Below are positions 1-64,000 of a stretch of DNA of 64,000 nt, piece by piece; the first letter of the stretch is position 1; each line of letters begins with the position of its first letter. The notes below the pieces were generated by a model that saw only the letters and a list, made by a program, of their open reading frames with translations, was not told where the DNA came from and did not search any database. Source of the stretch: Tausonia pullulans (lineage: Eukaryota; Basidiomycota; Tremellomycetes; Cystofilobasidiales; Mrakiaceae). The stretch is from contig OX637637.1 in assembly GCA_951802195.1 (NCBI GenBank), positions 248,001-312,000 of the forward strand. Reading direction: 5' to 3'. A program made the translations under genes and the position numbers.

Positions 1-1220
1 AGGCCACGGAGCAGTCCGGCGTCTACATCGCCACCGCCGGAGCCGACAGGCTCGACCTCTTTAAACCGCTCGTCGTCCAGGATCTCCGGCTGAGCGGACA
101 GGTCGCGTTCGTTGGATCGAGTTCCATGGAGGTCTTTGTCAAGATGGAGGGCCTTCGGGAGGACGGGCCCGACGAGACTCTCCTCCTCGGTGCGTACGCC
201 GCCTTGACAAAGAGGTTGGTGGAGTGCTGGCTGACACATTTCCCTGCAGGTCGCTTCACCATGGTCGCCCGAGACTCGCAGTCGCACGGAGCCCGCAAGG
301 TCGCTCCACTCATCGTCGAGTCGCCGGCTGAAAAGGCTCTCTTTGAGCTCGGCAAGGGTGCGTTGTTACCTCAGTCGCTCGCTAGCCTTCAGCCCTGATA
401 TTCTCTCCGTTCAACAGGTCACAAACGCCGCAAGAAAGAAGCCTCGCGCAACTCGCTTACCAAGGTGCCCCCGACGGCGCCTGAGCTCGCTGAACTCCAC
501 GCGTTCATGCTTCGCGGCGGGTCGTCCGTCGTCCCTGGCGGCGTGGCAATCGAGCCAGTAAAGATGAGCGAGACGGTGACGCAGGCGGACTTTTTGATGC
601 ATCCACAAGAGAGGAACCTGCACGGCATGGTTAGTCTCCATCTCTTTCCCCTCTCCGTCATCTGTCTTGCAGGGCCATTGACGTAATCGCATCTTCGCAG
701 GTGTTCGGAGGCTACCTCATGCGTCTGGCCTACGAGCTTTCCTACTCGAACGTCGTCATCTTTGCTCGGTCGCCCATGCGCTTCCTGTGTGTCTACTCCA
801 GCACTACCTAGACCTGACGCCGCCGCTGATCCTGTTCTCCCAGCTCTCTCGACGAGATCTCCTTCCAGCAGCCTGTCCCGATTGGCTCCGTCTTGCACCT
901 TACGGCTACCGTTACACACTGCTCACAGACGAACCAGGTCCACTCGCAGGTCACGGCCGACGTCGTCGATGTCAGCACGGGTGTGCGCAAGAAGACGAAC
1001 GACTTCCACTTTACGTGAGCTCGCGTATTCTCGCTTTTGAAATAAACAACCACGCTGATCCTTCGAAACTCAATGTAGATGGCTCAAGGACGACGACGAA
1101 CCCCTTGCGCGCGAGGTCATCCCAGTCACCTACTTCGAGAGCATGGCCTGGATTGAGGGCCGTCGGCGGCTTGACGTCGGTGACAAGATGCGGGGTCTCG
1201 CGCTCGCTCCACTTCTCTGA
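1..1220 (+). CDS. Acyl-CoA thioesterase, ACOT9 type (5' end cut by window edge)
   Basis: This is the 3' part of a double-hotdog thioesterase that splits acyl-CoA to free acid and CoA, in this family usually in mitochondria. Reading enters in frame at base 2. Five introns fit the frame, the first three at about 190-249, 358-417 and 630-700. The joined protein has the N-terminal hotdog end (SSSMEVFVKMEG), then a second domain with VFGGYLMRLAYELSYSN, a family hallmark, and IGSVLHLTATVTH. It ends with YFESMAWIEGRRRL and a short tail at the TGA of 1218-1220. The start codon and any targeting peptide lie outside the window. It converges on the NOP4 gene, 210 bp away. The family call is confident; the exact paralog and compartment are inferred. 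Confidence 0.85.
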
Positions 1221-1430
1221 TTTGTTCGGTACCTCCCTATCATCGTCTCAGTTCCACTCTGCATAGAACATCATATTTCCTTATCTTATAGGTCGCCAGC
1301 CTGCCTCGTAATCGCATCGTAGAGAGGAACTGTGTTTTTGAATTTTTTTTTGGCTTCGCGCGACCCAAATTTCACTTTTAGACAATGCCCTGCACCGCTT
1401 TGTCCAAAGAAAAAGTCATGTTATGACAGA

Positions 1431-4400
1431 TCAGGCGCCCTTCCTGTCCTTCCGCTCTCGCCGCTTCTTGCCAATGAGTGACCCAAGCTTCTGACGCTCC
1501 TCCTTCGCCTTGTTCTCCTTGCGCTCCTCGGCCGTCGGGGGCGCCGAAGCAGCCGCCTCAGCTGCAGCGGCCGCTTTGGCGTCGATGCGCTCTTTGGGTC
1601 CACGACGTCGCTTCTCGGCTCCACCGGCGTGGCCCTCGTCGTCGCCCTCGCGGGAACGCTTCTGCGCAAAGTTGGTGACCTTACTGACGCGGCGCTGGAC
1701 GACCTGTAAAGTCGAGGGAGCGTCAGGGATGAGATCGATAGAGAGGCGAGGCAGAAAGAGGGCCGCACCTGGACGTTCTCGATCGAGAACTCAATGATGA
1801 GGGTCTTCTTCATCACGACGTTGCGTCCGGCCTCAATGGCCTGGGTGAGCTCCTTGACCTTCTCCTGGAGCCGCTTGAGGCGTATCTCGAGCTCGCTCGA
1901 CTCGACGCGCTCCTTCTTCTTCGGCTGCGGGTGCTCGCCGTCGTCAGCGTCCTCGTCGTCGTTGTTGGTTGCGCCGCCCTTGCCCTTGCGCTGCTTCTTG
2001 GCGGACGGAGCGGACACCTCGAGAGATGAGGTCTCCTTCAGCTCCTCGAGCCTCGCCTCGTCGAGCTGCGACTTGGTCCGCTCGACGAGCTCCCCAAGCT
2101 CGACGTTGAACCATTCCCGCATAAGCGCCTCGATCGTCGGGTTGTTGTTAGCCCACCTCAGAACCCTGAGCGCGTCCTGGTGGCTCCTCATCTCGAGGAA
2201 ACCGTAACCCTTGGCCTTGCCGAGTCCCGTCAGCGGGTCGACACGGTCCGTCGCTCGAACGACCTTGGCCTGGATGACGGGCGTCTGACGCTCCTTCTTG
2301 CCCTTGGGCTTGGCGTTCCCCCGGCTGCTCTTCTCCTCAGCTTTGGCGACCGCAGCGGAGAGCGTGAGGTCACGGCTCTCGTCCTCGTCGAGACCCTCCC
2401 TCTCGCCCCGAGAGACTTCCGCCTCGAACTCGCGGACGGCGTGGATCGCCAGTCGCTTGAGGGTCCGCTCGGTGCAGAAGAGAGGGAGCTGCCGAATGGA
2501 AAGACGCGTCTTGGAGATGTAGAGAGAAGGGTTCGAGGCGAGCAGCGTCTTGCGCGAGTTGAACGACTCGGTCCGCTTCTCGAGCTCGACGGGCGGAAGG
2601 GTCGCGGCGGCGGGGGTGTTGGGGAAGATGACACCTTCCCGCATGAGGTATGTGTTGCGCTTGTCAACCTTCTCCTTGCGGCGCTCGGCCTCCTCTTTGA
2701 GCTTGGACGCCTCCTCCCGGGTGACGGCGAATTCGACCTGGAGGACACGGCCGTGCATGACGAGGCTCGCGGCGAGCGACGACGACGGATCGGCCGTGAG
2801 AATGGTCGGGGCGGCGAAGGGGTTGACGGTCCGGTCGCGAACAGGAACACTGTTGGCGCCAGATCCGGTCTCGACGTTCAAGAGGCGGGCCTGGTCGACG
2901 GCACGCTCGGCGTCCTCCTTCTTCCAGAAGCAGACGAAGCCCGTTCCGCGGGACCGGCCGGTAGCCCGGTCCATCGTGATGCGGGCGTAGCGGAGAGGTC
3001 CGTAGGTCCGGAAGCTATGTAGAAAAAATGGCAGGGGTCAGAGGGCTTGTTCTTTTGGGAATTTCAGAGAAGAGAAAGAGAGAGAATACATACAGCGTGC
3101 GAAGCTGATCCTCGGTGGCCTCGAAGCTGAGGTTCCGGATGAAGAGCGTCGTGCCCTCTTCCGGAGGAGGGAGGGCAGGCTTGGCGGGCACGGCGACCTC
3201 CTCCTCCTCCTCCTCCTCATCGACGGGCATCATGTCAGCATCCTCGTCCTCGTCCTCGTCTTCACCCTCCTTCGACTCCTCAGCGTCGTCCTCCTCCTCC
3301 GCGGTAGCAGGCTCCGCCTCGACAGCAGTCGGCGCCGCCTTCTCCGCCTCCTTCCACTTGTCTTTGCTCAACGCCCAGTCAACCGCGACCGTCCTCGCGC
3401 CGTCCTCGTTGCCGTTCTCGCCGATGACGGACCGGCCGTTAACCTCTTCGAGCGCTTTCTCCGCGTCCTTGCGGGTGAGCATCCAGACGAACGCGAATCC
3501 ACGAGCGCGGGGCTTGGCGGGCTTGTCCGGGTCGGCGGAGGCGGACTTCGGGGCGGGGAGAGGAGGAGGAAGGGTGATGGTGTGGATGGGGCCGTAAGGA
3601 AGGAAGAGGGCGTGGAGGGTCTGGTTGGTGGTCTGGAAAGCAGAGTAGAAAGCGTCAGCGCCGGTGAAGCCCGCCCGCACTTGGCGACAACAGCACTCAC
3701 GTCCCAGGGAAGGTTACGGATGATGAGACGCGACCCCTTAGAGATGGCGCCTCCATCCTTGCCTCCAGCGGCCTCGAGCTTGTCAACACGCTTCTTGAGG
3801 ACGCAGGAGAGAGTGTGCTCCTTGTACGTATGGGCGTGCAGCCGGGAGAGAGCCTCCTCCGCGAGCTTGTACGTGGGGAAGACGACGTGGGCTGCAGGAG
3901 GGATTGATTCTTCAGCGAGACTTCCTGCAGCAAGAGCGAGAAGGAGACACCCACCGATCGAGAGGTTGTCCTCGGTGACAGGATAGATGAGATCCTCAAC
4001 GTTGCCGACCTTGCGAATCTTCTTCCACAGGACGGCCTTGGTCAGGCCATCCGGCAAGTTGGAGACAACGAGTGTCCGAATGGCGTTCGGGTCCGAGGGC
4101 CCAGCCGAGGGCAAATCGTCAACGGAGATGTGGCTCTGTTGGGCCGTCCGAGGGAGAGCGGGACGCTTCTTATGGATCTTGGCTGGCGTCTCGTTCGACT
4201 CTGGGTCAGGGGCAGCGGGCTGCAGGGCGAGCAGGTGGTGCGTGACAGGGCGACCAAGCGAGACAAGGAGATCGAACAGGACCAGAAGATGGAGAGCGAC
4301 AGTGAGAAGGAAACAGAAATTACAGGGTCAGGCCTTAAGAGGGAGTTACACGACGAGCTCGTCGAGAACGACAGAACGACCAACGCACCCGCTTGCCCGC

Positions 4401-4843
4401 GAACTCGACACCTAGCCGACGGCCTTTGCCGTCACCGAAGCTTCCTCCGTTCATCTCGGCGACGGCACGTTCAGCATCCTCGCGCATGGCGTACGAGACA
4501 AAGCCAACACCCTTGGACTTCTTCGTCTCATGATCGAGTACGACGAAAGCGGACCGGACGGGTCCGACGTCCGAGAAGTGCGTCGTGAGGTCGGTGGTGG
4601 TAGCTTTTTGAGCGCGAGCAAGCAAATAAGTGCCAGCCAGTCAAGTTAGCACGTGCAATATGGAGGCTCGGGTCCGAACGAGACGCGTAAGGCGACGGAT
4701 CTAGACTAACCGGAGTAAGGAAGGTTGGAGACGAAGAGGGTCGTCGTCGTGAGCGGGTTGTAGTGGTCCTCAGGAGCCTCGCCATTGGCGAGGGCCTGCT
4801 TGCGCTCCTTGGCCGACGAGGTCGAAGCTTCGGCAGCGGACAT
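1431..4843 (-). CDS. NOP4: Nop4/RBM28-type multi-RRM ribosome biogenesis factor
   Basis: This is a nucleolar RNA-binding protein needed in yeast for 27S pre-rRNA processing and 60S subunit assembly. RRMs in order: LFVSNLPYS (near residue 38), RTLVVSNLPDG, SRLIIRNLPWDV, then after a long acidic stretch (EDEDEDEDADMMPVDEEEE) TTLFIRNLSFEA with RGTGFVCFWKKEDAERA. A fifth, more diverged RRM-like unit follows (TRLSIRQLPLF ... GKAKGYGFLEM). The basic tail ends near LIGKKRRERKDRKGA, fitting a nucleolar signal. The chosen ATG (4841-4843) gives MSAAEASTSSAKERKQ just ahead of RRM1. The second intron is about 270 nt, longer than its neighbours. After the last intron the frame moves to the one ending at 1431. 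Order and number of RRMs match Nop4 better than Mrd1. Confidence 0.88.
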
Positions 4844-5310
4844 GGTGGGGAAGCAGTTGAATCAGGGAGTGGTGGTCGTTGGTGCAAGAGGAAGGAGACC
4901 GGCAGTCCAGATTTCGCGCACTTGTGCGCACGGCCCTGACTAGAGGCTGATCTCTATGAACTTCCATCTGAACATCCGAACTTCAAGAGGTCCATTTCAT
5001 TTGTCAGGACAGTCGATCAAAGAGTAACCCGAGCGATGTGAAACCTGATCAAGGCTTAAATGACTGCATGCGCGAGTGCGCGCGCCAGAGTCTTTTTTTT
5101 TTCTTACGGCTCTTCAACTTTGAACATCAGACCATGTCTCTTTAGGTGGGTCATCGTAACACTTCCGAGAGTAGAAACCATGATTCATCACGCAAATCTC
5201 CGGTCGCCAACGAACGCTCGACGTGTCTGTACGCGTCGTCGAACTGATGCTCGAGACGCGTCGAAGTCCGTCTGACCACCAGCACCACCACCTCCCACTT
5301 CCCGCCCGCG

Positions 5311-7142
5311 ATGGCGACAACAGATCTACACCGGCTCTTTCTCCAGGCCCTCTTAACCCAGCCGTCACTCCCGGCTAAGCAAGCCCAGGAGCTGTACCAA
5401 CGTTGCGCGAAGGCTTGCCGGGGTGCGTGGTTGACGCACCTAATCTTTACTTTCGACGAGTGACCCCCGGTTGACGTATTTGTCCTCGTACCTATGTTCC
5501 AGCCGTCGACAAGGATACAGCTGAGCGATGTCCATCGGACGATGAGCTGCCCAGGGCGTGGGCAGCCTTTCGGGGCATGATTAACCAGAACTTGGAGCCT
5601 CTCGGCTTGGAGATCCGCGAGGAGACGGACCAGGTTTTGGGAGGAAAACGCGTCGCTCTCGTGAGTCTCGTATTACTACTACACCCTACTCGCAAGCACA
5701 AGAAGGAAGGCGGGAGGGGGGAAGGGTCGAAGGCGAACGGCTGCGAGGAGACAAATGCATCCTTTCGTATCGACTGCGCCGGCCTGTTCTTCCATGAGGT
5801 GACAGGTCCGCTGACAGCCGTTCTCCGCTCGCTTTCTCGGGACACTTAGATCAACACTGTTGCCGACCCATTAGCCCAGATTGCGAGCCCTTACTCACCC
5901 AAAGAGCTCGCATACTTGAAGCTCCTCGTGAGTCCCTATCCCGTCCTTTCCGGACGTCACCCGACACCCTTCTGACGGGCCCTTCCTCTCCAGATCGATG
6001 CCATCATCCTGGCCCCCAATTACGCCTTCTCTATCTCCACGGCCACCGCCCGCTCCATCGTCGGCGACCTCCGAAACGATGGGACCGCCGGTGAACTCTC
6101 AGCGATGCAGGCGGAGAAAGTCCTCGAGCGGCTCGTTGGTGTCGCGAGTGGTGGATGGTTGGTTGAATCGAGGTGAAAGCGTTCTCTCTTGCTTGTATCA
6201 TCCTCTTTTCGGGGGCTCTCATCGCTGGTTGGCGACTGACATGATTTGCCTCCTCTCCTTCCCAGGAACGGCGACTTCAGCCGCTTTCTTCTCTCTCAAC
6301 GAGCCATCATGGAGCTCGAGGACTACCTCAAGCAGACCTACATGACCAACCCAGACACCGCGGACGAGGACGAGCTTGCGGAAGAGGATCGACCCTTGCT
6401 GGTGTGTGAAGAGTGCCGGAATCTCGTCTTTGTCGTGCGTTTCGCCCTCCCTGTCGCCTTCTCTCTTCTCCTTCCATCTGACGCCTAAAAACGCACGTCT
6501 TTATTCTCCAGGGCAAGCTCTGCCCCGAATGCCCCACATCCCGCGCCGTTCATTCGCACTGCCTCGCCCGCATACTCATCCGACCCGGCGCGATATGCCC
6601 GGACGACATGTGCGGCCAGGCGTGGACCTACGAGACGGCTTGGCGCGAAGTTGGAGAATTGGCGGTCAGAGATGGCGACGAGCAAATTGCGAAAGCGAAG
6701 AGGAGGGCGAGGAACGCGACGGCGCTGGAAGAGAAGAGGGCGGCTGGTGGAGCGGCGGGGGAAGAGGATGAGGAGAGTGAGTGAACAGGCAGACAAACGG
6801 TCTTGCTTGAGATTCCGGCTCAACTGACAAATTTTCCTGGAATCTGACCAGGCGGATCGAGTCCAAGAAAGTCCGGGAAACGTGGGCGGTCTCCTGGATC
6901 GGAGGGGAAGTCGACGAGGAAGGGCAAGAGGGTCGCTGTCGCCGGGATGGGGTGCGCCTCTCGTTCGCTTATTTTCTCTTGATCATCAAGACTGACCGCT
7001 TTATTCCCGTGGTCCTTAGAGCCGAGGACGATGAGGAAGTCGACGACGATGACGGGCCTGTGAGTCGCCATCAGAGTCGTATTATCAGCGCGCCGCTGAC
7101 TGTTTGCAATGATGATGACAGGGATCCGAGGAGGAGGACTAG
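5311..7142 (+). CDS. NSE1: Nse1, RING-type subunit of the Smc5/6 complex
   Basis: Nse1 pairs with Nse3 and Nse4 in the Smc5/6 complex and carries a variant RING tied to ubiquitin ligase activity in DNA repair. The N-terminal winged-helix part reads MATTDLHRLFLQALLTQPSL, followed by QIASPYSPKELAYLKLLIDAI split over two exons, and then GGWLVESR, the usual Nse1 order. The C-terminal RING joins across an intron: VCEECRNLVFVGKLCPECP, HSHCLARIL, CPDDMCGQAW, giving the C4HC3 pattern of the family. A charged tail (KRRARNATALEEKRAA, later KSGKRGRSPGSEG) ends in SEEED at 7142. Several introns of 50-110 nt were inferred. The start is the first ATG ahead of a frame that runs to the conserved region. It diverges from NOP4 across about 470 bp. 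Confidence 0.85.
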
Positions 7143-8368
7143 GTGGAATGCTTGAATGGCGACAACCTTCATCCCATGTAGAACATCTCTTGTATTCTTC
7201 GATTCTCTAGCGTTTTACGTGTCTTCATGAGTGCATTAACAGAGGTAAAAAAAGACCAATCGTCTCCATCCCAAGAATTCACGAAACGATAAAGGAGGTC
7301 ATCTCGAAATCTCCTCATTTTCTTGATTGCGCCTTCAGCTAGACGCCTTATTGTGGACATAACCTTGCCTCAAGCTGTGAGGGAGTAGGGCGTGACGGGA
7401 GAGGAGTCACCATGCGCGTGGTGGTGCGCACGAGGAGCCTCTCTACATGCCGCAAACAGCCTCCGTAGCAGTGGAGGTACGGGGAAAGAACAGGATATAG
7501 TGTCAGCTATTTATTTATTTATTGGTTCAGCTTGTTCAGAACCCCCCTCAAATTTTCCCTAAGGGCCAAACTTACCTTATGTGTCTCGCCGCACACCTCT
7601 TCGGGCATCCGGAACCACCACCTAATCCGAAAACAAGGCCAAGACCAACACCGCCTGCAACCAGTGAAGAATCTCATCCTAGATGATCTTCGTACGCTGA
7701 GAGGCACAAAGGTAAGGGCGAGCGACAGCAGGATCGCCGTCAGGAGGTGCGGGAAGATATCAAGACCGCTTGTCCGTAGGTGGAAGTGTCGACAGATTGC
7801 ACAGTTCAGTTGTTGGAGGGACGGCCTTGTTCACCCCTGCACCATTCAAGTAACGATCCCACCCTGTCCTTCGAACTGCCCTCTCTAGATGCATGGGAGG
7901 CGGTCATCCTCCTCTTAAGATGACAGGATTCTCCATGCTGAATGGCGGACACGTGGAGGGGCCGCTTTCTCTTGTCTCTGAAAGGGACATACGCGATGGC
8001 GGTGAAGGAGCTAGATAGGTGTCTTCGGTCTACAAGATAATTTCAGATGTTGAAAGGGAAAAGGTCAAATCATCAAGGAGATGGCGATTGAGGGAAGAGT
8101 TCTACAGGCCGCAGGCAGAAGGGAGAGACGTATGACGGCGTTCGGCGGAGTGGTCCGTCCGCTCCGCTCACCTCCTCTCCTTCTCTCCTCAAACCACGAC
8201 CTTCTCCCTCTCAGATCCGAGACCCTAAGGTGAGTCCCTCCTTGCCGTGCTACTGAAAGGAGCTCCAGTATTGAATGACCTCTTTATAAAAGTCTGGGCC
8301 CCTCTCCTTCTCGCTTCACTCTCCTCCCTCACCCGACACGTTCTTTCTCGGACGCCTGTCTATTTCTC
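7143..8368. other. Intergenic region, nothing coding recognised
   Basis: About 1.2 kb separates the NSE1 stop from the next start. Short open frames exist on both strands but show no family motif or coherent splicing. I see a short ATTT run near 7507-7521, no tRNA, and a TATA-like site close to the downstream gene. It most likely holds the NSE1 3' end and the promoter of the RRM gene. Confidence 0.5.
8285..8291 (+). promoter_or_regulatory. TATA-like box of the RRM gene
   Basis: TATAAAA stands 78 bp before the proposed ATG at 8369 and is followed by a CT-rich stretch up to about 8350, a common arrangement at fungal promoters. There is no experimental support. Confidence 0.4.
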
Positions 8369-10524
8369 ATGAGCAAGTCCTCAATGTGCACGTTCGCACT
8401 CGCAACTCTTCCTGACCTAAACCTTGTGATAGGCCTCTTCTGCCGTTCACTACGGACCTCTGGGGTGGCCCGGCTGACTCCCCGCTCGACGACGACGTTC
8501 ACCGCCCGAGCTGTCTCTCGCGAACCGTCGACGTCCCCCAACTGGCCGACTTCAGTGCGTAACCTGGCCTCCGTCGCTCGCCTCCGCTGCAAGCTGAACA
8601 TCTCGATGCCCCTCAGTACTCACCAGAGTCGTCTGATTGGGAGAATGCGCTCGCCGAACCCTCGTCGGAACGTACAGCGGCGGCCTCTTCCTCGACGACG
8701 ACGCGCGCTCCGGGTTTACCGAAACGTAGCTTCCGGGAGAAGGTCAGGACCCCAGAGTACTCTAACTCGCTGTTCGTCTCCAACCTTCCATACTCTGGTC
8801 AGTAAAGCAACTCCCCTTCTGCCATACTCCTCTCACCCTCGGAACGCTAATGCCACCCGACACACCTCACCCCAGCCACAACCGACGATCTCCGCGCTCA
8901 CTTCCTCCCGATCGGTCCCATCCGCCCCGGCCTGACCTTTGTCGTCAAGGATAAGGACACGCAAATGTCCAAGGGGGTTGGGTTCGTCTCATTCCTGGAC
9001 AAAGCCGACTGCGAACGGGCTATTACGGAGCTGCATGGGTCGAGGCTGGAGGGGAGCGATTCACAGAGGCCGATAAGGGTAGAGGTTATTGGGAAGCCGG
9101 TGAGTTCTTGGACGATTAGAGAGGGGGAGAGAGTGGGGCTCGCTCGCTAACGCCGCCGCTCTCTCGACGACAGGGTGAAATCAAGAAGTCTACGCCATCA
9201 ACATTCACGACGACCCCCGCCGAATTTACGACCCCAGCAGCACCGTCATCAGCATCCATCCCTAAGAAGTTGTCTCAGCCCCGGTCAGTTGCTCGAGAGC
9301 CGCGGGCCAGCCTCACCGACGCCCAGCGACGATCCGCCAAGTGGCAGGTCGAGAAGTACGCCGAGTTCCAGGAGCTCACGGACGAGGCGCAGGCAATCGC
9401 GCTTGAAAGAGTGGAGAACAAGGTCGCGCTGGCTTCCAAGATTTGCGGTCAGTCGTCGGTGCAATTCGCCTTCCCCATGCGCTTGGTGCTGACGCTGCGT
9501 GACGTCTACAGACACCATGACGCAGATCTACTCCAGCCCCTTGCCCGTCATCGACAACTGGACACAAAAGCAGTACCGTCCTCTTCCACAAGGCGACTTC
9601 CTCCCTGTCCATCGATACGGCGTCGACCGACCGGGGCTCAAGAGCAGGAAATGGCGCAACGCCTGGATCCCGAGAGTGCGTTCTCTACATCTCTTTTCTT
9701 TGATAAAGCTATCTTAATCGCACAAACTCTCTCTCTCTTTCTCTCTTTTCTCCCTCTGATGTTGCGGGATGTTTTTCCAGCTCGGCGACCGCGTCATTAC
9801 CCCTTTCAACAGCTACGGCCACATCGTCGCCTTCCGCCCAGGACGCATCAAGCCAGGCTACGGTGGCGGTCCCATCCCCTCCCCCTCGTCCTCCTCTTCC
9901 CCCTCTTCCCTGTCTCCAAGCTCAACAGCAAGTATCGAGATGCCCCCCGACTGGCTCCTCCGCTCCGGCGCCCTCGGCGCCGACCTCGGCGTTGCGAGGA
10001 AGCAGGAGCTTCTCGATCAGGCAAGGCGGGACGGCGGCGTTGCAGAGGAGAAGCAGGCGCCGATGATCGCGGAGGTAGTGCTGGAGCTGCACCCGGAGAG
10101 TTTCGGGAACCCCGTGCCGCACAAGGTGTCGGTTTTGCGACCAGCCACCCTCTCGCACAAGTGGGTCCTGGCGCTCCAGAGGGAGACAGGCTACGAGAGC
10201 CTGCTGGAAGCGAGGAAGGCTGGGTGGGTCGGGGTGGCTGAAAGAGCTGCGAAGCAGAATGAAGAGAGGAAGAGGATGGAGAAGACGGAGAGGAAGGCGA
10301 AGGCGGCGGCGGCCAAGCCGAAGCGGAGAGAGTCGAAGGTGAAGGAGGTCAAGGAGGAGACCGGCAAGGAGGCAAAGGCGGAGGGGGGTGGTCCGGCTGC
10401 CGAGGTTGGCGAGATGACCGAAGGGCGGGTGGTGAAACCGGCGAAGGCGACAGAGTCTAGCAGTAGAGACGACTCTTCGAGCAAGCAGCTCTCTCCGGAT
10501 TCGCCTCGAGAGACTACCACATGA
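8369..10524 (+). CDS. Single-RRM protein with conserved unknown C-terminal region
   Basis: An RNA-binding protein whose family I do not recognise. The RRM is clear: SLFVSNLPYS ends one exon, then ATTDDLRAHFLPIGPIRPG and KGVGFVSFLDKADCERAI follow. After it come a Ser/Thr/Pro linker, a helical part (RRSAKWQVEKYAEFQEL), IYSSPLPVIDNWTQKQYRP, and GDRVITPFNSYGHIVAFRPG, which looks like a small beta-barrel of KOW or Tudor kind. The last 100 residues are basic and coiled-coil-like. The 5' end is my own splice model: the ATG at 8369, a first intron of about 47 nt and a second of about 39 nt, giving MSKSSMPLLPFTTDLWGG. That end is uncertain, while everything from the RRM onward is firm. It ends head-on against the GH20 gene. 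Confidence 0.65.
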
Positions 10525-10706
10525 TTCAATCTCATGTCATCTCAGGGAGGGTGTGTCTCCTTCCCGTCAAACAGTCAAATCGCAAGCCCCGGGCCGGAGA
10601 GCGCACCACCTACGAAGCGAGAGATTCTTCATCAGCCGCCGAGTTTCAAGGCTGACTGAGGACGACGACGAACAAGGGCTGAAGAGTATTGGCTCCGATG
10701 CCTCGG

Positions 10707-13544
10707 TCAATCTGCATGACCATCCTGAGTCAGCGGCCTTTCACTAGGACGAGTAGATCGTTGACCGACCATGCGAAATCTAAGGCAAATCCACAAAAAA
10801 TCAGCATCAGTTTCGACCCGGCGAGAACAGCGCGAGGGACAAGACAGACCTGAGATCGTGCATTGCTGGCAGCGCACTCTTTCCATCAAGCGGGTACGAC
10901 CCGGCGGGCCCTCCCTCCCACCACAGACCCGCAGCGGCGGCGGCGCGAGGCCAGATGGTGGAGTCGAGGCTGGCCGAGTCGGTCTGCTCGGACCAGAGCT
11001 GTCGAATGGGTCAGGGTCGGGCTAGTGAAACTCAAATAAAAATGAAGAGCGAGCGAAGGCGCCCACCATGGTCTGGCCTCCCTGAACGAGATGCTCGTTC
11101 CGGCTAGTGATGTTGGCTGCGAGGAAGGTTAACCTGAATGCTCAGATTGGGGAAGTCGTCTTCGAGGAGGGCTCACAGTACGGGTCAAAAGCTATCGAAC
11201 TGAGTGTCAGCTCTTGCCGTAAATCCGATCACAGCAGTTCGCACGTTCCACTCACCATACATGTTTTGCCTGTGAAGCGCAAACCGTCAGCTTGCCTGGT
11301 CCATCTGAGGAAACAGTTACGATATGAACGAGCCAAGTGACAAATGGACACCACGAGGCGCCCTGGGAATTTCCCAGCCATCCTCCCTGCCCGCAGTCGA
11401 GGTAGAAATGGTCGCTCGGCGCATGGATGATGTTGAAGCCCTTCTCCGTCACCGCCTTACTGTTCATCCATCCTGATATCAGCCCGTACTCCAAGCGAAT
11501 AGAAGAGACAATACATACGCATCCTCGCTAGATATCCACGTAATCACGAGCGTCTCGTTCCTCAGCTTCACCTCATCGTGGGCGAGGGCCATCTCCTGCC
11601 AGACGACAGGCGTCTTGCCTATGGAGGCAAGGGCTGCGTGCGTCTTCTGTGTAAAGGTGTGGAGTGACTGGTCGAGGGTGATGTTCATTGTGGTGAGGTA
11701 GGATTGGGTGAAGTTGTCGTCCTTCTTTGTAGGGAGCGGGTGAGAGGGGGGGGGAGGGCGGGGGCGGGGACACACATGCCACAAGAGCGGATCAGTCGAA
11801 GGAAGGCAAAGGAATGACGATGAACGTACAAAACATCGCATGTTGATCTCGTCGCCTCCAGAAGAAAAGTAGCCACTGGGGAAGAGGGCAGAGGTAGCTA
11901 TAAAGAGGGAGGAGACGAAGGAGATGACCTCTGGGAGGTAAAATCTGAGCTGGCCCGCTGGGAGAGAAGAAAAAGAGAGAGCGCATTCGCCCTGATAAGC
12001 CAATCATCTTGAATCAAATACGGCGACGACCAACCTGGAGGTTCTTGGGCCTGCGCGGAGCAAGATCGTCAACTTGAATGCCTGCTCGGCAGGATAATCA
12101 GCTCACGTAGGTAGCCCAGGGCAACTTGGTATGGCAAGCGACGAATCTGTCTGCCATGGATTAGCTGCGACTCAACCAGCTCTCACAAACTGGACCAGCT
12201 CACTCGGGGTACGACTTGGCAACAATGTCGGTATGCCCTGGAGTGTCGATCTCGACCTATAGAGAGGTGACCTAGTCAGCAGCGTCCGAGTGAGAAGCAG
12301 GTAGAGCCGAATTGACCACAACATCGATCCCCCGTTCACCCGCGTACTTGACGATGCACTCGACGTCCTCAGGTGAGTAGATCATGCCCGAGGCATACGC
12401 TCCGTTCTGAGACAATGCGGCGAGGATTGGGTCTTCAGGGAGAGAGAGGGGAAAGCTCTGACTGTCGACGATGTGCCAGCTGAAGAGAGAGCTGTTCGAG
12501 CAGTCTCGCTCGCTCGCGCAGACAGTCAGATAGACGCTCACTAGAAGACATTGAGCTTTGCCATACTGGGATCGAAGGTGCTTTCAGCTACTGTCTACTT
12601 TCACAAAGAGCTACATCTGCTTACCACATGGCGTCCAGTGTCCTCTTGATGTCCTTGACAGGATAGAAATTGCGCGCCGTATCAAGGCCGAGCCCTCTCC
12701 ATGAGAACCAAGGGGCGTCGTCAATTTTTATGGGGAGCTTGGGAGCGTAGCGGTGCGACTGAAGGAGAGGACGAGCGAATCGGGCGGCGCGATCAGGATA
12801 TGTTGAGCTTGCTCTCAGGAGCTGATCGAGCGTCGAAACAGAGACAAACTTCGTCAGAGGGGGAGGAGAACCAAAGCTGCTCAAAGGTCGATAGACCACG
12901 GAGGAGTCCGAGAGAGGTGGTAGCTGAAAGAGAGGCATCGGAACCATCGCAGGGGACAAGGAGGCTGTCTGTGCAAGGTGGCGGCCGACGGCAGGTCAGA
13001 CGGGACATCCTCGCTCTCGAATGGACGACCACAAGGTCGACCTACAGGACTCATCCCTCTCTCCAATAGGCTTGATAGCTTCCTCAAATATTGACTTGGT
13101 TGAACCAGGCGTCGTGCCGAGAAGCGAGAGTCTCAGGCCAGAGAGATCGCCGGCAACAGGTGACGACGCGAGGACGTCGCTGCCGAACGACTCGGAGAGA
13201 TAGACGTTCCTGTCTGACCGGAGGGAGTGCTCGGTGCGATAGATGGCTTGCACAAGATCTTTGGGAGGCGATGCGTTGTGGTCGAGGGAGATGTGGCTGT
13301 GGAAAGAGCGAAGATGTGAGTGTCGTGAAGGGCTACTCGACGTGTGGGAGCGTTCGGACAAAGAGTGTGAGAGCGACAGGGTCGAGTTGCCAAACAAGGC
13401 ACTCTGTGCCAGTCCAAGTAGTCAGGATGTGTGCCTGCCGATAAGAGAGCCTAAGGTCTTCACCTTGGGCTTTGGCCAGAGAGCATGGACAATCGGCAAT
13501 GTCGCTGCAAGTGCCATGCACGCGAGCAAGACGTCGAGGATCAT
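10707..13544 (-). CDS. Secreted GH20 beta-N-acetylhexosaminidase
   Basis: The enzyme removes terminal GlcNAc/GalNAc from chitin oligomers and glycans outside the cell. A signal peptide is plain (MILDVLLACMALAATLPIVHA). The non-catalytic GH20b domain includes IGERDESYSLLVPCDGSDA joined over a splice, then LSTFEQLW. The barrel has WRGLGLDTARNFYPV, FYWHIVDSQSFPL, EIDTPGHTDIVAKSYPE, the catalytic pair in SSGGDEIN, VVWQEM, VITWISSEDA and LWSEQTDSASLDSTIWPRAA. About ten introns break the gene. Two oddities: the His normally before x-GGDE is Ser here, and the extreme C-terminus (RPLTQDGHAD) does not resemble the family's usual Cys-containing end. The catalytic Asp-Glu pair is intact, so I expect an active enzyme. 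Confidence 0.88.
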
Positions 13545-14069
13545 GTATGGGAAGAGGTCTATGGTGGTGAATTGAGGAGGACTAAGAACAGCCGATGGAG
13601 GTTCTGAGAGCCCTTATTGATCGCAACGAGCGGCCTCGCCGTATGTGGATAGGCCGGTTGGTCCCCAGGTAGCACGGAAGATTGGAATGAACTCTCGAGG
13701 CGAAGGGTCTGAAACGCGCGCATGACCTGAGCTTCGGCCATCGCCGCCCCGCCTCAGCGCAGCCTCCACTCATTTGGCGGGACGAGGCAAAGATTCGTCG
13801 AAATCATCATAAGGCGAAAAAGACAATAAGACAGAGCCGTGTATGTGAGGTTGTCAAAGGATGGAATAAGTTGCGTATTCGGAAGTCGGACAGGAGAGGT
13901 GCGATGCGAGGAAGGAGAGATCGGTTGCAGGGGCAGGCCGAGCGGGAAGGGAGACGTATGAACAGCGGGAAAACGCAAGCAAGGGAACACACGAGAAAGC
14001 GGAAAGCAAAGAGAGGCGAGATCAACCCCAGAGAGAGCAGGAGAAGGGACAGGAATGAGAAGGATAGGG

Positions 14070-17000
14070 CTACATCACGACGCATTCGTTCTTGGCTTGC
14101 TCGCGCGTCGGGCGAGCTGAACGGCCACCTTTGGCGCCGAGCTTCTTGAGCTCTAAGAGCCGGAGAGATGAGGCAGTGTAAGCGCATGGATTGGCAGCAA
14201 AGGAGGGTAAAGGACAAACCGGTAAGGCGTTGCATGGCACTGGGCAGGGAAAGAGAAAGAAGGTGAGCATCGAAATGAGCGACCAGTCAAAGAAGAAGGG
14301 ACGGACCGCTTGTTCTCTTGGGCTGTAAAAAACGTTCAAGACATATCAGCATCGCGGTATGGTGAAGAAGACACAGAGAAGGACGGACCTGCAGCGCGCA
14401 TGTACCACTTCTTAGCAATGTCGAGGTCCGCCTTAGTGCCGATACCCTGCTCCGTGTAATCTGATAGCGAACCAGGTCTCAAGATCAGTCTTGCGCCAAT
14501 GCAAGCCAAAGGATGAAGCAACTCACAGCCGACGGCGTACTCGGCCTTGGCGAGCCCCTTGTTGGCGGCCTTACGAGCCCATAGGTACGACTCCGAGTCG
14601 GACTGCTTGAGGACACCCTCGCTGCCCGTGAGATACCACCCACTGAGGGCAAGCTCGGCCTCGGCGTTGCCCTTCTCCGCAGCCTTGGTGTACCACGCGA
14701 TGCTCCTTCTCGGATCCACCGGACAAGTAAGGTTGCCGTATTCGTAGCACGTTCCCAGCTTGAGCTGGGAGGGCGCATACCCTAGCTGGGCCGCCTGTGT
14801 AAAGAGATCCCTCGCGAGCGACTGGTCGAGTTGAACGTACTGCGCCGCACCACCCTTGGCAGGCGGGTTCTCGTGGAGCATCCCAAGCTCGTGCAGCGCA
14901 TGCGGATTGGTCTCGTCCGCCTGGGAAGCGGCCCTCCGGAGCCAGTGGATGCCTTCGCGGGCATTGGGAGCCTGGAGAAGCTTACCCTCGAGGAGGATCA
15001 TCCCGAGCTTGTACATGGCCGTCGTGTCGCCGAGGGAGGCGGCCTTGCGGAAGAAAAGCACCGCCCGGTTTGGCTCCTTCCTTGTTCCAGCACCGAGTTC
15101 ATTGCACACGGCCGCGCGGTATGTCGCTGCAGGGTGATTGAGCTTGGACGCCTGGAGATAGAGCAGGTACGCCTTCTCGGCGTCGCCCTGGAGACCAAGC
15201 TGGCCCGTCCCATAGAGGTCAGCGAGGAAGAATTGGGCGTCCGAGAGGGGTTCCGACTGAGTTGCGAGCTTCTTAATGAGTTTAAGCGATTCGGCGAGCA
15301 AGAGGTCCCGGTACTTGCGGCCGGATTTTGGGTCCTCCCGCGAGACTTCTTCACCGAGCTTCTTCGCGGCCTCGATGAGGTACTTGGCAAAGGAGAACTG
15401 GGCCTCCGGGTCTGGGTCGCCCTTCATGCGCGTGCGGTACTCGTCGACAAACGCCTTTGTGTATGGCGGCTTGCGGGCGTCGACCGTCGCGGACGAGCCT
15501 TTACGGCGGGCGTTACTCGAACCAATGTTGGTGCCTGACCGGGCGAGCGAGGCTCCCCCAGATAGGGATGAGGCGCCCGACGCTGATGAGGCCGTTCGGT
15601 TGAGGCCGGCAGGGAATGACGAGGGGCCGGCCATCGCTCCCTGTGGGATGGGCGGCATGGGAGGGTACGGTCGACCTGGGCCACCGGAAGCAACCGTCGG
15701 CGGATAGCCGAGCACGCCCGAGGCGGCCGCATAGTACGGGTTTGAGTAGTCTGGCTGGGGAGGACCAGCTCCGTAAGACGAGTTGGAGTAGGACGCATGT
15801 GGAGGGCCCGGTGGGGGCGCGTACCCCTGCTGCTGCTGAGACTCGCCGTATCCGCCGTACTGCGATCCGATGGGGGATGGAAGTCAGAGATCTGCGCGCA
15901 CACGTCTCTACTGTCTACCGCTCTCCCACTCACTTGGCCATCCCACCCTCCACCGTTCCCGTTGACAGGCCCTCCCCCTCCTCCTCCCCCTCCTCCTCCT
16001 CCTCCTCCTCCTCCCTCGTACCCACCGCTCGTTCGCCGGTAGCCCTGGCCGTACATGCCCGGCTGCTGATAATCCATTGGCGACTGGACGACTTGCCCCA
16101 GCTGCGACGCATCCCCTAGGTCTCGCGTATCAAGCGAGTACACGCTCGGCGCGCCTCCATTACCAGCGTACCCTCCTCCTCCTCCTGGGCCGGCCGATCG
16201 AACCGACATGGACGTGTTCGACCTCGGGAGCGGCGGGTCCGAGAGCCGGAGCGCTCCGAAGTTGAGGTCTCCTGTCGAGGCGGCTGCGTCAGACGCGGCG
16301 TCATACGAAGGTGGATGGGCGGGAGGTGGTCGGTGGGCAGAATCGGACGGGGAGGGAGTCGGGAAAGCATTTGTGGTGGGTTGGTATGACTGCTGCTGGT
16401 GAAGGGAGGGCGTCGATTGCGCGGCGTGGTACGTCTGGGGAGGGCCGCCGACTATTGAACAGAAGACGAGAGAAGGGTCAGCTTCATCGTGCGTCGTCGT
16501 CGATGGGGGACAGTGACAGCTAGATCGATCGCTCCTTTGTCACTTCCCTTGCCCTCGTAAGACAGAGAGCAAGCAGCCGAGCGACAGAGCGGGGAAAGGG
16601 GGCGGCCTGGCTGGCTCAACCGTCCTCCGATGCGACATCGGTGGCCAAGGCAGAGAGCGAGCGTGCGGATCCTCGTCATCTCCCGCGGTTCCCCCCTCCC
16701 ACCCCATCTTTCGCCGCGCCTGGGGCTCTACGAGCTCGACCGCGACGAGAGCGCAAGCGCCAAGCTCGCAACCCCCCCCCCTTCCCAGCGTCCGCCGAGC
16801 CCGACTGTCCCTTCGTGCATGACATGATCTTGACGTCAAATGGCCGGCCCCTTGAAAGAGAGGGGACGGTGCGAGCGAACGAGCTCGACGAGACTCCCAG
16901 CAGCATGCTTCCACTCCCTCTCTCTATTCCATAGCTTCTCTCTTCCAACGTCTACGCCAATTCCGCTCAACGACTCACCATACGACGCTGCTCCATACGC

Positions 17001-17153
17001 ATCCGCGTCCCCGCTCCACCGTTGACCCTGGGCTTGCCCACCGCCGTATGGCCCGCCGCCGATCGGGTAGCCCCCATCGTTGGTCGCTGAGCCGGCGGGG
17101 GAAGGAGTGTACCGCTCGAAAGAGGGCACCCGGCGGGCGGCGCGAGGGTCCAT
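14070..17153 (-). CDS. SKT5: Skt5/Chs4-type chitin synthase regulator with Sel1 repeats and CaaX end
   Basis: It activates and localises class IV chitin synthase at the bud neck and septum. The N-terminal half is disordered (Gly-, Pro-, Gln-rich, with a 15-Gly run near 16000), starting MDPRAARRVPSFERYTPSP. The second half is a chain of Sel1-like repeats, for example AQFFLADLYGTGQLGL, AATYRAAVCNELGAGT, AMYKLGMILLEGKLL, PSQLKLGTCYEYGNL and AELALSGWYLTGSEG. The last exons are short (ENKR, AMQRLT, ELKKLGAKGG) and the protein ends CVVM, a CaaX prenylation signal like that of yeast Chs4. Intron 1 is about 527 nt (16452-16978). An in-frame ATG also exists upstream at 17303; I prefer 17153 because conserved-looking sequence starts there. 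Its upstream side faces PRE2 across the tRNA inverted repeat. Confidence 0.87.
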
Positions 17154-17633
17154 GGGGTTGCGTACGGGCAGGAGGAGAAACCGAGGAGGGAAGTTGGAGG
17201 CAAGGAGAGGAGAGGGCCGGTTGGAGAGGGCTGGAGAGGTGCGAGAGGTTCGAGAGGTGCGAGAGAGGGAGAGGGACAGAGAGCCCGAAGAGGGAGCGAG
17301 CAAGCGATGTCAGCGGAGGCTCCGCCGTCCAGGAGCGCCCGCAGAGACAGAGGGTCTGCGCGTCGGCCGACCCCTTGGTCCCTTATTGCGGCAGTATAGG
17401 GCTACGTGTCTTGATCTATGCCTGTGATAACCCGAAACGACCTCTCGTGTACGCGCTGTACCGGGTCGACGGCCAATTATAGACCTTATATGACGGGAGA
17501 GAAGCCAACCAACTTCGGGTCCGAACTGTGCCTGTCATCCATCCCTCCTCATGTTGCGGAACAATCTGACGAGTATGGAGCTCTCTCGACAGCGAGAGCA
17601 AAAGAGGGGCTCCTCTGGGGGAGGAGAGTATTT

Positions 17634-17706
17634 TGGAGACTATAAGAGTTGAACTCATGACCTTACACATGCTAAGCGTACGCTCTACCAACTGAGCTAA
17701 ATCCCC
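17634..17706 (-). tRNA. tRNA-Ala (AGC), left arm of inverted unit
   Basis: The 73-nt cloverleaf has no intron. The acceptor GGGGATT pairs with AGTCTCC and contains the G3-U70 pair that marks alanine tRNAs. The D arm is GCTC/GAGC, the anticodon loop is TTAGCAT (AGC), and the T arm has loop TTCAACT. The A box TAGCTCAGTTGG fits the consensus; the B box (GTTCAACTC) differs from the usual GTTCGA by one base. It is identical to the two other copies in this window. No T-run follows closely on its 3' side, so termination may be weak. Confidence 0.72.
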
Positions 17707-18651
17707 AACTGATTCTTGTGTGGAACTGGGAACCAAGCCATATCATTCTCAGTACACAATGCGAACCACGCGTTTCGACTCACCATCTCTCATAGGGTTA
17801 CCTCGTCCTTCACGTATCAGTCATGACTTAAATACAAAAACATGAAATCTTATGGGCATAGGCCCATAATATTTCACTTTCCTTCCACCTCTTCTTCCAT
17901 TTTTGCTCTCCCTCTATCTAACTACGACTCGCTATCGCTCATCGGGATGTCTCGTCCTCTACGTATGACTCGTGACTTATATACAGTAAAGATACATACT
18001 TCCATGACTGAAAGGACACTAATAAAGCCTATTACTCTCTGTCTATATCTTCTGTGGTCCTTGTTCCTCTCATTCGCCGTCTCTATGTGTCGCACCGCCA
18101 TCCACGCTTCATCCATTGCTTTAAGGCAAAGGGTATGACCCTCACTACGAGAGACAGAGAGATAAGGGGATATTATATATTCAAACTAAGGAGGAAAGTG
18201 AAGGGGGCTATGCATAGATTGCATAGACAGGGAAGACGAGGGGAGGGGGAGGGGGGAGTGAGAGAGTACAACTACAAAGAGGCGGGATGGGGAACAAATC
18301 CGAAACTATCAGCACCCCACGCCGACCGTCCGACAGACGTCTGTATCTCGCGAATTCGCCACCTCAGCTCTGCACCTCTATAGCATCTCCCTTGCTTGCT
18401 TGGCTCCCTATCTTCTATATTTCTTCTGTCACAATGGCCCGTACTCTTTGCTTCCGTTCACTTATCCTCCCTTCCCTTGTTCTCACCCTTCGTATATGAA
18501 ACGCTTGGGTTCGTTGTACACTGTGTTTTGAAGTCTGACTATCATTCGGACTCGACGAGCCTGTCCAAGGCTTCTACGCGAGTCCATGCCACTACCAGCA
18601 CTTCAGCAGTTCCATTGTTCCACCGATGCCCTTCTCCTCAACCCATCCCTG

Positions 18652-19011
18652 TCAGTTCTTGATCCGTAGGCCAATCCTAACACGATCGCTGCCAACCCTA
18701 TTCGACGCTCCTCCGCCTTCAGCCATTGCGGCCATTGCAACCGCAATAATCACCATCATCCCCTTCACCAAAACCAGCATCACCCCAAGCCCCAGCGTGT
18801 TGATCTTCCCACCACCGCATTTTCGTCGGCCGACTCTTGCGCCGGAGGGTGGATGCGACCGTCTCGTCGCCCGTGACATCGACGAGGTCCGTGAGCTTGG
18901 TGTTCCGTCTGCAGCGGAGAATACGCCAAACCCGGGTGACGGCGCGTCGGGTGGCTTGCTGGAGATGTCGAGGAGAGACTCACGCGGTGTGAGGCATGTT
19001 TTTAGGTTCAA
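18652..19011 (-). other. Possible small membrane protein inside the inverted unit
   Basis: A single-frame reading of 119 codons starts MNLKTCLTPRESLLDISSKP and contains one strong hydrophobic span (NTLGLGVMLVLVKGMMVIIA) after a basic patch (RVGRRKCGGGK). It fits a one-pass membrane protein in form, but I recognise no family, the plus strand is also open here, and GC-rich DNA gives such frames by chance. I list it as the only coding candidate in the centre of the 18-kb unit. Confidence 0.2.
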
Positions 19012-19185
19012 TAGTTTATTTCATCTAACTCGCGCACGTGGCTCGCTTTATCATTGTTATATAAGTCATGAGTCATGCGTGAAGGACAAGGTAACCCTAT
19101 GAGAGATGGTGAGTCGAAACGCGTGGTTCGCATTGTGTACTGAGAATGATATGGCTTGGTTCCCAGTTCCACACAAGAATCAGTT

Positions 19186-19258
19186 GGGGATTTAGCTCAG
19201 TTGGTAGAGCGTACGCTTAGCATGTGTAAGGTCATGAGTTCAACTCTTATAGTCTCCA
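19186..19258 (+). tRNA. tRNA-Ala (AGC), right arm of inverted unit
   Basis: The sequence is identical to the left-arm copy, with the anticodon AGC at 19219-19221 and G3-U70 present. A run of five T lies about 26 nt downstream (19284-19288 region), a reasonable RNA polymerase III stop. The conserved flank upstream reads TTCCACACAAGAATCAGTT directly before the acceptor stem. Confidence 0.75.
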
Positions 19259-19576
19259 AGAACCTCTTCACCGAGGATTAACCCTTTTTGACCTTTTAAT
19301 ATTGTATGCATCTCTTTCCCGATCAGCCTCAAGGACTGCTATCCTGCTCGCCTTAAGATTCCCACATCCCCAGCTACCCTCATGTTATTTCATATGCGAT
19401 GCTGGAGGACAGACGGACTATCGAGCGCGACTCCTAGACGACGGGCGACCGACGCAAGCGCGTCCCCTCCACGCTGACGAGCGGGCTGACCTCCCTCGCC
19501 TCTCGCGCCGCCCTCGCCTCTTAACCACCATCTTTCCCGCCCTTTCCCCCCACTCTCTCCCCTCCCCCCTCAAACC

Positions 19577-21450
19577 ATGAACACCCTCCTCTCCCAGTTC
19601 GCTCCGCCATCGTCCCGATCGCCCGCCGAGCACGAGGATGACCACCTGTTCGGCAACGTCGAAGGCGCCAAGGGCGTTCGGTTCGGCGTCCCTAGTGTCC
19701 CCGACGTGAGTAGGGCGATCAACAGCACATCAAGCGAGTGGTAGATCAGCACGAGACAGCGAGACGTCTATGATCTGGCATGCCTGGAGGGCGAGGGCGG
19801 CGGCGGCGACACCATTGGCCTTACACGCGCTTGAGCGAGTTGAACGTTGGAGATGTGGAGGAGTCGAAGACTTCGGTGTCTCCTCTCTTCACGCTTGCAT
19901 ACACCTCTGCCCTGTGCTCGTCTTTCTTGGGGCCTCAGGGCTTGTAGTTGAAGCAGCGCTGCCAGGCCAACTGGCACCATTCTCCCTCCCTCGACAGTCG
20001 ATCGGAGGGCTTTCGTCATATTGCTCCCTCGCTAGGGCGTTCTCTCTCTCGCTTCTCCAAGTCTCGTCCCGTAAACAGCGCCAGCCAGGAGGGAACGGCG
20101 GCGGAGTTCTCATAACGGGGTAATGCAGGCGTCGAGTATTTGTCGTGGCCGAGGAGCCTGAGCGCGTAGCTCTGGAGGTCCAAGACTGTCGACCTGGACG
20201 ACGCGTGTGCGGTGACGATCCTCCGTCGCCGAGCCATTCTCGTTCTGGTCGACAGGCGCTGCCTCTCGCTGCTCTGCTTTGCTCTGCTCTGCTCTGTCCA
20301 TCCTTTTCGATCGGGGCTGCTCTCTGTGCCTCCTCTGCATATATTGCGGAGACAAACTACTCTCGTCCCAGCGCACTCTTTCCCTTCTCCCCCTCCATCT
20401 AAGCAGCCCCAACTAACAACCTCCCCTCCCTTCTTTCTAGCCGACCGCTTTTCTCCGTCTCCACACGGACGACCACTCGGACCCCAACTGCAAGATCAAG
20501 ATCAACCACGGCACAACGACGCTTGCCTTCCGCTTCAAGGGCGGCATCATCGTCGCCGTCGACTCCCGTGCGACGGCGGGTTCGTACATTGCTTCAGGGA
20601 CGGTCAAGAAGGTCATTGAGATCAACAAGTACCTGCTGGGGACCATGGCTGGCGGAGCTGGTGAGTGCAGAGTTCGTCTGGGATATGTAAGGGAGAGGGG
20701 TGATCACTGACTCGTTGTGCCGCGCGCCGCCTTCTGGTGCTTGCTAGCCGACTGCCAGTACTGGGAGACGTACCTCGGGATGCAGTGCCGACTGCACGAG
20801 CTCCGCGAGAAAGAGCGCATCTCTGTGGCGGCGGCGTCAAAGTACCTCGCGAACCTCGTCTACTCGTACAAGGGCATGGGCCTCTCGATGGGCACCATGA
20901 TCTGCGGGTGGGATAAGACGGTGCGTCGAGCGTGGCGTTGGAAGCATCATGTGCGAGGGGGAAGGAAGCTGACAGGGGTACAATGCGTGAGAGCAGGGCC
21001 CAGCACTTTACTACGTCGACTCGGATGGAAGCAGACTCAAGGGCGACGTCTTCTCCGTCGGGTCAGGATCGACGTACGCGTACGGAGTTTTGGACCAGGT
21101 GCGGCGCCGACCTCCCTCTCCCGCTCGTCCTCGTTCCCTCACCGCCCCCTGAATCTGACTCCGTTCCCCCCCTCCCTTCCCAGGGCTACCACTGGGATCT
21201 CACCGACGCCGAGGCCCAAGAGCTCGGCCGGAAATCTATCTGTGCCGCTGGTCACCGCGACGCCTACTCCGGCAACACGATCAACCTTTACCATGTCCGT
21301 GAGACGGGCTGGGAGTTCATCGACAACTACGACCTCAGCAAGCTGTGGTACCAGTATCAAGACGAGAAAGCCGAGAGGGTCCAGGGGCTGAAGGAGGAGA
21401 GGGAGAAGGCGAAGGCTTTGCAGCAGCCGCCGGTTGCGATGGAAGTTTAG
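19577..21450 (+). CDS. PRE2: 20S proteasome subunit beta5 (chymotrypsin-like)
   Basis: This is the catalytic beta5 subunit of the 20S core, cleaving after hydrophobic residues. The propeptide begins [15 protein letters not shown]. Processing occurs at HG/TTTLAF, which frees the catalytic Thr. Conserved blocks are [75 protein letters not shown] and [18 protein letters not shown]. The active-site Asp (VDSRA) is visible, and the usual active-site Lys lies after GTVKKV. Intron 1 is 735 nt (19706-20440), far longer than the others, and has a branch-like CTAAC near its 3' end. The tail ([18 protein letters not shown]) is a charged extension. The length of about 280 residues is normal for the family. 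Confidence 0.95.
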
Positions 21451-21632
21451 AGGAAGGAGAAGAGGATGTCATGTTGGCTTGTTTTTTTTTCTTCTCTTCT
21501 CCCTGGGCAGAGGACGTAGAAGACAAGACGGGCATCATCGTGAAAGATAAAGTCATTTGGCGTGTAAAACACCAAGTCGTTAAGGCGCGCATATTGTTTA
21601 CCAAGCTATACAGTCAAACTCCCCGCTCTTCA

Positions 21633-23483
21633 CTACCTGTACTCCGGCGGCCCCTCAGCCTCTTCCTGCTTGGAAATTGGAGCCTGGGCCGGCTCGGTCT
21701 GGTCCAGAGTCGGAGGAGGGAGCTCGACCTCTTGTCCGGCCGCCGCGTGGTGGATGAAAGGGGTCTCTGCCGCGTGGGGAGGAGTACCGCCGCCGAAAGA
21801 GCCGGGCATGGCGGAGAACGAGGAAGTGATGGGCTGCTGCTTCTCGTCCATGTGAGGGTAGGAGGACGGGTCGCCCGCGATGGCGGGGGGAGGGGCGGCA
21901 GCAGCGGAAGTGTTGGCGAAAGGGTCGACGGCAGGTTGCTGCTGAGGGATAGCGGTGGTGGTGGTGTACGTGGGGTTTACGCCGGCGGGATGCTGCTGCT
22001 CGTCGGTGGGGAGCTTCGGCTGGAGAGGGCCTCCTGTCAGTCGAGCGCGATGCAGCAAAGAAGGATGCGGGCGCTTACCGGCGGAGGAGGGACGAACCGC
22101 CTAGTCGACGACGCCGACGAGGCAACGCCTCCCACAGCAGGCTGCTGCTTGGGATCCGCGAATGGCGACTCTGCAGCGGTTCCGTATTCCGGGTCGCGCG
22201 AGATGGATGAAAGCTCCTTCTGGTGCGTCTCGGCGAACGAGGCGCGAGACGAAGCGAGCGCAGTAGAGCCCTCAGGCCAGTTGGTGATCTGGGATAGGAA
22301 GGAGTCATCGATTAGCTTCTTTCGGACGGAGAAAGACAGGGGCAAGGCGCACTTCTATCATCTTGATCGGGTGCTCCGGGTCATACTGCTCGAGCGCGGA
22401 CTGCGTCGACGCCCGGACGTGGCCCGCATAGTCCTTGTCCCACTCGCCGGACTCGAGCGTCGGAAGGAGGAGGGTGGCGGCGTGTGACAGGAGAAGGAGC
22501 TTGGAGGCGTACTGAAAAAGGCGAGGGGATCAGGAAATGGTCGCTCGTAGGTCCGTGTGCTTGCTCGCTCGACTCACCGTCTGCTGGGCGATCCAGCTCT
22601 CCTGATTACTCCGGAGAACGGCGACGCGCCTGCGGATGGGCAGCGACTGCTGGAGCTCCTCGACCTCCCTGTCGAGGGCGACACGCTCCTCGTGCTTCTT
22701 GGACTTGACAGCGTCCTTGGCGCTGCAACACGGAAACGGCATCAGAGCAAGCCCCGAAGCGGAAGGCAACGAGACAGGACTCACGCAGCGGCCTTGGCGT
22801 CGATCTCGCGCTGGTAGTTGCGAAGGTCCTTCAAAGGCTTACGGGCGGCGTCGAGCGCCTTGGCGAGGTCCGTGGCGAGCTGGGCCGATGTGAAGGAGAG
22901 GTAGGCGAGGCGGTCGGTGGCTGTGGCGGCATACAGCGTCAGTGGATGAGATGAGAGAGTCCAAAGAACGGGGATCCGTCATCTGGAGCGGAGTTGGCTC
23001 GCCTCGCCCCGACGGAAAGTCCAAATGACGTACCATCGACGAGATCCACCTCGGGCACCTCGCGACCCCACTCAAACGCCTCCTTGCTTGCGAGCGTCCC
23101 ATCGCGACCGACGGCGAGCCAGTCGAGAGCAAGGCCCTTCTGGGAGGTGATGGCCAGCTGGAGGGCCTTGGTCGAGGCCGAGGTCCAGGAAGGCGCGAGA
23201 TTGCGCGCCTGGAAGGCCCGCATTGAATTCTGAATCGAGTCGATCGCTGGGTGCTGGCTGTGGGGGCGAAAGGGGGAGAGAGAGCGAGAAAGGGAGTCAA
23301 TCGAGATTACCTGCACCAGACTGTTAGCTGGCTCTCGACGTACGGGAGGGTGAGGCCGGAGCCCGAGGTCCTGGCCTGGCCGGCCTTGGAGATCATCGAG
23401 GTCAGGTTGTTGAATTTGTCCTTGAGCTGCTGGCTTGTGGTGCCAGTGGACGTCGGCTCAGTAGTGGGAGGAGGGGCAGTCAT
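21633..23483 (-). CDS. Pil1/Lsp1-like eisosome (BAR-type) protein
   Basis: This is probably a membrane-bending protein of eisosomes, the furrows under the fungal plasma membrane. The start gives MTAPPPTTEPTSTG and then LKDKFNNLTSMISKAG. The middle is an uninterrupted helical region over about 250 residues: KALQLAITSQKGLALDWLAV, DRLAYLSFTSAQLATDL, LKDLRNYQREIDAK, RVALDREVEELQQSLPIRRR and QTYASKLLLLSHAATLLLP. This order resembles the Pil1 BAR-like fold, but sequence identity to classical Pil1 looks low and the Pil1 N-terminal amphipathic signature is not seen. The last 200 residues are disordered (Pro, Gln, Ala). It may instead be a diverged or sorting-nexin-like BAR protein. It is convergent with PRE2 and divergent from the demethylase gene, sharing a 545-bp promoter region. 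Confidence 0.55.
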
Positions 23484-24028
23484 GGCGAGAGTGTTGTGGG
23501 ATTGTGGGATTGGAAGGTAGTGGTTGGTGGAGAGATGAGAGGATGATGACGAGGGACCTCACTCAAGAGGGGGTAGATGACCCGGCGGAGGCCGCTCGCT
23601 CAAGGCGGTGTCGGCCGCACACAGGAGCAAGGGGACCTCGCATCGCCTCCGACTGTTGCTTCCCGACTATTGGCCGACTCTCTCCATCTGTGTCGGTGTG
23701 GATGGATTGACGCCGAGCCAGGCCGCAATGGAGAGCAGCCGGCCAGAGAGTGACAGCCAACGCGCGCGCACAATGATCTGCATGACCAGCGAGCCCGAGA
23801 GAGGACACGAGCTATTGGCGTGCGAGACCTGAGGTGGTTCTTTCTTATTTGGTTCCTTCCCAGACGGTTTGGCCCTCTACGCAGACGGATATCCTTTCTC
23901 ATCTGACAAGAAAGACAGGGCGAGGCAGGTGCGCGAAATGAGACGAGGCACGACGGCGGCAGGCGGTTCATAGAGTCGCTTCTCGCAACACACGACGGCA
24001 TCCAACTTCTCCACTCCATCCACCCGTC

Positions 24029-27000
24029 ATGTCCGGCCAAGAGCCGCAGCCACCGCACACGGTGGAGGCCATCGTCCGCACTGCTTCCTCGGTCGTGCCG
24101 TCCGCTAAGTCTGCAACAACATCGCCGGCTACCCCACCGCCGCCTCCTGCTGCTGTGCCAGCCACGACGGCGACCACATCCGAACCACCGACGGACGATG
24201 CTTCTCCGGCCGCTCGTCTTCTCTCCCCCTCTCCCTCGCTAGCGACGAAGAAGGCGGCGATGCCGGCCAAGCGACCGAAGCGCGTGTCGGCCAAGGTCGC
24301 AGCGGCAGCGGCGACAGCCTCTCCCTCCGGCGACGTCGGCTCCGCCGACTCTTCCTCGTCCTCGTCTGCTCCTGCAACCAGTGCGGCGCAGACGACGGAT
24401 CTATTGGAGCCTGCTGCTCTTCCTATGGATGGAGAGCACACAGTCTCTATGGCTGCTGCTCCTGCACCGACGCCCAAGACATCCAAGCCTAAGAAGCCCA
24501 AACAGCCTAGGGCATCCACCTCCAAAGCCGCTGCCGCTGTTGCTCCTGCCGCTGTTACTGCTGCCGTGGTGGCTGGCGCCGTTCCCGTTGCATATGATGA
24601 CGCGCCGATGATCATCGCCGAGGAGGACGAGTCGCCTTGCCCGGCGTGTATCCCAGACCAGCTGGCGCCCGTCGAGGAGGGCGGCCTCACGTGGATCTGC
24701 TGCACTGGCTGTGAGTTACACATTGGGCTTTGTTCTATTCTCTTCATTTGCACACGTCAGAAGCAGGCGGAGGAGGAGTAGAAGGTGGGCAGGGCGACAA
24801 AAAAGACAGAGAGAGACGTTGACGAACGCGTCTTGGGGAGGCGACGCGTCTTTGAGCCTGTCCGCCACTCCCTTGTTTGCCTCCCATGCCATTCTCTGGT
24901 TCTGGCGAGAGATCCTAGGACGAGGAAGGAGGTAGTCGTTGCCTCTCTATGTCCCAGCCCTGTCCCCCTGCCGTCTGCATCACATGCCCTGCTCCGATTT
25001 GGACCAAGTCTCGTCCCACTCCACTTTGACAGACGTCTGACTTACTTCCTCCTTTCCAGGCGATACATGGTATCACTACGCCTGCGTCAGGAAGCGCGGC
25101 CTCGGTCTCCCCGCCGAGCTAGGGCCGGACAGCGGCGACTGGAAGGCCGAGGTTGAGCGGCTCGATCGGTGGTACTGCCCTGGACCCAACTGGTCTGTCT
25201 CTTCTGTCACTTCGTCGCGGGTGACTGGACGTGAACATCTCTCCTTCTTTTCATCTTTGCAGCGCATCACTTACCAACCAGCCGACACTCAAGCCATTCA
25301 ACATGCTGCTACCATCCGCACCGACATCATCCGCCATCCCCCTCCTTCCCTCTTCCTCCACCCTCACCAACACCGCCCCCACCGCGTCCTCCACCTCGGT
25401 GGCCTCAACCTCCTATAAACGCAAGTCCTCCCGCGCCAAGAGCAAAGTCGACTACGCCAATCTACATGAGGGCGTCGGCGGTCCCAAAGCCGCAGGGTTC
25501 CCTGATTGGGCCTCGCAATACGCCGCGTACGAGCAGGACGGTCGGATCCGGCTTGGAGGGTATAAAGAGGTTGAGGGCGAGGAAGTCGCCCCGGGGAGGA
25601 TGCCATGTGGAGTGGGGTGGGAAAGTGAGGAGACGGGCGTGATGAGTTGTCCGGTTGTGGTGAGGGGATTGGGGGGGATTGAGAAGATGGGTGGGGGCAT
25701 GCCGAAGAGGGATTTGACGGTTCGGGAGATCAGCGAGATCAACGGTGCGTCCTGTCCCTTTGCATGTCTTGACCTCTTGACACCGGCCGATGACTGAACC
25801 TTTCATCGTTGGTTACAGGCCGCGACACCCCCGTCGAAGTCGTCGATGTCGCCAATCAGTCGAGCTCCAAGACTGTCCCCGGGACTAAGGGCGAGCCCTG
25901 GACACTCGGCGCCTGGGCAGACTACTACCACACCGCGGAGCAGGATCGTCCGGGAGCAAGTACAGGGCGAGTTTACAATATCATCAGCTACGAGGTGTCG
26001 GGCACGGAGCTTGGAAAGAGCATTAAGCCGCCTAAGATAGTCAGGTGCGTCCGTGCTTGATTGCCTTCTCGTTTGCGAGGCGAAGAGGCTTCTGACCAGC
26101 GCCTGACACCCTCTATCTCTCGCTCTCGTCCTTCAGCGACCTCGACTGGGTCGACCGGTGCTGGCCTCACTCGGAGAAGCAGCAACGACCTAAGGTCCAG
26201 CTGTACTGCCTCATGAGCCCTCGCGGGTGCTTCACGGACTGGCACGTCGATTTTGCCGGCAGCAGCGTCTACTATCACATCATGCGAGGGAGCAAGGTCT
26301 TCTACTTCATTCGACCGACCAAAAGCAACCTCGACGCATATGCACGATGGTCCGACAGCGCCGCTCAGGTGACAACTTGGCTCGGGGACCATGTTGATGC
26401 TGTTTGGAAGATCGTACTCCTTCCGGGAGACACCATGGTCATTCCTTCGGGGTGGATCCACTCGGTCGTGAGTGTGGCCTAGTGTCCCCCTCTTTTTGCA
26501 CACATGCTCACTTTCGAGGTCCTTCCAGTCCACCCCGGAGGACTCGCTCGTCTTTGGCGGCAACTTTATCCACTCTTACAGCGTACAAACCCGTGAGTCG
26601 CCTATGTGCTCTGTCCAGATAAGCAAACCTAAACACACCTCTCGTCGCGCAGAGCTTCGGATCCGCGACATCGAGATTGCGACGCGCGTCCCTCAAAAGT
26701 TCCGGTTCCCGCGCTTCACTAGACTCTGCTGGCACGTTGCCTTCCACTACAATGGCGAGCTCGCTGCCCTTCAGAAGCTTCGACGGAACGGCGCGCAGTC
26801 AGCCACGGCGGCTGCTGCTGCCGCTGCCCCTGCTCCTCCGGCTGCCGGCGATGGTGACTCCTCGATCGACGCCACCGCCGCCAATCCCCCGACAACTTCG
26901 GCCTACCCTCTCCTTCCCTCCTCATCTGAGCCCCTCACCCCCCGTCTCCTCGACAATCTCCTCCTCCTCGCTCAGTTCCTCGTCCGCCAAGTCCGTCTCC

Positions 27001-28541
27001 GGGAGCGCACCGTCTCCAGCAGCGCGGACGTCGGTAGTGGGACAGGCGTTGACAAGGCTGCGGACGCCAACGATGCAACGATCCCGTTTGATCGGATCCG
27101 CGAGCCAGCGGCGCTCGCTAGGGAGCTGAGGTGGAGGGTCAAACGGGCTAGGGGGGAGGAGAGCGATGATGAGGGCGAGGATGCGTTGGCGGGTTCGAAG
27201 AAGGCGGCGGTCGGGCAGGCAGGCAAGAAGAGACTGCAGATGGCTTCAACGGCGAGCAGCGGCAGTCTCGGAGGAGGAATGTTGACGCCTCGGCCGACGG
27301 CGGCTTCGTCTACTCCAGTAGGTTCCGTGACGAACTCACTCATTTGGGAGGATACGCCTCGAGGGAGCGCCCAGAAGAGGGCGAGGATTGAAAAGGACCC
27401 TAGGCCTTGGGACACAGACGAGTACACAATCCCTGTCATCACTTCTCATTCCGTCCTCCTCCCTCGACCCTCGAAAGCGTCTCTGGCGGTCCCCGGCACC
27501 GCCCCCGAGGAAGCGGTCGAGACGACGCGGCTCGAGATGCAAATCCGGACTCGTCAGATCTTTGAGCCCAACGGCCAGGTCTCGGTCGAGATCTCATCGA
27601 CGCAGCGGACAATCGCCAAAACGGTGTGGCCTGCTTTGCCCGATCAGGGATCTAGTAGCGGTGACGGCCTGAAGATGGAGGTTGACGGCCCTCCTCCGCA
27701 CTCGTCCACGATGAATGGAGTGAGCAGTGGCGGTCCGGTACCTCTTCACCAGCAATTTCATCCGTACCCTTCGAGCGCCCAGAAGCATCAGGCACCACCG
27801 CCAGCGAAATCGCGCAAGCGAGCGCTGCACCCACCAGCACCGCAAGTGTCTTTGCCTCCCTCTCCTCCTCCTCCTCCACCACCACCACTTCCAACCCATG
27901 CACCTGGGCCAACACCCTCTCCGATTCAGGTTCCTCCTCCGTACCCACCGCAACAGCTGCCGCCGCCGCCGCCGACGACGGCTGCGACACACCGTCAGCA
28001 ACAGCCGATACAACACCCCCCGCTGCTACTTCCCCTTCGTTCGCCGTCTTCTTCCAACTCTTCGCTTGCCCTTCTTCCTTCTCCTCCACCCCCACCAGCA
28101 GACCAACAACACCAGTACCATACGGCAAAGCAGCACTACCAGCACTATGCACAACAGCCGATGTACTATCACCTTCCTCTCCCACCGCCGCCCTCCTCTT
28201 CGTCTACCTCCTCCTCATCCTTTACCCCAGCCCAGCACTTCTACCCTCCAAACGGTCTGGTGCCCCTGCACCCTTCACAGTACTCCCCTCCTGGCCTTCA
28301 CGCGCTTCCGCTTCAACACCAACACTACTCCAATGGACTCAACGGCGGATCTACGCTGCATTCGCACCTTCCTTCCTCCCCTTCCCTCCCTCAACACCAC
28401 CCGCTTCAGCAGTCACAAACGCCCTTCCAGCAGCAGCAGCAGCAGCCGCACCTCGAGCGCGTCGCCGCTCAGATGCCGCACACGCACCATTATCAGCAAC
28501 AGCAGCAGCATCTCCATCCCCTCCACCAACACCCCCCGCAA

Positions 28542-28597
<56 letters not shown>

Positions 28598-28826
28598 ACA
28601 ACAGCAGCAGCAACAACAGCAGCAGCAACAACAGCAGCAGCAACAACAGCAGCAGCAACAACAGCAGCAGCAACAACAGCTGGCCCCACCGCACCTTCAC
28701 TACCACCACCAGCTGCAACATAAGCATCCACAGCAACTGCAGCAGAGGCGACCGTCCTCTTCCTCGTCCGCCGGCGGAGGCGTGGGGACCGACGGGTCGA
28801 TCGACGTCGCAACGCTGTTGGCTTGA
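24029..28826 (+). CDS. PHD-JmjC histone lysine demethylase, KDM2/JHD1 type
   Basis: A nuclear Fe(II)/2-oxoglutarate demethylase, in this family acting on H3K36. Order: a disordered, Lys-rich N-terminus; a PHD finger split by a 349-nt intron ([36 protein letters not shown]); the linker [20 protein letters not shown]; then JmjC. Iron ligands are visible as the His and Asp of [18 protein letters not shown] and the His of [11 protein letters not shown]; the cosubstrate Lys is in [10 protein letters not shown]. The KDM2 follow-on helices are present ([31 protein letters not shown]). The last exon of about 725 codons is low complexity: Pro-rich, Ser-rich, His-rich, and a 47-Gln run. The total is roughly 1,350 residues, larger than yeast Jhd1. 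The JmjC core is complete and should be active. Confidence 0.9.
28539..28679 (+). repeat. CAG/CAA tract coding 47 glutamines
   Basis: There are forty-seven glutamine codons without interruption inside the demethylase tail. Beyond the triplet there is a longer 15-bp period of CAG CAG CAG CAA CAA type, so the tract grew partly as a minisatellite. The antisense frames read as leucine or valine/alanine runs and are not genes. Confidence 0.95.
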
Positions 28827-29149
28827 GCGGCATCTTCTGATCTGATCTTCCGTTTCTTCCATCTTTCTCTTTCGATCGATTGATTGTTCTTGTTCGTTTG
28901 CTAGTTCGTTCGTTCCATGGATCGGAAAGTTCTCTTCTTCGAAGTGTTCCGGGGAAGACAGAGAACAATGAATATGGCCTGGATGATGGAAATGAGCGAG
29001 GGGCGAGATTGCGAACATGATGTTTGTCCAATGGACAACGAGGGGGAGACAGGGAGATATATGCCTATGTGTGCATCGGAGGGAGGACAAACAGAAGAGA
29101 AAGTGGGAGGGACGGCGAATTCCGAGGAGATAGAGCCCAAGAAAAGAGA

Positions 29150-29255
29150 TAGAGAGACAGAGAGAGAGAGAGACAGAGAGAGAGAGAGACAGAGAGAGAG
29201 AGAGACAGAGAGAGAGAGAGACAGAGAGAGAGAGAGACAGAGAGAGAGAGAGAGA
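29150..29255 (+). repeat. GA-rich microsatellite with 16-bp period
   Basis: A (GA)n tract is regularly broken by ACAG, giving about six copies of a 16-bp unit. It lies between the 3' ends of the demethylase gene and the next minus-strand gene. It is likely length-variable between strains. Confidence 0.95.
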
Positions 29256-29305
29256 TTGTTTTTAAAGATAATGAGAAGGGACAAAGAGGGAGGGAGGTGA
29301 GACCA

Positions 29306-32300
29306 TCATCTCTTGCGAGGTCGACGGCCGACGTTCTTCTTGCCGAGATCATTGGCGGCCATCTGAAGAGAGAGTCTTTTCGTCAGTGTCGTCCTCATCA
29401 TGCACCACAAGCGTAGCTGGACGCACCTCCTCTAGCCGTTGCCGATCAAAGTGTTGCCCAAGCCACCGCACCAAGATGGTCCCCGGCGCACCCGACCCAC
29501 TCGTGTCGCTCGGCCCGGTCCAGTCGGAAAAGATTGCCGGGTCGACGGTCGGGTGGCGAATGAGGTACTCATCGAGCGGAAGGAACTGCCTTCGCCGGGC
29601 GAGGACATCGTACATCTTTTCGCGGACCGAGAGGGAGGCTCCATCCGAGACGACCCAGAGATGCTCGAGCAGTGGGAGGGGCGGTCGTTCGGGATGGGCG
29701 GCATTGATGCGGTCAATTTCCTCGACGACTGAAAGAAAATGAATCAGCCCTAGCTCATGGCAGATGGCGCGATGATGGATAAATGACGAACTGCGACAGG
29801 CCATCTCGCCGATTGTCAGAACGGAGCGGTCATCGCCGTCCATGCCCTCGAAAGGCAGCGACGTTGAGATGAGGAGCGTCCCGTCTGTGGACCGAAAGTC
29901 AGTCATACATCCTCAACTCAGCTCTGGACGAGCCCAACCATCACTCACTCAGCATGGACCAGTCTCCAAGCCAGAGACCAACGAGGTCACGCCCAGGAGG
30001 GATGATGACGTTGGCTGAGAAGCGTCATACGGTCAGAAACAGGCACGTTCGGTGTGAAGGAAGAGCAGATCCAACGCACTCCTTCGCATATTGGCGAGTT
30101 CGCCCGTCGCGCCCGCGACAGTCTCGCCGTCGAGGGCGTCAGGTTCCTCCTGCTTAGCCGGTCCCCGGCGCATCTTCGTCCTGGCCCAAGTGAGACCCAA
30201 GAACTGCGCGGGAAAATCAGTTAGCAGGGTGCGCATGTAAGAGGGCGATCGACTGGTTCATGAACTCACCCTGCGAGGGGTGTGCATGTCGTCCGGATGC
30301 CTCGGCGCAAGTACCGTCTGCGCGCTCGGCCAACCACGGTCGAGCATCTCCTTGATGCCCTGGAACGAACCAAACGTGTCGCTTGCAGGGCCCTCGAGGA
30401 CTTCGGGGATTGCCATCCGAGCGAGGACACACTCCCGCCATGCTTGGGAGCACCGGGCGACCATCTCGGCCGCGACAGCCGGGTCGGCTTGGATTTCGGC
30501 GATGTCCCAAACGCCGAGCTCAAGAGGGGAAGAGCCGAGACGGGTGTGGCTGAGAGAGCAGGTCCGGCGGCCGTTTTGGAAGAGCTCTTTGCAGCGCCTG
30601 GCGGATAGAGGGGTCGTTAAAAAACAGGATCGGGCTGGTATCAGGGACAAGAGAGACCGGGGGCACTGACCACTTGCCGATGCTGCGATAGAAAGATAGG
30701 ACTAGTGGGCGTCAGCATTTGAAAGTTGAGGAAGAATTGGGGAGGACCGAGACGCACCCGATTCGACCTCCTCCACCCCCTCCGCAGTCTGTGCAGCGGG
30801 AGTACGTCTCCTCGCATGAGATGCAGACGTACTACGAGGAGGAGCAAGGTCAGTGCCTGGTGATCCCCCTAGTGAACGACAACGGGCCAAACACTCACCT
30901 CAACTGTGAAATTGATCGTTCCCCTTGGGTCGACCGGCACAATTCCGCCCTCACCCTTGGCTCTGAGACAGACATCGCAAACCATGGCAGCCGTAAGGTC
31001 CTGCGTCTCCCTATTTCTCTTTCTCCTCACGACTGGCTCGGCCGAAGCGCTGCCACCCCCCGTCTCGCTGCCCTTCTTACCCCCCGTAGAAGCAGTATTG
31101 GTACCCGCGACGCCTGCATCTGGGCCACCACCAGCGACACAGATGAGACACCGCCAGACGCCCTCCCACTCTGCGAGTGGAACGCCGGGCTCACCCCTGA
31201 GAAGGAGGTGCGCTAGCGGCCGAGAGCATGTCCCGCACGTTGCGAGCGGGCGGGAAGGGTGGAGGACCCGCTTCGTCCGGCGGCTGACTCCACCTCCGGC
31301 AGAAAATGAGGCCGCCTTGCCTCCATCGGTCTTCTTCGCCGTGGTGGTGGAAGCGGACGACGATAACGGCGAGGAGCGGGCTCTTTTGGGCGTCGACGCA
31401 CTGCTGTTCATCCGGGGAGGTCTCGCAGGGCGCTTGGAGGCGGTCACCGGTACAGGGTCTTCTTCTCCATTGGCGGGCGAGACAAAGCGGGAAGACTCAG
31501 GGGAAGATGCCCCCGAAGCCGAGCTCGACTCATCCTCGCCATTGACCTCCGAGGCGGACCCTGATCGCAATGGCCGAGGGTCACTCGAGCCTTTCGACGG
31601 CTGCTGGCTGCGCTCCTGATCCTGAGTATAGAGGTGGTGCGGGTTGTGACCCGACCATCCTCCCGTCCCGCTGCCGTTGCTGCTACCTGGCGGGCCGAGG
31701 TCATCGTCTGTGAGCTGTCGTGGGATCGGCGGGTAAGGAGGGACGGTCTCGTAGATGTAGTGTGCCGCCGGAGGAGGCTGGTCCGCTAAGGGCAGGCCCG
31801 TGAAGAAGTCGCGGTACTCAGTTGTGATAGGGAGGAGGGGCTGCGGCGGGGCGGAAGTCGGCTGTGACACGTGCTGCTGCGACAACTGGTGGTGGTATGG
31901 GTGGTGGTGCTGATGGTAGTGCTGGGCATAGAGCGACTGCTGCTGCGCCGACGTGGTCGGTGGCGGCGGGAGGCTGAGGATCGGGTGATGCTGGTGGCTA
32001 TAGAGCGGGGGCGCCAGGGGGAGCTGTTCTCCGAACGAGCCTGGGACGTGCATTGGCGGCGGCGGCGGCTGAGAGTAATACGTGTGACCGCCGATGACGA
32101 CGACTCCTTGCTCATACGGCTGCTGAGAAGGGTAATGTTGGTCGGCCGGCGGCTGGTGATAAGACGCCGCAGAGGACTGCAGCGGAGAGGAGGACTGGTG
32201 GTGTCCGTCTGGAGGGCCGGCCGCCGCAGCCTGGGCTGCCGGGGGTAGAGGGGACTCGGGATATCCGATCGGGATAGGAGGCAAGGTCTCGGACGTGCTA

Positions 32301-33381
32301 TTTGTGTGTGCGAGGCCATATCAGAACAAGGCAGACGCACCCAAACAGCGAAAGGAAGAACTCACGGATAAGGCGCGTACATGCCGTAGCTAGCACCGGG
32401 AGCAGCCGCCCCACCGACTGCCGAGGTCGACTGCGCGCGTCTCAGGTGAGGAGGTGGCGCCGATGGCGGCTGGCCACCGCCCGGCGCGGCGTGGTGGTGG
32501 TATAGAGGAGCATGGTGGAGCGAGATGCCAGGGTCTGGCAGCTGGGGGCGGTCCATCGCCTCGCCCGGGTATGAGTGCCTTCCGAGGGTGCCGGGGGCGA
32601 TGGGAAATGAACCCGGGTAGCCGCTGGGAATGGCGGTCGGGGGCGTTGAGTGCTGGGGTGGAGGAGGGGTGTAGTGCTGATTTTGATGCATCTGGGGGAA
32701 ATGGGTCAGGTGGAAGCCGGCGTTGGGGTCTTGCTGGTAGTGGGCAGATGTGGGAGAGAGAGTCGGGTAAGCCAGCTTCTGGTGATGCCGCTCCGATCGA
32801 TTCGATATTCGACCGTCCGAGTTCGGTCCAGCGACGCTCTCAACACGCTGTTGCTGTTCGTCACTCAAGCGCCGATCGGAGGAGGACACCTCCTCGTGGT
32901 ACAGCTGCTGCTCGTGGTGCAGCTGCTGGTGGACAGTCATCTGCTCGGCTGCTTCGCCTCGAGCCGGCCAAGTCGACGATGCAGCGGGGGAGGCCGAGCA
33001 GGGCCTACTCGAGCTGCTGGCGCTCTCTCTGCCCGTGGAAGGTCCATTGGCTCCCTTTTCTCTTCTGTTCATTCCAGTCGACGTCAAGCCATGCGACGAA
33101 GATGTCGACAAGCCGGTGGACATCTGCGGAAGCGAGAGGTTGCCACCACCTCCGGCGTCTGCGGACAAGTCGCCGCCAGAGGAGGAGGGTGTGGGGCCGA
33201 AGAGTACGTGAAACTCGGTGGAGAGAGGCTCCTGCTGGTGGTGCTGATGGTGGTGATGTTGCTGTCGAGGTGTCGACGCCGATGAGGACGAGGCAGTGGA
33301 TATTGGTAGAGGGGACAGTTGATGGTGGTGCTGCTGCCTATGAGGCTCAGCAGCCAACGGTGAAGAGTAGCCCGAGGACAT
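29306..33381 (-). CDS. Unknown zinc-cysteine protein with long disordered N-terminus
   Basis: I do not recognise the family. The first 750 or so residues are disordered and rich in His, Gln, Ser and Pro, starting MSSGYSSPLAAEPHRQQ. A basic patch (SRRTKRVLHPSRP) precedes four CxxC pairs: CGTC, then CLIC, then CDVC, CISC and CTDC with a run of Gly between exons, and later RRTCSLSHTRLG. The C-terminal 400 residues look globular: VWDIAEIQADPAVAAEMVAR, SDTFGSFQGIKEMLDRGWPS, VIIPPGRDLVGLWLGDWSM, LWVVSDGASLSVREKMYDVL and ILVRWLGQHFDRQRLEE. The end is basic (KKNVGRRPRKR). The layout of a low-complexity half, zinc sites and a basic patch suggests a nuclear regulator, but this is inference. A very long non-coding stretch lies upstream. 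Confidence 0.68.
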
Positions 33382-36300
33382 TCTCGTGAGTGTTGTTTTT
33401 TATTCGCGCAGGAGGTGAATAAGAGGAGGAAAGGGAAGGGGGAGGGGAGGGAGGAAAACGCCGGGGAATCGACGAGTGACGCGTGGCGACGGAGTGAAAG
33501 AAGTTGCGTCTGTCGTGTCTGTTGGTCGGTCCGACGACGCCGGGAATAGAAACTTGGAAGGTTGGCGAAGGATCGACGCGCGCGTGAAAATGTGAGTCCG
33601 TTTCTCCGAGTGGGGATCTCGGACTCAGCGAACGGCGAGAGGGCCTAGGTCCTATGCGCTTTGCTCTGGCTGGGAGCGAGAACCAAGGAGGGAGGCGCGC
33701 AAGAGAAAGCCGAAGAAAGAAAAAGGCGAGGACTTGTCGTCAGCGTCGAAGCAAGGATGTAGGAAAGATGAGCTGGAGAGCGAAGCAATCGCGAGGCAAA
33801 AACAGTGGAAGAAGGGGAGAAGAGAGAAAAGAGAAAGCGGGGAAGAGAGAGGCGAAGGGATCCATGGAGGTAAAACGCCTGAGCTGTTGCCCTCATGTTG
33901 CGAGCACAAGGCATAGGCCTGGTGACTCTTCTCCTTCGCCATGCCACGCGAACAACGCCCATGGGAGGGAGATGAGGGGTGGAGGTCATCCATCCTTCCA
34001 GGCATGGCCGTCTGCCTGTCTTACCTGACGCAAGTCAACGAGAGAGGACAGATCGCGGCAGAACCGATTCTCTCGACGGGTTCCTCCCCACATCTCAGAA
34101 GAAGGGTCCGGAGGGCTGGCCCTCGCCTCAACTTCGCCGTTTTTCCCGGGGGGAGGGATCGGGTGTCTGGCTAGTTCGGCACAGGCGAGAGCAGTCCAGA
34201 GGAGGACACGGGATGGAGGACGAAGAGGGGAGAGACATGATGATGTCTGTAGGATGCTCCAACGAATCGCCCAAACGAGACTCTTATTGACGCGATGCTC
34301 AAGGGAGGATCCAAGCGAACTGCAAGTCCGCCTCTCTGACGCGAAAGCACATGCGAAAGGGCTGGACAGGCGCATGGAAGAGCTCGGCAAGGCGCGCACG
34401 GACGGACCGACTTGCCTTACCGAGCCGGATGACGATGCCATTCAGTCCCCACCACGAAGACACATGGGAAGGCGGTCGGTGGCTAAGAAAGATTGGGCTG
34501 ACCTCTAGACCGTACGTCTAGGCAAAATGAGGCGGGAGGGTCGATAGACAGGCAGCCAAGAGTGTCGCCTCCTGCTGCTGCTGGGCGCGGCGGCGTGCTG
34601 CTCCAAGGGAAATGAGACAAGGGACCTTCGAGGACCGGTCTGGACGTAGACGTAGGCGGGCGGTCTTGCAGTCGAAGTGGGTGCTTGCTGTCGGAGCTCG
34701 AGGCGAGTAGTCGAGGAAGGGCGAGTCCGGCCGATGGAGAGCAAGAACGAGGAGACGGCGAGGCCAGGCGGGTCGATGGGTTGACAGTTGAGTTGGGAAA
34801 AAAGAATAAGAGAGCTTCGTCGCTGGACGAGTCTAGGACTCCAAAGAGACCAAAACGAGTGATGTGGGGAGCGAGGAGTCTTGCTTGCCAAACGAGCGGA
34901 TGCTGAGTGTCGCCTGAGCTCGCTGCAGGTGCGAGGACCTGGGTGCGAGTGAGGCGTCGGTGACCCAGCCGAGCAGGCGGCGGAGAGCGAGCGGTCGCGT
35001 CCGGGTCCGAGGAGTCGGCAAGTCCGGAGCGTGGGGGGAGGAGGAAGGAGGAGAGAGGGGACAGAAGGGGAAAGGCGAGACCTCGTGCGGGGGAAGGAGG
35101 GGGAAGGAGGATTGAGAGCTGCTCTTTGGGCGAGAGGCAGCACGGGAGGGTGGGCGAGCGGGCGGCGGAGCTGGAGGGTGGGTGAAGGGGGAGGCCGAGA
35201 GCGACCGAGGGGGTTAAGTCAAGAGAGAGTGAATTGAGAGAGAGGGGTGAAGCGAGCGGCGGGCGGGCAAGTAGATTATTGCTTGGTCGGAGAGACAGAG
35301 CGGGGAGGATTGGGACCACCGGCGACCGGGCCTGTCTGGATTGGTCGTGGAAGCGTGGGCGGGGAAGCGTGGGGCGGAGGGGCGAAAACAGAGAAAGGAC
35401 GAGGACAGAGGGAAAGGACGGAGAGGCGCACCTCGTTTCCAAGACAGGACGTTTGGGAGGGCAGAGAGAGGCGCACGGATGTAAACACGGCAAGAGGTTA
35501 ACACGTAGTCGAGTATTGGCGGAGATGCCTGCAAGAAAGCATCTGAGCGAAGGACAGAAGCCGCGCGTATGATGAAGAAGACTCAAGCACCCACGATAGA
35601 CGGCCGGCCGGCGGGCTCCGAGGAGCAAAGACAGGGCGAGAGCTGATCGCCGCGCGCATGCAGGAGAGGAAGAGCCACGCGAGGGTGAAGCCAGGGCCAC
35701 GAGGGTAGGCGACGGACGAACCGGAGCAATGATTTGTCTGCGAAAACCAGAGAGCCGTGGACAGCATGTGCGATGACCTAGAACGCCCGAAGGTTCGTCT
35801 TTAGTGTCTCTAGTTCTCGCTGTCTGTGTACCTCGCCTCTTTTCTCTCTCTTTCGCTCTCGCTCCCCTTCTCTACTGCCGAGACAAGCCGAGAGAAACGA
35901 CGCAGGTCCGAAACATGAGAAGACCGCTGCCAAATTAATGGCAGGTAGTCGCCAGCTGGCACATTCCTGGCGAGAATTGTCGCGCCGCCCCACGCTATGG
36001 CCTCATTTGCGAAGACAACAATCACTTTAATAAGGAGCAGGGGCAAGGCCCAGTGGAAGCAGATGAACGTCGTCACATCTGTGTACGCAGCGATCTTTGA
36101 AGTCTGACAAAGCAGTCAACACCAGTTAAAGTCCGCAACGTTTGGACGGGCTGCTGATCCCGTCCTTTTTCTCGTCCTGGTTCCCTTCCATGTCTCGGTC
36201 GTGGTCTCGTCTCGAGGAGTCCGGTTCGAGGGCTGACGACACACGTCTTCTCTTTCCGGCCAGAAATGACGACGGCAATGATCCCAAAGCAAGACGACAG

Positions 36301-37036
36301 CTCTCTGCTTACATCGCATCGATGAATTAATTGGAAGAGGAAGTACCTGTTCAGGCGCATGATCTGAGAGGAGTCGAGCGGCCGCCACCCTTCTCCGACC
36401 GAGTTGGCCGAACATCAGCACAAAGGAGAGGCGGAGACGGCGCGCCTAACTAGCAATAGTATCATCAATATGCTGACGTGAACTTGCCGCCGTCATCACC
36501 CTTCATCGTTTCAACATCTCGACCGACATCGTCAGCTCCCCCGAGCAGACACATACTCGACTTCAGATGGCCCGTAGCCATCAATAATTGGAGGAAAGGA
36601 CAATGTATTCGACCGCCTCTCTCTTCTCTTTGATGGGCTCCCCACAAATATCAATGTCTCTCATTGACGGAGGACGACGATGTCGATGGCCGAAATTTAT
36701 TGAGTACCGGGGCCCCCTGAAACCGACGATCCAAGTGAATTAATTGATCGATATAATGGCGGAGTTTTCCTTTTTGCTTTTATGAGAAAAAAAGACAAAA
36801 GAAAGCGACTCAAAGGGTCCGACTATTGATCTCAGGTTAGCATTGCCAGTCAGGGCCGAATTGGGGCAACTCCCGGTTGGCCTGAAAGCCGCAACGCGCG
36901 CGCGTCTGAAGTCAACGACGCATCGTACGAGCAACGCGACGCAACCAAGTCTAGTTGACGGCCCGCCTTTTCCAAGCAGAGTCTTCAGCTGGCTGACAAG
37001 AGAAGTTCATCCCACCTCCTGCTCTAGCTCTGCCAC
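33382..37036. other. 3.65-kb gene-free region, pyrimidine-rich on the minus strand
   Basis: No gene is supported here. From about 34.5 to 35.7 kb the minus strand is strongly C/T-rich with a 405-codon open frame (34483-35700) made of Ser, Pro, Leu and Arg; this is composition, not a protein. Between 35.8 and 36.4 kb short minus-strand frames have a few hydrophobic stretches but no splicing I can defend. The region may be a long promoter or 5' leader of the zinc-cysteine gene, which starts at 33381, or may hold a non-coding RNA. Confidence 0.5.
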
Positions 37037-40000
37037 TCAGGCGCCCGTTCCTCTCTCCCAATCGCCGCTCTTTCCGCCGGACTTCTTCGTCACCATGAGA
37101 CCGTCGATTATCATCTCCTTGCCTGCGACGGCTTTGACCACTGGGATGGGAGCAAGTCAGCTTCTTTGAATGAAGAGGGAAAGAGGGAAAAACGTACTAT
37201 CCCAAACAGTGAGGAGGGCCACGGACGCAGCTGTGAGAGCCTCCATCTGGTCACCAAGCGTGCGTAAGCGAGAGGAGCAACAAGTACACAAGATAGAGAG
37301 AAGTGTTAGAGCCACGCACCTCCACTCCCGTACTCCCAACGCACTCCGTCCTTGTCTCAACCCTCACCCACCCACCCTCCTCTTCCCTCTCCCTTTCTCC
37401 CTCCTTTTCCCCCTCTCCATCTCTCTCCTCATCCTCGGCGATCTCCACCTCAAGCCCCTCAATCTCAAATCGGACGTCCACCCCACTCAGCATTAACCCG
37501 TGACACAGCGGGATCAGCTCGCTCGTCCGCTTCGCAGCCATTACGCCGGCGAGTTGGGCCGTCACGAGTGCATCGCCTTTTTTGGAGCGGGTTGGATGAG
37601 TGAGGAGATTGAGCGCTGCGGAAGGCTGTCGAAGGGGGTGTCAGCGCTGGAAGGAGGAGAGGGAAGGAAGGCGGAAAGGAAGGGAGACGGACGAGCCAGA
37701 TCCGACCTGTGGCGGTCGCTGAGCGCGTCGTAGGTGGTTTAGTAGTTATAGTGACCATTTTGGGCAAGCCCGTGTGCGGGTCGATGTGCGTTAGCTGAGG
37801 GGTGGCGGTAGCGGAGATGGGCTGTTGTCGCACCGCTGCTGCTTCTGGCGCAGGAGGCGGAGATGGGGAGGTGAGGGTGGCGGTGGAAGGGTCGAGAGAG
37901 GCAACGGTGGGAGATAATGGGTTGGTGGCAGGTCCTCCAACGGGAGCGAGCTCCTGCCATGTCAACGGCGCCGAAGGAGCCGGGGACTTGATCTTGCAGG
38001 CCGCGGCGGGGGTGAAGTCATGGGAGGTGTGGATGTGGGCCCGCTGGTGATGAGTCGTTGAGGGGAAATACGAATGGAGAAGGGAAAGTGGATGAATGGT
38101 GGGCGAAGAGAGGAAGGGGATGGAAAGAAGAGAGTCGGTGAATGCGGAGGAGGAGCGGCGGCTGGGAGGGAACCGTTGCGAGCTGGGAGCACCTAGAGTT
38201 ACAAAAGAGGGAGTCAGCCGGAGAGTTAGGTGCGTGAGAGCGAGGTCGGTCGGCGAGCGGCGTGATGGGTCATCCACTCCCCCTCCCTCCCTCCCATCAC
38301 CTCTTTCATCATCGTCTCATCCCAGCAATCACGCACCAAGATGTATTGGTGGGCGAGCTTGAGAAGTAGCCGAGTGTTCCCTCCTTCCCGTCATCTCTCG
38401 CAGTGTCGTTTCACCCACCAATGAGGATCATCGGCCTGTTGAGCCCATCCTTGAGCTGCTCCATCCCGGCGTGCTTCTCCCGTTTGCGACCAACGGCGAG
38501 CCGGATTATCTCGAGGAGCTCGCCATCCGAGGCGCCTTGGCGAACAAGGTCACGAAGAGAGACCTCGGCGTTACCGAAGAGGCAGACCTAGGAGAGAAGT
38601 GTCAGCTCTAGAAGACAGGATGGAGAGAACAAGGATGGCCGACCTTGAGGTTTCCGTCGGCCGTGATACGGAGGCGGTTGCACGTTCCACAAAAGTGCTC
38701 GGTCTGGAGAAGAAGACCAGGTAATTCAGCCTTGATGCACGCACAAGGGAGGAAGAAATCTTCACCAACCATGCTCGTAATGAAGCCGACCTTGCCCGTG
38801 AATCCAGGGACGCGCCAGCCTTTGCTCGTGTCGTTCGGGTCGTCCTCGACCTTAGCAAAGTCCGGGTACTTAGCGCGGATCGTCTCGAGCATGTCATGGT
38901 ACGAGTACATCTTGCCGTGGCTCCACTTGTTGCCTACGAGGGGCAGGGGAGGTGAGCACCTCGAGCATGCAAAAGACAGAGAGAGACCGCTTTGTGACTC
39001 ACCAGAAAACGGCATATACTCGATAAACCGGACCTCGATATTCTGATCCCTCGTGAGCTCGACAAAATCGACAACCTCGTCTTCGTTAAACCCCCGCATG
39101 ACAACGACGTTGAGCTTGGTTGTCAGCCCGTGATCAGCGAGCCCCCGAGCCGTCGAGAGCGACCGAAGCACGGCCGAGTGGCCCTGGCGGCGGGTGATGA
39201 ACTCGAACTTTTCCGGAACAAGTGTGTCAAGGGAAAGGTTGAGGTGGGTGAGACCATTATCGACGAGCGTCGGGAGCTTCCGGTGGAGAGCGATACCATT
39301 AGAGGTCATGCCGATCTGGGTGAGGCCGAGCGGGCGGAGGGAGTTGAGGGTGCCTAAGGGGTGGTCGTCGTTTGCCTTCTCAGCCGACAGCCAGCCAGCT
39401 CTGAGGTGTTTTGGCACCTACCGATTAAGTCAACGATCCCCTTGCGGACCGTCGGTTCCCCGCCCGTGAGCCGGATCTTGGTGACGCCCTCGCGGACAAA
39501 GAGCCTCGCTAGCTGGACGACCTCGCTGTCCGAGAGCATCTGGTTCGCCGGCTGGAGGTCAATCCCCTCGGCGGGCATGCAGTAGGTGCCTGTGCGCTCG
39601 AACGCCAGCGTGAGTGTGACTCTTGGTAGGTACATGTCTCGCGCTCTCTCACATCGCAGGTTGCACTTCTCTGTGAGCGAGATGCGGAGATATGTGTGGT
39701 GTCTATTGAACTTGTCTGTGAGCGCTGGTGAGCGATAGGGCCGGTGCGAGTCGATCGACATGATTCGGGCCTGGGATATAAGGAAGACGAAAGGATCAGG
39801 AAGGGAACGAGAGAAAGGCAAGTGTCCTCTCGCGAGTTACACCACAATCACTAGGCGGAGACACGCGAGCGACGGACGTCTCCGAAGCGAGGGAGCGAGA
39901 AAGGCGTTGACGATGAAACGGAGGGCAGAAGAACAGTTGAACATGCTGAGAGAGGATGCTGATGGAACCAATCTCGTCGTCGCTGCAGCCTTGAAGCAGT

Positions 40001-40330
40001 CAACAAGTGCTCTGCTCCGTCGCGTGCTTTGAGTTGGCGCTCGAATGATAGGCCAACGACATGCTGGTGCTAGCCGCGGTAAGGCCCGAGGAGGAGGTCA
40101 CCGAATCGAAAGCTCACTTTGGCCACGCTTCTCAGCGTGAGAGGGACTTCCGGAGGAGGCTGCTCGACCGTAACCGTCGCTATTGTCCGTCGGGAGGGCG
40201 CCGTCGAGAACGGGAAGAACGAAGAACGTCGCCGTGGGACGATGGCGAGCGACGAGGCTCCATGGGACGGGACCTTAATAAGTGAAAGCCGGACGGAGGA
40301 GGTCGAGGCCGATGCGATTGGGAGAACCAT
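37037..40330 (-). CDS. Fused MoaA-MoaC molybdenum cofactor protein (MOCS1/cnxABC type)
   Basis: It makes cyclic pyranopterin monophosphate from GTP, the first step of molybdenum cofactor synthesis. Exon 1 encodes an Arg/Ser-rich mitochondrial presequence ([20 protein letters not shown], later RRTIATVTV) and joins in phase over a 347-nt intron (39771-40117) to [14 protein letters not shown]. The MoaA half has the radical-SAM motif CNLRCTYC (split by an intron), [16 protein letters not shown], and the second cluster [18 protein letters not shown]. It ends PMILIG at a 226-nt intron (38193-38418). The MoaC half follows a linker of about 120 residues: [51 protein letters not shown] and [12 protein letters not shown]. 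An acidic Glu-rich insert lies inside MoaC. If translation started at the internal MSIDS Met, a cytosolic form would result. See findings for the linker intron. Confidence 0.9.
38193..38418 (-). promoter_or_regulatory. Linker intron whose retention gives a Gly-Gly-ended MoaA
   Basis: The donor GTGGGT at 38418 and acceptor TAG at 38193-38195 join ATT G to GT GCT in phase, giving ILIG-APSS. Left unspliced, the same frame reads ILIGG and stops at TGA (38411-38413). MoaA proteins need a free C-terminal Gly-Gly, and animal MOCS1 is known to make A-only and A-B forms by alternative splicing at this point. Whether both transcripts exist here is not shown. Confidence 0.6.
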
Positions 40331-40895
40331 AGCTTAGAGCCTGCCAAGATGGAAAAGAAAAGATGGTGGGTGGTTGGAGGGAGAGAAGGAAAGCGAGTCA
40401 GGCCTCGGTCTTGGGCGAGAGGTGGTGAGACTCGTCCGCCCTGGTCGGACCTCGGGCGGGCAAACCGATTTCAACAACTCGTGGCCGCTCACACGACAGG
40501 AGATAAAGCTCACTGTGCGCCTGTCGAGTGAGAGACGGCCAGGAGCAGCGAGATGTGGTAGTGGCGAAGCTGCTGTTGCCAGGAAGATGGTGGTACGCGC
40601 GCGCATGAGCACGCGCCACCCAAAAGACGCAGCCATTCCTGTTGCACCTTTCTCTCCACTCCGCTGTTGCTGTTCCCATATCCTTCCCCTTGCTGAAAAA
40701 GAAAGGGAAGCTCTCCTCCTTGACGATGAACCAGGGATGCTCGCTGGGCACGGTCCTTTCTCCCAGAGAAGGGCGAGCGCAAGAGAGAGGGAGAGAGAGC
40801 ACGGACTCCCCTTCGACGACGACCACCAACCCGAGACGGCTCTCGCTCTCTACACCTTTCATCCATCCACCCATCTCCTCTATCCATCCATCCAC

Positions 40896-43396
40896 ATGCC
40901 GAATATCTCCTCGGCCCGCCACCAAACTGACGACGACGACACAGCCGTCGTCGCCGCGGACGACGAGGGTAGCAGCACCAGCGGAGGCAAGGAGCAGCAA
41001 CCAGACAACGACGACCAGATTTCGACGGCTGCTATCGACCCTCAGGCAGCCCAGCAGGCCGCTTTCGATGCCTTCTCTTCATCAGCGTCTTCCTACGGCC
41101 TTGGCTCGGATGCCTGGTCCGCCGCGCTCAACGACGCCTCGACGGCCGCTGCCGCCGGTGCTGGAGCGGGCAGTGGCGACTCGTCCTTCCACACAGGCAG
41201 TGTCCCCTTTGCGGTCGACGATCACTTCTCGCATATGCTCCAGCAGAATGAGCGCGGCCATGACGACCACCTTTCGGGCCCGATTGATTTCCCCTCTTAC
41301 TCGCGCTTCAACTCATCCGCTGCGGCCGGGCCGTCTTCGTGCGTTGTTTAGGCTCTCTCTCAGGTACTTTCTGCTGCTTCTCTGACTTGAGGCTGACAGA
41401 TGGGTCGCTCTTCCAGCTCTCTCCGCTCGACGCACCATCTATCGTTCCCCCAGCTCCCCTGGGACGACCCCGCTGCGGACGCGTGGACGCAGCCTCAACA
41501 ACCGCACGCATCCTCCTCCTCCGGCGGCGCTGCCGCAAACAGCGGAGCCAACGGCACTTCTGGATCCAACAAGCGCAAAGCCACCGACTCGAGCAGGGGG
41601 CCCATCCTCCAGGCTGACGGGACGTACCGCCCACCTCCTCTGTCAGGTCTGAGGCCGCGCGCGCCGAGGACGTCGCTGAGGGAGCAGGATGGGCCGGACC
41701 GGTCACCGGAAAGCTCGCTTTCGCCGTGAGTCGAAGCACACAGACATGCTGTGCTTGTAGCAGCCTCCTGATGTGTGTCTCTCCCGACAGATCCGCCTCC
41801 GTCCGCTCTCTACAGCGCGACTCGGCGTCGCCCCCTCCAGCCCCTCCCCCTCCTCCATCTCTGCCGCATCCTCACGACTCGTACGATCCCGAGCTCCTCA
41901 ACCAGCCAGGAGGCGAGGTACAGCAAAACCCACAGCAGCACCAGCAACATCATCAGCTGCATCACCTCCACAACCTCCCGCACCACCTGAACGGTGGCCA
42001 TTCGCCTGGTAGCTCGTCGCCTGCGTCGTCGCCTTGGCCGCTTCCGCTCGGCGTCGACGATGGGTCACAGCAGGGGCAGCAGCAGCAGGGTGAGCAGCCT
42101 CAGAACGGCGTTGGTTCGTCATCCGCGCCGTCTACAACAGGGACAACCCCTGCTGGTGGCCCGCCAGTCAAGCGCGCGAGGGTAAGTTCTCCCGTCTCTC
42201 ATCGTCCTTCCTCGTACGCCGCTCACCCATGCGCCCTGACCGCCACCGCAGCTCTCCAATCCTGTAAAGGTCTACCTCCCCGAGGAGCTCCCGCAATCCT
42301 TCAAGGTCCGCAAACGTTCCTCGCCGGAAAACAAGCCGTTTCACTGCGAGGAGTGCGATCGAAGCTTCACGCGGAAAAATGACCTCGTTCGCCATCGAGG
42401 AATTCACGCCGATCAGAGACCGTACATTTGCGAGGTGTGCCAGAAGGCATTTAGGCAGCCTTGGCATCTCAAGTGCGTCCCTCCTCCCCCTCCCCCTTGT
42501 CCCGCCCGCCTCCTTCGATGCTGACCCCTCATGGCTGGCTCAGGAACCACGCCGTTGTCCACACAGGCGAGCAACCGTTCGCCTGCGAGCTCTGTGCCAC
42601 GCGGTTCACCGAGTCTGGTGCGCTCTCCCGACACCGGAGGACGCACCTCGTCGATCGGCCATTTCAGTGCGGCAAATGCGAGCGGGCGTTTAAGAGGAAG
42701 GATGGGCTGAAAAAGCATGCGGAGAGTGTCCATGGCGGAGATGCGGGGGCTTTGAATCCGCCGGCGCAGACTCAGCCGTCGACGAGCGGGACGCAGGCGG
42801 ATGCGTCGTCGCACCCTTCGGGGTCGAGGACGACGCCGATGATGGGCGGGCAGCAGCATCAGCTCCAGCTCCAGCACGAGGAGCAATACACGAACGGCGG
42901 AGGACACCCTACCGGCCACCTCGACGAGGACGAGGAGGCCGCCCGCCAGCGGTCCCTCGAGGAGGACGCTGCGGCGTTGGCTGCTGCGCTTGAAGGTGTT
43001 CACGCCGAGGTGGCGAGGGCGAATGCTTCGGCGGCGGCGGCGGCGGCTGAGGCTGAGGCTGAGGCGGCGGCGGCGGCTGGGCTTGGGGGAGGAGTGGGAG
43101 AAGGAGTGAGTGGGCAAGGCGAGGGGCTCGGCGATGGGCTGGGTGAGGAGGGTGAGGGGCTGGAACACCACCAACACGAGCAACAACAGCAGCAGCATGA
43201 ACTCGAGCAAAACCACCACGACATCCATGAAGGTGTCTTGGAGGAGGAACATGGAGGTAGAGAAGCGGGTGGAGATATTCAGGGAGAGAACGAGGAACAG
43301 GATGTGGGAGGGCACGACGAGAACGTCCTGAATGCGGACGATCTCGGCGACGTTCCGGACGAGATGCTCGTCGCTGTCAAGCAGGAGCTTGCATGA
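40896..43396 (+). CDS. C2H2 zinc-finger transcription factor, four fingers
   Basis: A nuclear DNA-binding regulator with unknown targets. The N-terminus is acidic and disordered (MPNISSARHQTDDDDTA), followed by Gln/His-rich segments. Four tandem fingers follow: FHCEECDRSFTRKNDLVRH, then YICEVCQKAFRQPWHLKNH across an intron, FACELCATRFTESGALSRH, and FQCGKCERAFKRKDGLKKH. The linkers (ADQRPY, TGEQPF, LVDRPF) are of Krueppel type. The tail has Ala and Gly/Glu runs, Gln/His patches and ends VAVKQELA. The intron after AAAGPSS needs the acceptor just before CTCTCTCCG near 41420 to reach the correct frame. The protein shares a 565-bp divergent promoter with the cofactor gene, but no functional link is implied. 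Confidence 0.82.
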
Positions 43397-43502
43397 GAAT
43401 GTTACTATTTCTTCCTTCTTTCCCCTTACTGGTTTTCTTTCGGTCGCCCTGTCTCTACACAGCATGTTCATGGTCTCCTCTCCAAGTCAAGCAAGCTCGC
43501 TC

Positions 43503-45043
43503 TTATCTCACTTCCCCCCTCCCCCTCTCCAAAACCGCTCTCCTCGTGCCATCACCAATAGTTGTACCACTCCAAAAGGACATGTCCCCATTTCTCGCAG
43601 GCCATCTCGTCTCGAACCTCCTACTGACGCCCGACGACCTTCCCGCACTGGCCTGATCGGCCCCTCCGACGTCTCCATAGCTCGAACGCCTGCCCATCGC
43701 CGGCGGGGGTGGCGTCAATGAAGCTGACGCCGGCAGAGAGAGAGTCCGACGGTGACGTGCGGCTGGGCGGAGAGCCGACTGCGTGTCGGAGGAGTCGGAG
43801 TCCGAATCAGAGTTGGACGACGCTTTGTATGGGAAGATGACGGAGGAGAGAGGGGAAGGGCCTGGAAGTGACCAGAGCACGGGAACGGAATCAGCAATAG
43901 ATGGGAGAGACGAAGGAGTATCTATGTCGGTGCGAGGGACGGACGGAAGACGGCACGCTGCGGAGAGGTGGACCGCGGATATAGAGAAGAGCTGGCCGGC
44001 GAAGTCTGCACAGAAAACTGCATGAGACTAATGGCGAAAAGTGAGACAGGATTCGTCTCGAGAAGGAGCGACGGACGTGAATGAATCTCAACGACGATGG
44101 CGCGCTTGCACTGCGACGAGAAAAGGGACCGCCAATGTCAGAAGAAGTGGCTGTGACCTGAGTGGTGTAGTCGGAATTGGAGGGTTGCGTAGACGAAGTT
44201 GATGATCCTTGCCAATTGAAGTCGTCGTCCTGAGAGTGGTTGGATGATAAAGAAGATGCCAACAAATTCCATGCGAGCAGGGTAGCTTCACTGACCTCGT
44301 CGTCAAACTCTTCAAATGATGCCTCAAAGGAATGGAAATCCCGAGCTGTGATCTGAAAGGGCTGATAGATCCAGAGATAAAAACATCAGTCAGAGGCTCA
44401 GTCCGACTTCAGCAGAGTACAGCTGTCGGCCAGCCATCGCAACGTCTAGCGAACCATTACATACCTGCCTGGACTTCTTGACAGGATATGGGGCCTCATA
44501 GAGCTCCTCCTCATCCTCAATGACGGGAATAAGAGTGGACTTCGGAAAAGAGGCGAGAGATGTTAATTCGCTTGCTCCCCTCCCGGCAGCCACGTGCCCG
44601 ATTAACAAAGACAATCGACGCACAGAGAGACTCGAATGACGCCGATGATGTGATAGAAGAGGCCATTGCGAGAGTTCACCTGAAGACTGGGAGACCGGCG
44701 CGCTAGAGGGAGTGCTGCTGCCTCTGGATGATGAGGTGGAGGTGGAGGGAGACGCCAACGATGTCGACGAGTCGTTGCAGTCGATGGCCTCCTTTCCGGC
44801 CGCACTGTCCTCTATGATTGGCGTAGACGTCAATGAGAAGTGGGATGGTTCGAGCTTGTAGTTCAGGAGCAGGTCAACAGCGATTCACGGGGGAGGGAGC
44901 CTAGAGCGAGCCGATGGACGGACATGGAGGAGTGCCGAGAGGACTCTCGCGAGCACGGCTAGGGGGAGTGCGAGGCTGTAGCTGACGGCTTCCAACGCGA
45001 AGGTGAGGGGCCAGTTTAGAAGCAGAGCGAACAAGCCGTCCAT
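43503..45043 (-). CDS. Membrane-anchored acidic protein, unknown family
   Basis: I do not recognise this gene. The ATG at 45043 gives MDGLFALLLNWPLTFALEAV and continues hydrophobic for about 40 residues (SYSLALPLAVLARVLSALLH), one or two membrane segments or a signal anchor. The rest is Ser-rich and acidic: STSLASPSTSTSSSRGSS, STLIPVIEDEEELYEAPYPV, PFQITARDFHSFEASFEEFD followed by more Asp, then VFCADFAGQLFSISAVH and NSDSDSDSSD. The end is basic (RRAVLERGRGEVR). Five introns were inferred, and some donors (GTCCGT, GTCCCT) are weak. An in-frame upstream ATG at 45136 is possible. It ends 106 bp from the zinc-finger gene, tail to tail. Seeing one consistent frame on both sides of each intron supports a real gene. 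Confidence 0.55.
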
Positions 45044-45251
45044 GGGAGGAGGGTGGGTGGGGGCGGATGGTCGATGTTGGAGGGAAGATGACCCAGCCGG
45101 CGGAGGCGCAACACCAGGCGCGTCGGCTCGGATCACGAGGAATAGTGGCGGGTCAAGCTGCGGGACAGGGCCAGAGCTTTCTCAACACGTTTTTTTTTAT
45201 TTTCGTTCGAACGGTTTAGTAGTGATTTGCATCATCTTAGCATACACTGCC

Positions 45252-47056
45252 TCACTTCTTCTTCTTGAGGACAAGCCCTCCCATCGGCCCTCCAATCTTC
45301 CGTTTCTTCGCCCCACCCCCTCCTCCACCGTTCGCCGCCTCCTTCGCGAACCCAAAGCCTCCACCTCCACCTCCTCTTGCACTGGTGTTCCCTGAAGTCG
45401 CCATTGCCGCCGGCTTTGGAGGCGCGAGCCCCTTCTCACTAAGCAGCATTGCGAGCGTCGGCTCGCCCTCGGCACCCGCCAGCTTCCGCTTGATGATGAC
45501 CTGTTGTTCCACGCGCTCGTTCGCCTCGTCGTCCTCGTCGTCCTCGTCTTCCTTCTCACCCTCGGTTCCGTCGACAGCCCGACCCTTGCCCTTGCCGTTC
45601 GAAGAAACCGCACCACCCGCGGCGGGTATCCGAGCAAAGACGGCTCGGACGAGCTCCTCGTCCTCCTCCTCCGCCGCTGTAAGAGCCGCTACTTTTTCGA
45701 GCGCAGCCTTTTCAGATGCGGCCGCCGTAGTCTCCGAAAGCGTGATCCCGACACGCTCGTTGCGAGCGTTGCGTTGCCTGTAGAGGAGACAGGGAGTAAG
45801 TTCAGCATGAACGCTTGCTCACTGACATATGCAGACAAGTCGAGACTCACCGGATGTCTTGGAGCGCATCAAGGATGTCCATCTCGCGCTTGGACGCCTC
45901 AGTCGATTCTTCCAGGGCCCTCATGGCATCGTTGTGCTCCTTGCGCTGCTCCGACTCGCCACCCTCCTCCTCGTCATCCTCGTCGGCGTTCGGCATGTAC
46001 GCCTTCTCGGCCTGCTCGGCGGCATCGTCACGCCATGACTGGACAGATTGAGAGAGACAGTGGTCGTCAGCACTTCTGTAACGAATCAGGAAGACAGAGC
46101 GCCCAACGCCGAACCCACCTCAAAGTTGCGGCTCGCACCGTGCTCGCAAATGTAGTCGGCGTTCTTGGGGTCGGTCTTAAACGTGATCTCGGTCGAGCAG
46201 AGGGTGCACTTGATGTAGAACCGGAAGATGCGGATCCCGTAGTAGTCCTCGTTCGTGACGGTCTCCTTGCGGGCGTTGAACTTCTTACCCTGTAGGTCAT
46301 CGGAGGAGGAAGGGAGAGTGAGTCACGAGAAGTCTAGAAGGCTGCAGATGGAGACACGACGAACCTTGTAGATGTACTCTCCGCAACTGTTGCATCGCAT
46401 GGAGAAGGGCGCCATGAGGCGGATGACCTGCTGCTGGTTCTTGTCCTTCAACCGCCGACGCGGGATCTTGGACGGATCAAAGTCCGGCGGGAAGTACTAT
46501 AGAGAAGACATACGTCAGCACAAAGTCGCTTTAAGAAAGACCAAGTCACGCCTCGCTCAGGTGGAGCCAAAGAGCGTGAGTGTCGCAAGGTGGACAGGAG
46601 AACACGCGTGTCGAGTTCTGGTGCGCATCGGGTCTCCACCCCACCATGCCAACGGCCGCGGCAGCACACCTTGGGACTCGACAATCGCAGGCTAGAGTCC
46701 TCTGTGAGACTCTGGGATGACCTCCTGGGATGTCGAGCCCTAGAACCCCCTCATGTGGATGAAGTTGAAGGAGGGCCGCGTTTCCCAAGTCACGACGCCA
46801 ACAGATCGCGAAAGCGACGACATGCCCTTCGAAACGTTGAAAGCCGACGGTATGGCCAGTCGCCCAGCAACAGCTCAAATGATCGGACCAGGTAGCAAGA
46901 TCACCTCCTCGGTCGGTGGAACCAGGCCCGCGACAGTCGGGGGAGTCCGAGGCCAGGGCAAAGCCGAGCGAGGCGAGACGAAGAAGCGGGAAGGTGACGA
47001 GGCCTGTCTTAGCGAGGATGTAAACTTACTTTGTTGATGACCTTACGCTCCGACAT
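45252..47056 (-). CDS. YJU2: Yju2/CWC16 pre-mRNA splicing factor
   Basis: Yju2 joins the activated spliceosome with the Prp19 complex and promotes step one. MSERKVINK is followed, after a 533-nt first intron (46497-47029), by [20 protein letters not shown], the family start. The zinc-binding core is visible: [20 protein letters not shown] and [18 protein letters not shown], giving CxxC twice, then [16 protein letters not shown] coiled-coil and acidic middle ([28 protein letters not shown]) leads to a Gly-rich, Lys-ended tail ([18 protein letters not shown]). Length and order fit Yju2 rather than its paralog Cwc16b/CCDC130. The long intron 1 in a splicing factor invites a check for regulation. 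Confidence 0.93.
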
Positions 47057-47470
47057 AGTGGCGAAGAGGAGAGACGAGCGGAGGAAACTTGAGGTGGGTA
47101 GGTGAGTGGGTGGTGGGGGAGTGAGGCGTGAAGCCGACCCGCTTGCGGGAACGAGGGTCGCCTTCGCTTTAGAACTGACCCTTGAGAACCATCCTCCGCG
47201 CTCGACTCCTGCAATGAACGGCCGCCCTAGCTTACTCATCTCAAACCTTCAGAAGTATGGCTGCGATTTGTTAAGCTCCGGTATTCTAAAAGAGTTTCCT
47301 GGTTGATCAGAGCAACGAAGACGCTCGCAGAGCGCGCCGACCACCAGCTCCTTCGTGCGTGCACAGCCCACGGGTGACGGTGGCGCGCCGGCTGACGAGA
47401 TGAGACCCCATTCATTCATTGACAGCAAACAGCAACTAACATCCAAACCAGCCATTATCGGGATGTTAAC

Positions 47471-50396
47471 TCAAAGCCTGCCATCTCTAAGCCACCTCGT
47501 GAGCATCTCAAGGCTCTCGATGGGCTTGTCGTACGGGACCCTGTTATCCACGGAGCAGCCTAGGTCAGCAACAAGTTCTTCCTCTCTTGCGGCGCACAGT
47601 TCAAATGAGTCGACTGACATGTGGCCCGCCTCCCGAATTGTCGCGTACGTGAGGCCCTTGGCCGAGCGCCACTCCCCAGCAGCCTCCTTTGCGCCCTTGA
47701 GAGACCACTCGACGATGGGCTGGGCGTTGAAGGCCTCGGCGCCGGTCCAGGCAAGCTTGGAAGTCCAGCGGAGCTGGTGAATCCAATTGCACTCTGGAGA
47801 AGATGAGTAGGGAGATCAGATGTGGTTCTGGGAACGGAAGTTCGTGAGCCGGGAGGTCCAGGGACTCACGGAAGTCGTACTTGCCCTGTCGAACAGAGGG
47901 GGAGGCAATTATTATCATCAGCAGATGTTCCACGAACACGATGAGGGAGGGAAGACCCACCGCGTAGATGAGAACATTGATACCGTGCTCGAGAAGGGCA
48001 GCTACGTAGAGGTAGGTCTTCCCTGCGCTGTGAGTGGGTGCATCCAGAAGTGGATGTTAGTCTGGGAGAGCGAAGCGAAAATGACAGAAAGTCGTACCCA
48101 TCCATCGCGAAGGCAAAGTCCTGACCGACGGTACCGCTGCATCCCTGGAAGTCGCCGACGTCCGGGGAGATTCTAGGAAAACGCAGTGCATGACTAAGTA
48201 GGGGCTTGAAAAAACAAGCCATTTTCCACGGAAGGGGCTCACCCAAGGAACTCGCGCGTCTCTGGGTTGTCGAGATAAGTCTTAATGCCGTCACTTTGAG
48301 ATGGCAGCGTCAGTGCCTGCTGCGGGCCTCCCAAACAATCAGGACTGACGAGATGGATCCTGATCGTAGAAGCAAAATATGTCAGCACCTGCCCTAACGT
48401 CTTTTTTTTTCTTTCCACCATGCGAGAGAGGATTTACCATAGCAGAGGTAGCCTTCGCAAGGCTTGGAGATGTCGTCTGCCGTAGTGCGACCCGCATCGT
48501 CAATGCCGCTTCCTCCGCCATCTGCCCTCCACGTTACTTACAAGGGTTAAGGCCAGTGGCCGTAAACCGGGCACGGATTTGAGAGGAGCAGAAACTGAGG
48601 GCCGCCTGGCATCCTAGTGCGTCAAATCGGTCCTCACACTCCTCTCTCATCATCCGCTCGCACCGCGGGAGCGCGGCTTGCATCGCCGCGCACTCCACGA
48701 CACCCACGACGGGCGGAAGTCCCGAAAGCGAGGTGCAGACCTGGTCGTATTGGGCGAGCGTGAGATCGAATCGGTCCTTTGGGGGGGAAATAACCGGAAG
48801 ATGGTGTCAGTGGGAGGTGACAAGGGCAGCTGACGAGGACGGACCGTCACACCGTTGCCTATGAGATTTAGTGAGGGGAATCAGAGACATGTTGACACTC
48901 TTTACGATGGAAATACTCACCAATTATGACAGACTTGAGGTTGATTGGGTGCTCAAGGTGCTTATTGCCATCAACGACAGCGGCAGCAAAAATGGGAAGG
49001 TACTTAAAAGAAAGGGAGGGGTGGGTCTCAGCGTCTTGTTTGTTGGACATCCGGTCAATCAAATCTCACCCTGCCAGCATAGCTCTCTCCGCTCACTGAG
49101 ACAAGAGCAGATAATCAGTCAATATGTTCGTGTAAGAACGGAAAGAGGGAGCAGCGAACGCACGGTGGAGCGGCCGACCCCGGAACTCCTTGAACGTCTC
49201 GAAGAAGATTGCGATAAACGCCTGGACATCGACGGCAGCTGCTTCGGTGCGGGCGATAGTCTGTCCATTTTCTCCATATGACATGCCTACGCCGACGGGC
49301 TGGTCAAGGAAGAAGGTGTTCTGCGCTCGGGGGGTGCGCTCATCCTCAGCTCTTTGTAAGTGGGCTCGGTGGAGGGGACAGAAACTTACAAGATTGGTGT
49401 TCCACGAATACGGGTTGGCTTTGGTACCGTTGAGGCCAAGGGAAGCGTTGGCGATAGAGCACGGCCCAAGTTCCTGGATGAGATGGAGTATGGGTTAGCT
49501 TGAGAGTCTGTAGAGAGAGAGCAAAGGCGTGCGCTGACCATGAAGAGGCCAGTCGCTTAGTCATGAGAATTATAGGGGTAGAAAAAAAATGCCTCAGTTC
49601 AGCCATTCAAAGTCCGTGGAGCAGTGTGAAAGAGACACGATAGACTCACCGCTCGAGCAACCGGGCCCTCCGTTGATCCCTGACAAAGTTCGCGCAACGG
49701 CCGATCAGACAGTCACGAACCGCCAACTGAGTTTGACAGCACACACACATGAGAACGTCATCGGTCTCAGGGTTGTTGCGAGAAAGGAAGAAGTACTAAG
49801 ACGAGTGGCCATCAGCTGCTGCAGGCGGTGCTGGTCGCAACCGGTGTGACGCAAAGACTGACGAAGAATAGTTCCTTGCCGTGCGAGTCGACATCGAGGT
49901 AGCCAGTGTATGACCTGTGGCACGAGTAAAATGTGAGTTATAGAGTCACCCCGTGACTGGAGAACGCTGACGAGACTCACTGGACATCAGGGTCGCACCA
50001 GCCGGTTGTCTAGGTCGTCGCGCGCGTCCAAGCGGAAACGTCAGATGGGACTCTTCCCGTCGACTTTGGAAAGCTTATAACCGACCTCCTTGATCCTGAC
50101 ACGGTGGTCAGGGAATTTCTCGTGGTAGAGCTGAGGAGAAGGAGCCGATCTCGGACGTCAGAATGAACGCCGGTCTCCTGGACTTATCCATCGCTTTCCC
50201 TACAACGCCGACGGCGCACCTCAGTGTGAGCGGATCCCTCAAGATCCTTGAGTCGCATTGTCTTAATGGTGGTGTCTCCCTGGCCTGAAGGGAAGGCAGA
50301 TAAAGGTCGTTGAGGGGACGCAGCGCGAGCGAAAACGGAGGCAAGGCCGAGCCCCGAAAGGATGATGCCGGCGGCGGAGCGGAGGGGGGGCAGCAT
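47471..50396 (-). CDS. Serine carboxypeptidase S10 (carboxypeptidase Y type)
   Basis: An exopeptidase removing C-terminal residues, secreted or vacuolar. The start MLPPLRSAAGIILSGLGLAS gives a signal peptide. The core has [40 protein letters not shown], the oxyanion and structural block FFLDQPVGVGMSYG, nucleophile Ser in LSGESYAGR (an exon of about 25 nt), Asp in YAGKYDFQCNWI and His in EAGHMVPYDKPIESL. The Asp and His motifs appear only after splicing: introns cut KYDF/QCNW and GHM/VPYDKP. The triad is complete. Many introns interrupt the gene, including short exons. An in-frame upstream ATG at 50594 would bury the signal peptide, so I prefer 50396. A propeptide probably lies between residues 25 and 110. 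Confidence 0.9.
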
Positions 50397-50878
50397 GGTG
50401 GAAGTTTTGCTGGTCAGGGAGAAGATGACAGCAAGCGCGATTGGGGTAGTCGTCGAAGGGAAGAAACTGGGGAGGTTATAGGGAGATGATGGAGGCGGAG
50501 GGGAGAAGAAAGAGAGCCATGCGAACAGGACTCGGAGGTGGCCGACACCCTTGGAATTAGAGACAGAAGGATCGGGCGACTCCGACAGTCGCAAGAGGTA
50601 GCTTGTTTAAGAAGCAGGCTGAGAGAGAACAGGAATAATAAAAAAACCTTCCATCTCCAACTCTGTGCGCGCTTGCCTCTCTGGCTGACAGCTTTGTTTC
50701 CTTCAACATCGCGCCGGGCAGGTGGACGTATTGGGGAAGCTCTCTCGCTCTGTGTCGCGAAGAAACGCTCGCCTCGACTTGAGAGAAGGAAAGGCAATTT
50801 CATTCAGATACGCCAAGCATAAAAATCATGAACATTGTCCGGAATGCAACAAAATGACATCTCTGGTGAGGAGATTCT

Positions 50879-50951
50879 TGGAGACTATAAGAGTTGAACT
50901 CATGACCTTACACATGCTAAGCGTACGCTCTACCAACTGAGCTAAATCCCC
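50879..50951 (-). tRNA. tRNA-Ala (AGC), third copy
   Basis: All 73 bases are identical to the two copies near 18 kb, with anticodon AGC and the G3-U70 pair. A TTTT lies about 25-30 nt past its 3' end on the minus strand. The 5' flank matches the other copies at only about 75 percent over 80 bp, so the tRNA has been held constant while its surroundings drifted. Confidence 0.75.
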
Positions 50952-51025
50952 AATTGATTCTTGTGTTGAAGTGAGAGCTAAACCATATTGTTCTTAGCGT
51001 ACAACAAAAACCACACGTTCTACAA

Positions 51026-51230
51026 CCACCATCCCGGTGGTTCGACCAACCCCCCCCCCCCCCTCTCACGGCGCCCATCACGCCGTCCGGCCAACCATCC
51101 CCGGTGGTTCGACCAACCCTCTTCCGGCCAACCACCATCCCGGTGGTTCGACCCCCCCTCTCACGGCGCCCATCACGCCGTCCGGCCAACCATCCCCAGT
51201 GGTTCGGCCAACCCTCTTCCCACGGCGCCT
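51026..51230. repeat. Tandem repeat, two units of about 106 bp
   Basis: Units start at 51026 and 51132 with CCACCATCCCGGTGGTTCG. Each contains a C-run, CTCTCACGGCGCCCATCACG, and a second CCC(C)GGTGGTTCG-like sub-motif, so a half-unit repeat is nested inside. The CCGG/CGCC-rich sub-motifs can form hairpins (ACCATCCCGGTGGT). It splits the flank of the third tRNA-Ala copy. Confidence 0.85.
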
Positions 51231-51341
51231 CGCCCGACGTTCTCGCGCTCGGTCATGTCCGCTCTCCCTCTATCTAGCTACAACTCGCTATCTCTCATAG
51301 GGTTACCTCGTTCTCCACGTATAACTCATGACTTAAATACA

Positions 51342-52915
51342 AAAAAAACACTGACTACGGTTACTATACTTCCATAAGTTCCAGATGATTTGATAGGTGG
51401 AATGCAAAAACGAACCAAAAACCTCCATCCGTCCTCCCAACCCATGGGGCATTCTTCTCTCCCTTCCCTCCCCATCCCATCAACATACTCTCCTCCCCTC
51501 CACTCCTATATAGGGTTTCTCTCGTCGTATCTTTCAAGGTCACGCAGTCCTCCACGCTCGACCCATAAAGGGGGAGGAACAGCATCCTCCCTCTTCTGAG
51601 GGCCACCCCAAGCTCAGAAGCGATCAGAAGGCTTTCGGCGGTCAGTCAAGGTTCTCGTCCCATCGGCAAATGTCGCGCAGCACGCCCCCCTGACCCTATT
51701 AGACATGCCTTCACCTCGACTCGGGGCGCAAAGCTGCCCTCAAAAGTCCAGGCCACACAGGGCTCGTCAGGGGAGGTGTCCAGCTTCTGGTAAGCTGCTC
51801 GTGCTATGGGTTCGAGAGAGCACACTGCGCCCAGAATCTGGCGTCGCTGTCGGTCCTCCACATGCCCGGTCCCTTCTTTCTATCTAGGCTTACAGAGAGG
51901 GCTCAATGAAAGAGCACATGCATGGCCTTTCAGCCCAGCCTGCCGCACGAAGCGAGGTCGAGAGGAGCTGGAGTTGTGCGAGATTCGCCACTAGGCAACG
52001 GGCCGATGCCTGAGCTGCGGTGAGAGTTTGGCCGGGCGAGCTTGCATCATCCTCCGCTCTAGCCTGAGCTTCTGTGACCGTCTTTCGTCCCCTCCTCCTC
52101 GTCCCCTACGCGTACTCTGACTCTCCTTATTTCGGCCGACAAGGTCCCAAGAAGGCAAAAGGGTTGGACCTCCCCCGCACCGGGATGTGGCTGAATGGAC
52201 GACGACGCCCGCGCAGGACAGCACAGACAGGCGGGGCCGGCCGGCGTTCACGGCCAGGAGGGAGGGCGACGAGAGGCGTCGTCTGCGGGGCAAGAGGGAG
52301 AGACGGCGGGGGAGAACGACGGAGACGGAGCAGAGAAGGCTTCCGACGCGTTCCATCCTTCCTTCCTCTCTCAGCCTCGTCGCCCCATCTTTTCTTCTTC
52401 AACCACCACAACTCCAGCCTTTCCCCCTTCCTTCCTTTCCACCGGGCAGGTTCGTGCTCGCCCGAGTCCCCAATCCTGGCTCGACAGCGAAGCATCGTCG
52501 CTCCCACTCTCTTCCGTTCTCGTGCTTGAACCATGCCATGTTCTTGTCTTCTTGTCTTCCCCCGATTGCTTGCTTGCTCCCCCTAGTCACTGGGATGTGT
52601 CGGCCTCTCGAGACCGGCACTACCAGGGACGTGCGTTTGAGCTGACCTTAAGAGGTGCATCACGGGTGCCAGGGATACTCTCGCTCTCCATCGAACCCTT
52701 CCTCGCAACCTCTTCCAGAGGGCAGCGAGGTCGGTCGACAGGCGTCGAGACCCCTGTGCTGAGAACATACCGTCTCGAGTGGTAGCGATAACGCGTCTCC
52801 ACGAGATGCCATGACTCCTCGCCTTTCTTCCCTCCGTCCTTTCCCCTCGCTTTCTTACGCTCCCGCCGTGGCCTCTTGATCCGGCCAGCCTTTTGCTTCA
52901 TCTATCAAAGCAAGC
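51342..52915. other. Intergenic region upstream of the sugar transporter
   Basis: No gene is supported. A plus-strand open frame from 52195 starts with acidic codons and ends in Ser/Pro-rich text, but offers no splice that reaches the transporter frame. CT-rich stretches near 52340-52450 fit a promoter or leader. A poly-G run lies at about 52967-52979, just inside the proposed first intron. Confidence 0.45.
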
Positions 52916-55122
52916 ATGCAGGATTGGCACAGCCTGTGAGTGCCTGTCTGAGCTTGCGCTATGGGTGGGGGGGGGGGGGTGCCTGCCATGTCTCGTTGTT
53001 TCGCCCTGTAGAGAGCGAACGAAGGCGAGGCAAAAGGAAGCGGAGGCCCTCCCGCTCGCCGACCCCCCACGCGCGGTTTAGCCCGTCGTCGTGCTGAGCC
53101 AGCTGGCGTCTCCTTGACTCCTGACTCGCAGCCCCAATGCCTCGGACCACACGCCTTGGCACAAGAACAAAGGCGCCCTCAAGCTTAACTTCTTTCACTC
53201 GATCATCTTCGTTGGTCTCGTCCTTAATGGATTCGACGGCACCATTATCTCGCGGATTCTCGCTCTTCCTCAGGTGCGTTCGCTGGCTGCCCTGTTCCCA
53301 CGCATGCGCGAACTTCTCGAATCTTACTTCCTGCGACTCCACCCAGTGGAAAGACGACATTGGACTCAGCGATGACGATGGAGTCCGCCTGGGCTTCCTC
53401 AACGCCGTTGGTTACTTTGCCGGCTTCGTCATTGGACCCTTCATCGCCTACATCGACGACAACTTTGGTCGCCGCTGGGGTATCCGTTTCTACGGCTACA
53501 CGATGATTATCGGCACAGTCATCGGTTGCGTCGCAGGTCTTCCGAACGTGAATGGTTACGCCCTCTTTGTCACCGGTCGGGCCATCATTGGCTTTGGTAT
53601 GTCTTGTCCATCTCTCGGGACTGCTTATCAGCACATAGACTGATTTCGCGTCCTGTAGGCCTTTCATCGTTCCTCATGACTTCCCTCGTCGTCGTACACG
53701 AGATCTCGCACCCGCGAAACCGGCAGGCGATCGCCGCCTCGTGGGACTCGTACTGGATCCTTGGCTCCGTTATCGCCTCGTGGCTCGTCTTCGGCACCTC
53801 GTTCCTCGAGTCGTCATGGTCGTGGCGGATTCCTTACATTGTCCAGGTCCCGATGGCGCTCTACGTGCTCATTGGTGTTCAATTCGTCCCCGAGACTCCT
53901 CGTTTCCTCATCGCCAAGGGTCGAGACGCAGAGGCGCTTCAGTTCTTCATTGACTACCACGGGAACGGCAACCCGCAAGACGAGCTCGTCCTCTTCGAAT
54001 TCGAGGAGATGAAGAACACCATCAGCCTCGAGCAAGAGGCCAGAGCGGAGAAGTGGACCAACATTATCAAGAGCAAGGGCTCTATCCACCGTCTTTCGCT
54101 CGCAGGGCTCATGACCTTCTGCACTACCCTCTCTGGATGTGAGTGCTCGCTCGCCTCGTCTCTTGTTGCTGTCTCCATTGGCTGACTGGCTTCCCTATTA
54201 GCCTCAATCATGTACTACTACTGTCGGTCTCCTTTCGCACTCCCAATTGGCAAGCCCGCATTTCCTGATGGCGCACTTCTATCACAGATACGACCGTCTT
54301 TGACCTCGTCGGCATTTCAGACCCGACGGTTCAGACCGCCATAGGAGCCGCTCTCTCGGTCTACACCTATTTCATTCAAATAGGTGCTGTCTTCGTTGGC
54401 AAGCGTGTCGGCTCCAAGACGATCCTTCTCTGTGTCTGGCCGCTACTCCTTCTTTCCCTCGTCGGACTCACGGTATCCATCAAGAGCTACACGGTCACAG
54501 GCAAGGAGAGCGCAGCTATTGCGACGACCGCCATGGTCTGGCTTTACCTCGGCTTCTTTAATTTTTCCAGTGAGTGCAACATTACATATGTCTTGCGGTT
54601 GCATGTCTGATCCCCTGTTATTTTCTCTGCAGACCCCGTCCTCTACTCCTGTATATTCCCCGCCTGTATTCCCTTGTTCCGAACTGGCTCCTTCCTGACA
54701 AGTCTACCATTGTGCCAGACCCCGCCGAGGTCCAGACATACTCGCTCCGGACCAAAGGACTCCTCATTTGGAACCAGCTCAACCAGATCGCCGGTGCTTA
54801 CACGACTTGGGTCGATGCCATTGCGCTCGAGAAGATCGGAGGTGAGCGAGCGAGCCCCTTCCTTTTATGTCCTGACTACGGTGTTAACCTTTCCTTCACC
54901 CTCCAAGCGTATTACTTCATCGTCTACATGCCCCTCGTTATCATACAGTGGATCCTCATCAAGCTTTTCATGGTCGAGACCCACGGCTTCACGCTCGAGG
55001 AGATCACGCTCGCCTTCGGCGGGCAGGACGCCGTCATACCGACGATCGACCGGGTGCTCGCTGAGCAAGATGAAAGGGGAAGGAGGACCAGCAGCGACAA
55101 GGGGGATGTCGAGAGCAAGTGA
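52916..55122 (+). CDS. MFS sugar transporter (hexose/lactose permease-like)
   Basis: A 12-helix sugar porter of the plasma membrane. Exon 2 reads PNASDHTPWHKNKGALKLNF and VLNGFDGTIISRILALPQ (helix 1). Then GVRLGFLNAVGYFAGFVIGP, the loop motif DDNFGRRWGIRFYG, HEISHPRNRQAIAASWDSYW, PETPRFLIAKGRDAEAL, and later LVVE-type end ETHGFTLEEITLAFGG. These fit the Lac12/STL-type branch; the true substrate cannot be read. The 5' end is weak: I chose ATG 52916 (MQDWHSL) because GTGAGT follows in the right phase for exon 2; ATG 52988 with a GTAGAG donor also fits. The rest of the frame is firm, ending DKGDVESK at 55122. A permease gene follows in the same direction after 595 bp. Confidence 0.85.
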
Positions 55123-55716
55123 ATGAGCGAGGATGAGGCGAGGGGATGGGAAGTTGGAAGCGGAAAGGAGGGATGTTTCTAATTTTTGGTTGATAACGCT
55201 CACGAACGGGGCGCAACCTGTGTATAGACGTGCGCTTGTCCAGACTTTGTCGGTTGATGGTGTGAGGAAAGAGAGCGTCGTCGACTTCGAAAGCTTTCCT
55301 TGTCGCGGCGGTTCTTTGGCCGATCCTCTCCAGCTAGCTGTCTTTCGTCGACCTGACTTGACCTACGACGACTCCCCATACTCTGGTCTCCACCGGCCGC
55401 CGGACCGGATCTAAGAGATTATTCTCAGAGAGCCGCCATCATCACCGTGATTTTGTAACGCCTCAGGACCGACCTGACAGTCTGTTTTTGTCACTTGCTC
55501 ACCCGTGTTGGACGGGCGGCCCCGAAAGTCCAGAAAGAGACAGCGGGACAGGTCCCTTCTCATGACCTTTCGTCACAACGCAGTTTAAGCGCGCTCACTA
55601 TCTCTCGACTCCCCTTGGGCCAACCAATACCTCCTCCCGGTCCTCCCCCATTCTTTCTCTCCTCCATCGCTCACGATCCCCTTTATCCTCGTCAACTTTT
55701 GTCTCCTCTCCGCGAT

Positions 55717-58602
55717 ATGTCCACACCCGGCACCTCGCCCAAACTCGCAGCCTCTACAGACGCTGGCAGCACTTTGTCCACCATGAGCCCGACGGACAAG
55801 CCCAGCGGTCCGCCTGCCGGCGGTACTTTTGTCACTGAGGTCGTCGTAGACGACAGGCACCACCCTTCACCTCACAAACCGATCACAGCGCTCGCGAGCT
55901 CGGTTGAGGAGGACGAGGATGAACTCGAGAGGGGGTTCTCCTTCCTGTCGGCTTTGGGACTGGCCTTCGCTGTGAGTTCTCCAGACACCCCTCTCTCTCT
56001 CGCTTCCATGTCTGGTAGATCTGACCTAGACCCACTCTCTTAGATGCTCAACTCCATCACGTAAGGCCCATCTGTAGTCCCTGGCGGGACTGTCTATTGA
56101 AGCTGCTCAAAGCTGATCGATACCCTCCTTCGGCGTCGCCCGGCCGTGCGTCTGCCTCCCCGCTTACTTTCTTCTTATCCTTTCTCAGTGCCATGTCTGC
56201 CTCGTGAGTTGCTATCCAAGCATCCCCTCATCCTCCCCCCCACCCTTCTTCTTCCTTGTCTCCTATTATCTCTGTTTCGAAGGACAGCAGGACGGGAATG
56301 GTTTACGAGAGAGAAAGAGCTAGGAATTCATTTATTGCGCACGGACATTCTTCTCTGACATCTACCACTTTGTTTCTTTCCCTAGCCTCTCCCTCGTCCT
56401 TCCTTCTGGGGGCTCCGTTGCCATGCTCTGGGGTCTGCCGGTCTCGTTCCTCGGCTCACTCGCCATGGCCGCAAGTCTGTGCGTCCTGTTCTCCCCACCA
56501 CTTTGTGCTGCTCGTCCCCCTCCCCCTCCCCGCACGCAACCAAGCAGGGGAGCTGGATCGCAAATGGACACACGCTGACTTTGGCCGCTCGCCGCACTTT
56601 CGCGACTTTCTCCTCTTCCCTCCTTCAACAGTGCCGAGATTTGCTCCGTCTATCCAACTTCGGGAGGCCAGCTCGACTGGACATACGTCCTTGCGCCCGA
56701 AAAGTGGAAGATCTCGCTCTCGTACTGGTGTGGTGAGTGCTGTTTCTCCTGTTCCTGCGCGGCGGCAGCTGCGGACGCACGCTGGCTGGACGCCGTTACT
56801 TGCAATCCACCCCTCCCACCACACTTTTCTGTTTTTTTTTTTTCCATTTCCTCCACTTTCCTTACCCTCCATCTCTCTTCTCCACATCTCCTGAAAGCTA
56901 ACGATCCCCCCCCCCCCCCCCCCCCCGCCCGTCCCTCTTTCCCAGGATGGATGATGGCCGCTGGCTGGGTCTCCCTCGTCTCGACGGCCTCCTCTCTCGG
57001 CGCGGACTTTGTCGTTGGCATCATCTCTCTTTGGCACTCGTCGTACGAGCCCGCCCGGTACCACGTATTCCTCGTCTACCTCGGTTTCACCATAGGCGCC
57101 CTCTTCCTCAACATCTTCGCCGTCCGGCTCCTCCCGCTCATCGACCGGACCGCGCTCATGTGGAGTATCGGTGGCGCCGTTGTCGTAATGATTACTATCC
57201 TCTCGACCGCCGCCCCGGACTATCAGCCTGCGTCGTTCACGTTCGGTAACTTCACCAACGAGACCGGCTGGCCCGCCGGATTTGCCTTCATCCTCGGACT
57301 CCTCCAGTCGACTTTCGGACTCACAGGCTTCGACGGCATCTCTCACATTGTCGATGAGATGCCGAGCCCCGGTCGGTACGCGCCGCGTGTCATGGTCGCT
57401 GCTGTCTGCATGGGCGCTGGAACCTCATGGATCTTCCTCGTTGTCCTCCTCTTCTGTGCGTTTGAGTTCTTCGGGCAAATGTTCAATAGCGATCTCCTGA
57501 TGAACCTCTGCCTCCTGTCCTCCACAGGCCTCAAGGACCTCTCAGTCGTCATCGAGTCCTCAACGGGCCCGCTTCTCCAGATCTACTACCAGGCGACCTC
57601 AAGCAAGGCTGGAGCGTGAGCCGAATCTCATACTGCAACAACGAGGAGGTTTGCCTTGGACACTGAGGACTGATGTCAATTTCCCTTCATACCAAAGGAC
57701 TTGCTTGATCGTTTGGAATGTAATGGCTATGGCCTTCACGGCCCAGGGACTTCTCACCACCGGCAGCCGTACTATTCTTGCCTTCGCCCGGGACCGTGAG
57801 TCGCACGCGCGATCGTAGTCCTCGCTTCGCAACAGCCGAAACTAACGCACCGGATCTGTCCTCAGGCGGCTTTGGTCATGCCTCTCCTTTCCTCACGAAG
57901 GTCCACCCTCGGCTTCATGTCCCCATTGAATCGCTCATCTTCACATCTGCTTGGGTTACCATCTTCGGATTCGTTTGTGCGTATTCGTCACTTCCTTACA
58001 GGGATGGACACTGATTCTTCCTTCTCTCTAGACCTCGGATCTTCCACGGCTCTTAACGCCATTCTCTCAGCCTCGGTCGTATTCCTTCAAATTTCTTACA
58101 TCTTCCCTAGTGCGTGGCCATCCGCAGCTCTCTGGCATTGTTCGCCAACGATCTGACGCGCGAATGCCCGGGCTCCCACCCAGTCGCCCTCCTCCTCTTC
58201 CGTGGAAATGATGCTCTTGGCCCTGCTGGCCTTGGATCTCGCTCTTTCTCCCTCGGAAAGTTCCGCCGTGAGTAGCCGCACGATCTCTTTTCTTCTCTTC
58301 CATCGTCTCTTCCTCAAACGCATCCTGACTGGGATGATCTTTCAGCCTTCGTCAACGTCGTCGCCCTCCTCTTCGCCGTCGTCACGAGCGTCATCTTCGT
58401 GTTCCCACCCGCTCTGCCCGTTTCGGGCTCCTCGATGAACTACGTCATCGTCGTCATCGGCTTTGTCTGCTTCCTTGCGTCCATCAACTGGCTCATCGAC
58501 GGCCGCCACCGGTTCTACGGTCCCGCGAACGTGATGAAGCACCTCGAGAAGAACGAGCGGGCGGTCGTGGATACGGCGGGGAGAAAGACCGAGAAGGACT
58601 GA
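55717..58602 (+). CDS. APC-family amino acid/GABA or choline permease
   Basis: A 12-helix permease of the Uga4/Hnm1 type. After a disordered start (MSTPGTSPKLAASTDAGS) come GFSFLSALGLAFAMLNS (helix 1), SGGSVAMLWGLPVSFLGSLA, the signature AEICSVYPTSGGQLDWTYVL, GWMMAAGWVSLVSTASS, FDGISHIVDEMPSPGRYAPR, GSRTILAFARDRGFGHASPF and FYGPANVMKHLEKNE. Two exons near the start are tiny: 17 nt (56044-56060) and 15 nt (56189-56203), joined as SIT-AMSAS-LSL. A run of 21 C (56906-56926) lies in one intron between a GCTAAC branch site and the acceptor. The substrate is likely GABA, choline or a related amine, inferred from family only. Confidence 0.87.
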
Positions 58603-59289
58603 GCTACTAAAGGGGATTGGGTTGGTTGGGTGGGTTGGGTAGGAAGGGGCAGCTGTCTCGATCGCTCGCCTCAACGTCTGGTTTGACAGGCGGGCCTGGT
58701 TGTAGCAACTTATCCTCTAAATGTGTTTTGTTCTAGACAACATGGCGACGGGAGAAGCAAGGCGCGCGTACGCAGACATCCTTGGATCCAGCCGGGTCTC
58801 GATCAAGGGACTGACTGATGGACAGCAGTGTAGCTAGCCCACACCAGGCGGGACGCAGCTGTCGCTGAAGTGGCTCATCGAAAGAAGGCGCTGATCTGCG
58901 CAAGATTACCTCTGGACCCCCCCCCCACACCTCCCCCGCCCACACTAATGCATAGGTATCCTAGCTTTGCTGGAGCCTCAGGATGGCTGGATACACGCCG
59001 GGAATGAGTTTGCGTCGCTCGAGGTCAGCACGTTTCAGACGGCGCTGTTCCTGTGCAGAGTGAGAATCCGCTCCAGTGGGAATTAAGCAAAGGCATTGAT
59101 GATGAGGCGTAGAACTACAGGAGCGGCCCTTCCAGCAGGAGAACAATAACGTAACAGTCCGAATTCTCAGCGTCCATTTGTGTCTGTTTTTTTTTTTCCT
59201 TCCTTCCCGTCCTCTTCCAACGGCACGCGCTCAGATCCTCTCTCTCCTACCCTCCCTCCTCAGATCAGCTCGAACCTCAGCTTGAATCC
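58603..59289. other. Convergent intergenic region
   Basis: It holds the 3' ends of the permease and phosphatase genes. There is a GGTTGGGT-rich patch near 58615-58645 and an eight-C run at about 58918-58926. I see no gene, tRNA or repeat family. Confidence 0.5.
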
Positions 59290-62200
59290 TTAGAGCCAGA
59301 GGAACCGTTTGATCCCATACTCGATTCTCGTCGCCCACGTCGTGTTCCTCTCGGCCTCCTCGAGGCTGATGATGGGCTGTGTTTCGTTGGACTTTCTGTC
59401 AGCGAATCTCTCTTCCTCTTCTCATACACAGGAAGGAAAGACGTACCTCATCGACGACGAACTTCCGGTCCGGGCTGTCCCATCCGCTGCCCGACTCAGA
59501 GCAAGCGACCTTGATCCGCTCGACGATGAGCGCGACGAGTTCATCGCACGTCGAAAAGTCGTTAGGACCGCCGACAGGCTCGTTGTCGACCGAGCGTTCA
59601 CGGCCGTGGAGGAAGACATCCCTCGCGATGGCCTTAAACGCGAAGTATCGAACTTCAGCGGCGTCCTCGGCGACATCGTTGTCGAGGACGGAGATGGCGG
59701 TGGGGGGCATCGCGGTGCCGCTGGAGGAGGAGGAGGCGGCGGCCGATTTCTTGCTGCCGAGGGTGAGCGGCCGAAAGAGAGCGCTCCGAGGGCGCGATCC
59801 GGTCGACTTCGAGATAGAGGGAGGCTGGGAGGAAGTCGTGGGTTGATTACGCATCTAGAGAGAAAGAAAAAGAGAAAGGAATCAGCGATGGGTGGACGGA
59901 GTGATGGGTGGCAGAATACATACCGAGTAGGATGTGAGCCGCGTTTCGTCGTCGCCGCGGAACGTAATGGTAAATCTATGTCATTGAACGCAGTCAGCGC
60001 TTGAATTATGAAGCAGAGAAGAGAGAGGGAGGATGCACCCATGGTTCTCTCTCGAGTCCTGGCCGGCCTCCTGAAGCGGGGAAAGGATATAGGCGCCCTT
60101 CTGGAGCTGGACGACGTTGCCGAGGGGAATCCTGGACATATCCAACGATGGTCAGCGACGATCACCTGAGAGGTACGACAGATGGGACTGCACCTTGTAA
60201 ATCCAACAACCTTCTCGAGGTTGAAGTCGTACGAGCAGACGTAAAGAGCTTTTGCCGTCTGGATACGCAAGCACGAGAGTCAGTGTTAAATGAACGACAA
60301 CTGGTAGTCAAGTCAAGAGGACCACCCACAAGAAGAAGGACCTTCTCCTCAAATTCTCCACCGCTCTTGACGCTCATCTCTCTCGGCGAGTAAAGCGTCC
60401 ACCCAGCGAGCCTCGCCTCGCCCTCGGCGATGACGCGCGCCGAACACGTCTCGACTGGTCATCACAAAACGCAGAGGGTCAGGTTCGACTGAAGCGCAAG
60501 TAGGAGGGAGGGAAAGAAAGAAAGGGAGCCCCACTGGCTTCGGTCCGAATGACGCTCAAGCGAAGGAGGTTTGCAGGCTCCTCCACCTGGAGCTTCTCAA
60601 CGAACTCGGTGAAGACAGCGATGGAGCGTTGGCCGAGGGCGAAGGAGATGACGGCTGAAGGGGAACAAGTAAAGGCCGACAAGTTAATCAGATAAGGTGA
60701 AGCTGAGAGGTTAGTTGGAGCGATGGACCTTGTGCGAAGAAGTCGGAGAAGGACGACCTTGAAGTAACGGGCAGACATTGTCAGCTCCTGCGTACATCAA
60801 GCCGAATCAGCGGGCACCAACTGACGAGTACATCCGAGCGAGCGAGTTAAGTCCATCGTTGATCATCCCTTGAAGGTCTCGCTTTCCCGTTCTTTAGAAG
60901 TGGATCAGCATGTCGCGCTCTCAACCATTGCCGAAAGCGAGAGATTCACCTGGTAAAGTCACCCTTGAGCGCCGAGGTCCCCGCATACGCCCTCGAGATA
61001 GCGTCGCCGTTGTTGGCCCAGACTACAATTGTTCACCGCACATCACGTTAGTACAGATGAGAAAGCGGGGCAAAAGCAAAAGGCCATGCACCGTCATTGA
61101 ACACCATTTCGAGGTCCATCCGACTCCCAACGGTCGTCGAGCCCGTAGAAATTCCGACGGAGGCAAGCTGAACTCCGAGGACAAGCCGAGCTATGGCGGA
61201 CTGGACGACATTGGTTCGGTCAAGGCAGTCGATGCAGCTAAAACATGCCGGCCAGAGATCAGCCTAGGCGTCGGGCTCGAAACGGCAGAGAGAGAATTCC
61301 ACTCACTTGGTCCGGAAGATCCCCCGCTGGGACTTCTTCTCTCCCTCCTTGTCCGTCGCCTCATTGTACCTGAGTGAAATGTGCTCGTTCCGTCAGCCCG
61401 AGATGGACTAGAGCAGGAAAGAGGCGAGGAAACAGCAGTGGTGTACCCTTGGGCCACAAACTTGTCCTCAAGCTGGGCGATCAGCCGGGAGACATTCTCG
61501 AACTTCATACCCCGGCACTCGTTGTGGAAGTCGAATCTGTTTGAAACAAGCAAGATCTCAGTCAGCTCAGCTCATCCGCTCCCACTATCCTCCGTCTAAG
61601 CTCACTCAATGTATTCCACATCCCCCCTTTCTAACTTCCCCACCATTTCCTTGTACCCAACTGTGACAATCCCTTCCTTTCCCGTCGTCTCACTCAACCC
61701 CACAGCCGTCACCTCCCCTCCTCCACGCCCTCCATCTCCGCCGTAGAGTTCAGCTAGGCGCGCGAAGTGCGTCGCCATAGGGCCCGAGGCGACTTCGAGC
61801 GCGCGGTCAAGGACAGGGGCGGGCTTAAGGGCAAGGGAAGAGGGGGTTGAGTAGGGGGATTGAGACCAGAAGAGGGGAACTGTGATAAGGAAGGGGAAGG
61901 AGGAAGGCAGAATATGTGAGCGAAGAGCTAGGGGACGAAAAGGAAGGGTAGAGAACGCACTGGAGCCGCGGATCTGGAGGTATGAAAAGATGTGGCCCTA
62001 GAGGAAAGTGGCGAAGTCTGTCAGGGTTTGAAAGCCAAAGGTGAGTTTGCACAACTCCTTGCCCACCTCAGTCCGAATGATCATCTCCGTCTCAACGAAA
62101 TTGGCGACGTTGCCCTCGTCATCGATTCCACGCCTTTGGAAGCGTAGGCCAGCGCGATCTCGAGATCGGCGAGATACGACGAGGAGCTCAACAGGGACGA

Positions 62201-63789
62201 GCTCGGGGGGTTCAAGAGCAACGGGCTTGGCGGTGGATTCGACCGTGCTATCAGAAGGAGCGGCCGGGGCAGGAGTAGAGACCTCGCGTGGAAGCTGTAG
62301 ATTCGTGATCTGGACCCAGCCCTGCATGACCGGGAGGATGTACGCGTGAAGCTGCGGAAGAGATCATGAGCGCCTGGTCTCTGAATTGTTTGAGCGAGCG
62401 TGCTTCACTCACCCCAGCGTCCACAAAGTCCCTCGACATCCACTCGTTCCACCAGAATCTCCTGTCGACTCTCCTCCAAAGCGGCAGATGTGGGTGAGCA
62501 CCTCCAGCGCCCGCCCGGCCCGTTGCGTTGGTGAGGTCCGTCTCGTACGAGAAGAACATCTGGCCCGAGATGAAGAGCGAGATGACGGAGGCGAGAACCT
62601 TGGTCTCGAGGTGGGATCGCTCGGAGCCTGTCGCTGGAGCGGAGTCGGTCGTGGCAGGGAGGGAAGCAGGAAAGAGGGGCTGCTTGAGGGTGGTAGTCGA
62701 GGAGGAGAGGGAAGCGGTGCCGCTGGCTTCGGCGCTCTTCTCTGCTACGACAGGAGGAAGCGTGGGGACGAGGGGAGACGTCGTGGTGGATGAGCCCCCG
62801 CCAGTGAGGGAGGCAAATGGATTCCAGGGGAAGAACGGGTTCCTCTTTGTGCTGCCCCTGCCGCTCCCGGCCTTGATGCTGCTCTTCGACTCGGCGTCCG
62901 AGATGTCGTCTTCACCCTCCTCCTCCTCCTCCTCTTCGCTATCGCTGAGGAGCTCCATGCCAGGTGTATTGACCTCACCCGAGCGAGTCGATGTGCTCCT
63001 CTCATGAACAGTTGACCCAGTCTGAGACCTTTCGCGACGAGAGTCCTCCTCAGCTGCACTCAAGTCGGCTGCGGAGGGAGTGGCGGTCGCAGAGGCTGCA
63101 TCCTCCAGCGAGTCGGAAGGAAGCTTGGCGAGGACGGCTTGGATCCGAGCGAGCGCCTTCTGAGCCAGTGGTAGAGTGAGAGGGATGGCTTGCACGTTGG
63201 TGAGGGAGAAGAGCTCGTGCGAGGGTGTAGGGTCTGAGTGAGAGGGGAGAACGGGTAAGGCAGGGTCAATGCGAGCTGTATGGAGAGAGGGGAGGAAGGA
63301 GGACGTACAGGTGCCAATGAGCTTAGGAGCGATGATGACGAGGAGGTAGGCATCTGGAATGTAGTACAATAAATGACTGGGTCAGCTCATTCTGATAAGA
63401 TAAAAACAGCGAGCAAACAACACACTGTTCCAGAGTCGGACGATCCCAACGAGACCCTTGACCTCGACCTCCTCCCCTTCGTCTTCCTCCCCCTCATCCT
63501 GCTCGTACGCAGACAACTTCCCCTTAACGCCCCACCCAACAACGACCCCTCCCTTCTTGCTACTTCCCAGCTGGTTGCTGCCGGCCTTCGGCCTGACTCT
63601 GAGTCCCCTGGCTGTTGCGCGGACGAGGAGCGCCTTGTGGATCGAGAGCGGCGAGGGGGGCACTTGGAGCGAAGGCGGGAGCCCGACGGGGGAGCGGAGG
63701 GAGATACGCTTGGCGTTCGGAGTGGTGGTGGTTGCGAGGGTGGGGTGTGACGGGGCACTGTCGGTCTTGCGGTTGAAGAGGTTCGGCAT
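59290..63789 (-). CDS. SAC-domain phosphoinositide phosphatase, SAC2/INPP5F type
   Basis: A lipid phosphatase, in this family removing the 4-phosphate from phosphoinositides on endosomal or plasma membranes. The start MPNLFNRKTDSAPSHP leads to the first Sac segment (GLVGIVRLWNDAYLLVII), interrupted by a disordered, acidic insert of about 180 residues (DSEEEEEEEGEDD). The Sac core resumes: SGQMFFSYETDLTNATG, RRFWWNEWMSRDFVDAG, GNVANFVETEMIIRTE, GHIFSYLQIRGSIPLFWSQ and RFDFHNECRGMKFENV. The catalytic loop is FRTNCIDCLDRTNVVQ (CX5R). After it, ALKGDFTRTG and then an hSac2-like domain (YSPREMSVKSGGEFEEKVLL, TAKALYVCSYDFNLEKVVGF) mark the SAC2 subfamily. It ends RIEYGIKRFLWL. About twelve introns. 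The stop is at 59290-59292. Confidence 0.88.
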
Positions 63790-64000
63790 GTTGCAGGAAA
63801 CGAGAGAGCAGGGGAGGTAGGTCGCGCGCGGCGAGGAGGGAGGAGAGGGAAGTCGTGTCGATATGCACGATGACGAAGAGACAGTGGTATAGGCTGAGCC
63901 TACTTGCTGTTTGTTGTCAGGCGTCTGGCTGAAGAGGAGAAAAAGGAGAACTGGAGGGTCGATGCTGGTCGTCGAAGAGAGAGGGGTATATGTTGGTCCA

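Follow-up and report, generated by a model that had tools for sequence, protein, structure and literature searches.

The MoaA-MoaC gene of Tausonia pullulans is, with a probability that we put at about 0.8, a basidiomycete counterpart of Neurospora crassa nit-7, in which retention of the intron that precedes the linker yields a Gly-Gly-ended MoaA and its splicing yields a MoaA-MoaC fusion. MoaA requires a free Gly-Gly end. Part of the mRNA would keep the linker intron and give an active, Gly-Gly-ended MoaA (GTP 3',8-cyclase), and the remaining mRNA would be spliced and give the fusion, whose MoaA part would have no Gly-Gly end and is probably inactive. The fusion would bring MoaC into mitochondria by means of the MoaA presequence, and MoaC would be cut free there. 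By analogy with N. crassa we infer that both mRNAs exist, and hence that the intron is retained in T. pullulans.

The original prediction, that one gene can be read both as a Gly-Gly-ended MoaA and as a fusion lacking that end, is well supported by the single locus, the complete domains, the offsets shared with N. crassa and the fitting junction in related proteins, and its interpretation as a whole is probably right. The mechanism of retention is itself not new, having been published for N. crassa nit-7 (PMC7232280, of which parts were available). If retention occurs as we propose, the nit-7 switch, proven in one ascomycete, is now placed in a basidiomycete at identical nucleotide offsets. 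The value of the present case is this nucleotide-exact occurrence, together with the junction data and two testable leads, an intronic anti-donor and a presequence-like motif in the linkers of many other fusions, which may be novel.

Gene structure and the two readings

The gene occupies 40330-37037 on the minus strand of the 64-kb stretch of DNA that was analysed as a whole (the window). It runs from an ATG at 40330 to a TGA at 37039-37037 and has eleven exons and ten introns (Table 1), the boundaries of intron 8 being set by comparison with Mrakia. The spliced product has 733 aa, with Radical_SAM, Mob_synth_C and MoaC domains all above the Pfam cut-offs, and the product with the linker intron kept has 416 aa and ends in NRPMILIGG. 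Exon 9 (37625-37320) encodes an acidic, repetitive insert within MoaC that is longer than that of Mrakia.

Table 1. Features of the MoaA-MoaC gene and its linker intron, in positions of the window
Feature	Position	Strand	Basis
Exon 1: start codon and basic, presequence-like MoaA N-terminus	40118..40330	-	mitochondrial targeting predicted from composition
Intron 1, 347 nt	40117-39771	-	gene model
Intron 2, 63 nt	39652-39590	-	gene model
Intron 3, 68 nt	39421-39354	-	gene model
Intron 4, 69 nt	39002-38934	-	gene model
Intron 5, 66 nt	38769-38704	-	gene model
Intron 6, 56 nt	38643-38588	-	gene model
Exon 7: last MoaA exon, ending ...NRPMILI and the first base of a Gly codon	38419..38587	-	
GGT GGG TGA: Gly-Gly-stop if intron kept; overlaps donor G/GTGGGT	38411..38419	-	
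Linker intron (intron 7), 226 nt, GT...AG, phase 1; alternatively kept element	38193..38418	-	gene model
Intronic 12-nt complement of 38411-38422; possible anti-donor	38345..38356	-	inverted repeat, folding
Second donor-like site GTGCGTGA, 3' of the Gly-Gly stop	38329..38336	-	putative, from sequence
Branch-point-like CTGAC, 22 nt from the 3' splice site	38213..38217	-	consensus match
Exon 8: linker (APSS...) and start of MoaC domain	37693..38192	-	gene model, Pfam
Intron 8, 67 nt	37692-37626	-	gene model
Exons 9-11: remainder of MoaC, stop TGA 37039-37037	37037..37625	-	gene model, Pfam
Intron 9, 73 nt	37319-37247	-	gene model
Intron 10, 57 nt	37197-37141	-	gene model

The linker intron begins within a Gly codon (G/GTGGGTGA, the slash marking the splice site), and its donor and acceptor agree in phase 1, as had been proposed. 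With the intron kept, the frame reads Gly-Gly and then TGA at 38413-38411, in accordance with the original prediction; with it removed, the second Gly is gone and the frame reads ILIG-APSS and stays open through MoaC to the final TGA. Splicing of this one intron takes off the Gly-Gly end and joins MoaC in frame. The Gly-Gly-stop protein pattern was found a single time in the window and in none of 100 shuffles; a search of contig collections for the same pattern gave 27 genomic stretches, all bacterial by title, and no viral ones.

The linker intron is about three times as long as eight of the other introns (56-73 nt), yet shorter than intron 1, so unusual length alone was rejected as an explanation. 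Two pyrimidine-rich stretches of 39 nt, at 38284-38322 and 38378-38416, lie in the linker intron region and are 74% alike.

Searches of the whole assembly (23.86 Mb in 21 contigs) with the MoaC family, the MoaA C-terminal family and a 342-aa MoaA query each matched the MoaA-MoaC gene alone, and no second MoaA or MoaC was found across the assembly by these family and query searches. One locus thus encodes both enzymes. Other loci of the assembly encode MoaE, MoCF-type domains (two loci) and sulfite-oxidase/nitrate-reductase-type domains (three loci), from which it follows that the organism uses molybdenum cofactor; a single gene was found for the start of its synthesis. A xanthine-dehydrogenase-type molybdenum domain had no match in the whole assembly, although this was a search with one family that is blind to introns and leaves absence unproven.

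Comparison with nit-7 and other known systems

Animal MOCS1, which had been named as the precedent, is a valid one, but the closest is fungal and already published, N. crassa nit-7, and had gone unnamed. According to the available parts of PMC7232280, unspliced nit-7 mRNA gives NIT-7A and spliced mRNA gives NIT-7AB, in which the A domain is inactive. Table 1 of PMC7232280 lists nucleotides 1-1464 with a stop as the NIT-7A coding sequence and 1460-1696 as the intron, numbers that place the Gly codon at 1462-1464 and the stop at 1465-1467. The phenotypes reported there indicate that both forms are needed; a strain with a mutated donor showed no significant growth on nitrate, and NIT-7AB combined with NIT-7B did not give wild-type-like growth. 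The same parts of the paper state that nitrate raised only the non-spliced mRNA, and that the fusion loses its A part once imported into mitochondria.

The offsets of the Gly codon and the intron in T. pullulans are those of nit-7 by the numbers in that table. In both species a single gene encodes MoaA and MoaC, and the intron splits a Gly codon after its first base, with the second Gly at nucleotides 3-5 of the intron and the stop at nucleotides 6-8. The linker intron is long in both (237 nt in N. crassa, 226 nt in T. pullulans), and the assignment of forms would be the same, with the Gly-Gly form unspliced and the fusion spliced. The two differ in the number of introns, one in nit-7 as described in PMC7232280 and ten in T. 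pullulans.

No fungal case besides nit-7 was found among the literature matches listed, which cover few subscription journals. Bacterial moaA and moaC, and likewise plant cnx2 and cnx3, encode the same two enzymes in separate genes without a splicing switch. Animal MOCS1 (MOCS1A/MOCS1AB) resembles the present gene in that alternative splicing at the MoaA end yields both MoaA and a MoaA-MoaC fusion from a single locus, but there it is exon 9 that is alternatively spliced, and not one intron that is retained; its MoaC is freed by proteolysis, and for the human protein an internal targeting motif and a cleavage at position 432 have been reported (PMC9607355, in the parts available). A candidate for alternative sites of the MOCS1 type in T. 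pullulans is the putative donor at 38336 within the intron.

The junction in related proteins

Three protein searches, of which the best 120 matches each were taken, gave 328 different proteins, mostly fungal and some animal. Thirteen were dropped where the end motif was not recognised (three of them read RPMIKIG, and several others had no clear end). The remaining 315 comprise 90 that end at the MoaA end and 225 that continue as fusions; they are mutually related, and many, notably the fusions, are gene predictions. All counts below refer to the matches listed.

Among the proteins ending at MoaA, 88 of 90 end exactly in Gly-Gly, the other two ending in GAF and VFSKDQDY. In 225 of 225 fusions the residue that follows is one whose codons begin with G (Gly 125, Asp 88, Ala 5, Val 4, Glu 3), a count to be read with the caution that fusion predictions tend to pick a GT within a Gly codon; further along the linker, at positions 3 to 6, such residues occur in just 36-48 of the 225. 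The 100 next residues that are not Gly, found in 91 of the 119 fusions of the mostly ascomycete set and 9 of the 106 of the mostly basidiomycete set, point to an intron that splits this codon after its first base. Position 2 also holds a G-start residue in 89 of 106 fusions of the mostly basidiomycete set vs 24 of 119 of the ascomycete set, which suggests that in many Agaricomycetes the first Gly is intact and the second Gly codon is split, so that the exact base is not kept everywhere. The donor would seem to have shifted to the second Gly codon in these fusions, and for the retained reading a stop would have to follow the GT directly.

The closest protein among the matches listed is that of Mrakia frigida (81% identity), with Phaffia rhodozyma next among the fungal fusions; both belong to the Cystofilobasidiales, Tremellomycetes. 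The Mrakia fusion reads ILI-GHQQ. The N. crassa fusion, for which the intron is proven, reads ILI-DTNTN and has a Gly-Gly-ended relative with 96.9% identity over 486 aa, whose longest contig is 13.7 kb. Another Gly-Gly-ended protein, encoded on a contig no longer than 1,980 nt, matches the Pisolithus tinctorius fusion with 99.1% identity over 344 aa. Within the genera Tilletia, Pleurotus and Sordaria gene models read either way, and models that give only a Gly-Gly-ended MoaA or only a fusion may be half right.

On these comparisons, linker introns within or beside this codon seem to be widespread among fungi. If so, retention here would be a long-kept route to two proteins and not noise. A point against the two-product reading is that retention in Cryptococcus neoformans, a member of the same class (Tremellomycetes), is reported to contribute little to the proteome, with a model in which retained mRNAs stay in the nucleus (PMC5006051, available parts).

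Alternative explanations

Both products might be made with the Gly-Gly form coming from some other mRNA that keeps the stop, through splicing from the donor-like site at 38336 or through polyadenylation within the intron. That site scores as well as the main linker donor (9.26 vs 8.96) and its use would give the same protein. N. crassa has a third variant, delta1469-1696, with a donor 9 nt further down, which by our reading of its numbers keeps the stop, but the available parts of PMC7232280 report this variant as not essential. For polyadenylation, the one signal-like match listed over the intron and the sequence after it is a weak AATACA at 38347, and on balance we consider such a source of the Gly-Gly form unlikely.

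We give even less credence to the view that the intron is always removed, the Gly-stop being a by-product of the donor consensus and MoaA being active in, or cut from, the fusion. Measured against the other donors of the gene, the linker donor is not weak; it has the top leave-one-out score among the ten donors, for which reason a weak donor was discarded as the cause of retention. From the donor counts of the gene, about 3% of phase-1 donors are estimated to give Gly-stop, and as the donor consensus itself favours Gly, the window alone is weak evidence and the case is carried by position and comparison. What gives the Gly-stop reading its weight is that it falls exactly on the conserved Gly-Gly end of MoaA and that its offsets are identical to those of nit-7, together with the protein comparison, in which separately ending MoaA proteins nearly all end in Gly-Gly. 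The growth reported for N. crassa with NIT-7AB and NIT-7B likewise speaks against constant removal, which we hold to be very improbable.

Translation of MoaC from its own AUG on unspliced mRNA was also considered and set aside, exon 8 having a single AUG in the MoaC frame, at 37758. It is further disfavoured by N. crassa, in which NIT-7A together with NIT-7B did not give wild-type-like growth (PMC7232280, available parts).

A possible anti-donor in the linker intron

Under retention of the linker intron in part of the mRNA, the choice between the forms could have a structural basis. An inverted repeat, noticed post hoc, allows 38422-38411, which hold the donor and the Gly-Gly-stop, to pair with 38356-38345. 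When the 226 nt downstream of each of the ten donors were compared, the best complement was that of the linker donor, matched by 5 of 1000 shuffles (9 of 2000 in a second run), a figure for a single donor where ten were tested. The complement of the intron 8 donor was matched by 14 of 1000 shuffles, and that donor is masked only from 175 nt transcribed, past its 67-nt intron.

In folds of the growing RNA with 90-120 nt of the linker intron, the helix has a probability of 0.96-1.00 and the donor an accessibility of 0.01-0.02, equally low accessibility being reached by 4 of 300 shuffles. The helix has almost vanished at 150 nt and at full length, where accessibility reaches 0.45 and 0.28, respectively; at 175 nt accessibility is again low (0.01). 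A stable fold of the whole intron was rejected as a candidate (z = -1.43, equalled by 18 of 200 shuffles), and it had no donor helix in the fuller analysis. No known RNA family reached its gathering score over 37000-40420.

It is conceivable, if rather improbable, that RNA structure sets the choice of enzyme in this way. Pairing with the anti-donor while the intron is transcribed would hide the splice site and favour the Gly-Gly form, and later sequence or a bound factor would open the helix and permit splicing. If this holds, and if an intron lies within or beside this codon throughout the fungi, the Gly-Gly donor would be an ancient switch by which RNA controls the supply of molybdenum cofactor.

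A linker motif and the possible release of MoaC

The motif R-x-[FYW]-[ST]-[ST], which we take to resemble mitochondrial presequence cleavage sites, is found among the matches listed in 46 of 106 fusion linkers of the mostly basidiomycete set (300 shuffles: mean 1.6, largest 6) and in 64 of 116 linkers of the ascomycete set (mean 2.3, largest 10), the two sets having at most six proteins in common. It lies mostly within some 30 residues of MoaC, and elsewhere it occurs in 9 of 90 N-terminal parts and 0 of 105 MoaA cores among the same matches. MoaC could be released at this motif, which would agree with the release of NIT-7B.

The strict motif is present in the listed linker of Neurospora hispaniola and absent from that of T. 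pullulans, which has RAHIHTS instead; it is also absent from the Mrakia and Phaffia linkers. With regard to mitochondrial import, the T. pullulans protein has the basic N-terminus and lacks the strict linker motif.

Other features of the window

Three tRNA-Ala (AGC) genes are predicted by ARAGORN with the bacterial code, at 17633-17707 (-), 19185-19259 (+) and 50878-50952 (-). Strand asymmetry is strong at 32001-36000, where GC skew (0.253) and AT skew (0.152) are both the highest of the sixteen 4-kb blocks.
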